From: an uncultured Neomegalonema sp.
Lineage (GTDB): Bacteria > Pseudomonadota > Alphaproteobacteria > Rhodobacterales > Rhodobacteraceae
Direction of reading: 5' to 3'
Assembly (NCBI GenBank): GCA_937990185.1
Contig: CALKBI010000012.1
Span: 1 to 64,000, forward strand
Length of the DNA stretch: 64,000 nt
The position numbers and the translations under genes were made by a program. The notes beneath the pieces were generated by a model, which made no database searches, was not told where the DNA came from, and saw only the letters and a list, made by a program, of their open reading frames with translations. Positions 1 to 64,000 of this stretch are shown one piece after another; the stretch's first letter is position 1, and each line of letters starts with the position of its first letter.

Positions 1-1342
1 CAAACTGTGCGCCTGCCATTTGCAGACTCTTGTGGTTCGGCGAAAGTTTTTTGTCGCGCCCCGCAGGCCATTGGTGATGCGGGAAATGCATCGCGTATTC
101 GTGGCCGTAGGTTTCGAGTGCTTTCGCAAGACAGTAATCGTGGTCGGCGTAGTCGGTGTAGCGACGCGGATCGACGGCCCACATGTCGTCTTCGGTTTCA
201 CCATGCATTACCCATTCGGACAGGACTTTACCCGCGCCGCCACCTTGCGCGATACCGAAGGTAAAGGAATGCGCTTCAAAGGCGTTCTTCACACCCGGCA
301 TCGGACCAATCATCGGCAGACCATCGGGCGCATACGGGATTGGACCGTTAATCACACGTCCAACACCTTGAGAGCCAAGGATTGGCATCCGCGCCATCGC
401 GTCTTCAATGTAGAATTCGAGGCGCTCTAAGTCATCCGGATAAAGCTGGAACGAGAAATCTTCCGGCATTGGGTCATCGGGTGAAATCCAGTGCGCCTTA
501 CAATTTCGCTCATATGGGCCGAGGTTCAGGCCGTTTTTATCCTGGCGCAGATAGTAAGAGATATCGACGTCGCGGACCATCGGCATTTTGTGGCCCTTCT
601 CTTTGGTCCACTCACCGAGTTCCGGGATTTCTTCGGTCAAGAAATACTGGTGGCTCATCACGACCATCGGCACGGTGCGTCCGCCGTAAGGCTTGAACCA
701 TTCCCCGACGCGCTGCGCGTAATAACCGGCACAGTTGACGACATTTTCGCAGCGGATATCCCCCTTGTCGGTATGAACAATCCATTCATCGCCTTCGCGT
801 GACACGCCCGTCGCAGGACACATCCGAATAATCTGGTTCCCCGTATCCCGCGCGCCCTTAGCCATCGCTTGAGTCAATTGAGCCGGGTCGATGTCACCAT
901 CGAGAGGGTCCCACATCCCGCCCGCAAGGTCATGGGTTTCCATGAACGGATTAAGGTCTTGCAACTCGGACGGCGTCATAATGTCCATCTGCAGACCCTG
1001 ATAACGTCCCATCCCCGCGACACGCTCAAATTCTTGCATCCGCTCTTTGCTATGCGCGAGGCGGATCGACCCGGTAACATGATAGTTCATCGGATAATCA
1101 ACATCGTCCGCCAGCGTGCGGTACATCTCTAGACCGTAGCGTTGCATGTTCATCACGGCCCAAGAGCCGGAGAAGTTCGGACAATTGCCCGCGGCGTGCC
1201 ACGTCGAACCGGCGGTCAGCTCGTTCTTTTCCAGCAGGACACAATCAGTCCAACCGGCCTTACCAAAGTGATAGAGCGAGGAAACGCCGACAACACCGCC
1301 GCCGATAATGACCACACGGGCCGTCGAAGGAAAATCAGCCAT
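1..1342 (-). CDS. Dimethylglycine/sarcosine dehydrogenase-like flavoprotein (3' end off the window)
   Basis: This gene is absent from the ORF track because no stop codon lies in the window; about 447 N-terminal residues are visible. The product begins MADFPSTARVVIIGGG, a Rossmann GxGxxG for FAD, followed by GSTWHAAG. In dimethylglycine and sarcosine dehydrogenases the His of that motif carries covalent FAD, so the enzyme should oxidatively demethylate an N-methylglycine-type substrate and pass one-carbon units to tetrahydrofolate through a C-terminal GcvT-like domain, which would lie outside the window. The ATG at 1340-1342 is the natural start. An XRE-cupin regulator sits 84 bp upstream in the same direction and probably controls it. 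The exact substrate (dimethylglycine, sarcosine or a relative) cannot be decided. Confidence 0.85.
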   Translation of the reverse strand, partial: MADFPSTARVVIIGGGVVGVSSLYHFGKAGWTDCVLLEKNELTAGSTWHAAGNCPNFSGSWAVMNMQRYGLEMYRTLADDVDYPMNYHVTGSIRLAHSKERMQEFERVAGMGRYQGLQMDIMTPSELQDLNPFMETHDLAGGMWDPLDGDIDPAQLTQAMAKGARDTGNQIIRMCPATGVSREGDEWIVHTDKGDIRCENVVNCAGYYAQRVGEWFKPYGGRTVPMVVMSHQYFLTEEIPELGEWTKEKGHKMPMVRDVDISYYLRQDKNGLNLGPYERNCKAHWISPDDPMPEDFSFQLYPDDLERLEFYIEDAMARMPILGSQGVGRVINGPIPYAPDGLPMIGPMPGVKNAFEAHSFTFGIAQGGGAGKVLSEWVMHGETEDDMWAVDPRRYTDYADHDYCLAKALETYGHEYAMHFPHHQWPAGRDKKLSPNHKSLQMAGAQF

Positions 1343-1426
1343 GTCAGGCTCCTAATTAACTGCAAGGCGCACCGCGAGGCCGCCGAAGATGTGGAAAGCA
1401 AGCGTTTTCATAAGGCAAACACCGCC

Positions 1427-2005
1427 TTAATAAACCGGAGGCGAGATCGTCCAGATGACGATTGCCTCCTCTGTGCCGGGGTTGCGCCAGCGATATGGCT
1501 CGCGCTTGAAACGGAATGAATCGCCGGGTTTTAACTGGAACATTTTCTCTCCAACCCAAAGGTCAAAGATGCCGGATACTAAATATCCGGCTTCCTCGGT
1601 GTCACGTTCCTGAAATTCTGCGCACTCAGCGCCGGGAGCGAAGACCGAACGCAGCATTTCAAATTCACCGCCCAAATCCGGCGACAGCAATTCTTCTGTT
1701 AAACCAGCGGTCGGATCACCAAGGCTGCGCCGACCATTTGCGCGCACGACATAGCCGCGCTCTTCGGTGGCAGCGTCATCATTGGCAAAGAAAAAGCTGA
1801 TAGAGACGTCAAAGACTTTTGCCAAATTACGCAAGTCAGAGATCGACGGTTCTGACAGGCCACGTTCGACCTGTGACAACCACCCGACGGAACGCCCCAA
1901 CCGCACAGCAAGTTCGGTCAATGTGAAATTGCGGCCTTTACGAAGCGCACGCAAATCGGTCCCGACCGAACGACTCACCGCTTCAATGTTTACCGCATTT
2001 TCCAT
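1427..2005 (-). CDS. XRE-family regulator with C-terminal cupin
   Basis: A 192-residue DNA-binding regulator. Residues about 15-70 form a Cro/CI-type helix-turn-helix (TLTELAVRLGRSVGWLSQVE), and residues about 115-190 form a small cupin sensor barrel with the pattern PGAECAEFQERDTEEAGYLV and a late PGDSFRF turn. This domain order is that of the PuuR-type regulators, which sense small amines, amino acids or similar metabolites. It is followed by the DMGDH-like gene on the same strand, so local control of methylamine or glycine-betaine breakdown is the likely job. The effector is unknown. The start at 2005 gives the normal family length. Confidence 0.85.
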   Translation of the reverse strand: MENAVNIEAVSRSVGTDLRALRKGRNFTLTELAVRLGRSVGWLSQVERGLSEPSISDLRNLAKVFDVSISFFFANDDAATEERGYVVRANGRRSLGDPTAGLTEELLSPDLGGEFEMLRSVFAPGAECAEFQERDTEEAGYLVSGIFDLWVGEKMFQLKPGDSFRFKREPYRWRNPGTEEAIVIWTISPPVY

Positions 2006-2061
2006 GCGGGGATGATTTTCTCAGTCTCATGAAATTTGCAACAATTTTTTCATTCAAAGTC

Positions 2062-2961
2062 TTACGTATTCACAAGACTTGCTATCGCGTCCACAATCCG
2101 GCTGAAACTGTCGCGTGCACGCCCTACCGAATGCCGCGCTCTCAGATAACCATGAACCAAACCTCGTTCATTGTGCAAAATCACGCTTCCACCTGTCGCA
2201 AGCATTTGTTCACAGTATATTTTTCCGTCGTCACATAAAGGATCGCACTCCGCTGTAAAAATGACCGTCGGCGGCAAACCGGCAAAGTCTGTTTCCCTCA
2301 AAGGAGCGAAACTGACATCGTTTTGCGGCGGCATTCCGTCACAGCGGATATTTTCATAAAACAGCATATCGGCACGACTAAGCAGCGGCGCGTCGGCATG
2401 AGAAAGATACGAACCGGCATCTGTATCACCGCCGAGATATGGGTAGATCAACACTTGTCCAGCAATCTGATCTCGCAAAGCATGAGAACAAGCCGCCACC
2501 AAAGTCGCACCGGCACTATCACCCGCAACAATCAATGGGCCCGCATGATTGATTAATGCCCAGCGCGTGATTGACAAAACATCATCATAAGCCGCGGGGT
2601 GCTTGTGTTCGGGCGCAAGCCGATAGTCGATCGAAACAACAACACAGCCACTTCGCGCACATAATTCGGCACAAATGCTATCATGGCTATCTAGGCTGCC
2701 AAGAACGAACCCGCCGCCATGGGCAAAAAGCAGCGTCCAACGTGCCTCTTGTGATCGGTATGTACGAATTGGGACAGAACCAACGGCATAGTCCTCAACC
2801 CGCACCCCATCAGGTCGGCCAACATCAAACGCGGCACAGAGCGCGTCATACTGCACCCGTTGTTCTGCGACGCTCAACGAAGAGGCATCCGGTGCATAAT
2901 GTGCTTCGGTCGCGCGAATAAAAGCCCAAGTCTCGCTGTCGATAAGCGCGTCGTAGTTCAC
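2062..2961 (-). CDS. Alpha/beta hydrolase, hormone-sensitive-lipase-like esterase
   Basis: A 299-residue esterase of family IV. It has the oxyanion-hole motif HGGGFVLGS (around residue 80), the nucleophile elbow GDSAGA (around residue 147), an acidic residue in TAECDPLCDDG and a His in LVHGYL near the C-terminus, which together make a complete Ser-Asp-His triad. It probably hydrolyses short acyl esters in the cytoplasm; the substrate is not predictable. The start codon is GTG at 2959-2961, and it overlaps the stop of the upstream TPR gene by four bases (GTGA), so the two are translationally coupled. Confidence 0.85.
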   Translation of the reverse strand: MNYDALIDSETWAFIRATEAHYAPDASSLSVAEQRVQYDALCAAFDVGRPDGVRVEDYAVGSVPIRTYRSQEARWTLLFAHGGGFVLGSLDSHDSICAELCARSGCVVVSIDYRLAPEHKHPAAYDDVLSITRWALINHAGPLIVAGDSAGATLVAACSHALRDQIAGQVLIYPYLGGDTDAGSYLSHADAPLLSRADMLFYENIRCDGMPPQNDVSFAPLRETDFAGLPPTVIFTAECDPLCDDGKIYCEQMLATGGSVILHNERGLVHGYLRARHSVGRARDSFSRIVDAIASLVNT

Positions 2962-3677
2962 TGAGTCAATCGAGCAAGATTCGCGTTGGCCAAATCACCC
3001 GCAGGGCCACCCGGATCTAGTGAAACTGCCGTTTGCCAATCGCTTCGCGCACCGTTTGTATCGCCACTAACCGCACGCGCAGCGCCACGTTCAAAATAAG
3101 AAATCGCGGAACCGGGATCATATTGCAGCGCCGTATCCGCATCTGCGATTGCACCCGCATGATCTCCTAATCTGCGCTTTGCAGCAGCCCGCAGCGTTAA
3201 CGCCTCAACATTCCCCGGTGAGTAGCTCAGCAGCGTATTCAGATCGTTCATTGCACTCGACATATCACCCGCAGCAGCAAGCGAGCGCGCGCGGCTCTCT
3301 AACGCCTCAGTATTATTCGGAGAATCAATCAGCGCCAGATCAAACTGTTGCCGCGCCGAATATGGATCACCTGCAGCCATGAAGTATTCACCTGCAGAGA
3401 TCAACGCATCAAGCCGTGCCTCTGAGGGAGGCATCTCAGCCGCAATGGATTGGGATTCCTGTGCCGCTTGGCCAAAGTCACCCAGCGTTGCCAAGGCCAA
3501 CGCACGGCAATGGCGCGCGGCCAGCCCCCCTCCAGCATTGCGCCAGCCTTCCGAATCTTGAAGCGCACGGTTGGGATCGACCTCGACCCAATCAACACAG
3601 TTGCGGTAATTGGCGTTTTGCGCCATCCCCGCATTAGATACGAACGCAAGGACGAAGGCTAAAATTACTGAGCGCAT
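2958..3677 (-). CDS. Exported tetratricopeptide-repeat protein
   Basis: The ORF track starts this frame at 3896, but the ATG at 3675-3677 gives a clean signal peptide (MRSVILAFVLAFVSNAGMA, cleavage before QN), so I use that start, giving 239 residues. The mature part contains TPR-type helical repeats from about residue 100 to 235, with units such as ALTLRAAAKRRLGDHAGAI and SAISYFERGAARAVSGD. TPR proteins are protein-protein scaffolds; this one should act in the periplasm. It is coupled to the esterase gene by a 4-base overlap. No specific partner can be named. Confidence 0.8.
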   Translation of the reverse strand: MRSVILAFVLAFVSNAGMAQNANYRNCVDWVEVDPNRALQDSEGWRNAGGGLAARHCRALALATLGDFGQAAQESQSIAAEMPPSEARLDALISAGEYFMAAGDPYSARQQFDLALIDSPNNTEALESRARSLAAAGDMSSAMNDLNTLLSYSPGNVEALTLRAAAKRRLGDHAGAIADADTALQYDPGSAISYFERGAARAVSGDTNGARSDWQTAVSLDPGGPAGDLANANLARLTQ

Positions 3678-3735
3678 GAGCTTCTCCGATATTGGTACAG
3701 CGCACAGAGCATAACCGCATAGATTGGGCGAGGAA

Positions 3736-4605
3736 ATGGCAGAGAACACGTTGTTCTGTTTTGGATATGGATTTTCAGCGCGATGCCTCGCCGAACGGTT
3801 GCGCAATAAAGGCTGGAAAATCGCTACAACTGCACGATCTTCTGAAAAATGCGCGGCTTTGTGCGCACAAGGGATAGATGCCCATTTATGGCCCATCGGC
3901 TCATTATCCGAGGTTTGGGACGAAAAGTTACATGTGCTGATTTCCGCCGCGCCGGATGCAGACGGTGATCCGGTATTGGCGCAGCATCGAGAAGAAATTA
4001 TGAGCCTTGCAGACAGAATTGAATGGCTTGGTTACCTGTCCACAACCGCCGTTTATGGGGATAGAAAAGGGGGGTGGGTAGATGAAACCAGCGAATTACA
4101 GCCAGCCAGCGCAAGAGGCGCGCGAAGAGTGGAGGCGGAAAAAGCATGGCTTGATCTTGCTCCTGAGGTTCCGGCTCATGTCTTCAGGCTTGCCGGAATC
4201 TATGGTCCGGGGAGAGGACCTTTGGAAAAAGTACGCGTTCCCGATGCAAAGCGTGTCATCAAAGAAGGGCAAGTTTTCGGACGAACACATATCGAAGACA
4301 TTGCAAACGTTTGCGAAGCCTCAATTGCCCGCCCCAATCCGGGCAGCGTTTATAATGTTACAGATGATCTCACCTGTCCCCCGCAAGAGGTTCTGGAATA
4401 CGCAGCCGACCTCCTGAGCATCCCCCATCCTCAAGCGGTGGATTTCGAAACCGCCGAGATGTCAGCGATGGCACGCAGTTTCTATGGTGAGAACAAGCGC
4501 GTCTCGAATGAGAAAATCAAAAGCGAGCTTGGCATAACGCTGAAATATCCAACCTATCGCGAAGGACTGGCGGCGGATTTGGCACGTATAAATCAAAGCC
4601 ATTAA
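3736..4605 (+). CDS. NAD(P)-dependent epimerase/dehydratase-family protein (YeeZ-like SDR)
   Basis: About 289 residues. The N-terminus FCFGYGFSARCLAERL is a nucleotide-binding motif of the extended SDR type, and YLSTTAVYGDRKGGWVDE is the active-site region seen in YeeZ-like epimerase-family proteins, with the catalytic-type Tyr in VYG. The ATG at 3736 is preferred to the track's TTG at 3724 because GAGG lies just upstream and the product then starts immediately before the Rossmann strand. It is transcribed convergently with the acyl-CoA synthetase gene, 28 bp away. The substrate is unknown; relatives are usually annotated as NAD(P)H-binding nucleoside-diphosphate-sugar epimerases without proof. 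Confidence 0.75.
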   Translation: MAENTLFCFGYGFSARCLAERLRNKGWKIATTARSSEKCAALCAQGIDAHLWPIGSLSEVWDEKLHVLISAAPDADGDPVLAQHREEIMSLADRIEWLGYLSTTAVYGDRKGGWVDETSELQPASARGARRVEAEKAWLDLAPEVPAHVFRLAGIYGPGRGPLEKVRVPDAKRVIKEGQVFGRTHIEDIANVCEASIARPNPGSVYNVTDDLTCPPQEVLEYAADLLSIPHPQAVDFETAEMSAMARSFYGENKRVSNEKIKSELGITLKYPTYREGLAADLARINQSH

Positions 4606-4633
4606 ATCTACGGATGCTTTAAGGGCGAAGTGC

Positions 4634-6181
4634 TCACATATTTATCGCATGGCCGGTGTTCACAGGTAACAACGCGCGTCTTACTAACTTTCCATTCGTA
4701 GTGCGCGGCAATGCGTCGATGCTGTAGAAAGCGCGTGGAATTTTATAGGCGGCCAAATGAACCGCGCAATGGGCACGCAGGCTTTCCAAATCAAGTTCCA
4801 TCGCCGGAACAATCCATGCGGCAATAATCGAAAGACCATCTTCGACAGGCATTTCCGTCACTGCACATTCAGTGACCGCAGGATGCAAAGTTAACACATC
4901 CTCGACCTCTTGCGGCGCAACACGATAGCCCTGCGCATTCATCATGTCGTCATTGCGCCCTGCGTATCGCAGTGCACCGCCCTCCCCCATGACAGCAAGG
5001 TCGCCGGTTAAAAACCAATCCCCTGCATAGGCGTCGCGAGTCCGAACGTCATCTCGCCAATACCCGAGCATCAAACCGGGATCACTATGATGAACGGCAA
5101 GAACACCCGTTTCACCTAATGACGTTGGGTGGCCATCTTCGCCAACAATCGCGATATGACGTCCCGGCTGAGGCCACCCCATTGCGCCTTTCGGCGTAGG
5201 ATAGTCAGGACCGGAAGAGATAAAAGTAGACACTTCCGACATACCCAAAGATTCGTACAGCGGCTTGCCGGTTTTCTCCAACCATCCCTCATGCACCGTT
5301 GGCGACAAAGCCTCACCCGCCGTCAAAGCATGGCGCAAACTCGCGAAACCTTCGCGCAAATCGCCGCCGTATTTTTGCATACGGCGATACATCCCCGGCA
5401 CAGCCGCAAAAATCGTCGGCTTCCAATGCGCGGCAAGCCGGGGCCAAACCTCAGGTGCGCGGTCACCTGCATTGAGAATGGCCGTCGCGCCAACACACCA
5501 CGGATCGCTAAGACCGCACCCGAGAACATAGGTCCAATTAAAGGCGCCGGTGTGCATCACACGATCACTCTCACACATATCATGCCAACCCGCGCGCATC
5601 ATCCGCCGCGCCCAAACACTGCGTTGCGCATGGAGAACGCCTTTGGGCTTTCCCGACGTACCCGAGGTATAAACAAGCTGCGCCGGATCATCGCAGCGCG
5701 TATCGGCGTAATCCAAAACGTCGCCATCCAGCTCATCAGGAGAAAGACGTTGCGCGGTCGTGAAAAATTCAGGGCATTTCGCATCAAGAACCGTAAAGCG
5801 CGGTTCAGCATCATTGGCGATATAGCTGAGTTCATCCGCAGACAGTTGAGACGATAAAGGCATCGCGATACCTCCCGCCGCAATCGCTCCGAAATACGCA
5901 ATCGGAAAGCGCGGCGTATCACCGATGCGGATAAGTACGCGGTCGCCGTGCCCCAACCCTTGTGCAGCAAAGGTTCCGGCAGCGCGCCGGATCGCCTCAT
6001 CAATTTCTGCAAAAGTCCATACCTCAGAGGCAACGCTCGGATTGCTGCCATCCACCACAATGAGGGCTGATTTCTCCGGCCACTTACCAACCGCGTCTTC
6101 CATGACGTAACGCGCCATGTTGAAGCGCTCTGGACATGCTTCAGGCACACCATTTCGGCAAATGCTCAGTTGATCGGTCAT
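4634..6181 (-). CDS. Acyl-CoA synthetase (AMP-dependent synthetase/ligase)
   Basis: A 515-residue ANL-superfamily enzyme that activates a carboxylic acid to its CoA thioester through an acyl-adenylate. The P-loop motif VYTSGTSGKPKG is present near residue 170, the A5 region reads YESLGMSEVS, the A7 region WFLTGDLA, and the C-terminal catalytic Lys lies in LPRTTNGKLVRR. The start at ATG 6179-6181 overlaps the TGA of the upstream GGCT-like gene (ATGA), making it preferable to the track start at 6193. It is the last gene of a patatin-GGCT-ligase operon. One possible logic is that the patatin frees fatty acids and the ligase reactivates them, but the acid specificity is not visible. Confidence 0.85.
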   Translation of the reverse strand: MTDQLSICRNGVPEACPERFNMARYVMEDAVGKWPEKSALIVVDGSNPSVASEVWTFAEIDEAIRRAAGTFAAQGLGHGDRVLIRIGDTPRFPIAYFGAIAAGGIAMPLSSQLSADELSYIANDAEPRFTVLDAKCPEFFTTAQRLSPDELDGDVLDYADTRCDDPAQLVYTSGTSGKPKGVLHAQRSVWARRMMRAGWHDMCESDRVMHTGAFNWTYVLGCGLSDPWCVGATAILNAGDRAPEVWPRLAAHWKPTIFAAVPGMYRRMQKYGGDLREGFASLRHALTAGEALSPTVHEGWLEKTGKPLYESLGMSEVSTFISSGPDYPTPKGAMGWPQPGRHIAIVGEDGHPTSLGETGVLAVHHSDPGLMLGYWRDDVRTRDAYAGDWFLTGDLAVMGEGGALRYAGRNDDMMNAQGYRVAPQEVEDVLTLHPAVTECAVTEMPVEDGLSIIAAWIVPAMELDLESLRAHCAVHLAAYKIPRAFYSIDALPRTTNGKLVRRALLPVNTGHAINM

Positions 6182-6558
6182 CGCGCCAGCCAATCTCCCC
6201 CCGGAACCAGCTTTGCACCGTCGAGTGATCCATTCCAGATATAAACGATAGCATCCCGGTCAGGAAAAAGCAGGCGCACAGTTTCCCGCCGATAAAGCGA
6301 TTCAGGCGGATTGCCGGGAATCCAATCCTCCCAGATATCAATCATTCGCATCGTCGCCGGATCAGGTGCAGCAGCAAGGTCGCAGATCACAATCCCCTCA
6401 CCGAGAACAAGGCCGGGATACTCGCCCAGATCATAAAGATCACCGCGTAGAAAACATCGTCCATGCCATTGCAGTTGCGGTGCTATCCCAAGAATACCAA
6501 GCGCTCCTCCGCCCGGTCGTAACGTCCCATAAAAAGCAAGTGGTAGTGCCGGTGTCAC
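6178..6558 (-). CDS. Gamma-glutamylcyclotransferase-like protein
   Basis: A 126-residue protein of the GGCT/AIG2 fold. The signature YGTLRPGGG near the N-terminus and the compact beta-barrel pattern (GDLYDLGEYPGLVLGEG, then IVYIWNG) match the family. A Glu in YRRETVRLLF is in the region where the catalytic acid of cyclotransferases lies. It may act on gamma-glutamyl amines or peptides. It overlaps both neighbours by four bases (patatin upstream, acyl-CoA synthetase downstream), so all three are translated as one unit. The substrate is an open question. Confidence 0.75.
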   Translation of the reverse strand: MTPALPLAFYGTLRPGGGALGILGIAPQLQWHGRCFLRGDLYDLGEYPGLVLGEGIVICDLAAAPDPATMRMIDIWEDWIPGNPPESLYRRETVRLLFPDRDAIVYIWNGSLDGAKLVPGGDWLAR

Positions 6559-7577
6559 AGAAAGTCTTTCTTGATGTTAACGCTATCCGTCTTGCCGATT
6601 TTCGATTTATGCGCCTTGAGCCACGCATCCGCTGTCGACCTTCCTGCATCGCGCAATTCGTTAATCACATTCCAATCCGGCGTAATTTTCGTTGCCACGT
6701 TAAAGGTAGCCATCGTTGCATCATCACGGATGGAGTGAACGCGCATACGCTTCCATTTATCCTTATCAATTACACCGTCATCAATTAGGTGCTGAACAAA
6801 ATCAATGGCTCGCATCTCGCGCGTCAATGACGCATTGAAGCTAATTTCATTAATCCGGTTAGAGATTTCTCCGGCTGATTTCGGAGTCCCTTCACGCTCG
6901 ATAGGATTGATATGAACAATCAGCACATCGCGGCATTTCGCATTATATATAAGTGGATAGATTGCCGGATTCCCTACATACCCACCATCCCAATACGGCT
7001 CACCATCAATTTCAACGGCCTGAAAAAGATAAGGCAAACAGGCAGAGGCCAAAATTGCATCGACAGTGATTTCATCACCCGTAAAAACCTTCGGGCGGCC
7101 ATGACGGACACTGGTCGCATTGATGAAAACCTTTGGACCCGGTTCACCGCACACTTCTTCAAAATCAACCATCTCTTCAAGAAGATCGCGCAAAGGGTTT
7201 ATATTCAGGGGATTAAGTTGATACGGGGAAAAAGTCCGCGTCAACCAATCCCCCATCATATATGCGGGCGAATACTCGTAAAATCCGGAAAGCGTTGCCG
7301 GATCAGGCGGCATTGCAAACATCGTAAATGGAGAAGACGGTCCTGCTGCGCGCTCAACAATTTTGTGCCAGAACTCTGAGAGCAAGTCTTTTGCCCCCTG
7401 CCGCCCGCCTTTCGCTAATCCGGTCACCATCATCGCGGCATTCATTGCCCCGGCGCTGGTCGCTGTGATCGCTTCATATTCGAGATCTTCTTCCTCGAGT
7501 AGACGGTCAAGCGCGCCCCATGTGAAAGCCCCGTGCGCGCCGCCGCCCTGAAGGGCAAGGTTGATGGTTTTGGTCAT
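6555..7577 (-). CDS. Patatin-like phospholipase
   Basis: A 340-residue patatin-family serine hydrolase. The oxyanion loop LQGGGAHGAF opens the protein, the nucleophile Ser is in TATSAGAMNA, and the catalytic Asp in WDGGYVGNP completes the Ser-Asp dyad. The usual GxSxG is altered to AxSxG, since the first Gly is Ala. The middle part (AYMMGDWL, PLRDLLEEMVDFE) is typical of the alphaproteobacterial subgroup often annotated as RpoH suppressor. It begins the three-gene overlapping operon that ends with the acyl-CoA synthetase and lies 170 bp downstream of bdhA, hinting at a link with lipid or polyhydroxybutyrate turnover. Confidence 0.85.
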   Translation of the reverse strand: MTKTINLALQGGGAHGAFTWGALDRLLEEEDLEYEAITATSAGAMNAAMMVTGLAKGGRQGAKDLLSEFWHKIVERAAGPSSPFTMFAMPPDPATLSGFYEYSPAYMMGDWLTRTFSPYQLNPLNINPLRDLLEEMVDFEEVCGEPGPKVFINATSVRHGRPKVFTGDEITVDAILASACLPYLFQAVEIDGEPYWDGGYVGNPAIYPLIYNAKCRDVLIVHINPIEREGTPKSAGEISNRINEISFNASLTREMRAIDFVQHLIDDGVIDKDKWKRMRVHSIRDDATMATFNVATKITPDWNVINELRDAGRSTADAWLKAHKSKIGKTDSVNIKKDFL

Positions 7578-7747
7578 GGATAGCTTTCTGAGGAAAACGA
7601 CTGGATAAGCAAATAGCTTTTGTGAAAACTATCCCTGCCAATCTATTAAGCATATAAATAATTGTATTCACGAGACATAGAACTCGGGGACCGCTCTATA
7701 AAAAGCGATCCAAGTAGAACGTTATTCACTGATTGATATCTGTGAAA

Positions 7748-8536
7748 TTACATGGCTGTCCAACCACCATCAACCGATATGCTTGTCCCTGTGATTTGCG
7801 CGGCCCCTTCGCCGCACAGGAAAGCCGTCGTTGCGCCGATCTGTTCAACCGTTGCAAACTCGCGTGTCGGTGTGCGGGTCAGCATGACTTTTTCGATCAC
7901 TTCGTCTTTGGTCATGTTGTTTGCGCGCATCTGATCTTCAAGTTGAGCTTCAACTAATGGCGTCCAGACATAACCGGGGCAAACTGCGTTACAAGTGACA
8001 TTGACACGGGCATCAGCAGCCTCAAGCGCGGTAACTTTCGACAAACCAACGACACCATGCTTAGCCGCAACATAAGCGCTTTTATAAGGCGATGCAGTCA
8101 GGCCATGCGCCGAAGCGATATTGACGATACGACCCCAGCCGCGTTTCTTCATTCCGGCAAATGCCGCGCGGGTCGTATGAAACGCCGATGAAAGGTTAAT
8201 CGCGATAATCGCGTCCCATTTACCGACCGGAAAATCTTCAATCTTCTCGACATACTGGATGCCAGCATTATTGACGAGAATATCAACTTGACCGAATTCT
8301 TTCTCAGCGCCAGCAATCAGGGCTTCACAATCTTCAGCTTTGGACATATCCGCGCCGACATAAGCAACTTCAGCCCCCGTATCAGCGGCGAGTTGCTTTG
8401 CAATTTCACGCGCCTCATTACTGTGTGTATGGTCATTAATGACAACCTTACAACCCGCTTTTGCCAGCTCTAGGGCAACGCCAAGACCGATTCCGCTGGT
8501 TGATCCTGTAACGACGGCAACTTTACCTTTAGGCAT
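7748..8536 (-). CDS. bdhA: D-3-hydroxybutyrate dehydrogenase
   Basis: A 262-residue classical SDR that interconverts 3-hydroxybutyrate and acetoacetate with NAD. It has the cofactor motif TGSTSGIG, the NNAG motif (VNNAGIQYVEKIE), the catalytic Ser in NIASAHG and the Tyr/Lys pair in YKSAYVAAKHG; the last stretch is characteristic of 3-hydroxybutyrate dehydrogenases. The start ATG at 8534-8536 has AAGGA seven bases upstream. The promoter region holds TGC-rich repeats resembling PhaR operators (separate entries), in keeping with a role in polyhydroxybutyrate degradation. The substrate call is secure at family level. Confidence 0.9.
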   Translation of the reverse strand: MPKGKVAVVTGSTSGIGLGVALELAKAGCKVVINDHTHSNEAREIAKQLAADTGAEVAYVGADMSKAEDCEALIAGAEKEFGQVDILVNNAGIQYVEKIEDFPVGKWDAIIAINLSSAFHTTRAAFAGMKKRGWGRIVNIASAHGLTASPYKSAYVAAKHGVVGLSKVTALEAADARVNVTCNAVCPGYVWTPLVEAQLEDQMRANNMTKDEVIEKVMLTRTPTREFATVEQIGATTAFLCGEGAAQITGTSISVDGGWTAM

Positions 8537-8554
8537 AATAATTCCTTAAAATTT

Positions 8555-8585
8555 GTGCATTGCAGCGTCTCATACCGCAATGCAG
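8555..8585. promoter_or_regulatory. Paired PhaR-like TGC motifs upstream of bdhA
   Basis: Two 11-base elements, GTGCATTGCAG (8555-8565) and CCGCAATGCAG (8575-8585), lie 20 bp apart centre to centre, directly upstream of the bdhA ribosome binding site. Each is one base or so away from the CTGCN3GCAG element described for PhaR in Paracoccus, and together they form a larger inverted repeat. PhaR is the repressor that senses polyhydroxybutyrate, so this fits the target gene. The assignment is by eye. Confidence 0.45.
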
Positions 8586-8670
8586 CAAAAATTGCGAGAC
8601 TCACTAGCAGACCTGTGATTAGTGCGTTAGCCAATCAGGATGTTTCTGCGTCAAAGACGCCAGTCACACC

Positions 8671-8681
8671 TTGCAATGCAA
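8671..8681. promoter_or_regulatory. Third TGC palindrome (TTGCAATGCAA)
   Basis: A perfect 11-base palindrome around a central A/T, with the same TGCN3GCA core as the two bdhA-proximal elements. It lies in the gap between the aminotransferase stop and the bdhA start, about 135 bp upstream of bdhA. It could be a distal operator, or chance. Confidence 0.3.
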
Positions 8682-8695
8682 ACAACAACAGGAAC

Positions 8696-9808
8696 TCAAG
8701 CGGATGCCGCCGTAAGGGCATCAGGCAAGACCTGTTCAAACAGATCAAGTTCATCTTCGCGTCCAACGCTAACACGGATACAACGATTGAGACCTTCAAC
8801 GCCCGGCATACGAACAAAGACCTGCCTAGCGACTAGTTCATTAAGCACACGCTTGGAAAATTCACCGTCTTTTCCGCAATCAATCGCGACAAAATTCGTC
8901 GCAGAGCGCAGCGGAGTCAGTCCGTTATCACGTGCGATGTCGGAAAGACGTTCGCGGCCTTTGGCAATACTCGCGACTGTTTGCTGCGTATGCGCTACGT
9001 CTTCCAGCGCTGCGAGCGCTGCGGCTTGCGCAATGCGAGTCACTCCAAAATGATTACGGATTTTGTCAAAGCCTTTAATGATCCCCTCCGGCCCAAGCGC
9101 ATAGCCTATACGGAACCCCGCCAACCCATAAGCCTTTGAAAATGTGCGAAGCCGAACGAGGTTCGGGCGGGTAAAATTATCAGGCGGCACTATGCCCTGA
9201 GGTGCGAGTTCTGCGTATGCTTCGTCCAATAATACAAGACAAGTTTCGGGAATACTGTCCACGAATTCCTGAACCGCAACAAAATCATGCCAACTGCCCA
9301 TGGGATTATCTGGGTTACAAAAGTAAACCAGCTTTGCATCAAACTCGCGCACCATGGCCGCAAGCGCGCCAGGGTCTTCGAGATCATCGCGGTAGGGAAC
9401 CATTTCGATATGCCCGCCCGCACCGGCAACGTGATAATTGAATGTCGGATATGCCCCGCGTGATGTCACGGCACTATCGCCCTGCCCCATAAACAAGCGA
9501 ACAATCCAACCAAGCAAAGCATCGATACCTTCACCCACAAGAATTTCGTTCGGGTCGCGTCCAGTATGAGAAGCGAGCTTTTCACGTAGCTCAAATGCTG
9601 TCGGATCAGGATAGAATCCTGTCTCATCACGGGCGACCCTAGCACACGCTGCCCGAACAAAATCTGACGCCGGCAACGTCAGCTCGTTGGCACCAAGCCT
9701 TGCTTTGAATACGCGACCTGTCTCACGTTCGATCTGTTCCGGCGCGACGAATGGAACTGTGGAAGGCAATACCGATGGGATGGGCGCAAAAGAGGGTTGT
9801 TTGGTCAT
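8696..9808 (-). CDS. HisC-like PLP-dependent aminotransferase
   Basis: A 370-residue class I/II aminotransferase of the histidinol-phosphate aminotransferase subgroup. The PLP Lys is in LRTFSKAYGLAGFRIGYAL, the Asn/Asp contacts are in FCNPDNPMGSW and LLDEAYAE, and the C-terminal carboxylate-binding Arg is in RCIRVSVG. A second, more conventional hisC lies in the tyrosine operon at 47436-48527, so this copy probably acts on another amino donor or oxo-acid. It overlaps the stop of the BciB/FrhB-like gene by four bases (ATGA), so the two products may work in one pathway. Confidence 0.8.
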   Translation of the reverse strand: MTKQPSFAPIPSVLPSTVPFVAPEQIERETGRVFKARLGANELTLPASDFVRAACARVARDETGFYPDPTAFELREKLASHTGRDPNEILVGEGIDALLGWIVRLFMGQGDSAVTSRGAYPTFNYHVAGAGGHIEMVPYRDDLEDPGALAAMVREFDAKLVYFCNPDNPMGSWHDFVAVQEFVDSIPETCLVLLDEAYAELAPQGIVPPDNFTRPNLVRLRTFSKAYGLAGFRIGYALGPEGIIKGFDKIRNHFGVTRIAQAAALAALEDVAHTQQTVASIAKGRERLSDIARDNGLTPLRSATNFVAIDCGKDGEFSKRVLNELVARQVFVRMPGVEGLNRCIRVSVGREDELDLFEQVLPDALTAASA

Positions 9809-11019
9809 AGGTCCGGTTTCCGTTCACCTTCTTTGGGGAGTATCCCATAAGGACGCACAAGTCGCCAGACATGATCTGGGATCATATTTTTCATCATTGC
9901 GGGACGCTCTCTTCGAAGATGTAAAATTGTCTCTACCGCTTTCATCTCTACGCGCGCCCGTCCAAATTCGATACCACGCGGTCCGATACGCGGCATCAAC
10001 CAACTGACGATAGGACGCACCCAGTTCGGCATTCGGCGAAGAGGTAGGCCGCCTGCTGCGCGTTCAGTGTTGGCAAGAAATCCTTTCACTGCCCCGGCGC
10101 GTTTACCCTTATCACCTGGTTCAGACAGGCGAACTTCATCCCGCAAGAGATCAAGCAGATCTTCACCGCGTTGATTGCGCACCAGCAACCATTGCTCGCC
10201 CTCGCCGCCCATATAACCGACTGTAATATCAGCAAGGGTATTCGTGTAATCGACGCAAGTACGGCACGTCAGCGGAAAAAAGTCTCGGGGCAAATCCGAA
10301 ATTGGAAGATTAAGAAACGGGATGAGTTTCTTACGCCCATCATCAAAGCGTAGCTCAACGCGATAATCGGCGCGAAATTCCAGATAGGTAATGCTATCGG
10401 GGTTTTCGGACAGCAACCCAAGGAAAGTGTGGAAATTCTCTGTCGTGGTATTGTCTGAGCAAGGTGTTCCAATGACGGTGATTTGCTCAAAGCCGAAATC
10501 GCGCTCGATGGCGCGCAACGCATAGATTTGGCATGGAATACCTATCACCGCGATGCGCTTATACCCTGCGGCTCTTGCCGGTTCCAGCAAAGCCAGAAGT
10601 GGCGCATAGCCCATACGCATTCCGCGAACCTGCGCCATTTCCGAGGCTTCGGTAATCAGGACAGGAACGGGCTTCCATTTATCATTCGCATCGGGCGCCA
10701 TTGTAAGAACAGCGTCGACCGCTTTTGTCTCAAGCAAACATTCAGCAAGCCGCGTGGTAATTCCAGTCCATTGCGCGCCTTTTTTGGGCGGAGCAAGCGA
10801 TGCGCGCAGCATTCTGCGATAAGGACCAAAGAAACGCTCATCAGCGCGATCAGGGTCACGCGCGCGGCCATGCGTCTGTTGTTCAAGCCCTGCATAGTCG
10901 GGGTTGATAAACTGACATGCACGACCACAGCGCTTTGCATCCTCGGTGCGGGACAGTCCACAATCCGTACAAAGATCACGCGGTGCAGGATCGGCGAGCG
11001 GCGGAATGGTCAGGCTCAT
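9805..11019 (-). CDS. FrhB/BciB-family iron-sulfur flavoprotein
   Basis: A 404-residue protein of the coenzyme F420 hydrogenase/dehydrogenase beta-subunit family. An N-terminal cysteine cluster (CTDCGLSRTEDAKRCGRAC) and later cysteines in VIGIPCQIYAL, GTPCSDN and CRTCVDYTNTLAD would bind Fe-S clusters; GAQWTGI and ADITVGYMGG are hallmark stretches. From memory these resemble the ferredoxin-dependent 8-vinyl reductase BciB of bacteriochlorophyll synthesis more than true F420 enzymes. No other pigment gene is in the window, so that role is a guess. It is the first gene of a two-gene overlapping operon with the aminotransferase and is divergent from the GGT gene. Confidence 0.75.
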   Translation of the reverse strand: MSLTIPPLADPAPRDLCTDCGLSRTEDAKRCGRACQFINPDYAGLEQQTHGRARDPDRADERFFGPYRRMLRASLAPPKKGAQWTGITTRLAECLLETKAVDAVLTMAPDANDKWKPVPVLITEASEMAQVRGMRMGYAPLLALLEPARAAGYKRIAVIGIPCQIYALRAIERDFGFEQITVIGTPCSDNTTTENFHTFLGLLSENPDSITYLEFRADYRVELRFDDGRKKLIPFLNLPISDLPRDFFPLTCRTCVDYTNTLADITVGYMGGEGEQWLLVRNQRGEDLLDLLRDEVRLSEPGDKGKRAGAVKGFLANTERAAGGLPLRRMPNWVRPIVSWLMPRIGPRGIEFGRARVEMKAVETILHLRRERPAMMKNMIPDHVWRLVRPYGILPKEGERKPDL

Positions 11020-11184
11020 ATATAAATTATGACACGGGCGCTCCCGCTCTCCCCGTTCGGATGTGATGACTCTTCACATAAGACGCTAAAAAACCGTTCT
11101 CTTGAATGCAATGGTGTATGCTCAAATAGCAAGAAGTCTCATGGCGACCTTTCCACGCAGTATAAATTTGCGAAAGTCTAACCG

Positions 11185-12774
11185 ATGAAGTTCCCATCCG
11201 TACCCCCTTATGGTTCCCGTCGCTCTGCGGTGATGGCAGATAATATGGTTGCGACCTCCCACCCGCTCGCTGCGCAAGCTGGATTGTCGATGCTGGCAAA
11301 GGGCGGAAATGCGGTGGATGCAGCCTTAGCGTCGGCGATGGCGCTGACAGTGGTGGAGCCAACCGGCAATGGCTTAGGTTCAGATGGTTTCGCGATCTTG
11401 TGGGATGGCAAGCAGTTGCACGGTATGAACGCTTCTGGCCGCTCGCCCGCAGGCTGGACACCGGATCGGTTCAAAGACGGCATACCTGAACTGGGGTGGG
11501 ATTCGGTGACCGTACCCGGCGCTGTGGGTGGCTGGGTTGCTCTATCGGAACGGTTTGGGCGTCTGCCCTTTGCCGACCTCGCTGAACCTGCGATCAAGTA
11601 TGCCGAGGATGGATTTCCTGTCTCTCCGGTTATCGCGACCCTTTGGGCGAATGGTGCGGCGCGGCTACATGATCAACCCGGATTTGCAGATCACTTCATG
11701 CCCAGTGGCCGCGCTCCTCTCGCCGGGGAAAAGTTTATCGCGAAAGACACCGCACAGAGCCTTCGTCTGATCGTAGAGACAAAAGGCGAAGCGTTTTATC
11801 GGGGAGAACTTGCTGAAAAAATCGTGGCAAATGCTGCCAAGTATGGTGGGGCGATGACATTAGACGATCTTGCAGCAGAGAAACCTGATTGGTGCGGGAC
11901 AATCCAGCAAAAGTTCGACGATCTAGAATTGCACGAAATTCCCCCAAATGGCCAAGGGATCGCGGCTTGCATGGCACTCGGGATGCTGTCGCACACACCG
12001 ATCCACGATCTCTCGCCCGAAGATCCCAAAGCTCTGCACTTAATGTGGGAAGCGATGAAACTCGCGTTTCGAGATGTGGATGCCTACGTTGCCGATGCTC
12101 CTTTTATGGACGAAATTACGAGTACTGATTTGCTTGATGCCGAATATCTGGGAAACCGCGCGAAATTAATTGATCCAAAGCGCGCTCAAGACTTTGGCTC
12201 AGGCGCACCGAAACGCGGTGGTACAGTGTATTTATGTGCGGCAGATCAAAGCGGAATGATGGTCTCTTATATCCAGTCCAATTACGCTGGCTTCGGGTCC
12301 GGCGTTGTGGTTCCCGGGACTGGCATACATCTGCAAAATCGGGGATGCGGTTTTACTCTGCAAGAAGGGCATCCCAATCAAGTCGGCCCTCGCAAACGTC
12401 CATTCCACACAATTATCCCCGGTTTTCTTACCACAAAAGGACAGCCACGCATGGCCTTTGGCGTCATGGGTGGCCCGATGCAGGCACAGGGGCATTTGCA
12501 AATGCTGCTTCGAACGCAAATCTGGGAGCAAGACGTGCAAACTGCTGTGGATGCTCCGCGTTGGCGGGTTACAGAAGGTTTGGGTGTTGCGTGCGAAACG
12601 GCGATGCCAGCGGATGCTTTACAAACACTGACCGATCTCGGGCATCAAATTACATTAGAAACACCGGATGCCGCATTCGGGTTTGGCGGCGCACAGCTAA
12701 TCCATCGTTTGGACAATGGCGGTTATGCAGGCGGGTCCGATCCGCGTAAAGACGGATGCGCGATTGGCTTTTAA
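11185..12774 (+). CDS. Gamma-glutamyltransferase-family Ntn-hydrolase
   Basis: A 529-residue member of the GGT family. The family hallmarks are present: GGNAVDAALASAMALTVVEP near the N-terminus, a predicted autocleavage Thr in KRGGTVYL around residue 350, and the downstream oxyanion/substrate region NYAGFGSGV with FHTIIPG. It has no recognisable signal peptide, unlike periplasmic GGT, so it is probably cytoplasmic. Cytoplasmic relatives include YwrD-type proteins and the oxamate amidohydrolase HpxW; gamma-glutamyl transfer is therefore not certain. The gene is convergent with the Liv operon (10 bp gap to livF). Confidence 0.85.
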   Translation: MKFPSVPPYGSRRSAVMADNMVATSHPLAAQAGLSMLAKGGNAVDAALASAMALTVVEPTGNGLGSDGFAILWDGKQLHGMNASGRSPAGWTPDRFKDGIPELGWDSVTVPGAVGGWVALSERFGRLPFADLAEPAIKYAEDGFPVSPVIATLWANGAARLHDQPGFADHFMPSGRAPLAGEKFIAKDTAQSLRLIVETKGEAFYRGELAEKIVANAAKYGGAMTLDDLAAEKPDWCGTIQQKFDDLELHEIPPNGQGIAACMALGMLSHTPIHDLSPEDPKALHLMWEAMKLAFRDVDAYVADAPFMDEITSTDLLDAEYLGNRAKLIDPKRAQDFGSGAPKRGGTVYLCAADQSGMMVSYIQSNYAGFGSGVVVPGTGIHLQNRGCGFTLQEGHPNQVGPRKRPFHTIIPGFLTTKGQPRMAFGVMGGPMQAQGHLQMLLRTQIWEQDVQTAVDAPRWRVTEGLGVACETAMPADALQTLTDLGHQITLETPDAAFGFGGAQLIHRLDNGGYAGGSDPRKDGCAIGF

Positions 12775-12785
12775 CCGCTCCGCAA

Positions 12786-13610
12786 TCAGCCGAGCCATCT
12801 CTTGCGACGCCTGTAAGAGCGCACATTGCGGTATGACTTTCGGCCCTCTTCTGACATGCCGAGATAGAACTCTTTAACGTCAGGGTTCTCGCGAAGCTCT
12901 GCGGCGGGGCCGTCCATGACAACGCGGCCTGATTCAAGAATATAGCCGTAATGAGCAAAGCGCAGGGCGACATTGGTGTTTTGCTCAGCCAACAGGAATG
13001 ACACGCCCTCTTTTTCGTTCAGGTCTTTTACAATACCAAAAATTTCTTCAACGAGTTGCGGCGCGAGGCCCATTGACGGCTCATCCAACAGCACCGTTTC
13101 AGGACGGGACATCAAGGCACGGCCAATGGCGCACATTTGTTGTTCGCCACCTGACGTATAACCGGCTTGAGATTTGCGGCGCTCACGAAGACGCGGAAAA
13201 TAATTATAGACCATTTCCAAATCGGCGGCGACTGCACCGCGCCCGTCGCGGCGCGTATAACTGCCCGTCATCAAATTTTCTTCGATGGTCAAATGCTCGA
13301 AACAATGGCGGCCTTCCATGACTTGAATGACACCTTTTTTAACAAGATCTGCAGGCATCAAATCCGCGATTTTTTCACCGCGATATGAAATCGAACCCTT
13401 CGTCACCTCACCGCGTTCGGAATGCAGCAAATTAGAAATTGCTTTAAGGGTCGTAGTCTTTCCTGCACCGTTACCGCCGAGCAGCGCCGTGATCCCGCCC
13501 TTAGGCACGGAAAGACTAACGCCCTTCAGCACAAGAATGACGTGATTATAGATCACTTCGATATTGCTGATTTCCAGCAGAGGCTCTTCGGTCGGAGCAG
13601 CATCAAGCAT
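12786..13610 (-). CDS. livF: Branched-chain-amino-acid-type ABC transporter ATPase (LivF-like)
   Basis: About 274 residues from the ATG at 13608-13610; the track start at 13643 adds an unlikely N-terminal tail. Walker A is GGNGAGKTT, the signature region is YTSGGEQQM and Walker B ends VLLDEPSMGLAP, as in LivF. It is the last gene of the operon fatty-acid ligase, livG, livH, small ORF, livM, binding protein, livF, so it should be one of the two ATPases of this HAAT importer. Given the acyl-CoA ligase in the operon, the transported substrate may be a carboxylic acid rather than an amino acid. Confidence 0.88.
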   Translation of the reverse strand: MLDAAPTEEPLLEISNIEVIYNHVILVLKGVSLSVPKGGITALLGGNGAGKTTTLKAISNLLHSERGEVTKGSISYRGEKIADLMPADLVKKGVIQVMEGRHCFEHLTIEENLMTGSYTRRDGRGAVAADLEMVYNYFPRLRERRKSQAGYTSGGEQQMCAIGRALMSRPETVLLDEPSMGLAPQLVEEIFGIVKDLNEKEGVSFLLAEQNTNVALRFAHYGYILESGRVVMDGPAAELRENPDVKEFYLGMSEEGRKSYRNVRSYRRRKRWLG

Positions 13611-13633
13611 GAATAATTGCCTTTGAGTAAAAG

Positions 13634-13655
13634 GCCCTCGCATGAACCGCGAGAG
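13634..13655 (-). terminator. Hairpin with short T tract ahead of livF
   Basis: On the minus strand CTCTCGC and GCGAGGG can pair (one G-T) around a 7-base loop and are followed by CCTTTT. It lies between the binding-protein gene and livF and may partly terminate or protect the upstream mRNA. Confidence 0.4.
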
Positions 13656-13671
13656 CCGAAAGTTCTATGTC

Positions 13672-13693
13672 GCGCCCGGATCACCCCGGGCGC
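13672..13693 (-). other. Strong GC hairpin after the binding-protein gene
   Basis: GCGCCCGG and CCGGGCGC form an 8-bp stem with a 6-base loop, just downstream of the binding-protein stop. There is no T tract. Such stems often stabilise the mRNA of the abundantly needed binding protein relative to downstream genes; that role here is inference. Confidence 0.55.
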
Positions 13694-13704
13694 AACGGAT
13701 GCGA

Positions 13705-14991
13705 TTAGCTACAAGCTTCTTTGATTTTGTTTTCCTTCGCAAATGCTGAAGAATCTTCTGCAATCAAGTCGCCTATGACTTCCATATCACTCTCGCCGTA
13801 GCTGGTGATCTGGTTCCACTCGCCTGCTTTTGCATCCCACTGGTTCACGGTCACAAGACCCGGTCCACCGTGGTTTTCACAAGACACTTTGAAGGTTGGT
13901 CCAAAGTTCGGCATGCCGAGCTTTTTCATCGTAGCTTGAGTCACGACCAAAGCTTCCATACCGTCACGCATTTGTTGAGGCGTGATTTCTTTGGTGTCGT
14001 GGATTTCCTGAGCGTTCTTTGCCGCTTCAACAGCCAGCATTGCTGCATACATGCCACGGTTATACAGCACGGTTCCTTTTTGGTCCCCTGCACCCGCAGC
14101 CTTACCGGCATCATAGACGTATTTTTTCAGGTCGTCATAAAGCGGGTAATCGTCACCAACACCGTGGAAGTTCAGCGCCTTATAACCATTCGCTTTTTCG
14201 CCAACCGGTTTCACGTCATTCTCGGAACCGGACCACCAGACACCAATGAAGTTTTCCATTGGATACCGAATGTTCGCCGCTTCTTGAATTGCCGTAGCGT
14301 TCATAACGCCCCAGCCCCACATTGTAACATAGTCAGGCTTTTCACGGCGAATTTGCAGCCATTGTGATTTCTGCTCCTGACCGGGATGGTCAACCGGAAG
14401 CAATGTCAGTTCAAAATCATGCTTTTTGGCCAGTTCTTCCAGAGTACGGATCGGCTCTTTGCCGTAAGCGGAGTTGTGATAAACAAGCGCCAGAGTCTTG
14501 CCTTTGATGTCACCATCATTGATGTCGAGCAGGTGGTTCACCACTGCCGAAGCGCCGTTCCAATAGTTCGCAGGATAGTTAAAGACCGTGTTGAACACTT
14601 TGCCGTTCGCAGCAGAAGTCCGGCCATATCCCATCGTGTGCAGCGGAATACCATCAGCCGCTGATTTGGGGATGAGCTGATAGGTGATACCCGTTGAAAG
14701 CGGTTGATAAACCAGTGCGCCTTCGCCCTTCGTGGACTCGTAACACTCAACACCTTTTTCAGTGTTATAACCGGTTTCACATTCGATGACTTTAATCGGC
14801 ACACCGCCAATGCCACCATCACGCTCATTCATCAGCGTAAAGTAATCTTCATAGCCATCCGCGAAAGGAATGCCGTTAGCGGCATAAGGTCCAGTACGAT
14901 AGCTGAGCGATGGGAAGACCATGTCGGCCAGCGCAGGTGATACTCCCATTACGACTGCCATTGTAGCAGCTGTCAGTGTTCTCATTTTCAT
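13705..14991 (-). CDS. Periplasmic substrate-binding protein of the Liv-type ABC transporter
   Basis: A 428-residue binding protein with a Sec signal peptide (MKMRTLTAATMAVVMGVSPALA). The mature start MVFPSLSYRTGPYAANG and the two-lobed Leu/Ile/Val-binding fold pattern are typical of the subgroup linked to AMP-ligase/Liv operons. The downstream cysteine pair (KVSCENHGG and the terminal EACS) is a feature of this subgroup. It should capture the substrate for the LivM/LivH channel. The ligand is unknown and may be an aromatic, branched or fatty acid. It lies between livM and livF. Confidence 0.88.
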   Translation of the reverse strand: MKMRTLTAATMAVVMGVSPALADMVFPSLSYRTGPYAANGIPFADGYEDYFTLMNERDGGIGGVPIKVIECETGYNTEKGVECYESTKGEGALVYQPLSTGITYQLIPKSAADGIPLHTMGYGRTSAANGKVFNTVFNYPANYWNGASAVVNHLLDINDGDIKGKTLALVYHNSAYGKEPIRTLEELAKKHDFELTLLPVDHPGQEQKSQWLQIRREKPDYVTMWGWGVMNATAIQEAANIRYPMENFIGVWWSGSENDVKPVGEKANGYKALNFHGVGDDYPLYDDLKKYVYDAGKAAGAGDQKGTVLYNRGMYAAMLAVEAAKNAQEIHDTKEITPQQMRDGMEALVVTQATMKKLGMPNFGPTFKVSCENHGGPGLVTVNQWDAKAGEWNQITSYGESDMEVIGDLIAEDSSAFAKENKIKEACS

Positions 14992-15045
14992 ATTCTTCTC
15001 CCTTTAGTCGTTATTCTAAGTTCGTTGATCCCACCCGAGGCATTG

Positions 15046-16167
15046 TTAGTGCGGGAATGGCCAAAGCCTGAGTTTCTCTTTGATAATCCGCCAGAGCTGC
15101 GCCAATCCATGCGGTTCCAGAATAAGAAAAATAACAATCAGCGCGCCAACAATGACGAATTCAAGGTGCGCGGCAATGTCCGTCGCCCATCCTAATTGTC
15201 CGACAAGAACATTCTTTAGCAGCACCGGCAATAAGACCATAAAGGCTGCGCCCGCGAACGAGCCGAAAATTGATCCAAGACCGCCAATAATCACCATAAA
15301 GAGCACGAGGAAGGATTTTTGAATTCCGAAGACTTCGCCCACTTCAACTGCACCGAGATAGACGCTAAACAACAACGCACCAGCGATACCGATATAGAAC
15401 GAGCTGATCCCAAAGGCTGTTAGTTTGGCTTTGAGTGGGTTCACCCCGATGATCTCAGCGGCAATATCCATATCGCGGATAGACATCCAACTGCGGCCCA
15501 AGTGTCCACGCGTCAGGTTCCGTGCCACAATCGCTAGAATGGTCACAAAGACGAGGCAGAAAAGATAGGTTGCCCATGGCTCGGTATTTGGTCCGGTTAT
15601 CGCGTGCCCGAATAAAAACCGTTCTGGAGCAGTAATTTGGCCCGATGCCGAATAGTTAAACGACCATTCCCATTTGTTGAACACCCAAACCAGAAAGAAC
15701 TGCGCCGCGAGCGTTGCGACCGCAAGATAAAAGCCTTTGATCCTCAGAGACGGTAATCCGAATAAGATACCGACTAACGCCGTCATCACCCCGCCTAAGA
15801 TCACCGAGAAAAAGATATTCAGCGGCGGAAGCGCATAGCGAACCCATTCCTCGCCGCCCGGAATATAAATATCGAACCCGGTCATGAACTTATAGCAGGA
15901 GTAAGCACCAACCGCCATGAACCCGCCGGTTCCCAGCGAAACCTGTCCGCAATAGCCTATGAGGATATTCAGCCCAATCGCGGCGATTGAATAAATCAGG
16001 AAAGGCAGCGCAATTGCCTTCACCCAATAATCATTCAACAAGAAAGGCACGATAGCGAAGGCAAACAGCATCACCGCATAATAGCGATAGCGGTCAAACG
16101 CGATCGGGAAGGTCTGCCCATCCGCTTGATACGTCGTTTTGAAATCACCGACTTCACGATACAGCAT
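15046..16167 (-). CDS. livM: Liv-type ABC transporter permease (LivM-like)
   Basis: A 373-residue inner-membrane permease with about ten hydrophobic segments starting near residue 30. The motif NILIGYCGQVSLGTGGFMAVGAY is the LivM hallmark around residue 70, and GGLGSIFGSFAGAAFMVLLP follows in the C-terminal half. It partners LivH to form the channel. It starts one base after the stop of the 68-aa small membrane gene, so translation is probably linked. Confidence 0.9.
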   Translation of the reverse strand: MLYREVGDFKTTYQADGQTFPIAFDRYRYYAVMLFAFAIVPFLLNDYWVKAIALPFLIYSIAAIGLNILIGYCGQVSLGTGGFMAVGAYSCYKFMTGFDIYIPGGEEWVRYALPPLNIFFSVILGGVMTALVGILFGLPSLRIKGFYLAVATLAAQFFLVWVFNKWEWSFNYSASGQITAPERFLFGHAITGPNTEPWATYLFCLVFVTILAIVARNLTRGHLGRSWMSIRDMDIAAEIIGVNPLKAKLTAFGISSFYIGIAGALLFSVYLGAVEVGEVFGIQKSFLVLFMVIIGGLGSIFGSFAGAAFMVLLPVLLKNVLVGQLGWATDIAAHLEFVIVGALIVIFLILEPHGLAQLWRIIKEKLRLWPFPH

Positions 16168-16168
16168 C

Positions 16169-16375
16169 CTAACGAGCCTTCTTCAAGAGACGGGAAAGAC
16201 AATGAATGGCCATGATGAAACAGGCGATTGAAAGCGGCAGAGTGACCGACCCGGAAGCTCCGTGTGCGCCCGGTACGACACCACCACTAAAGATGGAAAT
16301 GCTCATCCAAGCAGTGATAGCGAAAATACCAAAACTCGCGAAAAGGCCGTAGACATGTATGAGGCTGTTACTCAT
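16169..16375 (-). CDS. Small two-helix membrane protein embedded in the Liv operon
   Basis: A 68-residue protein from the ATG at 16373-16375, with GAGG upstream; the track uses a GTG six bases earlier. I do not recognise it. Two hydrophobic stretches, LIHVYGLFASFGIFAITAWM and LPLSIACFIMAIHCLSRLL, are separated by a Gly/Ser-rich loop and followed by the positively charged tail KKAR, so a two-helix hairpin in the inner membrane is likely. It lies between livH and livM with very small gaps (27 bp and 1 bp) and therefore is co-transcribed and probably co-translated with the permeases. A role as an accessory subunit or stabiliser of the transporter is inference only. Confidence 0.6.
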   Translation of the reverse strand: MSNSLIHVYGLFASFGIFAITAWMSISIFSGGVVPGAHGASGSVTLPLSIACFIMAIHCLSRLLKKAR

Positions 16376-16408
16376 CCCCACCTCTTCTCGTCATGATTTT
16401 CATCTCCA

Positions 16409-17503
16409 TCACACCCTCTCGATGATCTTCTCGCCGAACAGCCCTTGCGGACGGAAGACGAGGAACAAGAGGGCCAGCATGTAAGCAAACCAGTTCTCGG
16501 TTGCGCCGCCCAGATATGGCGCGCCGATCAGAAACTCGAACATCTTCTCACCAACACCAATGATCAAACCGCCGATAATCGCGCCGGGGATCGAAGTGAA
16601 TCCGCCGAGCATCAACACGGGCAGCGCTTTGAGCGCAATAAGCGAAAGTGAAAACTGCACGCCTGATTTCGCACCCCACATCATTCCCGCAACTAAGGCT
16701 ACGAAACCGGCAATGGTCCAGACGATAACCCAAATCGTGCGAAGAGAAATGCCCACGGAAAGCGCGGCTTGGTGGTCATCCGCCACAGCGCGCAGCGCGC
16801 GCCCTGTCTTGGTGTATTGTGAAAACAACACCAGCGCCAACACCAACGCAACAGCAATGAAGGTCGCGTAGATATCCAGAGTATCGAGATAAAACCCGTA
16901 AAAATCTTCGCCGCCAAGAAACGCGGTATTTTCTTCGAACCACGCATTGCCACCCTGTTCGATGCCGATGTTCAGGGTCTTAACGTCCGACCCCCACATC
17001 AACTCGCCAAAGCCCTCCATGAAGAAAGCCAAACCGATGGTCGCCATGAACAGGATAATAGGCTCTTGGTTGACAAGGTGCTTTAAGACCAATTTTTCAA
17101 CGAGGATGGCGAAAAACAGCATGACGAGAGCGGCAAAGACAATAGCGAGTATTGTCGGGCCATAAACGCCTAAAAACCCTGCGATTGAAAGGCTTAGGCT
17201 TTCCGGCAACAGCAAACTGAGACCACGCGAATATGTCTCAATCCACCAATCTGGTGCAGCCTGTCCAAAATGGTGAAACTCAGTTCCGAAGATCGCATTG
17301 ATAAGATGCGAGAAGGGGATAAGACCCGTCTGTAATCCAACCAAAGTCTGCGCCGCGAATAGCGCCATGACACCTTGCGCATAATTGAAAATACCCGAGG
17401 CTTTAAAGATCAGCACAAAGCCAAGCGCCACGAGCGAATACATCACACCAGCCATCAGGCCATTGAGAAAAACTTCAACGCCAAACCAGAAATCTGCACT
17501 CAT
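16409..17503 (-). CDS. livH: Liv-type ABC transporter permease (LivH-like)
   Basis: A 364-residue permease, longer than the usual 290-300 residues because of an insert around residues 45-105 (QTGLIPFSHLINAIFGTEFH and onward). The N-terminal FLNGLMAGVMYSLVALGFVL and the C-terminal GGFTSIPGAIIGGLIIGVGE are LivH hallmarks. It forms the membrane channel with LivM. It lies 28 bp downstream of livG and 34 bp upstream of the small ORF. Confidence 0.9.
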   Translation of the reverse strand: MSADFWFGVEVFLNGLMAGVMYSLVALGFVLIFKASGIFNYAQGVMALFAAQTLVGLQTGLIPFSHLINAIFGTEFHHFGQAAPDWWIETYSRGLSLLLPESLSLSIAGFLGVYGPTILAIVFAALVMLFFAILVEKLVLKHLVNQEPIILFMATIGLAFFMEGFGELMWGSDVKTLNIGIEQGGNAWFEENTAFLGGEDFYGFYLDTLDIYATFIAVALVLALVLFSQYTKTGRALRAVADDHQAALSVGISLRTIWVIVWTIAGFVALVAGMMWGAKSGVQFSLSLIALKALPVLMLGGFTSIPGAIIGGLIIGVGEKMFEFLIGAPYLGGATENWFAYMLALLFLVFRPQGLFGEKIIERV

Positions 17504-17530
17504 GCGTACTGCCCTCGCTGTACCAATGTA

Positions 17531-18367
17531 TCAATCATGGCTGACCCCCAAATAGGCGTCGATGACCTTTTGATTATTACGGACTTCGCTTGGCGTTCCA
17601 TCGCCAATCTTTGCTCCGTAATCCATCACAACAACGCGGTCGGAGATGTCCATCACAACGCCCATATCATGTTCGATCAAAGCGATGGTCGTGCCGAACT
17701 CTTCGTTCACATCAAGGATAAAGCGCGACATATCCTCTTTTTCTTCAACATTCATTCCGGCCATCGGTTCATCAAGCAACAGCAATGAAGGTTCAGCAAC
17801 CAGCGCTCGGCCAAGCTCTACCCGTTTTTGCAAACCATAAGGCAAGCTCCCGACAGGAGCCTTACGGATGTGCTGAATTTCGAGAAAGTCGATAACCCGC
17901 TCGGCTTTTTCGCGCTGTTCAATTTCTTCGGCCTCGGCACGGCCCTTCCAGATTGCCTGACTGAAAATACCAGACTTCATCTTGGTCAACCGACCCGTCA
18001 TGATGTTATCGAGCGTCGTCATACCGCGAAACAATGCGATGTTCTGGAATGTGCGCGCGATGCCTTGACGGGCGATCTCGTATGGTTTCATTGGGCCGCG
18101 TTTTTTGCCCAAATACCAGATTTCGCCTTCTTGCGGGTGGTAAAAGCCATTGATAACATTGAGCATCGAAGACTTGCCCGCGCCATTAGGTCCGATGATT
18201 GCGCGCACTTCGCCTTCGCGAATATCAAAGCTGATGTCTTTAATTGCGGTCACACCACCAAAGCGCAGTGTGATGTTTTTCATCTCCATCACCACGCCGC
18301 CAATCTTGCGGCCATCTTCTGTAGTGTAGGAGTCTGGTTCTGCTGTTATAGGGCTGCTTCCGTCCAT
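17531..18367 (-). CDS. livG: Liv-type ABC transporter ATPase (LivG-like)
   Basis: A 278-residue ATPase with Walker A IGPNGAGKSS, the LivG-specific IARTFQNIALF region, the signature LPYGLQKRVELGRAL and Walker B LLLLDEPMAGM. It supplies the second nucleotide-binding subunit of the importer. Its ATG (18365-18367) shares one base with the TAA of the upstream ligase gene (TAATG), indicating strong translational coupling of activation and transport. Confidence 0.9.
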   Translation of the reverse strand: MDGSSPITAEPDSYTTEDGRKIGGVVMEMKNITLRFGGVTAIKDISFDIREGEVRAIIGPNGAGKSSMLNVINGFYHPQEGEIWYLGKKRGPMKPYEIARQGIARTFQNIALFRGMTTLDNIMTGRLTKMKSGIFSQAIWKGRAEAEEIEQREKAERVIDFLEIQHIRKAPVGSLPYGLQKRVELGRALVAEPSLLLLDEPMAGMNVEEKEDMSRFILDVNEEFGTTIALIEHDMGVVMDISDRVVVMDYGAKIGDGTPSEVRNNQKVIDAYLGVSHD

Positions 18368-20352
18368 TATTCCGCTGCTACTTTCTGTGCGCTCGGTGCG
18401 ACAACTACTGCATCACGAACTTCGAGGGTCGCTGAGATCACACCTTTGCGGCCATCTTCATAGGTCACTTCGGTTTCGATAAAGATGCTCTCTGATCCAT
18501 CATAAAGCGCGGTCAGCAACGGTGCGTATTTTTCTTCGATAATACGGCGGCGGACTTTGCGTGTTCGCGTCATTTCACCATCATCGGCATCTAGTTCTTT
18601 GTGTAAGACAAGGAACCGTCTGATCTGACAATCATAAAGGCGTGGATCATCGGCAAGGGAGCGATTTACTTCCTCGACATGATTTTGGATCGTGCCATAG
18701 ACCTCAGGATGCGCGGCTAGCTCCTGATACGAGGCGTAGGCGATGTTGTTGCGCTCGGCCCAGTTACCCACAGCAGTCAGATCGATATTGATGAAGGCTG
18801 TGCAAAAATCGCGTTCGTGACCGAAAGCCACTGCCTCAAGAATATCGGGGAAGAACTTTAGTTTGTTTTCAATGTATTTCGGCGCAACCATGCTGCCATT
18901 GTTGAGCTTTCCGACATCTTTTGCCCGATCAATAATGCGCAAATGTCCATTGTCGGGTTCGAAAAATCCGGCATCACCTGTTGCGACCCAACCTTCACTG
19001 TCTTTTGTTTCCGCCGTGGCTTCTGCATTTTTGTAATATTCAGCGAATGTGCCGGGCGAGCGGTAAAAGACTTCGCCATTATCAGCGATCCGAATTTCAA
19101 CACCGGGACTAGGGACACCGACGGTATCAGCTTGAACTTCTCCATCCGGTTGCTGCGTAATAAAGACAGTCGCTTCGGTCTGGCCATAAAGCTGTTTCAG
19201 ATTGATGCCGAGCGCACGGTAAAATTCGAAAATCTCCGGCCCAATTGCTTCTCCAGCTGTGTAACCGACACGAACTTTGGAAAGCCCTGTCGCGTTCAAT
19301 AACGGTCCGTAAACAAGCGCTTGGCCAATTTTATATTTCAGCTTATCCCCAGCCGAAACCTGCTTACCGTCCAGCAATGCGGGGCCAATCCGCTTGGCAT
19401 GGTCGATATATTTGTTGAACATCTTACGCTTTGTTTTCGAAGCATCTTCCATCCGGATCATTACAGATGTCAGCAAGCCTTCAAAAAAGCGCGGAGGTGC
19501 AAAGAAATAAGTGGCACCGACCTCCTGCAAATCCTTCTGCATCGTGTCGTGGCTTTCGGGACAATTCACACAAAAGCCCGCCCACATGGCCTGAGCCATC
19601 GAAAATACATAATCCCCTACCCACGCCATCGGCAGATAAGCGAGGATACTTTCATTTTCGGTGAGATTATCGAACTCACAGGTATTTTTAGCGGTCATCA
19701 GAACATTATTGTTCGTGAGCACAACACCTTTTGGGCGGCCTGTTGTACCGGATGTGTAGAGTATTACAGCGGTATCATCGCCTGTTACTGCATCGGCGCG
19801 CCGTTTAATCTCAGCATCAAAATCTTTGCGCTTTTCGCGGCCTTTCGCTTGCAGGTCACGATAGTTATGCAGCGCGCTATGATCGTATTTTCGCATTCCG
19901 CGAGGATCAAGATAAACGATTTGCTTTAACTCTGGGATGCGATCAGCCACTTCGAGCAGTTTATCAACTTGCTCTTGGTCCTGGACAACGGCAAAGCGTG
20001 CGCCGCAATTCTCCATCACATGCGCCATCTCGTCAGCAACAGAATCCTGATAGACCGGAACGGGGATAGCACCGACGATCTGAGCCGCAATCATTGCCCA
20101 ATAGAAGTGAGGACGGTTGCGACCGGCAATCGCGATCTTGTCACCTTGCTCTACGCCTAACGTCAGATAGCCACAGGCCAGCGCATGGATTTCATCGCGG
20201 GCCTCTGTCCATGTCCAACTTTGCCAAATACCGAATTCTTTCTCACGATACGCGGGCCGCGAGCCATACTTATTCGCATTGCGTTCAAGCAATTTCGGAA
20301 ATGAATTCAAATTTTCCGGCAGCGCCGCTGATGGCGTTTGCGTGATCGTCAC
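18367..20352 (-). CDS. Long-chain acyl-CoA ligase-type AMP-binding protein
   Basis: A 661-residue AMP-dependent ligase of the long-chain fatty acid type. The P-loop ILYTSGTTGRPKG lies near residue 200, the A5 motif is LYGQTEAT, and GWVATGDAGFF and DRAKDVGKLNNG mark the C-terminal subdomain. It heads an operon with a complete Liv-type ABC importer, an arrangement common in Proteobacteria in which the imported acid appears to be trapped as a CoA ester. A MerR regulator gene diverges 200 bp away and is the natural regulator. The real substrate is unknown. Confidence 0.88.
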   Translation of the reverse strand: MTITQTPSAALPENLNSFPKLLERNANKYGSRPAYREKEFGIWQSWTWTEARDEIHALACGYLTLGVEQGDKIAIAGRNRPHFYWAMIAAQIVGAIPVPVYQDSVADEMAHVMENCGARFAVVQDQEQVDKLLEVADRIPELKQIVYLDPRGMRKYDHSALHNYRDLQAKGREKRKDFDAEIKRRADAVTGDDTAVILYTSGTTGRPKGVVLTNNNVLMTAKNTCEFDNLTENESILAYLPMAWVGDYVFSMAQAMWAGFCVNCPESHDTMQKDLQEVGATYFFAPPRFFEGLLTSVMIRMEDASKTKRKMFNKYIDHAKRIGPALLDGKQVSAGDKLKYKIGQALVYGPLLNATGLSKVRVGYTAGEAIGPEIFEFYRALGINLKQLYGQTEATVFITQQPDGEVQADTVGVPSPGVEIRIADNGEVFYRSPGTFAEYYKNAEATAETKDSEGWVATGDAGFFEPDNGHLRIIDRAKDVGKLNNGSMVAPKYIENKLKFFPDILEAVAFGHERDFCTAFINIDLTAVGNWAERNNIAYASYQELAAHPEVYGTIQNHVEEVNRSLADDPRLYDCQIRRFLVLHKELDADDGEMTRTRKVRRRIIEEKYAPLLTALYDGSESIFIETEVTYEDGRKGVISATLEVRDAVVVAPSAQKVAAE

Positions 20353-20527
20353 GATGTATCCTCCCCGTGCAACTCCGATCTCCGCCGGATGTCTGCGAAT
20401 CGAAGTCTAGCCGAGATTCATCCGCTTGTGTCACTCAAAAACAATCACTGAACGATTTTTTAGGCAAGCCGATTACAGAGACACATCCTACTAAGCACTT
20501 ACACCGTCGGTAATTGTCGCACCTGAT

Positions 20528-20546
20528 TGACTTTAACGTAAGATGC
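20528..20546 (+). promoter_or_regulatory. Candidate MerR operator in the ligase/merR divergent promoter
   Basis: The stretch TGACTTTAACGTAAGATG has outer GACTT/AAGAT half-sites as an imperfect dyad and lies directly upstream of the MerR start. MerR proteins of acyl-CoA and branched-chain catabolism bind similar ACGTAA-rich dyads. The match is partial and found by eye. Confidence 0.3.
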
Positions 20547-20553
20547 GTGAAGC

Positions 20554-20958
20554 ATGATCACGATGAGCAACGACACCTTCATTGGAATCACCGAACTCAC
20601 TCAGGAATTCGGCGTGACGACGCGAACTCTGCGTTTCTATGAGGACCGCAAATTATTGTCGCCGTTCAGGCGAGGCCGCAAACGACTTTACCGGCCCCGC
20701 GACCGGATACGCCTGCGGCTCATTCTACGCGGTAAAAGATTAGGTCTGTCACTCGACGAAATTGCGGAGATCATTGACCTTTATGACGAAACTTCAGGGC
20801 CACAAAAACAGATCGATAAATTGCTTGAGCGGATTGACGCACGGCGTCAGGCGTTGCTGTCTCAGCGTAAAGACATCGAAGATGCGCTACGCGAACTCGC
20901 AACAGTAGAGAGCAAAGCAAAGGCTCATTTGACGACATTAAAAGTTGATGCTGAGTAG
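20554..20958 (+). CDS. MerR-family transcriptional regulator
   Basis: A 134-residue regulator. The winged helix-turn-helix ITELTQEFGVTTRTLRFYEDRKL is the MerR signature, followed by LSPFRRGRKRLYRPRDRIRL and a C-terminal dimerisation coiled coil (residues about 90-125, QKQIDKLLERIDARRQALLS). It lacks a cysteine-based metal site. MerR proteins of this type control fatty-acid or branched-chain acid genes. It is divergent from the ligase-Liv operon and 83 bp ahead of dddP, so either could be its target. The start could also be the ATG three codons downstream. Confidence 0.85.
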   Translation: MITMSNDTFIGITELTQEFGVTTRTLRFYEDRKLLSPFRRGRKRLYRPRDRIRLRLILRGKRLGLSLDEIAEIIDLYDETSGPQKQIDKLLERIDARRQALLSQRKDIEDALRELATVESKAKAHLTTLKVDAE

Positions 20959-21005
20959 CTCCGTATATTTACCCGCGTCGTAAAACCGCAAGACATGTCG
21001 GTATC

Positions 21006-21025
21006 CGCCTGTAGTGTTATAGGCG
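21006..21025. promoter_or_regulatory. Inverted repeat in the dddP leader
   Basis: CGCCT and AGGCG flank a 10-base spacer, and the inner bases extend the symmetry to GCCTrTA. It ends just before the AGGAG ribosome binding site of dddP and could be an operator or leader hairpin. No known site was matched. Confidence 0.3.
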
Positions 21026-21040
21026 AATAGGAGTGACATC

Positions 21041-22360
21041 GTGGACAGCCCTTCGCATTATGCCGATACCCGAAAAATAGCACCGGGACTAAAGCCTGAC
21101 GGCTCTCCTGATGACAATGATCGCATTGAAATCGGACCAAGCCCGCTCGCCTTTGCCGAATGGGAAGCGGCAGGCCTCACTGCCCCCAATCTCGACCGAA
21201 TGCGTCGGTTTCGTTGGGAGAAACTAGTCGCGGCTATCAATGCGCGCGGTTGGGGCGGGTTGTTGTTGTTTGATCCGCTCAACATCCGCTATGCAACCGA
21301 TACAACTCATATGCAGCTCTGGAATACCCACAATCCTTTTCGCGCAACATTCGTTGGGGCGGACGGCTATATGCTGATGTGGGAGTATAAAGGCATTTCG
21401 TATCTCGCTGATTACAATCCGTTAGTGCGCGAAACGCGCGGCGGGGCGAGCATGTTCTATTTCTCAACTGGCGATTTTGGCGAGCAAATCGCCCATGACT
21501 TCGCAGGGCAGATTGTCGATTTGCTGAATGAGCATGGTGCAGGCAATATGAAATGCGGCATCGACAAAATTATGCTGCACGGTGCGGATGCCTTGCGCGG
21601 CTTGGGTGTCGAAATCATGGACGGCGAGGAATGCACTGAGAAGACACGCGCGGTGAAGGGCCTCGACGAAATCAACGCAATGCGCTGTGCCATGCATTCC
21701 TGCGAAGCCTCAGTCGCCGCAATGGAAGCCGCTGTCGAACCCGGCATGACTGAAAATGACGTTTGGGCGGTCTTGCACGCAGAGAACATCAAACGCGGAG
21801 GCGAATGGATTGAAACGCGCATTCTCTGTTCCGGTCCGCGCACAAATCCTTGGTTTCAGGAATGTGGACCGAGGGTCATCAGCGAAGGTGAATTGCTTGC
21901 CTTTGATACCGATTTGATCGGCTGCTACGGCCAATGCTGTGATATTTCGCGGACATGGTTGGTTGGAGACGGCGACGCCACGCCAGAACAAAAGCGCTTA
22001 TATACCGAGGCCCATCGCCAAATCATCGATAATATGGCGCCGCTCGCACCGGGAAAATCTTTCAAGGAAATCAGCTTTGGTGGACGCCCTATTCCCCAAG
22101 AATTCATTCCGCTGCGGTACGGGTCTAAAATGCATGGCGTTGGCCTCTGCGATGAATGGCCGAGCATTCGATATGAGATGGATTGGCGCGCAGGCCAATA
22201 CGATTACGAATTGGAACCGGGGATGATGCTCTGCGTCGAAGCCTATGTCGGAGCGGTTGGCGGACGCGAAGGCGTCAAACTGGAGGATCAGGTTTTGATT
22301 ACCGAGGACGGTTTTGAAAACCTGACCACCTATCCTTGGGACGCGCGGTTGCTGGGTTAA
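21041..22360 (+). CDS. dddP: Dimethylsulfoniopropionate lyase DddP (M24 fold)
   Basis: A 439-residue M24/creatinase-fold protein that closely resembles roseobacter DddP, which cleaves DMSP to dimethyl sulfide and acrylate. Numbering from the GTG start, the metal-ligand positions known in Ruegeria DddP are all present with a constant offset of six: D289 and D291 (FDTD), D301 (DISRT), H365 (MHGVG), E400 (CVEAY) and E415 (KLEDQ); the catalytic Asp is D371 in GLCDEWP. Long shared stretches such as NIKRGGEWIETR and GPRTNPWFQECGP support orthology. The GTG start has AGGAG seven bases upstream. It is convergent with chrA with no gap. A peptidase role is the weaker alternative. Confidence 0.88.
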   Translation: MDSPSHYADTRKIAPGLKPDGSPDDNDRIEIGPSPLAFAEWEAAGLTAPNLDRMRRFRWEKLVAAINARGWGGLLLFDPLNIRYATDTTHMQLWNTHNPFRATFVGADGYMLMWEYKGISYLADYNPLVRETRGGASMFYFSTGDFGEQIAHDFAGQIVDLLNEHGAGNMKCGIDKIMLHGADALRGLGVEIMDGEECTEKTRAVKGLDEINAMRCAMHSCEASVAAMEAAVEPGMTENDVWAVLHAENIKRGGEWIETRILCSGPRTNPWFQECGPRVISEGELLAFDTDLIGCYGQCCDISRTWLVGDGDATPEQKRLYTEAHRQIIDNMAPLAPGKSFKEISFGGRPIPQEFIPLRYGSKMHGVGLCDEWPSIRYEMDWRAGQYDYELEPGMMLCVEAYVGAVGGREGVKLEDQVLITEDGFENLTTYPWDARLLG

Positions 22361-23620
22361 TTAGAACCAACTGATCAGCCGCGCCAACGCCGCCGATATG
22401 CCGAGGACGCTCGCGACGCTCCAATGTCTGATGAGCAACAGCCACCCGCTTACACAGGCAATCAGAAGAACCCGCCAATCCAAAGTTAGAAGATCTGGAA
22501 CCCAGAGGGTGAATGGACCTGTTTCTATCCGCGTAACCTCAGCAAAAAATACATGCAAAGCAAACCACAATGCGAGGTTGGCAATGACTCCCACCACTGC
22601 CGCCGTAATCGCATTCAGCGCACCCCGAAGTCGTGGCTGTGCATTGATCCATTCGACGTATGGGGCTGCGGCGAAAATCCACAAGAAACATGGTGCAAAG
22701 GTCGCCCAGAGTGCAACGCAAGCTCCGGCAATACCAAACGCAAGACCGCCAGCATTATACGCCGCAGTGTATCCAACAAACTCGGTCACCAGGATCAACG
22801 GGCCGGGGGTCGTTTCCGCCAAGCCCAGACCGTCCATCATCTGGCCTGCTTTAAGCCAGCCATATCCCGTGACAACATCCTGCCCCATATAGGCAAGCAC
22901 CGCATACGCGCCGCCAAAAGTCACAACAGCTAATTTTGAAAAGAACCACCCCAGCGCAGTCAATAAATGATCCGGTCCTAAAACTGCGGCAATGCCGACA
23001 AGCGGAACGATCCAAACCGCAAGCCAAATCCCGATTGTGCGGAGTGTGCTCTGAATTGTCGCCACCACAACCGGCGATACCTCGCTCGTTGCACCGCTCA
23101 CGCGCCAAAACCCGAAGAGCGCCGCCGCCAAAATAATCAACGGAAATGGCAAGGCCAAAAAGAAGATGCCAATAAAAGCAAGGACAGCGATGACCCACGC
23201 TGCCTTACCGGTCAAAGCACGCTTTGCAATCCGCAATAATGCTTCGATGACGATAACCAGCACCGCCGCCTTCACACCGAGAAACAGCGCGGCAATTACC
23301 GGCACTTCACCAAAACTGGCATAGATCATCGAGAGCACAAGAACGACGACGGCCCCCGGCAAAACGAATGCTAATCCGGCGGCAAGGCCACCGCGCACAC
23401 CGTGCAAGCGCCATCCGGCGTATGTCGCTAATTGCATCGCTTCCGGTCCCGGCAACAACATGCAAAAGCTCAGTGCATTGAGATATTGTTGCTCGGTCAA
23501 CCAACCGCGTTCTTCGACGACCTCACGATGCATCAAAGCGATTTGAGCTGCCGGTCCCCCGAAAGAAAGAACTCCGATCCGAAGCCAAACACGCAGCGCC
23601 TCGATAAAGCTCGGCGTCAT
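22361..23620 (-). CDS. chrA: Chromate efflux transporter ChrA
   Basis: A 419-residue two-domain (long-chain) CHR transporter that exports chromate across the inner membrane. The N-terminal half has LRIGVLSFGGPAAQIALMH and LNALSFCMLLPGPEAMQLATYAGW, and the second half repeats the fold with FSKLAVVTFGGAYAVLAYM and GLAETTPGPLILVTEFVGY. These duplicated GGP/PGP motifs are the family signature. Its ATG overlaps the end of chrB by four bases. Its stop codon abuts that of dddP, so the two convergent genes share their 3' boundary. Confidence 0.92.
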   Translation of the reverse strand: MTPSFIEALRVWLRIGVLSFGGPAAQIALMHREVVEERGWLTEQQYLNALSFCMLLPGPEAMQLATYAGWRLHGVRGGLAAGLAFVLPGAVVVLVLSMIYASFGEVPVIAALFLGVKAAVLVIVIEALLRIAKRALTGKAAWVIAVLAFIGIFFLALPFPLIILAAALFGFWRVSGATSEVSPVVVATIQSTLRTIGIWLAVWIVPLVGIAAVLGPDHLLTALGWFFSKLAVVTFGGAYAVLAYMGQDVVTGYGWLKAGQMMDGLGLAETTPGPLILVTEFVGYTAAYNAGGLAFGIAGACVALWATFAPCFLWIFAAAPYVEWINAQPRLRGALNAITAAVVGVIANLALWFALHVFFAEVTRIETGPFTLWVPDLLTLDWRVLLIACVSGWLLLIRHWSVASVLGISAALARLISWF

Positions 23621-24435
23621 GAACGCCCCGCATCGGTTGGCCAGTCATGGCTTTCATCTGCGGCATCACGCGCCCAACGATAAAGCGCATCATAAAGCAG
23701 CATTCCGGCCTCAAGCTGTTCAAGGTCATCACGGTACATCCGGGACAAGCCAAGTGAAACGGCCAGCAATCCGGCAACCTCCGGCGCGAGGTCGTGATGA
23801 TTCGTATCGGCCCCCCGGATAATTGTCGCAAGCCTATCTAAGACTGGAAGTGAGAGGCCAAATTCATGCAAGAACGTATCAAAGCTACAGTTCTGATCCC
23901 GGTGCGAAAATTTGACATCTTCGACATCGAAGGGGGTCGCAGAAAACTTCTCTGCGACGAGCATGACATCCTGAGGCGGGACGAACAAAAACCGAGCACG
24001 AGGATCTATAAAACGCCTGATCAACCAAGGGCAGGCAATTCTATCGATCTTTGGACGATGGCGTGTCACCCAAACAGTGCGGCCTTCGACATCAAACGAC
24101 GGAAAAGCGGTTGCATCTATCATGGGCAAGCCAGCATCACGCCACGCAAATTGTCCTCCCGCAACAGTCTCCGCACGGTATCCCCTTGCACGCAAAACCG
24201 CGGCAGCGCCCTGCGAAATCTTACGGCCCTTTTGACAATAGACCGCGATAAGCCCATCGCCAGACTCCACAGGTAAAGTGTCCAAATCGGTATGCGCATG
24301 ACGAAAAGCACCCGGGATCAAGCGCGGATCGTCCTCGAAATCTTCATCAATGCGAAGATCGACAAGTACCGGCGCAGAGGGCGTACCGATTAAACGGCTT
24401 AGTTGAGCGGGAGTGATTTCATTCGGTGACGGCAT
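23617..24435 (-). CDS. chrB: Rhodanese-ChrB chromate resistance protein
   Basis: A 272-residue protein with two parts. Residues about 1-110 are a rhodanese domain with the active-loop Cys in AVYCQKGRKIS. Residues about 120-260 are the C-terminal ChrB domain (TRHRPKIDRIACPWLIRRFIDP and FDTFLHEFGL). ChrB-type proteins regulate or support chromate efflux by ChrA; the rhodanese fusion suggests a sulfur or thiol link to chromate reduction or sensing. It is co-transcribed with chrA (4-base overlap). In classical ChrB another N-terminal domain occupies the place of the rhodanese, so a purely regulatory role is not assured. Confidence 0.85.
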   Translation of the reverse strand: MPSPNEITPAQLSRLIGTPSAPVLVDLRIDEDFEDDPRLIPGAFRHAHTDLDTLPVESGDGLIAVYCQKGRKISQGAAAVLRARGYRAETVAGGQFAWRDAGLPMIDATAFPSFDVEGRTVWVTRHRPKIDRIACPWLIRRFIDPRARFLFVPPQDVMLVAEKFSATPFDVEDVKFSHRDQNCSFDTFLHEFGLSLPVLDRLATIIRGADTNHHDLAPEVAGLLAVSLGLSRMYRDDLEQLEAGMLLYDALYRWARDAADESHDWPTDAGRS

Positions 24436-24508
24436 ATAAAAAGCATCCTCAAAAACCCATTAAAGGGCGGTTGCGGGATGCGATACTTGAGCCGGAGCCT
24501 CACGGGGC

Positions 24509-24518
24509 GTTCGCGAAC
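24509..24518. promoter_or_regulatory. Palindrome GTTCGCGAAC upstream of chrB
   Basis: A perfect 10-base palindrome, flanked by GGGGC and CCC that extend the potential stem, sits about 75 bp upstream of the chrB start in a 172-bp gap. It may be an operator or part of a leader hairpin. No regulator is identified. Confidence 0.3.
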
Positions 24519-24607
24519 CCCATAAATTCAGACTGCCAGAACCAAAACAGGGAAGTCAATCCAATAGCAGAAAAATCACATCATCGCCCGTTACGCAGGG
24601 CATCCCA

Positions 24608-25240
24608 TCATCCTATCTCGGGGAAGACAGATTCCGGGCTATACGTGTCAAAGCTGGAAAGCTTTTGATTGTTGCATTCCGTTTGCCAATGCGACCCCGG
24701 AACGACTGCGCTAAAACATTTATAGGCATCACGGTATTTTTGAGTGCGTTCATTTTCCTCGATTGCAACAGCGAGCAATCCAGCGACAACGCCCTTTTGA
24801 CGCTCGACCAAACGGATTGCACCATCCATTGTTCCGCCCGTCTCAACCCATTGATCAACCAACAGAACGCGCGTGCCGGCGGCAAATGCGGGCAATCGCA
24901 TTTCCATGTCTTGTGTGCGACCTGAGTAATTGGAGAAACTAACTTTATCAGTATCGACGCAGAGCTTGCCGGCTTTCCGGATCGGTAGAAATCCAACGCC
25001 GAGCTTTGCAGCGAGCGCCGATGCGAGAACAAATCCCATCGCATCTAATCCTGCAACAACATCGCATTCACAGCCCTCAAGATCTGCAACCAAATCATCA
25101 AGCAGATCATGAAAAGCATTATTGTTGATATAGATCGAGGTCGGGTCGAGCCACGCAAATTTGTCACCCTTCGTATTTGGCGACATTAGTTTCAAATACC
25201 AGCGATCATCTCGAGGTCCCTTGTCGGTTGGCGCAGTCAT
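24608..25240 (-). CDS. Purine-type phosphoribosyltransferase
   Basis: A 210-residue type I phosphoribosyltransferase. The PRPP-binding loop is VLLVDQWVETGGTMDGAI, where the usual acidic pair is D-Q rather than D-D, and the pyrophosphate-binding segment is VAGLDAMGFVLASALAAKLG, as in adenine phosphoribosyltransferases. FLPIRKAGKL is the typical Apt flexible-loop start. It should convert a nucleobase and PRPP to the nucleotide. It overlaps the BtpA gene by four bases, and a divergent ABC transporter stands across the promoter, pointing to salvage of an imported base or analogue. The base itself is unknown. Confidence 0.8.
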   Translation of the reverse strand: MTAPTDKGPRDDRWYLKLMSPNTKGDKFAWLDPTSIYINNNAFHDLLDDLVADLEGCECDVVAGLDAMGFVLASALAAKLGVGFLPIRKAGKLCVDTDKVSFSNYSGRTQDMEMRLPAFAAGTRVLLVDQWVETGGTMDGAIRLVERQKGVVAGLLAVAIEENERTQKYRDAYKCFSAVVPGSHWQTECNNQKLSSFDTYSPESVFPEIG

Positions 25241-25989
25241 CCCAGTGCTCCCTTTGCTCCGAGCTGGCGCGTTTTCGCCAACAATTTCTTCAATAGATTG
25301 GCATCAATGTCGTAAAAATTACCCGGTTGACTGATCCCCGTTGCAACCATGAAACAATCGACATGAGAGTAACGGTCGGCATTATCCGGGGTCACACCGG
25401 ATGCGAGAGCCAGTGGTGTCGATCCGATGGTCTCACGAAAAATACTCACCTTAGTATCATCTGCTTCTTCGCCGGTTGCGACACCAGAAGTAGTAACAAC
25501 ATCCATCCACTCGGCTGCAATCCGTGCTGATTCTCCCAAATCCGCATCGGCAACAGGACGCTGTTTCTTGAAGGCCGTGCCACCGAAATAAAGCCCGGAC
25601 CACCCGCTTTCGACGCGAACACGTTGAATCTCCTCGGCCTCTTCCTGCACCGAAGCCCGCTCATCAATCCGCGCATCATCCGCCCAATAAGCGTCCACAG
25701 CACACCCATCTGACTCAAGTCTGCCGAGTATCGGAAAGGCATCGCGACCGGTGACCGCCAAAAAGTTCACTCCCATCCAAAGTGAGGGAAACTCTGCGCG
25801 CGCATCGCGGATAATCGGTTCAAACTGGTCAATACCGAAGTCATGATTGATCAAAAAGCATCCTGCCGCACCCGCTTCCACTATCATTTCTATGTTGTGA
25901 ATGGTGCGAGGTGTGTCGAGCACGTGAATAACTGGGAGAACTACCGGTCCCGGCGACTTAAAAAACTCGTGAAATTCGTCTCTGTTCAT
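25237..25989 (-). CDS. BtpA/SgcQ-family TIM-barrel protein
   Basis: A 250-residue protein of the BtpA family. Typical stretches are VLPVIHVLDTPRTIHNIEMI at the start, AGAAGCFLINHDFG, MGVNFLAVTG, VVTTSGVATGEEADD and PLALASGVTPDNA, the last two resembling phosphate-binding ends of TIM-barrel enzymes. BtpA was first tied to photosystem I in cyanobacteria and SgcQ to a sugar operon in E. coli, but a catalysed reaction is not established to my knowledge. Coupling to a phosphoribosyltransferase (ATGA overlap) suggests a phosphoribosylated substrate or product. Confidence 0.78.
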   Translation of the reverse strand: MNRDEFHEFFKSPGPVVLPVIHVLDTPRTIHNIEMIVEAGAAGCFLINHDFGIDQFEPIIRDARAEFPSLWMGVNFLAVTGRDAFPILGRLESDGCAVDAYWADDARIDERASVQEEAEEIQRVRVESGWSGLYFGGTAFKKQRPVADADLGESARIAAEWMDVVTTSGVATGEEADDTKVSIFRETIGSTPLALASGVTPDNADRYSHVDCFMVATGISQPGNFYDIDANLLKKLLAKTRQLGAKGALG

Positions 25990-26147
25990 TTTTCAAGCAT
26001 ACCGCTGCCAATAATTCATGCAACATTACATAGGAATAGAGCTTGGCACAGGGTCAATTCGCTGTCTAAGCTCGTCGTAAGAGCGACCGGCAAGCTCACG
26101 CCTTGCGGACTACCATAGCTCATAAAGTTACACGGGGAGAAAACGAC

Positions 26148-27284
26148 ATGACTAAAGGGACATCCGGCGAGACGCTCGCCCTCACAAAACGGACGCTGCT
26201 GCAAACCAGTGCAGCCGCAGTCCTATCGGCACCTTTCGTAAATCGTGCTTGGGCGGATACCATAGAACTGAACATACTTGGTTGGTATGGGACGGCAGAA
26301 TCCGACATGGTTGGCGCTTTTGAGGAAGCTAACAATGTTAAGTTTGTTCCCAAATACTATGCTGGCGGGGACAATATGTTGGCTGCCCTGGCGCAAAACC
26401 CTCCGGGAACATTCGACATCATTCATACCGACGCCGAGTATGCAAAACTGTTGATCGCAAACGAACTGGTCATGGAACTGAACCCGGACGATTATCCGAT
26501 GGATGATCTTCTCCATGAAGATTTCACAAAATTTGCAGGTCACTGGGATGAAGACGGGAATCTCTTTTCACTGATCTCGCGCTTCGGACATCTCGGGGTG
26601 TCGTACAACAAAGATGCATTGAGCGAAAAAGAAGCATCGAGTTACAACTCGTTCTGGATGCCAAAAGTAAAAGGCAAAGTCGGACATTTTGACTGGCATT
26701 TGCCATCGCTCGGCCAGATGAGCTTGCTCACAGGCAATGCCAATCCGTTCGATATTGACGATGATGCATGGGAAGCGGTTCAGGAAAAAACAATGTCACT
26801 GAAACCGCAAGTCGGTGGTTACTTTGATTTCGGGGGAACTTTCGCCGGACTGAAGAACGGTGAAATGCTTGCCATGTGCGGAATCGGAGATTGGGTCACG
26901 GGTATTCTTGAACGCGACGGCGCACCGGTGTCTTCCGTTGTACCGGAAGAAGGTGGCATTCAGTGGACCGAAAGCTATTCTATTGTGAAAACGTCTAAGA
27001 AAAAAGACATGGCGCTGAAATATCTCGCCTACACGATGTCTCCTGAAGGACAGGTGAAAACCGCTCAGATGCTTGGGTATCCGGGGCATTGCGTGACGGG
27101 CGCTGGTCGCGCGCTGCTTCAGAAAGAAGATGAAGCAGAGGCAAAACGCTCGGGCCAAATAAAAGGCCATAAAAACGAGCCGATTGCACTGATCGACGAC
27201 GGGCGCATTTCTTATCGCGATATTCCAGTTCAACAAGATCTGGAAGACTGGAACGACTTCTGGTCCGAATATAAGAACGCATAA
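26148..27284 (+). CDS. PotD-type periplasmic binding protein
   Basis: About 378 residues from the ATG at 26148, which has GGGGAG upstream; the track start at 26103 is too early. A signal peptide with a KR-containing n-region (TKRTLLQTSAAAVLSAPFVNRAWA) precedes the mature protein. LNILGWYGTAESDMVGAFEE and KFVPKYYAGGDNMLAALA match spermidine/putrescine-type (PotD/PotF) binding proteins. It supplies ligand to the two permeases and ATPase that follow. Whether the ligand is a polyamine is doubtful given the phosphoribosyltransferase and CE4 hydrolase in the cluster. Confidence 0.85.
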   Translation: MTKGTSGETLALTKRTLLQTSAAAVLSAPFVNRAWADTIELNILGWYGTAESDMVGAFEEANNVKFVPKYYAGGDNMLAALAQNPPGTFDIIHTDAEYAKLLIANELVMELNPDDYPMDDLLHEDFTKFAGHWDEDGNLFSLISRFGHLGVSYNKDALSEKEASSYNSFWMPKVKGKVGHFDWHLPSLGQMSLLTGNANPFDIDDDAWEAVQEKTMSLKPQVGGYFDFGGTFAGLKNGEMLAMCGIGDWVTGILERDGAPVSSVVPEEGGIQWTESYSIVKTSKKKDMALKYLAYTMSPEGQVKTAQMLGYPGHCVTGAGRALLQKEDEAEAKRSGQIKGHKNEPIALIDDGRISYRDIPVQQDLEDWNDFWSEYKNA

Positions 27285-27302
27285 TCCTGTGAATAACGAA
27301 AA

Positions 27303-28163
27303 ATGGCGGCGTCCGTGATACGCCGCCTGAATGCCTATGCACTAACATTTCGTCTGCCAATCATCATTTGGCAGGCAATCTTTTTTATTGGCCCGTTGTT
27401 CTTCATGATCGCAATGTCATTCTTCCTTGTGAAGAATTACCGCATGGTCGAGGCGTTCGAGTTTAAGAACTGGGACAAAATGCTCTCCCGTAACTATGTC
27501 TGGGACAGCTATTGGTACACACTCGGGTTGGCTGCATTATCATCCGCAGTCGCCTCACTGGTCGCGTTTCCTGCTGCATTCGCGCTAGCATACCGATCTT
27601 CTGAGTCGGTCAGACGATGGGCTATCTTTCTGCTAATTATTCCATTTTTCACCAGTTATCTGGTGCGGACATTTTCATGGTACGTGATCCTTGCGGAGTC
27701 TGGGGTGATCAACGCCGGATTGGGGTATATCGGCCTTGGCCCGTATACGATGCTCAACACGATGTTCGGGACGATTATCGGGTATATGACCCTGACATTG
27801 CCTTTGGTTGTTATTCTGCAAACAGTGTCACTCGCGAGTGTGGATCGTTCATTAATCCAAGCGTCACAAAACCTCGGTTGCCCGCCATGGCGCACAATTT
27901 TTGCGGTTATTCTGCCCGCCGCAAAAACAGGATTGATCGTGGCCGCATTGTTCGCCTTCATTCTGTCATTCGGCGATTTTGTTGCGCCCTATTACCTCGG
28001 CGGCTCTAAGCCGCCGACCCTACCCATCCTAATCATTGATACGACAAAAGCCGGACAGCAATGGCCGCGCGCAGCCGTTGTTGCCGTGATCATGATGGTG
28101 ACGTTGTTCGTCGTGGCCTTCACCGCAATCATGTTGGCCTATCGCAAGCGGGGGAGCAAATAA
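27303..28163 (+). CDS. ABC transporter permease (PotB-like)
   Basis: A 286-residue inner-membrane permease with six predicted helices. The EAA loop ASQNLGCPPWRTIFAVILPAAKTG around residue 195 docks the ATPase, and FFTSYLVRTFSWYVIL is typical of PotB/PotH. It lies 18 bp after the binding-protein stop and 2 bp before the next permease gene, clearly one operon. It would form the channel with the PotC-like partner. Confidence 0.87.
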   Translation: MAASVIRRLNAYALTFRLPIIIWQAIFFIGPLFFMIAMSFFLVKNYRMVEAFEFKNWDKMLSRNYVWDSYWYTLGLAALSSAVASLVAFPAAFALAYRSSESVRRWAIFLLIIPFFTSYLVRTFSWYVILAESGVINAGLGYIGLGPYTMLNTMFGTIIGYMTLTLPLVVILQTVSLASVDRSLIQASQNLGCPPWRTIFAVILPAAKTGLIVAALFAFILSFGDFVAPYYLGGSKPPTLPILIIDTTKAGQQWPRAAVVAVIMMVTLFVVAFTAIMLAYRKRGSK

Positions 28164-28165
28164 CT

Positions 28166-28954
28166 ATGCGAACCGGCGATTGGGCGCTGCGCGGATACGT
28201 GCTTTTTGTTTTTGTCTTCGTGTTCTCGCCCGTCGTGATGAGCATGATTTTCTCATTCAACTCGGATCGTTTCCCGACCATCCCACTCGGAGAATTTACG
28301 ACACATTGGTATGAGACAATCTTTGCCGACGAAGATTTCTGGAAAGCCGCACAAAACAGTTTGATTGTTTCGATCTGTGCATCGCTGATCGCGACCTTTT
28401 TGGGATTCTGCACTGCCTATTCCGACTATCGTTATACATTTCGGGGTCAAGGTGCATATCTCGGGATCATCCTGCTGCCGCCAACCATTCCATTGATCAT
28501 CATGGCACTTGCCATGCTCGCATGGTTTTCGAAAGTCGGTATATCGGGGCAAGTGTATTCGATCATCTTTGCGCACACAGTTCTGACAGCGCCCTTTGCC
28601 ATGGCAATCATTAGACTGCGCCTGAACCAAATGGATGAAAGTTTAGAAGCTGCCGCTTGGAACCTCGGCGCGAGTGAATGGCGTGCGATGCGCGAAGTCA
28701 TTCTTCCGTTTTGTTTGCCCGCAATTGTCAGCTCTTTATTTCTGACAGCCGCCGTCTCATTCGATGAATTTACTATGGCGTGGTTTGTTTCGGGCTTGAA
28801 CAAAACCCTGCCGGTGCATGTGCTAGAGATCGTCCAAGGGACCATTGATCCGCAAGTCAACGCTATAGGCACGTTGGTTTTTCTCGTCTCGATGACACTG
28901 GTGATTATAGCCCAACTCGCCATCTTCTTTCGACTGAACCGGAGTGCCAAATGA
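28166..28954 (+). CDS. ABC transporter permease (PotC-like)
   Basis: The ORF track shows this frame from 28061, but the ATG at 28166 preceded by GGGGGAG gives the expected 262-residue PotC-type permease beginning MRTGDWALRGYVLF. The EAA loop is AAWNLGASEWRAMREVILPFCLPAI. IILLPPTIPLIIMALAML and TAAVSFDEFTMAWF are characteristic of polyamine-type permeases. It overlaps the ATPase gene by four bases (ATGA). Confidence 0.87.
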   Translation: MRTGDWALRGYVLFVFVFVFSPVVMSMIFSFNSDRFPTIPLGEFTTHWYETIFADEDFWKAAQNSLIVSICASLIATFLGFCTAYSDYRYTFRGQGAYLGIILLPPTIPLIIMALAMLAWFSKVGISGQVYSIIFAHTVLTAPFAMAIIRLRLNQMDESLEAAAWNLGASEWRAMREVILPFCLPAIVSSLFLTAAVSFDEFTMAWFVSGLNKTLPVHVLEIVQGTIDPQVNAIGTLVFLVSMTLVIIAQLAIFFRLNRSAK

Positions 28955-30039
28955 ACGAACCATTGGTCGTACTAGATGGCGTACAGAAAAATTTCGGTGA
29001 TTTTGTCGCGGTGAAACGCGCTGATCTGACAATTGGGACGGGTGAGTTCATTGCCATTATGGGGCCGTCCGGATGCGGGAAGACAACGACGCTGCGGATG
29101 CTCGCTGGGTTGGAAGCGCCTAGCGCCGGCGACATCCGCATCGGTGGCAAACGCATGAACGACGTACCCCCGCATCAGCGCGACACACCGATGGTCTGGC
29201 AAAGCCTCGCTCTGTTTCCTTTCTTGAATGTCCGCGAAAATGTCGAATTCGGCTTAAAAATGCGCGGTGTAAATGCAAATGAAAGGCGACGGCGAGCGCT
29301 TGAATGGATTGAGCGGCTAGAAATTGGTGAATTCGCCGAGCGCAATATAGAGACGCTTTCAGGTGGACAAAAACAACGCGTCGCTCTTGCGCGCTCGTTG
29401 GTGACGGAACCACAATTATTATTGCTTGATGAGCCGCTTTCGGCGCTCGACGCGCATCTCGTCATCCGTATGCAAGGGGTGTTGACCCGCCTGCAAAGAG
29501 AGTTGGGGATTACATTTGTCTATGTGACCCATTCTCACTCGGAGGCTTTCGCGATGGCGGACCGCGTGGTCATCATGTCACAAGGAGAAATCGCACAAAT
29601 CGGAAATCCACGTGAAATCTACCGCGCCCCTGCCAATCGGTTTGTTGCGGAGTTCGTAGGCAGAAACAATATTCTGACTGGTACAATAGAAAGCTCGGAT
29701 ACAAACCAAGTGACGATAAATTCTGCGCTTGGTCATTTTTCCGCCCCCACAGAAGACATCCACCAAAAACCGGGACGCTCCGCAAGCATCGTCATTGCAG
29801 CGGATATGGTAAGAATAACCCGCGAAGCCACTACAGCCGAGAACACTGTTGTGGCGACGTTAATTTCAGAAGAGTTTGTCGGCTCTATCGTCACACTGTT
29901 TCTTGAGGCAGCGGACGGAACCGAGTTCAAAGTACAACTGCAAGAACGCGCGTTGACGGACCTTGATATTCATGCCGGCGGTCAGTTTCACCTAAGCTGG
30001 GCAACAACCGACGCGCATCTTTTGCCGGAGAATAGCTGA
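28951..30039 (+). CDS. ABC transporter ATPase (PotA-like)
   Basis: A 362-residue ATPase with Walker A GPSGCGKTTT, signature LSGGQKQRVALARSL, Walker B LLLLDEPLSALD and switch His in VYVTHSHSEAF. The C-terminal 110 residues form a TOBE-type regulatory domain (GRNNILTGTIESSD, later GQFHLSWATTDAHLL). It drives the PotB/PotC-like channel. Start and stop overlap both neighbours (ATGA upstream, TGATG downstream). Confidence 0.9.
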   Translation: MNEPLVVLDGVQKNFGDFVAVKRADLTIGTGEFIAIMGPSGCGKTTTLRMLAGLEAPSAGDIRIGGKRMNDVPPHQRDTPMVWQSLALFPFLNVRENVEFGLKMRGVNANERRRRALEWIERLEIGEFAERNIETLSGGQKQRVALARSLVTEPQLLLLDEPLSALDAHLVIRMQGVLTRLQRELGITFVYVTHSHSEAFAMADRVVIMSQGEIAQIGNPREIYRAPANRFVAEFVGRNNILTGTIESSDTNQVTINSALGHFSAPTEDIHQKPGRSASIVIAADMVRITREATTAENTVVATLISEEFVGSIVTLFLEAADGTEFKVQLQERALTDLDIHAGGQFHLSWATTDAHLLPENS

Positions 30040-30920
30040 TGATCCAGAGCCCTATTCCTTGGCCGAACGGCGCACGATGTGCTTGTGCAATTACCTTCGA
30101 TATGGACGCGGATAGCCTGATCCATATCGCAAGGCCGGAAGATTCGTTTGATCGGGTCTATCCGATTTCTATGGGGCGATACGGCCCGACCGTAGCCATG
30201 CCCCGCATTCTGGAAACCTATCGACGCTTGGGGTTAAAGCAATCGTTCTTTATTCCCGGCTGGTGTCTCGACACCTATCCCGATGTCGTGGATGCTATTC
30301 TCAAAGGCGGACATGAGATCGGCCATCACGGATGGATACACGAAGACCCCATCACGACCAAAGGCGACGAGCAGGAAGTTGCTTTCGAGCGCGCTATGGA
30401 CGCGCATAAACGGCACTGCGGAGCCGCACCTGTGGGATACCGTGCGCCGGTCTATAATGTCACACAACAAGTCATCGACCTGCTGATCAAACATAATTTC
30501 CGATATGATAGTTCATTGATGGCCGATGATATTCCCTATGAGATGCAAACCTCCAATGGTTCACTCTACGAGATGCCGGTGCATTGGGGCACGGATGACT
30601 GGCCACCTTTCGCCCATTATGACGAGATCGGGTATATGATGCCTGTGCGTGGGCCGTCAGCGGGACTGGCTGGATTTTGGGAAGAGTTCGAAGCACAATA
30701 TGAAGCCGGTGGTTTCTTTATGCTGATCGTCCATCCCTTTCTAACTGGCCGGCTGGCGCGCTGGCGCTTGGTCGAACAATGGTTGGAAAAAACACTCGAT
30801 ACCCGAGATGTCTGGTTCGCCCCATTACGGGAAATAGCGGACCACCTAGACGGGTTGAAGGCAGATGGATTTACGCCGCGTATCGAGCAATTGCCATACT
30901 ATGCAGGGCCGCAGAGCTGA
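30039..30920 (+). CDS. Polysaccharide-deacetylase-family (CE4/PuuE-like) hydrolase
   Basis: A 293-residue NodB-homology hydrolase. The first motif is ITFDMDAD, the metal-binding His pair is in HEIGHHGWIHEDP, and YRAPVYN is the motif with the catalytic-side Arg/Pro. The long insertion with YGPTVAMPRILETYRRLGLK and the lack of a signal peptide resemble the cytoplasmic PuuE allantoinase and cyclic-imide hydrolase branch rather than chitin or peptidoglycan deacetylases. It is the last gene of the transporter operon (TGATG overlap), so its substrate is probably the imported compound, cleaved at an amide or imide bond. Confidence 0.8.
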   Translation: MIQSPIPWPNGARCACAITFDMDADSLIHIARPEDSFDRVYPISMGRYGPTVAMPRILETYRRLGLKQSFFIPGWCLDTYPDVVDAILKGGHEIGHHGWIHEDPITTKGDEQEVAFERAMDAHKRHCGAAPVGYRAPVYNVTQQVIDLLIKHNFRYDSSLMADDIPYEMQTSNGSLYEMPVHWGTDDWPPFAHYDEIGYMMPVRGPSAGLAGFWEEFEAQYEAGGFFMLIVHPFLTGRLARWRLVEQWLEKTLDTRDVWFAPLREIADHLDGLKADGFTPRIEQLPYYAGPQS

Positions 30921-30941
30921 CAACTATGCGCGAGTTTTTCA

Positions 30942-31661
30942 CTAACCTAATTCTTCGGACGGATCATCCAGGTCAAGGGCATATCCAGCGGAGCGTACTG
31001 TGCGAATAGGGTTTTTCGCGCCCTCTTGATTTAAAGCTTTGCGCAGCCTTCCGATATGGACATCGACGGTACGTTGGTCGATTTCTAGATTTCCCTCCCA
31101 CACTCGTTCCATAAGTTGATCACGGCTCCACACTCTCCCAGGCCTGCTGATCAAGACATTCAACAAACGATATTCAGTGGGGCCAAGCTCCAACCCGATA
31201 CCATTGCGCGATACGCGCATTTTTTGAGGGTCAATCGTGATGTCCCCATATCTTATCGCACTGCCATCTGATCCCGGCTCTGTCCGTCGCAACATCGCAC
31301 GAGCGCGGGCAAGTAATTCGGCAATTGAGTAAGGCTTCACCAGATAATCATCTGCGCCACTATCAAGGCCACGAACTTTATCAGCTTCCTCGCCGCGCGC
31401 CGTCAGCATGAGGATGGGCGTTTCTTTCGTTTCGGGATAGCGTTTGAGCTGCTTACAAAGTTCCAGCCCTGATAGACCGGGCATCATCCAATCGAGAATG
31501 ATCAGGTGCGGGCTTTCTTCACGCGCGACTAACAATCCCTCGTCACCATCTACGGCGGAAAATGTGCGATACCCTGCATCCTCGAGATTATAGAGCAGCA
31601 TTTCACGCTGAGCTGCTTCATCTTCGACGATCAATACCTTCAGACCATTCGCATTCGACAT
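30942..31661 (-). CDS. phoB: Phosphate regulon response regulator PhoB
   Basis: A 239-residue OmpR-type regulator. The receiver domain has the phospho-acceptor Asp in LIILDWMMPGLSG, the switch Thr in ILMLTARGEE and Lys in DYLVKPYS. The C-terminal winged helix includes RVWSRDQLMERVW and RTVDVHIGRLRKAL, which contacts Pho boxes. It completes the order phoR, pstS, pstC, pstA, pstB, phoU, phoB on the minus strand and activates the cluster under phosphate limitation. It starts 4 bp after the phoU stop. Confidence 0.95.
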   Translation of the reverse strand: MSNANGLKVLIVEDEAAQREMLLYNLEDAGYRTFSAVDGDEGLLVAREESPHLIILDWMMPGLSGLELCKQLKRYPETKETPILMLTARGEEADKVRGLDSGADDYLVKPYSIAELLARARAMLRRTEPGSDGSAIRYGDITIDPQKMRVSRNGIGLELGPTEYRLLNVLISRPGRVWSRDQLMERVWEGNLEIDQRTVDVHIGRLRKALNQEGAKNPIRTVRSAGYALDLDDPSEELG

Positions 31662-31665
31662 TGTT

Positions 31666-32370
31666 CTATCCGGCGATTTGGCTCGTCATATCACTTTTCG
31701 GACGATCGCTCTCGGGAATAGACCCCGTTTCAAGATAGTGAATTTGCTCAGCAATAGAGGTGACGTAATCACCCATTCGTTCCAAATTTTTCGCAATGAA
31801 CAGCATGTGCATACAAGGTGTGATGTTGCTCGAAGACTCCATCATGTATGTCAGCAACTCACGGAATAGCGTGTTATGCATGTGGTCGACTTCTTCATCG
31901 CGCAGCAACAACTCATCAGCCATCGCAATGTCTTTTGAGACATAGGCGTTGAGGACATCAGCGACCATAACTTGAACGAGTTTACTCATACGGTTGATGG
32001 TTTTTTCCGCCGAGACGATGCGTGTTGCCTCGTTCAAAACAAGAGAGCGTTTCGCGATATTTTTCGCATAATCGCCGATGCGTTCCAGATTGCCTGATAC
32101 TTTAAGCGCGCAGACGACACTACGAAGGTCACGCGCCATTGGTTGCCGCAAAGCCAACGTGCGCAAGGTCAACTCATTCACACGCGTCTCCAGCGCATCA
32201 ACAGATTTATCGTCTTTGCGAACCTTCACCGCGAGTTCTTCATCGCGATTGCAGAGCGCCTGCATACTTTCCATGATTTGCGTTTCGACAATCCCGCCCA
32301 TTTCCAGAATGAGATTTTCAATCTGCGCGAGTTCTTCATCAAATGATTTGACGATATGTGCGTTTGACAT
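31666..32370 (-). CDS. phoU: Phosphate signalling protein PhoU
   Basis: A 234-residue all-helical protein with two PhoU repeats; conserved segments are MARDLRSVVCALKVSGNLERIGDYAKNI (first repeat) and LFIAKNLERMGDYVTSIAE (second repeat), which bind metal clusters. It links the PstSCAB transporter to the PhoR kinase and keeps the system off when phosphate is plentiful. The gene lies 17 bp after pstB. Confidence 0.95.
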   Translation of the reverse strand: MSNAHIVKSFDEELAQIENLILEMGGIVETQIMESMQALCNRDEELAVKVRKDDKSVDALETRVNELTLRTLALRQPMARDLRSVVCALKVSGNLERIGDYAKNIAKRSLVLNEATRIVSAEKTINRMSKLVQVMVADVLNAYVSKDIAMADELLLRDEEVDHMHNTLFRELLTYMMESSSNITPCMHMLFIAKNLERMGDYVTSIAEQIHYLETGSIPESDRPKSDMTSQIAG

Positions 32371-32387
32371 GACCTGTGCCTTTGCGT

Positions 32388-33170
32388 TCAGCCGATGCGA
32401 CCGGTGATGTAGTTTTGCGTCCGTTCGTCTACAGGAGAAGAAAATATTTGCTCAGTGGAGCCGAATTCAACCAACTCTCCAAGATGAAAAAATGCAGTTT
32501 TCTGAGAAACGCGCGCCGCTTGCTGCATTGAATGTGTCACGATGATAATCGTATAATTCTCACGCAATTCATCAATCAGTGTTTCAATGGTCGCCGTTGC
32601 AATCGGGTCCAATGCAGAACAAGGCTCATCCATCAGGATAACCTTTGGTTGGACCGCTATCGCCCGCGCGATACAAAGGCGCTGTTGTTGACCCCCGGAT
32701 AATCCTGTTCCCGGTTGATCCAACCGATCTTTGACTTCGTTCCACAAACCGGCCCGCGTGAGGCTCGTCTCAACAATCTCCTGCATTTCAGATTTAGATG
32801 AGGCAAGGCCGTGTATTTTTGGGCCGTAAGCAATGTTATCATAAATTGATTTTGGGAAAGGATTTGGTTTTTGGAAAACCATACCGATCCGTTGGCGCAG
32901 CGATACGACATCCACTTCTGAGTCGTAAATGTCCTGACCCGAAAATTCAAACGACCCGCTAACACGGCAAATTGGAATCACATCATTCATGCGATTAAAA
33001 CAGCGGAGCAATGTGCTCTTTCCGCAACCGGACGGCCCGATGAAAGCGGTCACAGCGTTGGGATGAATATCGACATTCACGTCAATGATTGCTTGTTTTT
33101 CAGCGTAGAAAACTTGCCCGTCTCGCACTTTTAAAATCGGTGTCATAGGCTGCTTCGTATCTTCATTCAT
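32388..33170 (-). CDS. pstB: Phosphate ABC transporter ATPase PstB
   Basis: About 260 residues from the ATG at 33168-33170; a GTG at 33188 overlapping the pstA end is the alternative. Walker A is [19 protein letters not shown], where the CFNRMND extension is PstB-specific, the signature is [15 protein letters not shown] and Walker B is [13 protein letters not shown]. It powers high-affinity phosphate uptake through PstA and PstC. Confidence 0.95.
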
Positions 33171-33181
33171 TGCCAAATCTT

Positions 33182-34459
33182 CTACCACCGAATTTCCAGA
33201 CGACGCCGCAGATAAACGGCAGCAAGATTCATAATTACCAAGAAGCCAAGTAGAACGAGAATCGCAGCAGACGTCTTTTCCATAAATCCCCGTTCTGGAC
33301 TGTCAGCCCAAAGGAAAATTTGTACGGGTAGCGCGGTTGCCGCCTCGGTCACACCGCCCGGAACATCCACAATAAACGCGACCATCCCGATCATAAGCAA
33401 AGGCGCAGTCTCGCCCAATGCTTGCGCCATACCAATGATTGATCCGGTCAACATTCCCGGCATCGCAAGCGGCACGACGTGATGAAATGTTGTTTGAACT
33501 TTACTCGCCCCCAAGCCAAACGCCGCCTCACGAATTGATGGTGGCACAGCACGCAGCGATGATCTCGAAGCAATAATAATTGTGGGAAGGGTCATCAACG
33601 CCAATACCATCCCGCCGACCAGTGGCGTCGAACGCGGTAAGTTGAAAACATTCAACAAGATCGCAAGGCCGAGCAGCCCGTAAACAATCGAAGGAACCGC
33701 CGCGAGGTTATTGATATTGACCTCGATAAACCTGTTGATGCGGCCTTTTGCGGAAAACTCTTCGAGATAAACAGCGGCCAGAACACCGATAGGAAATGCC
33801 AACAGAAAACATATCAATAATGTCAGTGCAGAACCGACGACCGCGCCCATAATCCCGGCTTGCTCCGGTTCTCTCGAGTCGCCGCCCGTAAAGAACTGGG
33901 TATTAAAGCGGCTCTCTATGTTTCCACCCGCCTCTAAGCTTTCAATCCAAGCGATTTGCTTATCATTAACGCGCCTTTGGCTTTCTTCCAATGATCCGTC
34001 AATCGCGCCTTTTATATACTGATCAACATCGCTCGATGCGCGAACCCAAAACGGATGCGTGCCACCAACCAAAGATGGATTAGCAGCCACTTGATCACGA
34101 ATGGAATATTCAGCCGTCGAACTGACAAGTTTATAAAGCGACTTTTTATCAGCTCGTTTTTTGGCATCAGGAAATTGGTCGCGCAAAGCGGATTTAAGAA
34201 GTTTACCATAACGAGCTTTGCGCAAGACTTCTGGATCGCGTGTGCCCTCAGGGTCTAATTTTTCAGCGGGTAAATTAACCTCAATCTGCACAAAGGTTTG
34301 CTTAAACGCTCCGGTCCCACGCATGGTAATTGAGCCGATCATAACCAGCAAAAAGCTCAAAGATATCGCGATGGCAATCAGACCATACGCTCTAAATCGG
34401 GCTTCTGCGCGGTGGCGCTTTGATCCTGCTGATTTCAAGATTATCGCAGACTCAGTCAT
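33182..34459 (-). CDS. pstA: Phosphate ABC transporter permease PstA
   Basis: A 425-residue permease, longer than the E. coli protein because of an N-terminal periplasmic extension of about 180 residues (after the first helix, [19 protein letters not shown] and on), the alphaproteobacterial PstA form with a DUF3333-type region. The channel half includes [29 protein letters not shown] and [20 protein letters not shown] as the EAA loop. It overlaps pstC by eight bases. Confidence 0.93.
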
Positions 34460-35408
34460 ATTGTTCCTTGTAGCGATCCACGATGCGAAGGGCGACCACG
34501 TTCAGGCATAGTGTAATAACGAAAAGCAACAGACCAAGAGCAAAAGCCGAGAGGGTCTTTGCACTGTCAAATTCCTGATCGCCGGTCAGCAATGTGACGA
34601 TCTGGACAGTCACGGTCGTCACGGCCTCTAGCGGATTTGCAGTTAACTTTGCGGCAAGACCAGCGGCCATCACGACAATCATTGTCTCACCGATTGCCCG
34701 TGAAGTTGCCAAAAGTAAACTGCCCGCGATACCCGGTGTTGCCGCCGGTAAAATGACCTGCTTGATCGTTTCGGCTTGAGTGGCCCCTAATCCGTATGAC
34801 GCATCGCGTAATGATTGAGGTACGGCATTAATCACATCATCAGACAATGACGAGATCAATGGAATGATCATCACGCCCATCGTCAATCCGGCGGCCAGAG
34901 CGCTTTCAGAGGATATTTCAAACCCCATGCTCTCGCCCCCGTTTCGCAACATGGGCGCTACGATCAATGCAGCGAAAAACCCGTAGACAACAGTTGGGAT
35001 ACCAGCGAGCAACTCAAGTAAGGGCTTTACTATGCCTCGTGTTCTTTCACTGGCATACTCTGCAAGATAAATGGCGGACATCAATCCCAGAGGCGTCGCA
35101 ACAATCATCGCAATCGCACTGATGAGCAGTGTACCAGCAATCAGAGGAACCGCACCGAATGCTCCCGATGATCCCACCTGATCTGAACGCAGAGCTGTTT
35201 GCGGACTCCATTCAAGTCCGAACAGAAAATCCGTCAAAGGTACTTGTTGGAAAAACCGGAGTGCTTCAAAAAGCAGAGAGGCAACAATTCCAATAGTCGT
35301 TGCCACCGCAACCAATGCACATAAAACCAAAACACAACGCACAGCCAATTCGACCAAACGGTTCTTTTGTCCGCGTGCAGCAATTGAAATGTCAGAAGAA
35401 ACAGCCAA
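34452..35408 (-). CDS. pstC: Phosphate ABC transporter permease PstC
   Basis: A 318-residue permease. YLAEYASERTRGIVKPLLELLAGIPTVVYGFF and the EAA loop DASYGLGATQAETIKQVILPA are PstC hallmarks. Length is that of the E. coli protein, without the long N-terminal extension found in some alphaproteobacterial PstC proteins. It lies 67 bp downstream of pstS. Confidence 0.93.
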   Translation of the reverse strand: MAVSSDISIAARGQKNRLVELAVRCVLVLCALVAVATTIGIVASLLFEALRFFQQVPLTDFLFGLEWSPQTALRSDQVGSSGAFGAVPLIAGTLLISAIAMIVATPLGLMSAIYLAEYASERTRGIVKPLLELLAGIPTVVYGFFAALIVAPMLRNGGESMGFEISSESALAAGLTMGVMIIPLISSLSDDVINAVPQSLRDASYGLGATQAETIKQVILPAATPGIAGSLLLATSRAIGETMIVVMAAGLAAKLTANPLEAVTTVTVQIVTLLTGDQEFDSAKTLSAFALGLLLFVITLCLNVVALRIVDRYKEQYD

Positions 35409-35475
35409 ACGATTTCCCTTGATACAAGTCAGCCCGCCGCGAGAGTGCAGCGAGCAGATGTGTTTCGTATTTCAA

Positions 35476-36519
35476 TTAGAGCTTTACGGGCGTGAGGTTC
35501 GTGACAGCATCAAGCACGTCTTCAACTTCTTCCTCTGTTAACGGAATCAGGCCTTTATCGCCAAGATACCCGTCTTCGCCGAAAGCATCTTCACTGATAA
35601 ACTCCTCAAGAAATTCTTCGATACCCGGAATGACACCGACATGTGCTTTTTTCACATAGACATAGAGAGAGCGCGAAATCGGGTAATCACCCTCCGCAAT
35701 TTTTTCAAATTCAGGTTCATTGCCTTCAACGATTGAACCCTGGACCTTATCGGAGTTCTGATCGAGGAAGCTGAAACCGAATATTCCAAATGCTGCGGGG
35801 TTTACTTCGAGTTTTTGAACGATCAGATTGTCGTTCTCACCGGCTTCGACAAACCCGCCATCTTCCCGAATGGTATGGCATAGCGCCTTATAAGCATTTT
35901 TGTCAGATTTTTTGAGCGCCTTGATCCAGTCGATCTGTTTGCACCCACCTTCCATGGCAAGCTCTACGAAAGCATCCCGCGTGCCGGATGTTGGAGGCGG
36001 ACCGAGAACCTCGATTTTTACGTCTGGCAGGTCAGGATTGACCTCTTTCCAAGACTTGTAAGGATTCGGTTTCGTCTTTCCCTCGCCAGCGGGAACGTCT
36101 TTAGCCAATGCGAGGAAAATATCTTTGCGGGTAAGCGACATCACATCAGACTTGCGTGAATTCGCGAGGACGATCCCATCGTACCCAATCTTCACTTCAA
36201 CAATCTCATCGACGCCATTCTCAGCACACAGCGCAACTTCACTGGCTTTGATACGCCGCGACGCATTTGTGATGTCAGGAGTTTTCTCTCCAGTACCTGA
36301 GCAAAATAGCTTCAAGCCGCCACCGGAACCGGTTTGCTCAACAACCGGAGTTTTAAAATCCGTGTTTTTACCAAAGCGCTCTGCAACCGTTGTTGCAAAA
36401 GGAAAGACAGTCGAAGAACCAACAATCGTGATTTGATCGCGAGCATTTGCCGCTGTCGATGTTGCAAGAAGCGCAAAAAAGGCAGCGGAGACGCGGAGTT
36501 TCCCAAAAGTACGTGGCAT
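35476..36519 (-). CDS. pstS: Periplasmic phosphate-binding protein PstS
   Basis: About 347 residues from the ATG at 36517-36519, chosen because GAGG lies upstream and the product then begins with a clean signal peptide (MPRTFGKLRVSAAFFALLATSTAANA). The phosphate-binding loops IVGSSTVFPF, EQTGSGGGLK and GPPTSGTRDAF are present, the last containing the Ser/Gly/Thr contacts. It feeds PstCAB. A triple Pho box stands 72 bp upstream. Confidence 0.95.
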   Translation of the reverse strand: MPRTFGKLRVSAAFFALLATSTAANARDQITIVGSSTVFPFATTVAERFGKNTDFKTPVVEQTGSGGGLKLFCSGTGEKTPDITNASRRIKASEVALCAENGVDEIVEVKIGYDGIVLANSRKSDVMSLTRKDIFLALAKDVPAGEGKTKPNPYKSWKEVNPDLPDVKIEVLGPPPTSGTRDAFVELAMEGGCKQIDWIKALKKSDKNAYKALCHTIREDGGFVEAGENDNLIVQKLEVNPAAFGIFGFSFLDQNSDKVQGSIVEGNEPEFEKIAEGDYPISRSLYVYVKKAHVGVIPGIEEFLEEFISEDAFGEDGYLGDKGLIPLTEEEVEDVLDAVTNLTPVKL

Positions 36520-36590
36520 AAGATCCTCGATAGAACTGTTCATGGTCAATGTTGACAACACGAGACGTATCCTGTGAGCACAACGCTCTT

Positions 36591-36619
36591 ATGACAGTTT
36601 CACGACACTTATGTGACAC
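36591..36619 (-). promoter_or_regulatory. Triple Pho box upstream of pstS
   Basis: Read on the minus strand, GTGTCAC, GTGTCGT and CTGTCAT recur at exactly 11-base intervals, the spacing of PhoB half-sites, with consensus CTGTCAT. It lies 72 bp upstream of pstS and should make pstSCAB-phoU-phoB responsive to phosphate limitation. A fourth weaker unit, GCGTTGT, follows at the same spacing. Confidence 0.75.
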
Positions 36620-36637
36620 CACTAGCTGAGACAGCGC

Positions 36638-37720
36638 TTAAATCGGCAAGAAGACAGTAAAAGTGCTGCCTTTCCCGACTTCACTCTCTATTTTGAGCCT
36701 GCCCCGGTGGTGTAAAATGATATGTTTTACGATAGCCAAACCGAGACCGGTTCCACCTTGACTGCGAGAACGGTGAGAATCGACACGGTAAAATCGTTCC
36801 GTAAGCCGAGGCAAATGCTGCGGCGCGATACCATCCCCTCGATCCGTGACGCGGATTTCAACCGCGGGGCCAGCAATGCCCACCGCGCGCTGACGTTTTG
36901 ATAACCCAATTGTAACAGCCGTGTTCGGCGCAGAATATTTGATCGCATTCTCGAGCAGGTTGCGAAAAACTTGCATCAATTCATCCGGGTTTCCCGAAAT
37001 TTCCTCGATGGATTCGGACACGATCAGATCTATAGACTTACCTTGTTCGGTTGCCTGATGTTCAAGAGCTTCTTGAACTTGCTTAGCGAGCGCAGTGATA
37101 TCCACACGCGCATGCGGCACAGATCGCCCGCTTGCTTGGACTTTAGATAAAGACAGCAGATCAGCAATCAGGCGAACCATTCGATTTGCCTCTTGTTCCA
37201 TCAAGTCGAGAAATCGGCCACGAGCTTTGGCATCTTCTTTAGCAGGGCCTTTGAGTGTCTCGATAAATCCACTGATGCTCGATAATGGAGATCGCAGCTC
37301 GTGGCTGACATTCGCAACAAAATCGGATCTCATCTCTTGAGCTAAAAGCACTTCGTTTATGTCGCGAAGGCTAATCAGCAAAAAGTATTCACCGAGAGTT
37401 TCATCCTGAAAGGGCGAGACCCGAACGTCAAAGGGTCCATTAGCGGGTTCACCAAAAACAATCGTTTGCTGCATCACTTTGCGGCTTACGAGCGCGGAGT
37501 TAATCAACTCGATAAACTGTGGATTGCGGGTTAACTGAACAATATTTCTGCCTCGATTGTATTCACCAAATCGATCAGCAGCGGCGCGATTCCCAAACAC
37601 GACCTCACGTAATTCGTTCAAGATCAGAACGGCTTCCTGAACGAAATCAAGATGACCAAAGCGCTTTTCGACGATCACGGCACGTTCTCCGCTAATTGCA
37701 AGGGCGGTATGCACGATCAA
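36638..37720 (-). CDS. phoR: Phosphate regulon sensor kinase PhoR
   Basis: A 360-residue histidine kinase. Residues about 20-120 form a PAS-like domain (ELREVVFGNRAAADRFGEYN), followed by the phosphoacceptor His in FVANVSHELRSPLSSISGFIETLKGPA, then the ATPase domain with N box LLENAIKYS, G1 DRGDGIAP and G2 GGTGLGLAIVKHI. No clear transmembrane helix precedes the PAS region, so it is a soluble or short form; PhoU/Pst would signal to it at the membrane. It faces the promoter of pstS and is divergent from the repeat-protein gene. Confidence 0.92.
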   Translation of the reverse strand: MIVHTALAISGERAVIVEKRFGHLDFVQEAVLILNELREVVFGNRAAADRFGEYNRGRNIVQLTRNPQFIELINSALVSRKVMQQTIVFGEPANGPFDVRVSPFQDETLGEYFLLISLRDINEVLLAQEMRSDFVANVSHELRSPLSSISGFIETLKGPAKEDAKARGRFLDLMEQEANRMVRLIADLLSLSKVQASGRSVPHARVDITALAKQVQEALEHQATEQGKSIDLIVSESIEEISGNPDELMQVFRNLLENAIKYSAPNTAVTIGLSKRQRAVGIAGPAVEIRVTDRGDGIAPQHLPRLTERFYRVDSHRSRSQGGTGLGLAIVKHIILHHRGRLKIESEVGKGSTFTVFLPI

Positions 37721-37867
37721 CAGCTACGAGTGAAAGCATTTTAAGAAACCCGCGCAGTGTATTGCAAAATTTGAAGATTTCTGCACATTGTACGCTCAAT
37801 TTTGCTATTGTCACATTGAAGTCGCTTTTGTCCGCTTACTGATGAGTGAAAATTAGGAGTTCGAACC

Positions 37868-39187
37868 ATGCGCACAATTAAAGTCACTACTTTAGCCATT
37901 TTGCTTGCCGCTCCGGGTGGTGTAAGCACTGTTTCAGCACAGCAAATCGATGCAACTCAAGCTATTGGCGGTGTTGTTGGCGCGGCAGCAGGTGGCCTTG
38001 TAGGCAACCAATTCGGCGGCGGCAGCGGCAGGACTGTGGCAACAATCGCTGGAGCACTTGTTGGTGGCGTGGTCGGATCACAGGTAGCGAAGAACGTTGC
38101 ACCAAATTTCTATGCGGCACAGCAACCTTCCGGATTCCAAACCCAACAAGCGAGCTATCAAGCGCCGTCAGCCTATCAAGGACAGACCAGCTTTCAAACA
38201 CAGCAGCCTACTTATCAAGCGCCGCCCTCCTATCAAGGACTAACCGCTATAGGAACCCAGCAAACTGCCTACCAAACGCCATCTAGCTATCAAGGGCAGA
38301 CTACTTTCGGAACGCAACAAACTACTTATCAAACGCCGTCTTCTTATCAGGGACAGACCGCTTTTGAAACGCAGCAAACTGCCTACCAAGCTCCGTCTTC
38401 TTATCAGGGACAGACTGCTTTCCAAACACAGCAAACCACCTACCAAGCGCCTTCTTCCTATCAAGGACAGACTGCTTTCCAAACGCAGCAGCCTACCTAT
38501 CAAGCGCCGTCTTCTTATCAGGGACAGACCACTTTCCAAACGCAGCAAACTGCATATCAAGCACCGTCTTCCTATCAAGGACAGACCGCCTTCGAGACGC
38601 AGCAGCCTGTCTATCAAGCACCGTCTAGTTATCAAGGGCAGACCGCTTTTGAAACGCAGCAAACTACCTACCAAGCACCATCTTCCTATCAAGGGCAGAC
38701 TGCTTTCCAAACACAGCAAACTGCATATCAAGCACCGTCTTCCTATCAAGGACAGACTGCTTTTGAGACGCAGCAGCCTACCTATCAAGCACCGTCTAGT
38801 TATCAGGGACAGACCGCTTTCGAAACACAGCAAACCAGCTACCAAGCGCCGTCTTCCTATCAAGGACAGAGCGCTTTCGAAGCGCAGCAACCAGCCTATC
38901 AAGCACCATCCAGCTATCAGGGACAGACGACATACACAGTTCGGCAACCGAGCCACCAAACACAGCAATCAGCTTTTTCTCAGGTTGAGCAGACATATGC
39001 CGCGCCAGGATCGACATACAATCAATCGACAACTTATACAGCCCCGTCTACATCGTCCTACAACGGCTCATTCACCACAGGTTCCGGTCCAGCATATGAG
39101 CCAGCAAGCACTCAAATCGGAGCATATAGCAATAGTTACGGCTCCACTTATGGTCGACCAACGTTTGGTTCTTTTTACGGAAACTAA
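37868..39187 (+). CDS. Secreted glycine-zipper protein with tandem Tyr/Gln/Ser repeats
   Basis: A 439-residue protein in three parts. A signal peptide (MRTIKVTTLAILLAAPGGVSTVSA, cleavage before QQ) is followed by a glycine-zipper segment, AIGGVVGAAAGGLVGNQFGG and ATIAGALVGGVVGSQVAKN, like the membrane-inserting domain of 17-kDa-antigen-type envelope proteins. Residues about 97-362 are fourteen 19-residue units with consensus YQAPSSYQGQTAFETQQTA. A Ser/Thr/Tyr-rich tail ends GSFYGN. No lipobox Cys is present. AGGAG lies eight bases before the ATG and a strong terminator follows, so it is a single-gene unit. A surface, biofilm or fibre role is plausible for so Gln/Tyr-rich a repeat, but I do not recognise the protein. 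Confidence 0.85.
   Translation: MRTIKVTTLAILLAAPGGVSTVSAQQIDATQAIGGVVGAAAGGLVGNQFGGGSGRTVATIAGALVGGVVGSQVAKNVAPNFYAAQQPSGFQTQQASYQAPSAYQGQTSFQTQQPTYQAPPSYQGLTAIGTQQTAYQTPSSYQGQTTFGTQQTTYQTPSSYQGQTAFETQQTAYQAPSSYQGQTAFQTQQTTYQAPSSYQGQTAFQTQQPTYQAPSSYQGQTTFQTQQTAYQAPSSYQGQTAFETQQPVYQAPSSYQGQTAFETQQTTYQAPSSYQGQTAFQTQQTAYQAPSSYQGQTAFETQQPTYQAPSSYQGQTAFETQQTSYQAPSSYQGQSAFEAQQPAYQAPSSYQGQTTYTVRQPSHQTQQSAFSQVEQTYAAPGSTYNQSTTYTAPSTSSYNGSFTTGSGPAYEPASTQIGAYSNSYGSTYGRPTFGSFYGN
38156..38953 (+). repeat. In-frame 57-bp tandem repeat (14 units)
   Basis: Fourteen copies of a 57-base unit run head to tail within the glycine-zipper gene, each encoding YQAPSSYQGQTxFxTQQxx. Middle units 4-12 are the most alike and the first and last units are the most diverged, as expected when copies expand by slippage or unequal recombination inside the array. 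Copy number is likely to vary between strains. Confidence 0.95.
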
Positions 39188-39217
39188 TCAGACTTCATTC
39201 TGAATGAAACGTTTTCA

Positions 39218-39252
39218 GGGCCGCTATCTCACGTTGATAGCGGCCCTTTTTT
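39218..39252 (+). terminator. Rho-independent terminator of the repeat-protein gene
   Basis: GGGCCGCTATC and GATAGCGGCCC form a perfect 11-bp stem with a 7-base loop, followed at once by six T residues. It starts 31 bp after the stop codon. The opposite strand lacks a T tract, so it should act only on the plus strand, protecting the convergent PAP2 gene. Confidence 0.93.
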
Positions 39253-39258
39253 ACCCCG

Positions 39259-40440
39259 CTAAGCCGCAAAACGTTCGCGTTTGGCATTAGTTAAAACACC
39301 AGCCATCTTCCAAAATACGGCTGCCAAAACAAATCCACCATATCCATCGACGGCATAGTGCCATCCGAGCAAAACAGACCCCACCATAATCGCTGCAAAG
39401 AAGATCCAAGCAGCGACAGCTACAAACCAGTTCACGCGGCTAGCATAAATCGCAATCAATGCGGCGGTTGCAACATGCATGGATGGGAACGCAGAGATAC
39501 CAGCCGACCCGTCTCGCGCGCCGCTATAGCCTTCCCACAACAATTCTTGTGTTGATAATGCCCATAATGGAACTGTTTCAGCAGCTTCATAGAGGGTACT
39601 CATCAAAGGCACATATTCAGTGCCATATCCGGCTAATTCGTAAAATGCAGGACCAGCGGACGAAAAAATAACGGCAAGGAAGAACCCACCGAATAACCAC
39701 GTCAGAGCAAAGCTAACGAGATACTGCATATGCGCGCCCCGCCCGCTCATACCCGCAATCAAAAGGCTTGAGATCATAACAACGAACCAAGCATTATAAA
39801 TCAGGTTGAACGCACCCAGCACACTTGGATGGTACATGAACGAACCAAACCATTCATGTGGCAGCCATCCGAAGTGGAGTGCGATGTCTAAGTTCTTGAG
39901 TGCAACATCCCATTCAAACGGGCTAATGATTGCTATCGCGCCCTTCAAAACCGCAAAGCCGGTCATAAGCAACGAAATCGCGATCAACATATGAATTGAG
40001 TTGAATATCGCTTCCCGATTAAACAACAGCTTTAACCACTGAAACAACGCGCCACTGACACTGGCCGGTTTTTCAATCAGCGCCATCCGTACGAGTTTCC
40101 AAGTAAGAATGAGTCCAAGGATTAAGATCAGCGCAATCCCACAGAAATAGGCAAAGCTAGCCACAACGCCAAGATCAGGCTGGTTGCCCGTAAAATCTGA
40201 CACGGGATAAGATAATAAAAACGTAAATGTTCCAAGCACATATAGGGTCAAATAATTCTTGGCCGTGCGAAGGAAATCACCAAAAAACTGTGAGCTTCCA
40301 CCCACGTCCCTTGTTCCTGCCACTGGATAGGTCAAAGTTAAACCCTCACAAAGTACTACCAAGAAGAGCGCGGCAACCGCAGTCCGAGCCAGAGTAATAT
40401 CGATGTAAAAAGTTAAAATTTTAGGAGGAAGGAGCTGCAA
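39259..40440 (-). CDS. PAP2-superfamily membrane phosphatase/transferase
   Basis: A 393-residue membrane protein with an N-terminal half of about five hydrophobic segments and a C-terminal PAP2 domain. The PAP2 motifs visible are SAFPSMHVATA (motif with the general-base side His) and LLGWHYAVDGYGG (motif with the nucleophile His and Asp). This form resembles the inositol-phosphoceramide-synthase-like AUR1 branch (YRxxxGW-type) rather than small lipid phosphatases. It probably acts on lipid phosphates in the inner membrane. It stands alone between the terminator and the HAD gene. Confidence 0.8.
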   Translation of the reverse strand: MQLLPPKILTFYIDITLARTAVAALFLVVLCEGLTLTYPVAGTRDVGGSSQFFGDFLRTAKNYLTLYVLGTFTFLLSYPVSDFTGNQPDLGVVASFAYFCGIALILILGLILTWKLVRMALIEKPASVSGALFQWLKLLFNREAIFNSIHMLIAISLLMTGFAVLKGAIAIISPFEWDVALKNLDIALHFGWLPHEWFGSFMYHPSVLGAFNLIYNAWFVVMISSLLIAGMSGRGAHMQYLVSFALTWLFGGFFLAVIFSSAGPAFYELAGYGTEYVPLMSTLYEAAETVPLWALSTQELLWEGYSGARDGSAGISAFPSMHVATAALIAIYASRVNWFVAVAAWIFFAAIMVGSVLLGWHYAVDGYGGFVLAAVFWKMAGVLTNAKRERFAA

Positions 40441-40467
40441 AATCTTTCGAAAACATAGGAAAAATGG

Positions 40468-41127
40468 CTATTTTTGCGCTGTCAATGCCTCTTCCAACTC
40501 AGCAAAGCTCGTAACCAAAACATCTGCACCGCTTTCCAGCAAAACGGCATCAGAGTGATACCCCCAAGTCACGCCAACAGCATAACACCCAAAAGACTTC
40601 GCCATAAGCATGTCATAGCTGGTATCTCCAATCATGACCATGCTATCCGCCCCAGTCAGCCGGGCGCAATTCTCGAGCATTCCGGGATGCGGCTTTGAAG
40701 GCGCATCATCTGCTGATTGCGTTGCCACAAAATGCCCGCGCAGCCCAGACTGATCGAGCAAATGGTCAAGGCCGCGCCGCGCTTTTCCCGTTGCCACCGC
40801 CAGCAACTCACCCGAATTGTTAAGACGATCCAAACAATCCCGCGCGCCAGCATAAAATGTTGCGCTTTCATTAGGGTTGGCTTCACGCCACGCTATCGAG
40901 GATTGTCTGAATGTTCTATCAATCACTGACAAAACTTCGCCGCTCTGCCCCGGTGCAAGCGCCGCCACTGCTTGCGGAACAGATAACCCGACAATCCCTC
41001 TGATGGCATCATCCGAAGGCGCAGGCAATTTTGCCGCCGAAAACGCCTCGCGCATCGCATGGATAATTGCGGCTTGGCTATCAACCAGCGTTCCATCGCA
41101 ATCGAAGACGATCAAACGCAGGCTCAT
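40468..41127 (-). CDS. HAD-family phosphatase (phosphoglycolate-phosphatase-like)
   Basis: A 219-residue HAD subfamily IA hydrolase. Motif I is VFDCDGTLVDSQ with nucleophile and acid Asp, motif II is VATGKARRG, and motifs III/IV are KPHPGM and MIGDTSYDMLMA. The helical cap between residues 15 and 85 is that of Gph-like enzymes. It is coupled by a 4-base overlap to the pseudouridine synthase gene. In this order (crcB, rluC-like, HAD) it is a conserved block in Rhodobacterales. The natural substrate is uncertain. Confidence 0.85.
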   Translation of the reverse strand: MSLRLIVFDCDGTLVDSQAAIIHAMREAFSAAKLPAPSDDAIRGIVGLSVPQAVAALAPGQSGEVLSVIDRTFRQSSIAWREANPNESATFYAGARDCLDRLNNSGELLAVATGKARRGLDHLLDQSGLRGHFVATQSADDAPSKPHPGMLENCARLTGADSMVMIGDTSYDMLMAKSFGCYAVGVTWGYHSDAVLLESGADVLVTSFAELEEALTAQK

Positions 41128-42152
41128 GCTTTCGGCTCCGGAAGTAAATTTTCATCATCTCCTAGCGATAAATCCCAGCCGAATGTCTCCCACGAATGTC
41201 GCATATGCTCGGGCATCTCTGCGATGAGTTCGACGGTCCTGCCAGACCCATCGGGATGCGGTATGGCAATGTGGCGCGCATGTAAGTGCAGTTTGTTACT
41301 TATTGAACCCGTCACACGACGTTCGGCGTCTTCACCTGATGGACCGTATTTTCCGTCGCCAATAATCGGGCAATTAATCGCCGAAAGATGCGCGCGCAGT
41401 TGGTGCGTGCGCCCGGTCACAGGCCGCAAAGCCATCCATGACGCTCTCTTCGCAGCCGTCTCAACAACCGCATAATCCGTGATTGAGCGCTTGGCATTCG
41501 GATGCTCTGCCATCTCGCGCGGTTCGATACAGATCATCTTCTCGCCCATCGGTCCGGGCAATTTTTCCAACGCATAGGCTACCGTTCCTTGCCGCACTTT
41601 TGGCACGCCGACACAAGCTGCCCAGTAAAGCTTACGCGCCGCTTTTGACCGAAAAGCCCCCGTGAGCGCCCGCGCCGCCGCACCGTGCCGCGCCAGCACC
41701 AACAATCCTGATGTGTCTTTGTCAATCCGGTGTACCAGCTTGGGCCTATCCCCCTCTCCGGCAAGCGCCCCGAGCATTCCGTCGATATGCCTCGATTGCC
41801 CTGTACCGCCTTGCACCGGGATACCGGGAGGCTTGTTCAGCGCGATCATATGATCATCCTCATAGATCACCATCGAGCGGATCAGCTTAACATCGGCATC
41901 TGAGATATTCCGCATCGGTTTAGGCGGTGGCGCATTACCATCGGGCACAGGAGGAACGCGCACCATCATATGCGCTTCGATCCGTGCGTTAGATTTTGCA
42001 CGGCCACCATCCAGCCGCACCTCGCCCTTACGCAGCATCTTTTCGATGCGCCCTTGAGTAAGCTGAGGAAATTTAGCCCGAAGCCAGCGGTCAATTCGCT
42101 GTCCGGCTTCCCCCGGTTCGACTTCAAGATGTTGAACGCCGCTCATGGCCAT
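41124..42152 (-). CDS. rluC: RluA-family pseudouridine synthase (RluC-like)
   Basis: A 342-residue enzyme. An N-terminal S4 RNA-binding domain (IDRWLRAKFPQLTQGRIEKMLRKGEVRLDG) is followed by the catalytic domain, whose active Asp is in VHRIDKDTSGLLVLAR. GRTHQLRAHLSAINCPIIGD is the C-terminal RluA signature. It isomerises uridine in 23S rRNA; assignment to the RluC or RluD specificity is by general resemblance only. It overlaps the crcB gene by ten bases. Confidence 0.88.
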   Translation of the reverse strand: MAMSGVQHLEVEPGEAGQRIDRWLRAKFPQLTQGRIEKMLRKGEVRLDGGRAKSNARIEAHMMVRVPPVPDGNAPPPKPMRNISDADVKLIRSMVIYEDDHMIALNKPPGIPVQGGTGQSRHIDGMLGALAGEGDRPKLVHRIDKDTSGLLVLARHGAAARALTGAFRSKAARKLYWAACVGVPKVRQGTVAYALEKLPGPMGEKMICIEPREMAEHPNAKRSITDYAVVETAAKRASWMALRPVTGRTHQLRAHLSAINCPIIGDGKYGPSGEDAERRVTGSISNKLHLHARHIAIPHPDGSGRTVELIAEMPEHMRHSWETFGWDLSLGDDENLLPEPKA

Positions 42153-42532
42153 ACCGCCCTTCCGAGCGTCAGCCCGCCAAATAATGCAAGAATAGACAAA
42201 ACCACCGATCCGCCGACATACAGCGCAGCGTGACCCATACGTCCATTTTCTATTAAATTCAAAGCATCAAGCGAGAACGCGGAAAAAGTCGTGAATCCGC
42301 CAAGCACACCTGTCATTACAAAAGGCGCATAGGCTCCCCAAGTTCCGGGAAACCTATGCAACATAGCCACCGCTGCGATACCCATAATCAGCGAGCCGAG
42401 CACATTCACAGCCATCGTTCCAACGGGAAAGCCCGGCCCAAAAACGCGCAATGTCCACACGCCAACGCCATATCGGAGCGACGCGCCGATTGCGCCGCCG
42501 AGAGCTACGGATAATACTGTCATTCCGCGCAT
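42143..42532 (-). CDS. crcB: Fluoride channel CrcB/Fluc
   Basis: About 129 residues; the ATG at 42530-42532 (MRGMTVL) is used, since the track start at 42604 would lie inside the divergent gene and a further ATG at 42523 is also possible. GGAIGASLRYG, GTMAVNVLGSLIMGI and GVLGGFTTFSAFSLDA are the family signatures: the Asn and Phe residues line the fluoride pore. The protein has four membrane helices and works as an antiparallel dimer. No fluoride riboswitch was seen in the 40-bp space to the divergent dehydrogenase gene. Confidence 0.92.
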   Translation of the reverse strand: MRGMTVLSVALGGAIGASLRYGVGVWTLRVFGPGFPVGTMAVNVLGSLIMGIAAVAMLHRFPGTWGAYAPFVMTGVLGGFTTFSAFSLDALNLIENGRMGHAALYVGGSVVLSILALFGGLTLGRAVWP

Positions 42533-42572
42533 ATACAGCGCCGCCCCCGTTACAGCAATCAAGAGGTTTCCT

Positions 42573-43649
42573 ATGCCGCGTAATCCAATGAAAATCGCAA
42601 CCATTCCCGGCGACGGTATTGGTAAGGAAACAGTGCCCGAAGGCCTTAGAGTTTTAGACGCGGCAGCAAAACGCTTTGACCTCAGATTTGATTTTACCGA
42701 GCACGATTTTGCCTCCGCAGAGTTCTACACTGAGCATGGCGACATGATGCCTCCGGATTGGAAAGAACGCCTGCAAGGCAGCGATGCCATATTTTTTGGT
42801 GCTGTAGGGTGGCCAGATGTCGTCCCAGATCACATTTCGCTGTGGGGGTCGCTAATCAAGTTTCGCCGCGAGTTCGATCAATATGTCAATATGCGCCCCG
42901 CCCGCGCCATGCCCGGTGTTCCGTTGCCCCTTGTCGGACGCGGCCCCGGTGACATCGACATGGTGATCATCCGCGAGAACACCGAGGGGGAGTATTCCTC
43001 GATTGGCGGAAAAATGTTTCCGGGAACCGACCGCGAGGTCGTTTTGCAAGAAACCGTCATGTCCCGCATCGGCGTTGATCGGATACTGAGATATGCATTC
43101 GAGCTTGCGGTAAAACGCGGCGGCCATCTCACATCGGCAACAAAATCAAATGGCATATCAATAACAATGCCTTATTGGGATGAGCGTGTTGCAGAGATGG
43201 CAGAGCAATATCCCAATGTAAAAGTCGATAAGTTTCATATCGACATTCTGGTCGCGCAATTTGTGCTGCACCCTGATTGGTTTGATGTTGTTGTCGCCTC
43301 GAATCTTTTTGGCGACATTCTCTCTGACCTTGGCCCCGCTTGCACGGGTACAATTGGAATCGCTCCATCGGGCAACATCAATCCGGAAAGAAAGTTTCCC
43401 TCGCTGTTCGAGCCAGTCCACGGATCTGCGCCCGATATCGCTGGTAAAGGCATCGCAAACCCTATCGGCCAGATCTGGGCGGGTGCAATGATGCTGGATC
43501 ATCTTGAACAGCCAAAAGCGGCTTCAGCTATTGTCTCTGCAATCGAGGTCGTTCTGTCCGATGAATCCCTGAGAACCGCAGATTTAGGCGGTAAAGCAGA
43601 TACAAAAACCTGCGGGGCAGCAGTCGCCGATGCCCTCTTGAGTATGTAA
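42573..43649 (+). CDS. Tartrate/D-malate dehydrogenase
   Basis: A 358-residue NAD-dependent decarboxylating dehydrogenase of the isocitrate/isopropylmalate family. IATIPGDGIGKETVPEG opens the enzyme, the substrate Arg residues lie in FRREFDQYVNMRPAR, IIRENTEGEYSSIGG and the metal Asp residues in NLFGDILSDLGP are present. The sequence LWGSLIKFRREFDQYVNMRP is typical of the TtuC/DmlA branch, which acts on tartrate and D-malate, rather than LeuB. GAGG lies before ATG 42573. Its promoter must overlap that of crcB. Confidence 0.87.
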   Translation: MPRNPMKIATIPGDGIGKETVPEGLRVLDAAAKRFDLRFDFTEHDFASAEFYTEHGDMMPPDWKERLQGSDAIFFGAVGWPDVVPDHISLWGSLIKFRREFDQYVNMRPARAMPGVPLPLVGRGPGDIDMVIIRENTEGEYSSIGGKMFPGTDREVVLQETVMSRIGVDRILRYAFELAVKRGGHLTSATKSNGISITMPYWDERVAEMAEQYPNVKVDKFHIDILVAQFVLHPDWFDVVVASNLFGDILSDLGPACTGTIGIAPSGNINPERKFPSLFEPVHGSAPDIAGKGIANPIGQIWAGAMMLDHLEQPKAASAIVSAIEVVLSDESLRTADLGGKADTKTCGAAVADALLSM

Positions 43650-43718
43650 GTACACGATAGCATTACTTTGATGCTTTCAGGCAGAAAACCTATATCCGCT
43701 TTGCCTGAAAGCGTTGGC

Positions 43719-44822
43719 TTAAACCGCGCCTTCCGACATGACCGCGAGAATTCGCGAGTCGCCGGACAAGCCAAGCGCCGTTCGATCCGCGTCACGGCAC
43801 GTTATCAATGCTGCCAATCCCGCTGCACCGGAGGGCGAGCTTTCCAAGCTTATCTCGGCGAGTCGCGCAACCGCCGAACTCGCCTCGTCATCAGACAGAG
43901 TTACGAACGCATCGGCCTCTCTTGCTAAGTATTCAAGCGCCACATGCGAGGGGTCTTTGCAATCGAGCCGTCCCATATTCGAAACCGGTCCCGGCGCTGT
44001 GACTGGCCCCCCAGCCTGCACGCCCTCCAGCAAACAAGCCGCCGCATCAGGTTCGACAACGATAATTTTGGGATCGCTCCCCCATGCTTCGCGCAAAGTA
44101 GCCGCGACCGCCGATGCCATGCCGCCAACCCCCGCCTGCAAGAAAATATGCGTAGGGGCTTCCATGGCTTCAACCGTTTCAGCCGCGAGAACCGTATAAC
44201 CCTCCAGCACCGTCAAAGCCGGATCGACATACCCCGGCCACGTGGAATCTGAGATCAGCAGACCTTCGCTACGCCCGGCCTGCTCCGCCGCCGCCATGCT
44301 TTCTTCATAAATTTCGCCAGCTCGAACGACCGTCGCGCCAATGCCTCTCAAACGCTCGGCGAAGCCTTCCGGCACAGAGTCGCTGAGATAGACGCTCGCT
44401 TTCACGCCGAAAACCCGTGCTCCAGCAGCCACCGACAAGCCGTGATTACCTGCACTGGCGCATAATACGTGCAAATCACTGACGGCGGACTTTACCGCAT
44501 CCGAGGTCAATTCACTTGCTGCAACCGAGCGTCCGAGCGCGGCCTCTGCCGCTTCCTTGACAGCACAGGCAACTGCATACGCGCCGCCAAGCGCCTTAAA
44601 GCTGCCCAGCCCCATGCGTTGCCGTTCATCCTTGATACGAATACTCGCCACGCCTAGCGCTTCCGCCAAATCGGTGCGATCCAACAACGGCGTTTCAGCG
44701 TGAACCGGACAAGCTGACAACATCGCCCGCACAGGGTCAGCCACCGTGCGAAGAACACCGCGCGCCATCTCGACATCGGGCGACAGACCAGTCCCGCGCA
44801 GCGGATTCGAAACGATTCTCAT
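43719..44822 (-). CDS. Diaminopropionate ammonia-lyase-like PLP enzyme
   Basis: A 367-residue fold-type II PLP enzyme. The PLP Lys is in IKDERQRMGLGSFKALGGAYA, a pattern like that of diaminopropionate ammonia-lyase (KDE..FGL..FK.LGGAYA) more than threonine dehydratase. CASAGNHGLSVAAGARVFG and AGVGGMASAVAATL are the phosphate-binding loops. It would eliminate ammonia from 2,3-diaminopropionate or a similar beta-substituted amino acid. It is somewhat shorter than the usual 400 residues. It lies 12 bp downstream of gloB on the same strand. Confidence 0.75.
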   Translation of the reverse strand: MRIVSNPLRGTGLSPDVEMARGVLRTVADPVRAMLSACPVHAETPLLDRTDLAEALGVASIRIKDERQRMGLGSFKALGGAYAVACAVKEAAEAALGRSVAASELTSDAVKSAVSDLHVLCASAGNHGLSVAAGARVFGVKASVYLSDSVPEGFAERLRGIGATVVRAGEIYEESMAAAEQAGRSEGLLISDSTWPGYVDPALTVLEGYTVLAAETVEAMEAPTHIFLQAGVGGMASAVAATLREAWGSDPKIIVVEPDAAACLLEGVQAGGPVTAPGPVSNMGRLDCKDPSHVALEYLAREADAFVTLSDDEASSAVARLAEISLESSPSGAAGLAALITCRDADRTALGLSGDSRILAVMSEGAV

Positions 44823-44834
44823 AAAAGATTATCT

Positions 44835-45641
44835 CTACTTATTATCTTTGCGCCGACGCACTTCAGCAAAAACAGTCGGAGCATCCGCGCCCACCAGACC
44901 AACCGAACGTGCCACCGCCGCAGTATCCGCGCGAATAAAGGGGTTGGTCTTTTTCTCCACGCCAAGCAACGAAGGAGCCGTATATCCGCCCTTTTTCAGC
45001 GTTTCCGTTACCTCGGCAATACGAGCCAGCAATTCAGGATTATCCGGCTCTATATCGAGGGAAAAATCACCGTTTGCCGCTGTGTACTCATGACCAAAGA
45101 AAACCGTTGTATCATCGGGCAAAGCCTTCAACGCCGCCAATGATCCCCACATCTGCAATGCCGTACCCTCGAACAAACGGCCACAGCCCATCGCAAACAG
45201 AGTATCACCGCTGAAGAGAACCTTTGGCCCCGGCATGTGATAAACGATGTGGCCAACAGTATGCCCCGGCGTATCGAAGATATCGACGCTATGATCCCCA
45301 AATCGCCAAGGCTGGCCTGCTGTTACTTCAATATCGAGCTTTGGCAACCTCGCTGCATCCGCTCTCGCGCCAACAACTTTAACATTGCCGCGCGCGCGCA
45401 GCTTTTCGACACCTTCGACATGATCACCGTGATGGTGAGTCAGCAGGATGTGGGTCAAATCCCATCCTAAATAATCAAGCGCCGATTCGATTTGCGCAGC
45501 CTCGGGCGCATCAATCGCAGCAACCAAACCGCTGTCTTTGTCTCGCGCCAAATATCCGTAATTGTCCGACCGGCAAGGAAAAGTCGCTATATCGAGCGCA
45601 CCACATGCGGTCATTTTGATAATCTCGGCTGCATCCGCCAT
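44835..45641 (-). CDS. gloB: Hydroxyacylglutathione hydrolase (glyoxalase II)
   Basis: A 268-residue metallo-beta-lactamase-fold hydrolase. The dinuclear metal motif LLTHHHGDHVEG is intact, with further ligands in DTPGHTVGHIVYH, FSGDTLFAMGCGRLFEG and FGHEYTAAN. The GRLFEG and HEYT elements define glyoxalase II, which frees D-lactate from S-lactoylglutathione. The ATG at 45639-45641 has AGGA eight bases upstream. It is divergent from the methyltransferase gene. Confidence 0.92.
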   Translation of the reverse strand: MADAAEIIKMTACGALDIATFPCRSDNYGYLARDKDSGLVAAIDAPEAAQIESALDYLGWDLTHILLTHHHGDHVEGVEKLRARGNVKVVGARADAARLPKLDIEVTAGQPWRFGDHSVDIFDTPGHTVGHIVYHMPGPKVLFSGDTLFAMGCGRLFEGTALQMWGSLAALKALPDDTTVFFGHEYTAANGDFSLDIEPDNPELLARIAEVTETLKKGGYTAPSLLGVEKKTNPFIRADTAAVARSVGLVGADAPTVFAEVRRRKDNK

Positions 45642-45743
45642 TTTCGCGTCCTTTCGGCAGTATCGATTCTCTGCTTGATACTATTGCCTTGTACGTCCAA
45701 TTGAACAGATGATGATACCCACGCAATGCAGGAGGCGGTGCCA

Positions 45744-46508
45744 ATGCATCTCGACATCGCATCCCTCTGGGATTTTTACTACACGCACCATTTGGGTGCA
45801 GTCGCACAGCGAAATCTTCAACTGACGTTGCGTGGCATCTGGCCGGATGTAAAAGGAATGTCCGTCCTCGGATATGGGTTCACCGCACCGTTTATGCGGC
45901 CCTTTGCGAATGAAGCCGCGCGTACCCTGTGTTTTATGCCCGAAGTTCAGGGGGCCGGGGTTTGGCCGCGTGAAGGCCTCAGCGCAACTGCTCTTGTTCG
46001 CCCCGGAGAGTTACCTCTGCCGAATGGTTTTGTTGATCGATTGATTATTGCTCATGCAATCGAGGCGGAACCGCGCCTTGACGCCTTGATGGAAGAGATT
46101 TGGCGGATTCTCGCACCCGACGGGCGTGTCTTGATTATTGCCGCCAATCGAAGCGGGCTGTGGGCCAGAACGGACAATACCCCTTTCGGCATTGGCAGGC
46201 CCTATTCTGCAAGGCAACTAGACCGCCTGCTCCGTGATCACAATCTCACACCGGAAGCACATAGCGGCGCGCTTTATTTTCCACCCAGCGACCGCAGGTT
46301 TTGGCTGCGCACCTCCGCAACCGCAGAGCGCTTCGGGCGACGTGTCGACGCGCAACGCTTCGCGGGAGCTTTGCTTGTGGAGGCATCAAAACAGGTCTTT
46401 GCCTTGCCGCGAAATGGCGTAAAAGCGCGAGCAGGCGGATTGCTCGGCCCGATCAAAGGCCTCGCGCCAAAACCCGTAAAGCCGGTAGGGGCATCAAACC
46501 GCGATTGA
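45744..46508 (+). CDS. SAM-dependent methyltransferase-like protein of the tyrosine operon
   Basis: About 254 residues from the ATG at 45744, chosen because GGAGG lies eight bases upstream; the track ATG at 45726 lies ahead of that site. The protein has a class I methyltransferase fold: MSVLGYGFTAPFMRPF corresponds to motif I (though the glycine loop is weak), VDRLIIAHAIEAEPRLDALMEEIWRILAPDGRVLII is the motif IV-VI region. Such genes precede chorismate mutase in Rhodobacterales. The acceptor is unknown and the enzyme may even be inactive because the loop is poorly conserved. Confidence 0.75.
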   Translation: MHLDIASLWDFYYTHHLGAVAQRNLQLTLRGIWPDVKGMSVLGYGFTAPFMRPFANEAARTLCFMPEVQGAGVWPREGLSATALVRPGELPLPNGFVDRLIIAHAIEAEPRLDALMEEIWRILAPDGRVLIIAANRSGLWARTDNTPFGIGRPYSARQLDRLLRDHNLTPEAHSGALYFPPSDRRFWLRTSATAERFGRRVDAQRFAGALLVEASKQVFALPRNGVKARAGGLLGPIKGLAPKPVKPVGASNRD

Positions 46509-46557
46509 ATCCGCGCGCCTGCCCGCCTAAAGCTGATGGGAAGCAAGGGACGGGCCT

Positions 46558-47439
46558 ATGACCGATACAGCACTGCCAACAGCGACCGAAGAACAACGGG
46601 CGACAAATCTCTCGGAAATCCGTGTCGGAATCGATTCGGTTGATGATCAGATCCATGCCTTGCTGTTGCGCCGTGCTGAATTTGTAGAGCAAGTCGCCGC
46701 CACCAAACGCCTCGCGGATGGGACACTACCAAAGGGTGCATATCGCCCAGCCCGTGAAGCGTCGATAATGCGCCGCCTGCACGCGCAGAACCGTTCTCCC
46801 CTGCCCTTCAGCATCGTTTTTACCTGTTGGCGAGAGATCATCGGCGGATTTACAGCAATGCAAAACCCTGTTTCCATCTCGGTACAGGCTTTAACTTCCA
46901 ACGACATCCTCGACACCGCACGCGCGCATTTTGGTGCAGCGGCCCAAATCTCGCCGCGCGAAACTTTAGAGAGTGTGGTTCAAGACATCGCGCAAGACGC
47001 CGGGACAATAGGCGTGGCATCAGCCCGATTTGAAGATACGCCAGAAGATGCATGGTGGCTGGCTTGCATGGGCAACGACGCGCAATCACCTCGTGTTATC
47101 TCCGCCTTGCCCTTCTATGGAGACGAGATCACCGCATATTGCCTCAGCCATGCACCCCTAGAAGAGAGCGGCGACGATGATACGCTTATCGCCGTCCAAT
47201 TCGACACGGTTCAGAACAACGATGACATCGACAAAAGGCTAGACGGCGCGTCACTCAAAGCAGAGGTGTTGCATATCTCCGGCAATACAGCGCTAATCAA
47301 AATTGCTGGCTTTCACGTTGAACAAGATGCCCCCATGCATCAAACACTTGCCAAAGCACTCGATGTTCAAACGTCGCAAATTTCGGTTATCGGTGCTTAT
47401 CCTACTCCGATTCGCAAACTTTCCGATAAAGAGGAATGA
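46558..47439 (+). CDS. Chorismate mutase with long C-terminal domain
   Basis: A 293-residue protein. Residues about 15-110 are an AroQ-type chorismate mutase (IRVGIDSVDDQIHALLLRRAEFVEQVAATKR, then YRPAREASIMRRL), which converts chorismate to prephenate. The remaining 180 residues have a ligand-binding, prephenate-dehydratase/ACT-like feel (TIGVASARFEDTPEDAWW, ALIKIAGFHVEQD) without the usual dehydratase motifs, so this half is probably regulatory or degenerate. It starts the overlapping run chorismate mutase, hisC, tyrC. Confidence 0.82.
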   Translation: MTDTALPTATEEQRATNLSEIRVGIDSVDDQIHALLLRRAEFVEQVAATKRLADGTLPKGAYRPAREASIMRRLHAQNRSPLPFSIVFTCWREIIGGFTAMQNPVSISVQALTSNDILDTARAHFGAAAQISPRETLESVVQDIAQDAGTIGVASARFEDTPEDAWWLACMGNDAQSPRVISALPFYGDEITAYCLSHAPLEESGDDDTLIAVQFDTVQNNDDIDKRLDGASLKAEVLHISGNTALIKIAGFHVEQDAPMHQTLAKALDVQTSQISVIGAYPTPIRKLSDKEE

Positions 47440-48527
47440 GCATGACTCCAGAACCAAAACCCGGTCTCATGCGGATATCTCCCTATGTTGGCGGCAAAGC
47501 GACAGTTGCCGGAGCGAACCGGATTGTAAAACTGTCCTCGAATGAAAACCCCCACGGTGCAAGCCCGCGCGCTGTTGAGGCATTTCGTGCTGCCGGTGAT
47601 AACCTCGCTCTCTATCCTGATGGCGGTGCAGTTGCATTGACCCAAGCCATCGCGAACAGCGAGAACCTGAATGCTGACCGGATCATGGTCGGTTCGGGGT
47701 CAGACGAAATATTATCATTGCTCTGCCTCGCTTATGCCGGTCCCGGCGACGAAGTGCTGCACTCCGCGCATGGATTTCTGATGTATGCGATCTCAGCGAA
47801 AGCTGTCGGCGCTGATCCTATCGCAGCCCCGGAGAAAGATCTCCATGCCGATGTGGATGCGTTGCTAGAGGCAGCCAATGAGAAGACGAAACTCGTCTTC
47901 CTCGCGAATCCCAACAATCCAACAGGTACTTTAATCGCGGATAGTGAAATCCGGCGGCTACGCGAAGGGTTACCGCCTCAAGCCTTACTCGTTATTGATG
48001 CTGCCTACGCGGAATATGTCGAGCAGGGCGATTACGATCCCGGAGTCGCCCTCGTCGAAGAACGCGATGACGTAATCATGACGCGCACATTTTCAAAAAT
48101 TCACGGCCTCGCCGCGCTCCGCCTCGGGTGGTGCTATGGCCCGCCCGCCGTCATAGATGCCCTGCACCGCGCACGGGGACCGTTCAACACTTCCGCTCCG
48201 GCACAGGCGGCGGGAACGGCGGCGATTGAAGATACTGCATTCGTCAAGGCGACCCGCGAAGACAACGCCACAGAGCGCGCTCGTGTCACCGAAGCGCTGA
48301 CAGCGCTTGGCCTTTCCGTGACGCCTTCCCACGGCAATTTTGTGCTGGCCGAAACTGGTGAAGATGGCCCACATTCAGCAGCCAAAACAGACGAATATCT
48401 TCAAACTCGCGGCATCCTCATCCGTCGGATGGATGGGTACGGCCTGCCCGGTCATTTGCGTATTTCAATCGGAACGGCAGAAGAGAACGGGTTGCTCATT
48501 AATGCACTGCGGGAATTCTTAGCATGA
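47436..48527 (+). CDS. hisC: Histidinol-phosphate/aromatic aminotransferase
   Basis: A 363-residue class II aminotransferase. ISPYVGGKATVAGANRIVKLSSNENPHG is the typical HisC start; the PLP Lys is in RTFSKIHGLAALRLGW, with NPNNPTGTLI and VIDAAYAEYV as cofactor contacts and HLRISIGT near the C-terminus. Between chorismate mutase and tyrC it most likely also transaminates prephenate or 4-hydroxyphenylpyruvate, as HisC does in related bacteria. Both ends overlap the neighbours by four bases. Confidence 0.88.
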   Translation: MSMTPEPKPGLMRISPYVGGKATVAGANRIVKLSSNENPHGASPRAVEAFRAAGDNLALYPDGGAVALTQAIANSENLNADRIMVGSGSDEILSLLCLAYAGPGDEVLHSAHGFLMYAISAKAVGADPIAAPEKDLHADVDALLEAANEKTKLVFLANPNNPTGTLIADSEIRRLREGLPPQALLVIDAAYAEYVEQGDYDPGVALVEERDDVIMTRTFSKIHGLAALRLGWCYGPPAVIDALHRARGPFNTSAPAQAAGTAAIEDTAFVKATREDNATERARVTEALTALGLSVTPSHGNFVLAETGEDGPHSAAKTDEYLQTRGILIRRMDGYGLPGHLRISIGTAEENGLLINALREFLA

Positions 48528-49441
48528 TCCCTCGTCTCGCCCTTATTGGCCTTGGCCTAATCGGTTCATCGATTGCTCATGCGGCAAAGCGGGGCAATCT
48601 TGTCGGTGAAATTGTTGGCTATGCCCGCTCGCCCGAAACGCGCGAGACCGCGCTGGAAATCGGATTTATTGACCGAGCCTGCGACACCGCAGCAGAGGCA
48701 GCGAAAGATGCGGATATCGTGATCCTTTGCACCCCTGTCGGAACGATAGAGGCCATAACCAAAGAAATCGCGCCCTCATTAAAACAAGGGGCCATCCTGT
48801 CCGATGTCGGCTCGGTCAAAGCATCCGTTATCGCTCAGGCTCTGCCGCATCTTCCAAAAGGCGTCCATCTCGTTCCCGCTCACCCGGTTGCAGGAACCGA
48901 AAAGTCTGGTCCGACTTCCGGTTTCGCGACCCTTTTTGATAACCGTTGGTGTATCCTTACCCCCGTCCCCGGCGGTGACCCTGATGCGCTGAAAACGGTG
49001 GAAGAATTTTGGAGGGCGCTCGGCTCCAACGTCGATACGATGCCGCCCGAACATCACGACCGCGTTCTGGCTGTGACCTCGCATATCCCTCACCTGATCG
49101 CCTATACGATATGCGGAACAGCGAGCGAGTTGGAAACCGTCACCGGCTCAGAAGTCATCAAATATTCTGCCGCCGGTTTCCGCGACTTCACCCGGATTGC
49201 CGCCTCTGATCCAACGATGTGGCGCGATGTGTTTCTGCACAACAAAGACGCGACACTGGAAGTTCTGGGGCGACTGACCGAAGACATTTTCGCGCTACAA
49301 CGGGCCATCCGCAAAGGGGATGGCGAGATGTTATTCGATCAATTCACGCGGACACGCGCGATCCGGCGTAGCATCGTAGAAGCGGGACAAGATACGGACG
49401 CCGATAACTTCGGACGTGATGGCGAAAAGAAAGAGGGTTGA
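48524..49441 (+). CDS. tyrC: Prephenate/arogenate (cyclohexadienyl) dehydrogenase
   Basis: A 305-residue TyrA-family dehydrogenase. The NAD(P) loop is LIGLGLIGSSIAHAAKRG, the conserved DVGSVKASV and PAHPVAGTEKSGP contain the catalytic His, and HDRVLAVTSHIPHLIAYT is a family signature. It forms 4-hydroxyphenylpyruvate from prephenate or tyrosine from arogenate. It completes a tyrosine synthesis operon with chorismate mutase and HisC; its TGA overlaps the next start by one base. Confidence 0.92.
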   Translation: MIPRLALIGLGLIGSSIAHAAKRGNLVGEIVGYARSPETRETALEIGFIDRACDTAAEAAKDADIVILCTPVGTIEAITKEIAPSLKQGAILSDVGSVKASVIAQALPHLPKGVHLVPAHPVAGTEKSGPTSGFATLFDNRWCILTPVPGGDPDALKTVEEFWRALGSNVDTMPPEHHDRVLAVTSHIPHLIAYTICGTASELETVTGSEVIKYSAAGFRDFTRIAASDPTMWRDVFLHNKDATLEVLGRLTEDIFALQRAIRKGDGEMLFDQFTRTRAIRRSIVEAGQDTDADNFGRDGEKKEG

Positions 49442-50310
49442 TGAACAAAGTCCGCGTTGCCTCCGTTCAATTCGAGTTACAAACGCTCGAAACTGCTGAC
49501 GCATTCTATGCTCGCATTGATGATTTCACGCGCATCGCCGCTGACTACGGATGCGCGTTCATCACTTTTCCAGAATGGTTTACGCTTCCCCTTCTCAGCA
49601 TAGGTGAACGCCTTGCTCCCGCAGAGGCAATGGACGCGCTCGTAAATCATTTGCCCGAATTCAAGTCCGAGCTTGCTGAGATGGCATCCCGATACGATAT
49701 AACGATCATTGGAGGCTCTACTGCCGAGCGTACAGAGAGCGGATTTTACAACACCTGCTTTGTCTTCCTGAAAGACGGCTCGATCCATCGCCAACCGAAA
49801 ATTCACCCAACACCGGATGAAAAAGCGGTCTGGAATATCATCGGAGCATCCGAACTCGGCACAATTCCAACCGAGCACGGCCCCATTGCCGTTCAAATCT
49901 GTTACGATTCCGAATTCCCGGAACTAACCCGCAGACAAATCGATCTGGGCGCGCGCCTCTTGTTTGTCCCTTACGCCACCGATGCGAGAACAGGCCACCT
50001 CAGAGTTAAATACTGCTGCCACGCGCGAACAATAGAAAATCAGATTTACGTCGTCACCTCTGGAAACTGTGGCAGAGTTTCTGGCGTTGAAAATATCGAC
50101 ATCAGCTATGCTCAAAGCGCGATTATGACCCCCTGCGATCACCCGTTCGCACGGGATGGCATCGCAAGTGAGGCAAGCGAAAACGTTGAACAACTCATCG
50201 TCGCCGATCTTGATCTCGATCTACTCGATTGGGCGAGAGCCAAAGGCGCGGTGCAAAATGTGAATGACCGCCGCAAAGACCTTTATTCCGTTGAATGGCA
50301 AGGCTCATAA
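49441..50310 (+). CDS. Nitrilase-family carbon-nitrogen hydrolase
   Basis: About 289 residues from the ATG at 49441 (TGATG overlap with tyrC; AGAGGG lies just upstream). The catalytic triad is visible: Glu in FITFPEWFTLP, Lys in IHPTPDEKAVW and Cys in VQICYDSEFPELTR. It therefore hydrolyses an amide or nitrile in the cytoplasm. Coupling to the tyrosine operon is clear from the overlap, but the substrate is unknown; deaminated-glutathione amidase-like repair is one possibility. Confidence 0.83.
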   Translation: MNKVRVASVQFELQTLETADAFYARIDDFTRIAADYGCAFITFPEWFTLPLLSIGERLAPAEAMDALVNHLPEFKSELAEMASRYDITIIGGSTAERTESGFYNTCFVFLKDGSIHRQPKIHPTPDEKAVWNIIGASELGTIPTEHGPIAVQICYDSEFPELTRRQIDLGARLLFVPYATDARTGHLRVKYCCHARTIENQIYVVTSGNCGRVSGVENIDISYAQSAIMTPCDHPFARDGIASEASENVEQLIVADLDLDLLDWARAKGAVQNVNDRRKDLYSVEWQGS

Positions 50311-50413
50311 TTTTCATGGATAAGTCCGTTCGAACGCCACTTAAATATTTGTCACATCGCTACTCAGGCGCTCAATTCGCATAAGAGTTTGAGACGCTAA
50401 TTTGGAGATCAAA

Positions 50414-51523
50414 ATGGCCACTGCATCGAACGAGATACCAACAACGATGAACGCTTTCGTTCTGACAGAGCATGGTGATCTCAATGCTCTGAAGTTTCAT
50501 ACCGATTGGCCAGTCCCAACGCCCAACGATGATCAGGTTTTGATCAAGGTTAAAGCGTGCGGGCTAAACAACACGGACATCAACACCCGCACCGGCTGGT
50601 ACTCGAAAGCTGTGACAGAAGCCACGAGTGGCGGCGGATACGACAAGGTAGATGATGAAGATCCGACATGGGGCGGCGCACCAATCACCTTTCCTCGTAT
50701 CCAAGGCGCAGATGTTTGCGGTGAAGTCGTTGCTGTTGGAAAAAACGCTGATGCCTCACTCATTGGCAGACGTGTCCTGACGGATAATTGGTTACGCGAT
50801 TGGGCTGATCCGATGAATCGTGAGGGAACAGGGTACTTTGGCAGCGAATGTGACGGAGGTTACGCAGAATATGCCGTTCTGGATCGCCGCAATGTCGGAC
50901 CAATAGATAGCACGCTGACAGACGCAGAGCTTGCAACTTTTTCCTGCAGCTCAACGACCGCAGAGGGAATGTTGTCGCGCGCGAATGTCACCGACAAAGA
51001 CACTGTACTTGTGACAGGCGCATCTGGCGGCGTCGGCTCTGCATTGGTGCAACTCGCAAAGCGGCGCGGGGCGCGTGTTGTGGGCATGGCTTCCGAAGCA
51101 AAGCACGCCGACGTCTTAAAGCTTGGCGCAGATGTGATGCTGCCACGCTCGCCGACAAACCTGCAGTCAGCCCTAAAACAAGCCATCGGACAGGAAACAG
51201 TTACCGTTGTTGCAGATATTGTCGGCGGGCCGACCTTCCCCGATTTGGTCGAGGTATTATCACGCGGCGGGCGTTATACTTGTTCGGGTGCGATTGCCGG
51301 TCCGATGGTCGATCTCGATTTGCGAACGCTCTATCTCAACGATTTGACATTCACCGGATCAACAGTGATTGAGCCGCACATCTTTCATGATGTTGTCGGC
51401 TACATAGAGCGCGGAGAAATCAAACCGGTCCTCGCCGCGACGTATCCACTGGCAGACTTACAAAAAGCCCAGCAGGCGTTTATCGACAAAAAGCATACCG
51501 GCAACATTGTCGTAATCCCATAA
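50414..51523 (+). CDS. Zinc-independent MDR alcohol dehydrogenase/quinone reductase
   Basis: About 369 residues from the ATG at 50414 (GGAG six bases upstream; the track TTG at 50402 is not needed). The GroES-like part contains VLIKVKACGLNNTDINTRTG, and the Rossmann part has VLVTGASGGVGSALVQLAKRRGARVVG. The typical catalytic Cys/His zinc ligands are not obvious, so a quinone-oxidoreductase-like NADPH reductase is the best call. It has its own promoter after a 103-bp gap. Substrate unknown. Confidence 0.78.
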   Translation: MATASNEIPTTMNAFVLTEHGDLNALKFHTDWPVPTPNDDQVLIKVKACGLNNTDINTRTGWYSKAVTEATSGGGYDKVDDEDPTWGGAPITFPRIQGADVCGEVVAVGKNADASLIGRRVLTDNWLRDWADPMNREGTGYFGSECDGGYAEYAVLDRRNVGPIDSTLTDAELATFSCSSTTAEGMLSRANVTDKDTVLVTGASGGVGSALVQLAKRRGARVVGMASEAKHADVLKLGADVMLPRSPTNLQSALKQAIGQETVTVVADIVGGPTFPDLVEVLSRGGRYTCSGAIAGPMVDLDLRTLYLNDLTFTGSTVIEPHIFHDVVGYIERGEIKPVLAATYPLADLQKAQQAFIDKKHTGNIVVIP

Positions 51524-51543
51524 ATGCCAACCTCGTGGTTTGC

Positions 51544-51574
51544 GGTGCGATTGAGACACGGAAACAATCGCACC
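51544..51574. terminator. Ten-bp hairpin between convergent genes
   Basis: GGTGCGATTG and CAATCGCACC form a perfect 10-bp stem with an 11-base loop in the 63-bp gap between the MDR gene and the amidohydrolase gene. It has no T tract on either strand, so it may act as a bidirectional mRNA end-protector or with Rho. Confidence 0.5.
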
Positions 51575-51586
51575 ATGAACCGCGCT

Positions 51587-52837
51587 CTAACTAACAATCT
51601 GCGCTGTTTCGACAACAGCATGGAACAGGACTTCTGCCCCAGCTGTTGACCATTCTTTCGAGATATCTTCCGCTTCATTATGTGATAACCCGTCCACACA
51701 TGGACACATCACCATAGCGGTTGGATACATGCGGTTGATCCAACACGCATCATGGCCTGCACCGCTCACTATATTTCGATGAGAATGGCCAAGGCGTTCT
51801 GCGGCATTCCGCACAGCAGTTACGCAGCCTTCATCGAACTCAACCGGATCGAAACCGCCAACTTTTTCCAGCTCAACCTCAAGCCCCATCTCATCACAAA
51901 TCTTCTTTGCGCCGACCGCTAAACGTTGTTCCATATCTTCGATGGTGGCGAGGACCGGCGAGCGGAAGTCCACCGTGAAGACGACTTTGCCGGGGATCAC
52001 ATTGCGTGAGTTTGGATAAACGTCGATATGACCCGCCGCGCCCACCGCGTCTGGTTTATGCGACCACGCAATCTCATCCACGAGTTCTAAAATCCTGGCC
52101 ATTCCCAGACCGGCATTTTTCCGCATCGGCATCGGTGTGGAACCGGTATGAGAGTCTCGCCCTGTCACTGTTACTTGCGTCCAACTGAGGCCCTGTCCAT
52201 GTGTCACGACGCCAATATCGACGCCTTCAGCCTCTAATATAGGGCCTTGCTCGATATGAAGCTCAAAGAAAGCATGCATTTTACGTTCGCCGACTTCCTC
52301 TTCGCCGCGCCAGCCGATGCGTTTGAGTTCATCTCCGAATGTCAAACCCGCCGCATCTGTCTTGGAATACGCTTCGTCTTGCGTGATGATCCCAGCAAAG
52401 ACTGCCGATGCCATCATCGCTGGGGCAAAGCGCGTGCCCTCTTCGTTGGTCCAATTCACCACGGCAATCGGATGCTTGGTCTTGATATCGAGGTCATTAA
52501 GCGTTCTTACGATTTCTAATCCGCCCAAGACACCAAGCACGCCATCATAACGACCGCCGGTTGGTTGTGTATCAAGGTGCGAGCCGACCATAACCGGCAG
52601 AGCATCCGAGTCCTGACCGGGGCGAACCGCGAACATATTCCCCATCTGGTCTACACCAACAGTACAGCCTGCCTCTTCAGCCCATCGCTGAAACAACGCT
52701 CGGCCTTCGCCATCTTCGTCTGTTACCGTCTGACGGTTAGACCCTCCCGCCACGCCCGGGCCAATCTTCGCTATTTCATGAATTGTATCCCACAGGCGAT
52801 CTCCGTTGATCCGAAGGTTTTCTCCCGGTGCAGACAT
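51587..52837 (-). CDS. M20-family N-carbamoyl-amino-acid/allantoate amidohydrolase
   Basis: A 416-residue zinc amidohydrolase. VGSHLDTQPTGGRYDGVLG supplies metal-ligand His/Asp, NWTNEEGTRF the catalytic Glu pair, and SGAGHDACWINR a later His ligand, as in hydantoin-utilising L-N-carbamoylase, beta-ureidopropionase and allantoate amidohydrolase. It is divergent from a RutR-like regulator, which favours a role in reductive pyrimidine breakdown (N-carbamoyl-beta-alanine to beta-alanine), but the other two activities cannot be excluded. No dihydropyrimidinase is in the window. Confidence 0.87.
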   Translation of the reverse strand: MSAPGENLRINGDRLWDTIHEIAKIGPGVAGGSNRQTVTDEDGEGRALFQRWAEEAGCTVGVDQMGNMFAVRPGQDSDALPVMVGSHLDTQPTGGRYDGVLGVLGGLEIVRTLNDLDIKTKHPIAVVNWTNEEGTRFAPAMMASAVFAGIITQDEAYSKTDAAGLTFGDELKRIGWRGEEEVGERKMHAFFELHIEQGPILEAEGVDIGVVTHGQGLSWTQVTVTGRDSHTGSTPMPMRKNAGLGMARILELVDEIAWSHKPDAVGAAGHIDVYPNSRNVIPGKVVFTVDFRSPVLATIEDMEQRLAVGAKKICDEMGLEVELEKVGGFDPVEFDEGCVTAVRNAAERLGHSHRNIVSGAGHDACWINRMYPTAMVMCPCVDGLSHNEAEDISKEWSTAGAEVLFHAVVETAQIVS

Positions 52838-52979
52838 ATTGTTCCCCTAGGTCAATTTGACGTACGTTTCATTTTTTGAGGCTAACAGCCTCTATTTATC
52901 GAAATGCGATTATTTACTTGGCGAAAAGTTGAACTGGTCACAGAATGCTGGTCAAGCTGAAACTCGAGGCAAGGTGCGG

Positions 52980-53627
52980 ATGACAGTAACTGAGACAACA
53001 ATAGCGCGGGCAACGAAGACCCGGCGTAAAACACGAATCCAACGCGAAAAGGAAGGTATTATCCTTAATGCCGCGCTTGATGTTTTTTCGGCGTATGGGT
53101 TTGCAGGAACGACAATTGACAAAATTGCAGCCACTGCAGGGATGTCTAAGCCAAATTTATTGTATTATTTTGCCAGCAAGGAAGACGTCTACGTTACCTT
53201 GCTAGATAAACAACTAGCGGATTGGGTCGTCCCACTGGAGCAGATTCGCGAAGACGGCGACCCTATAGAAGAATTGCGCGCATATGTGCGACGCAAGCTG
53301 GAATTGTCGCGTCAAAGACCTCGTGAATCAAGACTTTATGCGATGGAAATCATTCATGGTGCACCCCACATCAAAACTGCATCATTTAAAGATTTGCGGA
53401 AGGTTGTAGAAGAAAAAGTAGCTGTAATCCAAGGCTGGGCCGATGCAGGTAGAATTACCGCAATCAATCCAACCCATCTTATTTTTGCGATCTGGGCAAC
53501 GACTCAACACTACGCTGATTTCGATGTTCAAATCCGCGCAATCGACGACTCAGATGATGATGAGTTATTCGAAACAGCGGCTAAGTCACTCGAAACGCTG
53601 TTGCTTGATGGTTTAAAAGCACGCTAG
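52980..53627 (+). CDS. TetR-family regulator, RutR-like
   Basis: About 215 residues from the ATG at 52980 (AAGGTG upstream; the track start at 52857 is too far upstream). The N-terminal helix-turn-helix reads TTIDKIAATAGMSKPNLLYYFASKE, and the C-terminal domain has the SRLYAMEIIHGAPHI element of RutR, the uracil-sensing repressor of pyrimidine degradation. It faces the amidohydrolase gene across 142 bp, the natural target. Effector identity is inferred from the neighbour. Confidence 0.82.
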   Translation: MTVTETTIARATKTRRKTRIQREKEGIILNAALDVFSAYGFAGTTIDKIAATAGMSKPNLLYYFASKEDVYVTLLDKQLADWVVPLEQIREDGDPIEELRAYVRRKLELSRQRPRESRLYAMEIIHGAPHIKTASFKDLRKVVEEKVAVIQGWADAGRITAINPTHLIFAIWATTQHYADFDVQIRAIDDSDDDELFETAAKSLETLLLDGLKAR

Positions 53628-54070
53628 CCACCCACCCGACCTACCCCACGGCCCTTGAGGGTGTTCGCGTCTGGCACTTCAGATTCCATTGAGTCTGAAA
53701 CAATATTGAGGTCGAAAGTTGAGCCAGCCTTGAAGCATCATCAGCCAAAGCCGGTGAATGGGAAACAGACATGACGCTAACCGCTCTCGAATAATCTGCT
53801 GCGTGTCGTCGATGCAGATTTGGAAGATGATGAGCGTTTCGTAAGGCATCGTCTGGGCCGCATAAGCCGCATTAGCTCTATAGACTCGAATTTCGTCTAT
53901 AACGCGGTGAAACGTACTTCAGTATTTCCAGAACGATGAAGCTCAGGTTTGCCACTCGAGCTTAAGCTTTTCGATAGATCAGACGTATTACTGAAGATTT
54001 AGAAAAGAGCGAGCAAGATCAAATACAGCAGAAGCGCGCGACATATTTTTTGACATGCGAGTGAGATAAA
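53628..54070. other. Non-coding stretch between rutR-like gene and methyltransferase-like gene
   Basis: About 440 bp without a convincing gene. Short open stretches (for example the peptide RVVDADLEDDERFVRHRLGR at about 53810-53930, plus frame) have no start or recognisable family and could be a decayed gene. A small hairpin sits at the left end. I see no tRNA, insertion-sequence end or target-site duplication. Confidence 0.6.
53678..53699 (+). terminator. Hairpin downstream of the rutR-like gene
   Basis: TTCAGATTC and GAGTCTGAA pair over nine positions (one T-G) with a 4-base loop, 50 bp after the stop codon. There is no T run, so termination is uncertain. Confidence 0.35.
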
Positions 54071-55216
54071 ATGAATTCCGATACTGAAAACGAAACCGGA
54101 CCCTCAAAAAAACACTTCCGGTTCTTCGACAATCGCCAAAAATATCTCATGTTTGTCCATACATGCAGCGAAAAAGATGTCGTCGCAAAACGGGTTGGGC
54201 AAGAGCTTGACCAAATTGCGCCAACCCCGCCTGCGCTTAGGGTTTTCGACGGCGGGATCGGAGACGGCACGGTTCTTTCAAAAGTTATGCGGGAAATGCA
54301 TGGCCGTTTTCCAACGACACCATTTTATATCTCAGGCAAAGAAATCAGCCTTGAAGACATTAGATTATCCTTGGAGAAAATGGCGGATCGTTTGTTCGAA
54401 CATCCGGCAACAGTCATTGTCTTCACCAATATGTTCTACGCAGAAGCGCCGTGGTTGACACCCCGCTCTGCTGCTAAAGCAGACATGGTTTGGAAAGAGG
54501 TTGCTCTACAGGGAACGACATCGCACGAATTTGATCAGCAGATCACTGACCTCCACGATTTCCTCGGCGAGAACTGGCAAGCAAAACACAGCGAAAAGAC
54601 CGGCAATCCAATTTACGAAAAACCAGTTGCGCTGGTTCTCTATCGTGAAGATCACAAGTTCTTGCTGCACGATGTCATCCCGAAAAAAGGGGAAGCAAAA
54701 GCGGATTTCGATCTTGTACTCGCATCGCAACCTTACCGTCTTCGAGTCGCGGTAGAACAAAAAGTGCGGAACGTCGTTGCGCCTCTTGTGCGCGCTCTCA
54801 GATCTGGTGGGCGTTTGCTCGGCATTCACTCTTGCGGCCAAGACCCCGGAATGGAGCTGATCCAAAAAGTCTGGCCCGATGACAACCCGTTTACATCCAC
54901 CCGCAATGATATTTTTGAAGCGACTCAAAGCATCCTTGGCGATGAAGCGTCAGATTATGAGTATCATGACACCAGCGATGAAGAGGCGATTTTCAGATAC
55001 CAAATGCATACGCTGCCCGTTGAAGTCGATGCGAATATCGGAACATCGACTCTCTATGCCGCTTGGAATGCGGCTATTTATGTTGCTCAAATTAGCGACG
55101 ACCGATTGGACCCGGAGTTACTAGGTTCATTGTACTTGGAGGCGACGAAAGACGTCTTAAAAAGCAATGACGGCCTCTGGTTCAATGATGAGGCCTACGT
55201 GATTTCCAAAAAGTGA
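54071..55216 (+). CDS. Class I methyltransferase-like protein of unknown role
   Basis: A 381-residue protein I cannot assign to a known pathway. The motif VFDGGIGDGTVLSKVM around residue 60 resembles the SAM-binding loop of class I methyltransferases, and a second relevant stretch is DFDLVLASQPYRLRVAVEQK followed by LVRALRSGGRLLGIHSCGQD, equivalent to motifs IV-VI. The N-terminus FRFFDNRQKYLMFVHTCSEK and the C-terminal half are unusual. It has its own upstream region and ends 115 bp before ccmC. Acceptor and partners are unknown. Confidence 0.7.
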   Translation: MNSDTENETGPSKKHFRFFDNRQKYLMFVHTCSEKDVVAKRVGQELDQIAPTPPALRVFDGGIGDGTVLSKVMREMHGRFPTTPFYISGKEISLEDIRLSLEKMADRLFEHPATVIVFTNMFYAEAPWLTPRSAAKADMVWKEVALQGTTSHEFDQQITDLHDFLGENWQAKHSEKTGNPIYEKPVALVLYREDHKFLLHDVIPKKGEAKADFDLVLASQPYRLRVAVEQKVRNVVAPLVRALRSGGRLLGIHSCGQDPGMELIQKVWPDDNPFTSTRNDIFEATQSILGDEASDYEYHDTSDEEAIFRYQMHTLPVEVDANIGTSTLYAAWNAAIYVAQISDDRLDPELLGSLYLEATKDVLKSNDGLWFNDEAYVISKK

Positions 55217-55331
55217 TCTATTGCATAGAGAGCAGTTTACACAGTCGAGAAAATAACAGTGACGTTGAAGTGAGCATCTAACGTTGAGCTAACGCTTGAG
55301 GAAAACACCGCTTGCGGATATCCAGTGCCGC

Positions 55332-56051
55332 ATGTGGAGTTTTGCTAACCCGAATAAGTTCATGCGCGTGTCAGGCTATGTCCTGCCCGTGACGTCAACA
55401 ATTGCGATCATCCTCTTTGTGTTGGGTGTTTATCAAGGGCTGTACGTCTTGCCGCCTGAGCGACTACAAGGCGACTCAGCCCGGATTATCCTCGTACACG
55501 TCCCCGCTGCTGCATTGTCAATCATGGTCTATGGCATGATGTGCGTCAGTTCGCTGTTTGCTTTGATCTGGCGGCATCCGGTCGCTGATCTGAGTGCCAA
55601 AGCCGCAGCTCCCGTTGGAGCGGCCTTTACATTGCTGGCGCTGGTTACCGGAGCAATCTGGGGATACCCGACATGGGGAACATGGTGGGTCTGGGATGCG
55701 CGACTTACCTCTGAGCTGATTCTGTTTTTCTTCTACATCGGTTATATCGCTCTTTGGGATGCGTTTGATGACGAGAGCAAAGCTGCACCAGCAGCAGCAA
55801 TTTTCTGCCTTGTCGGATCGGTGTTTGCAGTGCTGGCGAAATATTCCGTGCTGCTCTGGGAGACATTGCATCAACCGCCAAGCCTAACAATCGGCGGTGA
55901 GGAAAATGTCCATAATGCGTTTCACATTCCGCTATTAATGATGATGGCGGCATTCTTTTTGTATTTCCTGAGCGTCTGGCTCGTGAGAGTGCGGACTGAA
56001 ATCCGCGCCCGGCGCGTGCGGGCAATTCGACTAGCGGCGGCGCGCGAATGA
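55332..56051 (+). CDS. ccmC: Heme exporter/ligase protein CcmC
   Basis: About 239 residues from the ATG at 55332 (MWSFANPNKFMRVSG is the classical CcmC start; the track TTG at 55296 adds 12 residues). Six membrane helices surround the tryptophan-rich heme-handling motif WGTWWVWDARLTSELIL, and conserved His residues lie in LVHVPAA and LHQPPS. CcmC loads heme onto CcmE in cytochrome c maturation. It overlaps ccmD by four bases. The usual upstream ccmA and ccmB are not here. Confidence 0.93.
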   Translation: MWSFANPNKFMRVSGYVLPVTSTIAIILFVLGVYQGLYVLPPERLQGDSARIILVHVPAAALSIMVYGMMCVSSLFALIWRHPVADLSAKAAAPVGAAFTLLALVTGAIWGYPTWGTWWVWDARLTSELILFFFYIGYIALWDAFDDESKAAPAAAIFCLVGSVFAVLAKYSVLLWETLHQPPSLTIGGEENVHNAFHIPLLMMMAAFFLYFLSVWLVRVRTEIRARRVRAIRLAAARE

Positions 56052-56224
56052 TTCCTGTTTATGAAGAGCAATACACATTTGCAATCTGGGCTTGCTATAG
56101 TGTGACAGCTTTCGTGCTGATCACAATGTTGGTCTATAGCCTCTGGCGTTCGCGAGTGACCAAGCGGGAACTCGAAGCATTGGACGGCGCACGTCGCCGC
56201 GCGCCTGCGGAGCCATCAAAATGA
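56048..56224 (+). CDS. ccmD: Heme exporter protein CcmD
   Basis: A 58-residue gene missing from the ORF track because of its length. The product begins MIPVYEEQYTFAIWACYSV, has one membrane helix (TAFVLITMLVYSLW) and a basic cytosolic tail (RSRVTKRELEAL), the standard CcmD layout. ATGA overlaps on both sides join it to ccmC and ccmG. It stabilises the CcmC-CcmE complex. Confidence 0.9.
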   Translation: MIPVYEEQYTFAIWACYSVTAFVLITMLVYSLWRSRVTKRELEALDGARRRAPAEPSK

Positions 56225-56751
56225 TGCGTTTTTTCCCATTGGTCGCGTTTATCGCTTTTGCAGCGGCTTTATGGGTTGGCCTTTTTCGGGATGACAAAGA
56301 AACGCTGAGGTCGGCCTTCCTCAACGAACCAGCGCCTGTATTCTCCGCACCAAAATTCAAAGCCGAAGATGAATTTGTCTCTCTGACAGATTTTCAGGGC
56401 AGCGGTCCTGTCGTCCTGAATTTTTGGGCATCCTGGTGCGGGCCTTGTATCGTTGAGCATCCTGAAATTACAAAAATATCAAAGCTCGACGGGGTGCGCG
56501 TCATCGGTATGAACTACAAAGATGAAGAAGCCGATGCGCAGCGGTTTCTCGATCGATATGGCGACCCTTTCGCTGCCATCGGTGTAGATCAAAAGGGACG
56601 AACGGCGATTGACTATGGTGTCGCCGCCCTGCCCGAAACATTTGTTATCTCAGGCGACGGGCAGGTTATCTACAAGCACACCGGCCCGGTTAGACCGGAA
56701 GATTACGATGAAAAGATTCGTCCTGCTATCGAAGCGGCGCGAGGGCAGTAA
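56221..56751 (+). CDS. ccmG: Thiol:disulfide interchange protein CcmG (DsbE)
   Basis: A 176-residue membrane-anchored thioredoxin. One N-terminal helix (FFPLVAFIAFAAALWVGLF) precedes the periplasmic domain with the redox motif WASWCGPCIVEHPEI and the cis-Pro region VAALPETFVISGDG. It reduces apocytochrome or CcmH disulfides during cytochrome c maturation. Gene order ccmC-ccmD-ccmG with overlaps confirms the role. Confidence 0.93.
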   Translation: MMRFFPLVAFIAFAAALWVGLFRDDKETLRSAFLNEPAPVFSAPKFKAEDEFVSLTDFQGSGPVVLNFWASWCGPCIVEHPEITKISKLDGVRVIGMNYKDEEADAQRFLDRYGDPFAAIGVDQKGRTAIDYGVAALPETFVISGDGQVIYKHTGPVRPEDYDEKIRPAIEAARGQ

Positions 56752-56781
56752 CGCCAACCGAAAGCGGTACGACCTACAAAC

Positions 56782-57189
56782 TTAATCCTTTGGCTCGCGG
56801 GCAAAGTCTTCATCACTGACCGGCTCCATCCAGTCGATATGGACACCGTTGAGAGCCTCATGGATGGCGATATGACTCATAGCCGTGGTTGTTGATGCGC
56901 CGTGCCAGTGTTTCTCCCCGGGGGGAATCCAAACCGTGTCCCCTTGGCGCAGAACACGGACCGGCTCTCCCTCGGTCTGAAAGCGCCCTTCTCCCGCAAT
57001 CACATAAAGCGTTTGTCCAAGCGGATGCGTATGCCAGTTAGTGCGTGCTCCGGCCTCAAAGGTCACACGAACCGAGCGCGCTCGTGCCGGTTCCGGGGCG
57101 TCATTAATCGGGTCAGCCCAAACCGTTCCTGTAAAGTAATCACTAGAAGCCATCTTACGGGGCCGTTCTTCGTTCTTATACAAAATCAT
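56782..57189 (-). CDS. Small cupin protein coupled to alkB
   Basis: A 135-residue single cupin from the ATG at 57187-57189; the track extends it upstream into alkB. The metal-binding cupin motifs are complete: GARTNWHTHPLGQTLYVIAGEG (motif 1) and PPGEKHWHGAS (motif 2). This form is usually a quercetinase/carboxymuconolactone-like cupin or an oxalate-type sensor. GAGGAAGTG lies upstream, and the start overlaps the TGA of alkB by four bases, so it is translated with the alkane hydroxylase. Its function is unknown; an ancillary or detoxifying role is inferred. Confidence 0.8.
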   Translation of the reverse strand: MILYKNEERPRKMASSDYFTGTVWADPINDAPEPARARSVRVTFEAGARTNWHTHPLGQTLYVIAGEGRFQTEGEPVRVLRQGDTVWIPPGEKHWHGASTTTAMSHIAIHEALNGVHIDWMEPVSDEDFAREPKD

Positions 57190-58256
57190 ACTGTCACTTC
57201 CTCTGGATAGAACTGTGTTTGCCACGCGGCAAGTCTCGGTTGCATTATTTTGAAGTAGAGTGGCGGAATTAATGCAAGCAAAACCATCCACGGATACCCA
57301 TAAGGAAGCTGTGGAGCCTCGGTTGTCGGATAACTTTGCAACGTTGGGAAGCGCTTACGCGGCTTATAATGATGATCCGAATGCCGCTGTAAATTGATAA
57401 GCAACCAGTTCGACGCCTGATGTCCGCTATTCCAAGAATGGTGCGGTTGGGTGGGCTCATATTTCCCATTATCGCGTCTGCGCCGCATCAACCCGTAATG
57501 CTCAACGTAATCCACAAGCTCAAGCAACAGAACCGCGACAATGGATTGGATGCTCAAAATCATAATGCCCATCCATCCCCCGATAATCGCAGCCAAGCTC
57601 ACAAAAAGGAAAGTCCATCCTGCATAGCGTAGAAAGGCATTATGCCTAGAGAAAAAGCCTGCCTCTCGCCTTTTCAATTGATCCCGCTGGATGTGCCAAG
57701 CTGAAACCACAGTGCCGATCAAAACACGCGGTAAAAACTGATAAATCGTTTCTCCCGCTCGCGCCGTTGCCGGGTCTTCGGGCGTCGCAACATTGATATG
57801 ATGGCCATAGACGTGCTCAAGACACCAATGCCCGTAGAAAGTCGAACACATTAGAACTTCCGACAGGGATCGCTCGAACTTGTTCTGCTGGTGAGCCAAT
57901 TCATGCGCGTAAGTAATACCTATCCCGCCGGAAGAGATACCAACGGCTGTCGCCATCGCCACAATCTCCCACCAAGCGAGGTGGCCAAAGGTCGCGATCC
58001 AAATCAAACCAAAAATCATGGTCAGCTGAACAGGAACCCAAAGCCACGTCAAAAGACGATGCCAGTACAGTTGGCTTACGTCGGTATCAGAAGGAAGCCG
58101 CGCTTCGTTCAGCTTCATTGCGCAATCTAATGCAGGAACAAGGACGAATGCACTGACAGGCGCAAGAAATATCCAAAATCCGCCCAGCCATGCCCCTAAT
58201 GCAGCAAACGGCAAGAATAAAAATGATATTGCAAAAGGTGCAGCGTTCAAAAGCAT
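57186..58256 (-). CDS. alkB: Alkane 1-monooxygenase (AlkB family)
   Basis: A 356-residue membrane di-iron hydroxylase. The histidine boxes of AlkB are all present: HELAHQQNKFER, EHVYGHHINVATPEDPATA and LQRHSDHHYKP, with the helper motif DYVEHYGLMRRR and NSGHQASNWLLIN. Six hydrophobic segments lie around them. It should hydroxylate the terminal carbon of medium-chain alkanes with electrons from rubredoxin. No rubredoxin gene is present nearby. A cupin gene overlaps its end. Confidence 0.9.
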   Translation of the reverse strand: MLLNAAPFAISFLFLPFAALGAWLGGFWIFLAPVSAFVLVPALDCAMKLNEARLPSDTDVSQLYWHRLLTWLWVPVQLTMIFGLIWIATFGHLAWWEIVAMATAVGISSGGIGITYAHELAHQQNKFERSLSEVLMCSTFYGHWCLEHVYGHHINVATPEDPATARAGETIYQFLPRVLIGTVVSAWHIQRDQLKRREAGFFSRHNAFLRYAGWTFLFVSLAAIIGGWMGIMILSIQSIVAVLLLELVDYVEHYGLMRRRRDNGKYEPTQPHHSWNSGHQASNWLLINLQRHSDHHYKPRKRFPTLQSYPTTEAPQLPYGYPWMVLLALIPPLYFKIMQPRLAAWQTQFYPEEVTV

Positions 58257-58395
58257 ATCAGACCTCCAAACAGAGTGTCTTGCGTAGCTAGTGAGGCAGG
58301 TGTCACGCCAAGAGCCGCGCCATCATCTAAACCATCAGAAACACAAGCACTTCGAGCACAATCTTAGCTACTCAGAATGTTGAAGTCATGATGCC

Positions 58396-58410
58396 GTAGG
58401 GTTGCCCTAC
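58396..58410. other. Small hairpin between alkB and the cupredoxin gene
   Basis: GTAGGG and CCCTAC form a 6-bp stem around TTG, directly after the stop of the cupredoxin-like gene on the minus strand. There is no T tract, so it may stabilise the mRNA end. Confidence 0.35.
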
Positions 58411-58836
58411 CTATAGCTGGCCTTTCAGAGCTTCAAATCGCTTTCGCATCAAGCTGCCCCGCGGCTTAAACGCATCAATGTCGGCACGGTTCCTGTCAGC
58501 GCTTTCAACTACGATCATACCGATCATGCCCACCGCAAAATGCGGGCGGGATTTGAACATATAGACGCCGGGAACAGAGACAGTCACTCTTGCTTCGGCA
58601 TTCAGCGGCGCTTCCCAAGGCTCCGCACCGGTTGGCACAATGATACTCGCGGCGGCATGACCACCATCCTCAGGTATGAACACAACGGTATCGCCAACTT
58701 TGGCCTGCACAATGGATGGCTCAAAAGCCATACGGGTTCCATCACTGCCTTGGTTCAGCATTCTAACGACATGCTCTGCGGCAAAAACGGGCATGCCTGA
58801 TAGGCAGAGAGCAGCGGCAAGCAACAGCGATTTCAT
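58411..58836 (-). CDS. Pseudoazurin-like protein lacking the copper Cys ligand
   Basis: A 141-residue exported cupredoxin-fold protein with a signal peptide (MKSLLLAAALCLSGMPVFA, cleavage before AEHVVRML). The pattern resembles pseudoazurin: MAFEPSIVQAKVGDTVVFIP, His ligand in EDGGHAAAS, and YMFKSRPHFAVGMIGMIVVE at the ligand loop. In pseudoazurin that loop is K-C-T-P-H-x4-M, but here the Cys is Ser (codon TCC) while the later His and Met are kept. A normal blue copper site cannot form. Electron transfer to denitrification or oxidase partners is therefore doubtful; another metal-binding or structural role is possible. Confidence 0.82.
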   Translation of the reverse strand: MKSLLLAAALCLSGMPVFAAEHVVRMLNQGSDGTRMAFEPSIVQAKVGDTVVFIPEDGGHAAASIIVPTGAEPWEAPLNAEARVTVSVPGVYMFKSRPHFAVGMIGMIVVESADRNRADIDAFKPRGSLMRKRFEALKGQL

Positions 58837-59028
58837 AGTTTGTCCTCAAGTTCGAATCAGGGTCCCCACGGTTTAAACAGTCTTACACGACGATTACGGC
58901 GAGAAAATCCACATGAAAGATATTCACCATTAGTTGCTCAGCGGTCTGCAATGCGTTGAATTAGAAGCACGGATTTCCCTTTCTTCGGAACAAGATTACA
59001 AAGAACATTCGTATGTTGGGAGTTTGCT

Positions 59029-60009
59029 TTGGAAATTGAGAATGACGGTTTGCTGGGTGCTTGGAATATCGCGGTCGATGGCGCGGCAACGCCTATCGGA
59101 TGGGATCAGCTTGATGACCCGATAGCCACGGGTGGTTGGAGGTGGATTCATCTTCATCGCGATGCACCAAAATCTCAGGAATGGCTCATCGAAGGCGAAA
59201 TCCCTCCCGACACTCTGGCCACAGCGTTGATGGCTGAAGACACCCGCCCGCGATACACCGAAATCGAGGGCAAAGGCCTATTGATGCTACGCGGGGTCAA
59301 TCTGAATGACGGTGCGGAACCTGAGGACATGGTGTCCGTCAGAATGTTTATCGACACCGAATGGGTCGTGACTGTCTCCATGCGCCGTTTGGCCTCTGTC
59401 GACTCGATCATTGACGACGTAAATGCAGGTAAAGCGCCGCTCTCTCCAGCAGCCTTTGTCGAAAGGCTGGTGCAAGAACTTCATCTGCGCATGGAACCTG
59501 TATTGGATGAGTTGGAAGACATCATCGACACACATGAGCTTCACGCACTCTGCGATAACGAACCACCGGATACAAATGCGCGCGCCGCTTTCACCGATGC
59601 CCGCCAAGACGCCGTCATGCTGCGGCGTTACATAGCTCCGCAAAGCGCAACATTGCGACAGCTTTCGCACAAGCCTCCGCACTGGCTGCCCTCAGGTGAA
59701 TTGTTAGCGGAGGAAGCAGAAGCCTTTGAACGCATCGTTGAAGATCTTGACAGCATCCGGGAACGCGCCGCTGTCCTACGCGACGAAATGGCAGCTCGCA
59801 TTGCGGAACGGCAAAACTCTATCATGTTGGTTCTATCTGTCGTGTCCGTGATCTTTTTGCCCATCGCGTTTGTTACCGGCTTGCTGGGTATGAATGTAGC
59901 GGGGATGCCTTTGACCGGAACACCGTTGGGTTTCCTGATTATCTGTGGAATTCTAACAGTGATGGCTGGAACGTCAGCTTTATTGGTTTGGTGGCTTTTG
60001 AAACGATGA
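59029..60009 (+). CDS. zntB: CorA-family divalent cation transporter (ZntB-like)
   Basis: A 326-residue transporter. The N-terminal cytoplasmic funnel (residues 1-260) begins MEIENDGLLGAW, and two C-terminal membrane helices frame the pore motif GMNVAGMPL, the GMN signature of the CorA superfamily. The ZntB subgroup exports or imports zinc; magnesium transport is an alternative. The TTG start at 59029 is accepted because GGGAG lies seven bases upstream and no in-frame ATG exists nearby. It is followed directly by an exported-protein gene. Confidence 0.82.
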   Translation: MEIENDGLLGAWNIAVDGAATPIGWDQLDDPIATGGWRWIHLHRDAPKSQEWLIEGEIPPDTLATALMAEDTRPRYTEIEGKGLLMLRGVNLNDGAEPEDMVSVRMFIDTEWVVTVSMRRLASVDSIIDDVNAGKAPLSPAAFVERLVQELHLRMEPVLDELEDIIDTHELHALCDNEPPDTNARAAFTDARQDAVMLRRYIAPQSATLRQLSHKPPHWLPSGELLAEEAEAFERIVEDLDSIRERAAVLRDEMAARIAERQNSIMLVLSVVSVIFLPIAFVTGLLGMNVAGMPLTGTPLGFLIICGILTVMAGTSALLVWWLLKR

Positions 60010-60032
60010 ATGACCGGAGCGGAAACGTGAGC

Positions 60033-60806
60033 ATGAAGTTTGTTTCGACAATTCTTGGTGGATTGGCTGGATGTTTTATGTCTACGACGTTAGCAGCAGC
60101 GGTTGAATGCGATGGCGCGGATCGCTTTAAATGTCTGTCTGAATACGCAAACGCCGAACTCGACCGCCTCGAGCTGACGCCAAACAAAGATCAAGCCTCT
60201 TCATTCAACGCACTAAGTAGCTTTGATATCTTGGCCGACAAAGGTCCAGAAGAGACCGTTAAACGATGGGAAGCCGATGGCCTGCCCGTCTATGATCTGA
60301 TCTTGACATTGCTTTTAGCCAATCGTGATGACCACGCGGAGAAAGCCGCTCTAGCCGCCGAGAAACCATTCTCCTTCGACGCCGACTCTAAAGCCCTGAA
60401 AGGCGAACAAGGACTTCAACAGATGCGCGAAGACCTGAAATCCTTTTATCATGGCGAGGAAGACATGACCTATGCGCGCGCATGTGTGAGCGATGAGGCG
60501 TTCAAAGACCTCATCGGTGGCGGCGCGCAAATGCGGGTTGGGGCCTGCCGCCTGCCCTACGATCCGGTCAGCGTTCAACGCGCCTTCGCGATGATGCAAC
60601 TTCTCAAAGGTGTAACCAGGGACCAAGCTGTCGAAGCAACGATGCAATATGCCTATCGCGTTCCGTCATGCGCTGTAGCAAGTGCAATTATCGAAATTGC
60701 TCCTACGGCCACGGCTTTGGCTGACGACAAACCTAGTGCCGCTTGGAAAATATTGGACATGGCAACAATATGCGCCGCCGAAATGCTCACAGCCCAGGAA
60801 CTATAG
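60033..60806 (+). CDS. Exported protein of unknown function with six cysteines
   Basis: About 257 residues from the ATG at 60033; the ATG at 60006, overlapping the zntB stop, is an equally possible start. A signal peptide (MKFVSTILGGLAGCFMSTTLAAA) precedes the mature part, which has six Cys residues (in ECDG, KCLS, RACVS, GACRL, SCAVA and ICAAE) that could form three disulfides. The rest is helical, with no domain I recognise. Location after zntB suggests a periplasmic partner of cation transport, but nothing in the sequence shows this directly. Confidence 0.65.
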   Translation: MKFVSTILGGLAGCFMSTTLAAAVECDGADRFKCLSEYANAELDRLELTPNKDQASSFNALSSFDILADKGPEETVKRWEADGLPVYDLILTLLLANRDDHAEKAALAAEKPFSFDADSKALKGEQGLQQMREDLKSFYHGEEDMTYARACVSDEAFKDLIGGGAQMRVGACRLPYDPVSVQRAFAMMQLLKGVTRDQAVEATMQYAYRVPSCAVASAIIEIAPTATALADDKPSAAWKILDMATICAAEMLTAQEL

Positions 60807-60959
60807 GGCCTATCAGACCCACTCGCCATTAACGTATCGGTGACAATTAACCACGTATGATCGCGTTAAAGGTTTATGCAACGCAATGGCTCTTGATGCA
60901 GCGCAGCATTTCGGGCATGGGAGCGGAAACTTCTCCCACAAATTCCCGGAGCTTTCCCG

Positions 60960-62783
60960 ATGGACCTGCGAAATATCGCGATCATCGCCCACGTTGACCA
61001 CGGCAAGACAACCCTCGTCGACGAACTTTTAAAACAGTCCGGGTCGTTTCGCACGAACCAAGCTGTTGCCGAAAGAGCAATGGACTCCAACGACTTGGAG
61101 CGTGAACGCGGGATTACTATTCTCGCGAAATGTACATCGGTGGAGTACGAGGGCGACCGGATCAACATCGTTGACACGCCCGGCCACGCAGACTTTGGCG
61201 GAGAGGTTGAGCGCATTCTCTCTATGGTCGATGGGGTCGTATTGCTGGTCGATGCCGCCGAAGGGCCGATGCCCCAGACAAAGTTTGTGACCGCAAAGGC
61301 GCTCGCGCTCGGTCTAAAGCCTATCGTCGTGCTCAACAAAGTCGATAAGAACGACGCTGAACCTGACCGTGCTTTGGACGAAGTATTTGATCTCTTCGCC
61401 AACCTCGGGGCCAGTGACGAGCAATTGGACTTTCCTGTCCTATATGCATCGGGCCGCAGCGGTTGGGCCTCGGAATCACTGGACGGTGCGAGAGACAGCC
61501 TGATCCCCCTCTTCAAATTGGTCATGGCGCATGTCTCCCCTCCTGAACAGGTAAAGCACGCAAGCGAACCTTTCCGCATGTTGGCAACCACGCTTGGGTC
61601 TGATCCTTTTATCGGGCGGATACTGACGGGCCGTGTAGAAACCGGAACCTTAAAGACCGGCGCGAATATCAAAGCGCTTTCGGTTGACGGGTCGGAGATC
61701 GAACGATTCCGTGTCACCAAAATCCTTGCCTTCCGTGGCCTGAGCCAACAGCCCATCGATGAGGCACAAGCCGGTGACATTGTTGCCCTCGCTGGCATGT
61801 CGAAAGCGACCGTGGCGGATACGCTCTGTGATGTAGCCGTAACGGACGCTCTCGAAGCACAGCCGATTGACCCACCGACGATTACAGTGACTTTTGGCAT
61901 TAATACCAGCCCCTTAGCCGGGCGCGATGGTAAAAAGGTTCAATCGCGAGTCATCCGTGACCGCTTGATGCGCGAAGCCGAGTCGAATGTCGCGATCAAG
62001 ATCGGCGATACGCCGGGCGGCGAGGCATTCGAAGTCGCAGGGCGCGGCGAATTACAAATGGGCGTCTTGATTGAAACCATGCGCCGCGAAGGGTTCGAGC
62101 TGTCAATCTCCCGCCCCCGCGTTTTGTTCCGTGAGGAAGGCGGCAAAACGCTCGAACCGATGGAAGAAGTTACCATTGACGTTGACGAACAATATTCCGG
62201 CGTTGTTGTGGAAAAGCTCGCACAGCGCAAAGGCGATGTTGTCGAGATGAAATCCGCAGGCGCAGGCAAAACCCGTATTATCGCTCATGCTCCTGCGCGC
62301 GGCCTGATCGGGTATCACGGCGAGTTTCTCACAGATACCAGAGGAACCGGCGTCATGAACCGCGTTTTCCATGACTGGGATGAATTCCGGGGCGCCATTC
62401 AGGGACGCCGCGCCGGCGTCCTTATTGCGATGAACCAAGGGGACTCGGTCCCATTTGCGCTTTTCAATTTGGAAGATCGTGGAAAGCTTTTCATCGGGTC
62501 CGGCGAGCAAGTCTATGAGGGCATGATCATCGGCGAACATTCGCGCGGCAATGACCTGGAAGTAAATCCGCTCAAGGGCAAGAAACTGACGAACATCCGT
62601 GCTTCCGGCAAGGATGAAGCTGTTGTTTTGACTACGCCTATTCGGATGTCGCTTGAACAGGCTATCGCCTATATTGATGATGATGAGCTGGTTGAAGTAA
62701 CCCCCAATCATATCCGCCTTCGGAAGCGTCATCTCGACCCTCATGAACGTAAGCGACAATCCCGAACTGCCGCATCTGCATGA
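60960..62783 (+). CDS. typA: Translational GTPase TypA/BipA
   Basis: A 607-residue ribosome-associated GTPase. G1 is IAHVDHGKTTLVDELL, the switch region includes RERGITI, G3 is IVDTPGHADFGGE and G4 VVLNKVDKND. The C-terminal TypA-specific part has RGLIGYHGEFLTDTRGTGVMN and the late LTNIRASGKDEAVVL. It aids ribosome assembly and stress adaptation. GGAG lies eight bases before the start, and a hairpin terminator follows. Length is normal for the family. Confidence 0.95.
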   Translation: MDLRNIAIIAHVDHGKTTLVDELLKQSGSFRTNQAVAERAMDSNDLERERGITILAKCTSVEYEGDRINIVDTPGHADFGGEVERILSMVDGVVLLVDAAEGPMPQTKFVTAKALALGLKPIVVLNKVDKNDAEPDRALDEVFDLFANLGASDEQLDFPVLYASGRSGWASESLDGARDSLIPLFKLVMAHVSPPEQVKHASEPFRMLATTLGSDPFIGRILTGRVETGTLKTGANIKALSVDGSEIERFRVTKILAFRGLSQQPIDEAQAGDIVALAGMSKATVADTLCDVAVTDALEAQPIDPPTITVTFGINTSPLAGRDGKKVQSRVIRDRLMREAESNVAIKIGDTPGGEAFEVAGRGELQMGVLIETMRREGFELSISRPRVLFREEGGKTLEPMEEVTIDVDEQYSGVVVEKLAQRKGDVVEMKSAGAGKTRIIAHAPARGLIGYHGEFLTDTRGTGVMNRVFHDWDEFRGAIQGRRAGVLIAMNQGDSVPFALFNLEDRGKLFIGSGEQVYEGMIIGEHSRGNDLEVNPLKGKKLTNIRASGKDEAVVLTTPIRMSLEQAIAYIDDDELVEVTPNHIRLRKRHLDPHERKRQSRTAASA

Positions 62784-62802
62784 ATGCCATAACCCTCTGA
62801 TT

Positions 62803-62825
62803 GAGTCGCAAACTGCGACTCTTTC
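62803..62825 (+). terminator. Rho-independent terminator of typA
   Basis: GAGTCGC and GCGACTC form a perfect 7-bp stem with a 5-base loop (AAACT), followed by TTTCT. It starts 20 bp after the typA stop. Confidence 0.75.
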
Positions 62826-63017
62826 TCATAATTCTTTTACTTTTTGATAACTTATGGTGGTAAGTTTTAAAATAAAACCTTGCCTAAACCATAGATTTTT
62901 AGCAGTTTTTTTGTCTCCCTTTGCGCGAGTAACGCTTTTGTTAAGTTTTGGCGCACTCGTTGCGTAGGATTAACTGCGCGTTAAGTGGGAGCGCAGTGCA
63001 AAAAGGGTGTGAAAGCG

Positions 63018-63422
63018 ATGAAACATCATGTTGACGTTCATGTAGGGCAACGCATTCGGCGTCGTCGCTGGATGGTTGGAATGACTCAGCAGCAACTTGG
63101 GCAAGCTGTCGGTATTAAATTTCAGCAAATCCAAAAATACGAAACCGGCATGAACCGGGTTTCGGCGAGCCGTCTTTATGAAATTTCGAAAGCTCTTGAT
63201 GTACCGGTTGCTTTCTTTTTTGAAGCGGTTGGCGAACACGCTAACGAGAACGAGGCTTCGGATCAGGTTGCAGAACTGACTGTCGATAAAGCGGAAGCGC
63301 CAGCTGCCGATTTGTTCACTGACAAAGAAGCCCTTGAACTCATCCGTTGTTATTTCAGGCTCCCAGAAGAACCTCGTAAAAGGTTGTTTGAGCTGACACG
63401 CTCGTTGACCAAAGCGGCCTAA
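63018..63422 (+). CDS. XRE-family helix-turn-helix regulator
   Basis: About 134 residues from the ATG at 63018, with AAGGG upstream; the track start at 62985 is too early. The helix-turn-helix MTQQQLGQAVGIKFQQIQKYETGMNRVSASRLYEIS occupies residues 20-60, a pattern shared with rhizobial PraR/PhrR-type and rhodobacterial regulators. The C-terminal part (AADLFTDKEALELIRCYFRL) is a short dimerisation tail. It may respond to stress or growth phase. An AT-rich 234-bp leader precedes it. Confidence 0.83.
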   Translation: MKHHVDVHVGQRIRRRRWMVGMTQQQLGQAVGIKFQQIQKYETGMNRVSASRLYEISKALDVPVAFFFEAVGEHANENEASDQVAELTVDKAEAPAADLFTDKEALELIRCYFRLPEEPRKRLFELTRSLTKAA

Positions 63423-63437
63423 AAAGTTTGCTCTGTA

Positions 63438-63469
63438 AAAAAGCTGAACCGATTTCGTAGCGGCTTTTT
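63438..63469. terminator. Weak bidirectional terminator after the XRE gene
   Basis: AAAAAGC and GCTTTTT flank an 18-base loop, giving T tracts on both strands. The stem is mostly A-T and the inner CCG/CGG adds a little, so it is a weak terminator at best. Confidence 0.35.
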
Positions 63470-63552
63470 GATGGGCTTTAGGAGTATTGTTGCGTATAAT
63501 CTCTGCGCTGTATTGAGTAGCGTTTGTAGCAGAGACGAAAGCAGGCCGCCTC

Positions 63553-64000
63553 ATGAATACTGAATCGTCACACCTTGCGACTGACCTTGATGTCGCAATG
63601 GCTTTGGCCGAAGCCGCCAGAGTATCCGCTTTAAAGTACTTCCGATCTGACAGCCTACAAATCGACAATAAGCTCCTAGCGGCTGGTGCTTTCGATCCTG
63701 TGACAATTGCGGATCGGGAAGTCGAAAAAGAAATCCGCGCAATCCTCTCACAAACCCGCCCCGATGACGGAGTTCTCGGCGAAGAGCATAGCGATACCAT
63801 CGGGTCATCCGGGCGCAGTTGGGTCATTGATCCCATAGACGGAACACGCGCTTTTATGTGCGGTTTGCCGACTTGGGGGGTTTTAATTGCACTGAATAAC
63901 AATGGCCGTCCTTTTCTCGGTGTGATGGATCAACCCTTCACGGGAGAAAGATACATAGGCGTTGTCGAAGAAAATTCATCGACCGCGCGCTATCAGCACA
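63553..64000 (+). CDS. hisN: Histidinol-phosphatase, inositol-monophosphatase type (3' end off the window)
   Basis: A gene absent from the ORF track because it runs past the window end; 149 N-terminal residues are visible. The start ATG is at 63553. DVAMALAEAARVSALKYFRSD and VLGEEHSDTIG precede the metal-binding motif WVIDPIDGTRAFMCGLPTWG, the IMPase family hallmark; the RAFMCGLPTWG continuation is typical of the HisN branch. The enzyme removes phosphate from histidinol phosphate in histidine synthesis, though related inositol or fructose phosphatases cannot be fully excluded. Confidence 0.85.
   Translation, partial: MNTESSHLATDLDVAMALAEAARVSALKYFRSDSLQIDNKLLAAGAFDPVTIADREVEKEIRAILSQTRPDDGVLGEEHSDTIGSSGRSWVIDPIDGTRAFMCGLPTWGVLIALNNNGRPFLGVMDQPFTGERYIGVVEENSSTARYQH

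Follow-up and report, generated by a model that had tools for sequence, protein, structure and literature searches.

In pseudoazurins, the thiolate of the Cys ligand makes the protein a blue electron carrier, and a type 1 centre is excluded in practice without it. The protein described here shares with the pseudoazurins (TIGR02375) the fold, the His/His/Met ligands, and a signal peptide, but it has Ser for Cys, Ala for Asn, and a shorter loop, and it lacks most of the docking lysines. SufI/FtsP of E. coli is likewise a bacterial periplasmic member of a copper family that gave up copper (PMC2661564), but it has the multicopper oxidase fold and has lost nearly all ligands. Plant ENODLs contain cupredoxin domains without copper-binding residues (PMC10048054), but they are phytocyanins, mostly arabinogalactan protein chimeras. 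Loss of most or all copper ligands, as in SufI and the ENODLs, is not what is found here, as three of the four are kept. In Cys112Asp azurin, an oxygen donor takes the place of the thiolate ligand of a cupredoxin (PMC8915257), but this is a laboratory variant with Asp instead of Ser, in azurin instead of pseudoazurin. In the open-licence literature that was searched, a natural pseudoazurin lacking the Cys was not found to be described.

The window, i.e., the whole stretch of 64,000 nucleotides from an uncultured Neomegalonema sp. that was analysed, carries the following features:

58411 to 58836, minus strand: pseudoazurin homologue with Ser at the Cys position (Ser-type), secreted, 141 residues (reading frame; Pfam, NCBIfam, and PDB comparison; orthologues)
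58780 to 58836, minus strand: putative signal peptide, residues 1 to 19, likely cut between VFA and AEH (-3/-1 rule by eye; alignment with 1adw)
58654 to 58659, minus strand: His60, the early ligand, which is kept, and Ala61, where 98 of 108 Cys-type proteins have Asn (alignment)
58549 to 58551, minus strand: Ser96 codon TCC, replacing the copper-ligand Cys (sequence, homologue alignment)
58525 to 58554, minus strand: ligand loop K95-S96-R-P-H99-F-A-V-G-M104, with His99 and Met104 kept (sequence)
57186 to 58256, minus strand: downstream neighbour, alkane 1-monooxygenase (AlkB) homologue (PDB 8f6t, E 7e-71)
56782 to 57171, minus strand: downstream cupin resembling (R)-mandelonitrile lyase, with linkage kept at each of the four Ser-type loci

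The reading frame (58836 to 58411, minus strand) opens with ATG and encodes a signal-peptide-like start, an AxA-type site, and a cupredoxin domain in its 141 residues. In the alignment with the Paracoccus pseudoazurin chain 1adw, the first residue of that chain falls on residue 20 of the window protein. Pfam Copper-bind (PF00127) matches at 37.4 bits (cut-off 21.2). In the PDB sequence comparison, the top solved relative is the Sinorhizobium pseudoazurin 3tu6 (E 7e-25), followed by 5x31 and 1paz; the solved pseudoazurins of Alcaligenes, Achromobacter, Paracoccus, and Sinorhizobium are 31–41% identical to the window protein. On the pseudoazurin equivalog TIGR02375, with its cut-off of 109.85 bits, the window protein scores 104.7. 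All four Ser-type proteins stay below this cut-off (97.7–108.1 bits), while four canonical relatives reach 148–189 bits. In the genome of the window, a second pseudoazurin was not found; the other Copper-bind match there is a protein encoded beside a multicopper oxidase.

The AlphaFold2 model, built with an alignment of the window and locus proteins, has a mean pLDDT of 94.7 and shows two C-terminal helices as in pseudoazurins. Its nearest solved folds are pseudoazurins (rmsd 1.3–2.3 Å, best matches 1.3–1.8 Å), the apo-pseudoazurin 1pzc among them. Hence, in overall sequence and predicted fold the protein is of the pseudoazurin type. The cupredoxin fold is predicted to be intact, and the change to Ser leaves it unbroken in the model. 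The pseudoazurin apo fold is stable on its own, without copper.

Ser96 follows the residues Y-M-F-K and occupies the position of the thiolate ligand. The ligand set is His60-Ser96-His99-Met104, and the same His-Ser-His-Met set replaces His-Cys-His-Met in all four Ser-type proteins. When these were compared column by column with 108 Cys-type proteins, the columns invariant in the latter were G48, H60, G90, C96, H99, G103, and M104, of which only C96 is altered. Among 21 core columns conserved to at least 85%, 17 are kept and four are changed, namely C96 to S, N61 to A, G111 to E/D, and V37 to A/V.

Asn61 is the neighbour of His60 and is replaced by Ala in all four orthologues. In cupredoxins, the Asn adjoining the first His forms a hydrogen bond to the Cys sulphur and so supports it. 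The ligand-side loop that follows His60 lacks two residues relative to pseudoazurins, and Met84 of the contact face is Val or Leu. The positions of K10, K38, K57, and K77 hold Q/V/S, G/N, E/D, and K, respectively, so that three of four lysines are gone and the lysine-rich docking face for nitrite reductase is absent. Replacement of these lysines weakens the binding of pseudoazurin to nitrite reductase (PMC6274584). Net charge was discarded as a mark of lost docking, as the Ser-type values lie within the Cys-type spread. Because of the loss of Asn61 and the changes in the lysines, Met84, and the loop, the environment of the thiolate is remodelled, and so is the surface that faces the partner. 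The first-pass annotation had named a pseudoazurin homologue with Cys replaced by Ser and with the early His, the late His, and Met retained. PF00127, the match to 3tu6, and the predicted fold bear out the homology, and coordinates and residues proved correct. Its phrase that only the thiolate was lost is too narrow in view of Ala61, the missing K10, K38, and K57, the altered Met84, and the shortened loop.

The ligand columns were read in 114 homologous ORFs from 298 genomes of the family and 385 of the class (about 680). His-Cys-His-Met is present in 108 of these, the Ser set in five rows, which represent four genomes because the window protein is listed twice, and Phe-Ser-Tyr-Met in one. A phylum sample of 399 genomes gave Cys in 22 of 22 homologue ORFs read from new loci. 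Column 96 was masked for the tree, in which the Ser proteins group as a single clade (SH-aLRT 100). Their stem measures about 1.0 change per column, and their root-to-tip lengths are 2.0–2.3 against a median of 1.5; the tree rests on few columns, and its deep forks are unresolved. Relatives were not found in viral contigs, and those in plasmid records, compared by identity, are all below 60% identical. A DNA pattern for K-S-x-P-H-x3-G-M matched ten times in the 385 class genomes. One match is the window; the one other that was opened (L172, genome G475) lies opposite a long glycosyltransferase-like frame.

Within Neomegalonema, the gene is present in four of 14 genomes, with identities to the window protein of 100, 96, 74, and 71%; no match was found in the other ten. 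The loop reads FKSRPHFA[V/L]GM in all four orthologues, and the Ser96 codons are TCC, TCC, TCG, and TCG. For the pair of the window and G011, dN is 0.019 and dS 0.45; for G008 and G009, the values are 0.19 and 1.8. In five of six ortholog pairs, synonymous sites are close to saturation or past it; dN does not exceed 0.21 in any pair. Since dN is low while dS is high or saturated, purifying selection acts on a working protein, which speaks against decay as well as error. The first-pass annotation had left it to an alignment of homologues whether Ser is conserved in a clade, and would have yielded if all close homologues carried Cys. All four orthologues carry Ser, and close homologues with Cys number zero. 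Its view that selection has favoured a function apart from type 1 copper thus holds, with Ser fixed in the clade under purifying selection.

A second change from Cys to Ser was found in another genus of the family (loci L196 to L199; first seen in L103, 1028 to 1498, plus strand). Here, the ligand positions read Phe-Ser-Tyr-Met. As in the window protein, the change is at the same position and is conserved in its own genus, but both His are lost, Asn is kept, and a canonical His-Cys-His-Met paralogue, about 50% identical, stands alongside in three of the four genomes. The protein is present in four of the five genomes of that genus with 79–100% identity, and the motifs K/R-GFNAE and KSMPY[YF]GMGM are unchanged; the fifth genome has the canonical protein only. 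The dN/dS ratio is roughly 0.15–0.2. Because this protein falls outside the Neomegalonema clade in the tree, Cys was most likely replaced by Ser at least twice. The Phe-Ser-Tyr-Met protein cannot make the copper site, yet it passes TIGR02375 (NCBIfam) with 159.5 bits. Hence, the score does not test the site, and the automatic name 'pseudoazurin' can be functionally wrong. The conservation of this clade shows that selection can keep the pseudoazurin fold without copper ligands.

With the thiolate lost and the site remodelled, type 1 copper electron transfer is very unlikely for the window protein, and we set it aside with high confidence. We propose that the Ser-type protein was derived once, in one Neomegalonema subclade, from a blue copper pseudoazurin and took on a new periplasmic job that is under purifying selection and would not involve type 1 copper electron transfer. 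Without the thiolate, the blue site for fast electron transfer should not form. The pocket of His60, His99, and Met104, together with Ser96 or water, would most likely still hold copper, if weakly, in a colourless site of type 2-like or Cu(I) character, and the role would be that of a periplasmic copper buffer, of delivery, or of sensing instead of a redox shuttle. For periplasmic, non-redox copper binding at His60/His99/Met104, we estimate a probability of about 0.45. The narrower idea of a natural cupredoxin whose His2-Met site, with Ser or water for Cys, makes it a dedicated non-redox copper binder is conceivable but falls well short of even odds. If true, such a protein would be the wild counterpart of the engineered thiolate-free cupredoxins.

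Retention of His/His/Met is suggestive of metal, and weakly so, because the chance of keeping the three named ligands by general conservation is about 0.06–0.10; 42 of 92 core columns are invariant in the four Ser-type proteins and equal to the family majority. The roles that the first-pass annotation had put forward, Cu(I) or other metal storage or a structural part, are thus candidates, with this weak statistical support for a metal. We lean slightly towards a residual His2-Met copper site over no metal, since H60, H99, and M104 outlasted a long stem, unlike in the Phe-Ser-Tyr-Met case. Against copper binding count the loss of the second-shell Asn, which fits a relaxed metal geometry, and the second Cys-to-Ser clade, which dropped both His and was yet kept by selection. 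It also counts against it that a known copper-handling gene is not conserved beside the Ser-type gene across the four loci.

A metal-free scaffold is a serious contender, though we would not bet on it. Here, the cupredoxin fold would have been put to new use in the periplasm, as a structural or protein-binding module, and the persistence of His60, His99, and Met104 would reflect packing or a lack of time for change. The independent Phe-Ser-Tyr-Met clade, conserved and mostly accompanied by a His-Cys-His-Met paralogue, is kept by selection and therefore raises this option for the window protein, for which a job without metal is feasible. The model matches apo-pseudoazurin 1pzc, which is a folded protein, and E. 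coli SufI/FtsP (PMC2661564) and the plant ENODLs (PMC10048054) provide precedents. The three remaining ligands, however, are unchanged over the long stem and in four species, which is not so in the Phe-Ser-Tyr-Met proteins.

As an anionic donor, Ser is inferior to Asp. This weighs against the idea that the protein is still an electron carrier, with copper in an altered ligation (a type 2 or type zero-like site), which we regard as unlikely. Copper does bind to engineered Cys112Asp azurin variants, which have been studied for its geometry and for the reorganisation on electron transfer (PMC8915257); three ligands are also kept here. The equivalents of K10, K38, and K57 are gone, though, Met84 is Val or Leu, and NirK above the family cut-off was not found in the genome of the window, in G008, or in G009. 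It is present in G011 (L156, G011:C31:1258-2226), the nearest relative, in which a canonical pseudoazurin was not found. The electron donor of this copper nitrite reductase may hence be something else, perhaps a cytochrome c.

The neighbours invite a different reading, an accessory protein of the adjacent AlkB alkane hydroxylase or of the cupin, which we consider very unlikely. The genes are co-directional in the window and in G011, with corA divergent and upstream in the window. The corA and cupin genes are linked to the Ser-type gene in each of the four genomes; in G009, further genes are inserted. AlkB gave no match in G008 or G009 (drafts, 85 and 87% complete). In G008, a remnant of the AlkB C-terminus (L065, 10218 to 10281; 21 residues, 15 identical) sits between the Ser-type gene and the cupin, which points to a former AlkB at this locus; G008 thus appears to have lost alkB. 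The Ser-type gene, however, is kept in both G008 and G009, while four genomes of the genus have AlkB and eight have the cupin without it. As AlkB and the cupin each occur in genomes that lack the Ser-type gene, which in turn is found in the absence of AlkB, neither is a required partner, and an obligate partner is not visible among the neighbours.

Decay of the gene and an error of sequencing or assembly are scarcely credible. One could cite for them the draft metagenome-assembled genomes and the ten genomes of the genus without a match, but both were ruled out by the intact frame, the many synonymous changes against few non-synonymous ones, the occurrence of Ser under two codons in four separate genomes, and the shared synteny with corA and the cupin.

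The interest of the Ser-type protein lies mainly in the natural pair that it forms with the Phe-Ser-Tyr-Met protein, as two pseudoazurins that have lost the thiolate. In two separate bacterial lineages Cys was replaced by Ser and the protein kept under selection; one retains the other ligands, and one does not. The natural series Cys/His/His/Met, Ser/His/His/Met, and Ser/Phe/Tyr/Met lends itself to asking what purpose the cupredoxin fold serves after the loss of copper electron transfer.

If the signal peptide is cut as predicted, residues 20 to 22 (58771 to 58779, minus strand) give the mature N-terminus Ala-Glu-His. This candidate ATCUN motif for Cu(II)/Ni(II) may offer an additional Cu(II) site, but the Ser clade does not stand out by it, as 42 of the 108 Cys-type proteins share the His. 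Outside the class, a pseudoazurin homologue (L187, 1402 to 1833, minus strand) has the loop V-C-P-P-H-R-M-M-N-M and Trp after the first His; its ligands are canonical, and their surroundings are unusual.
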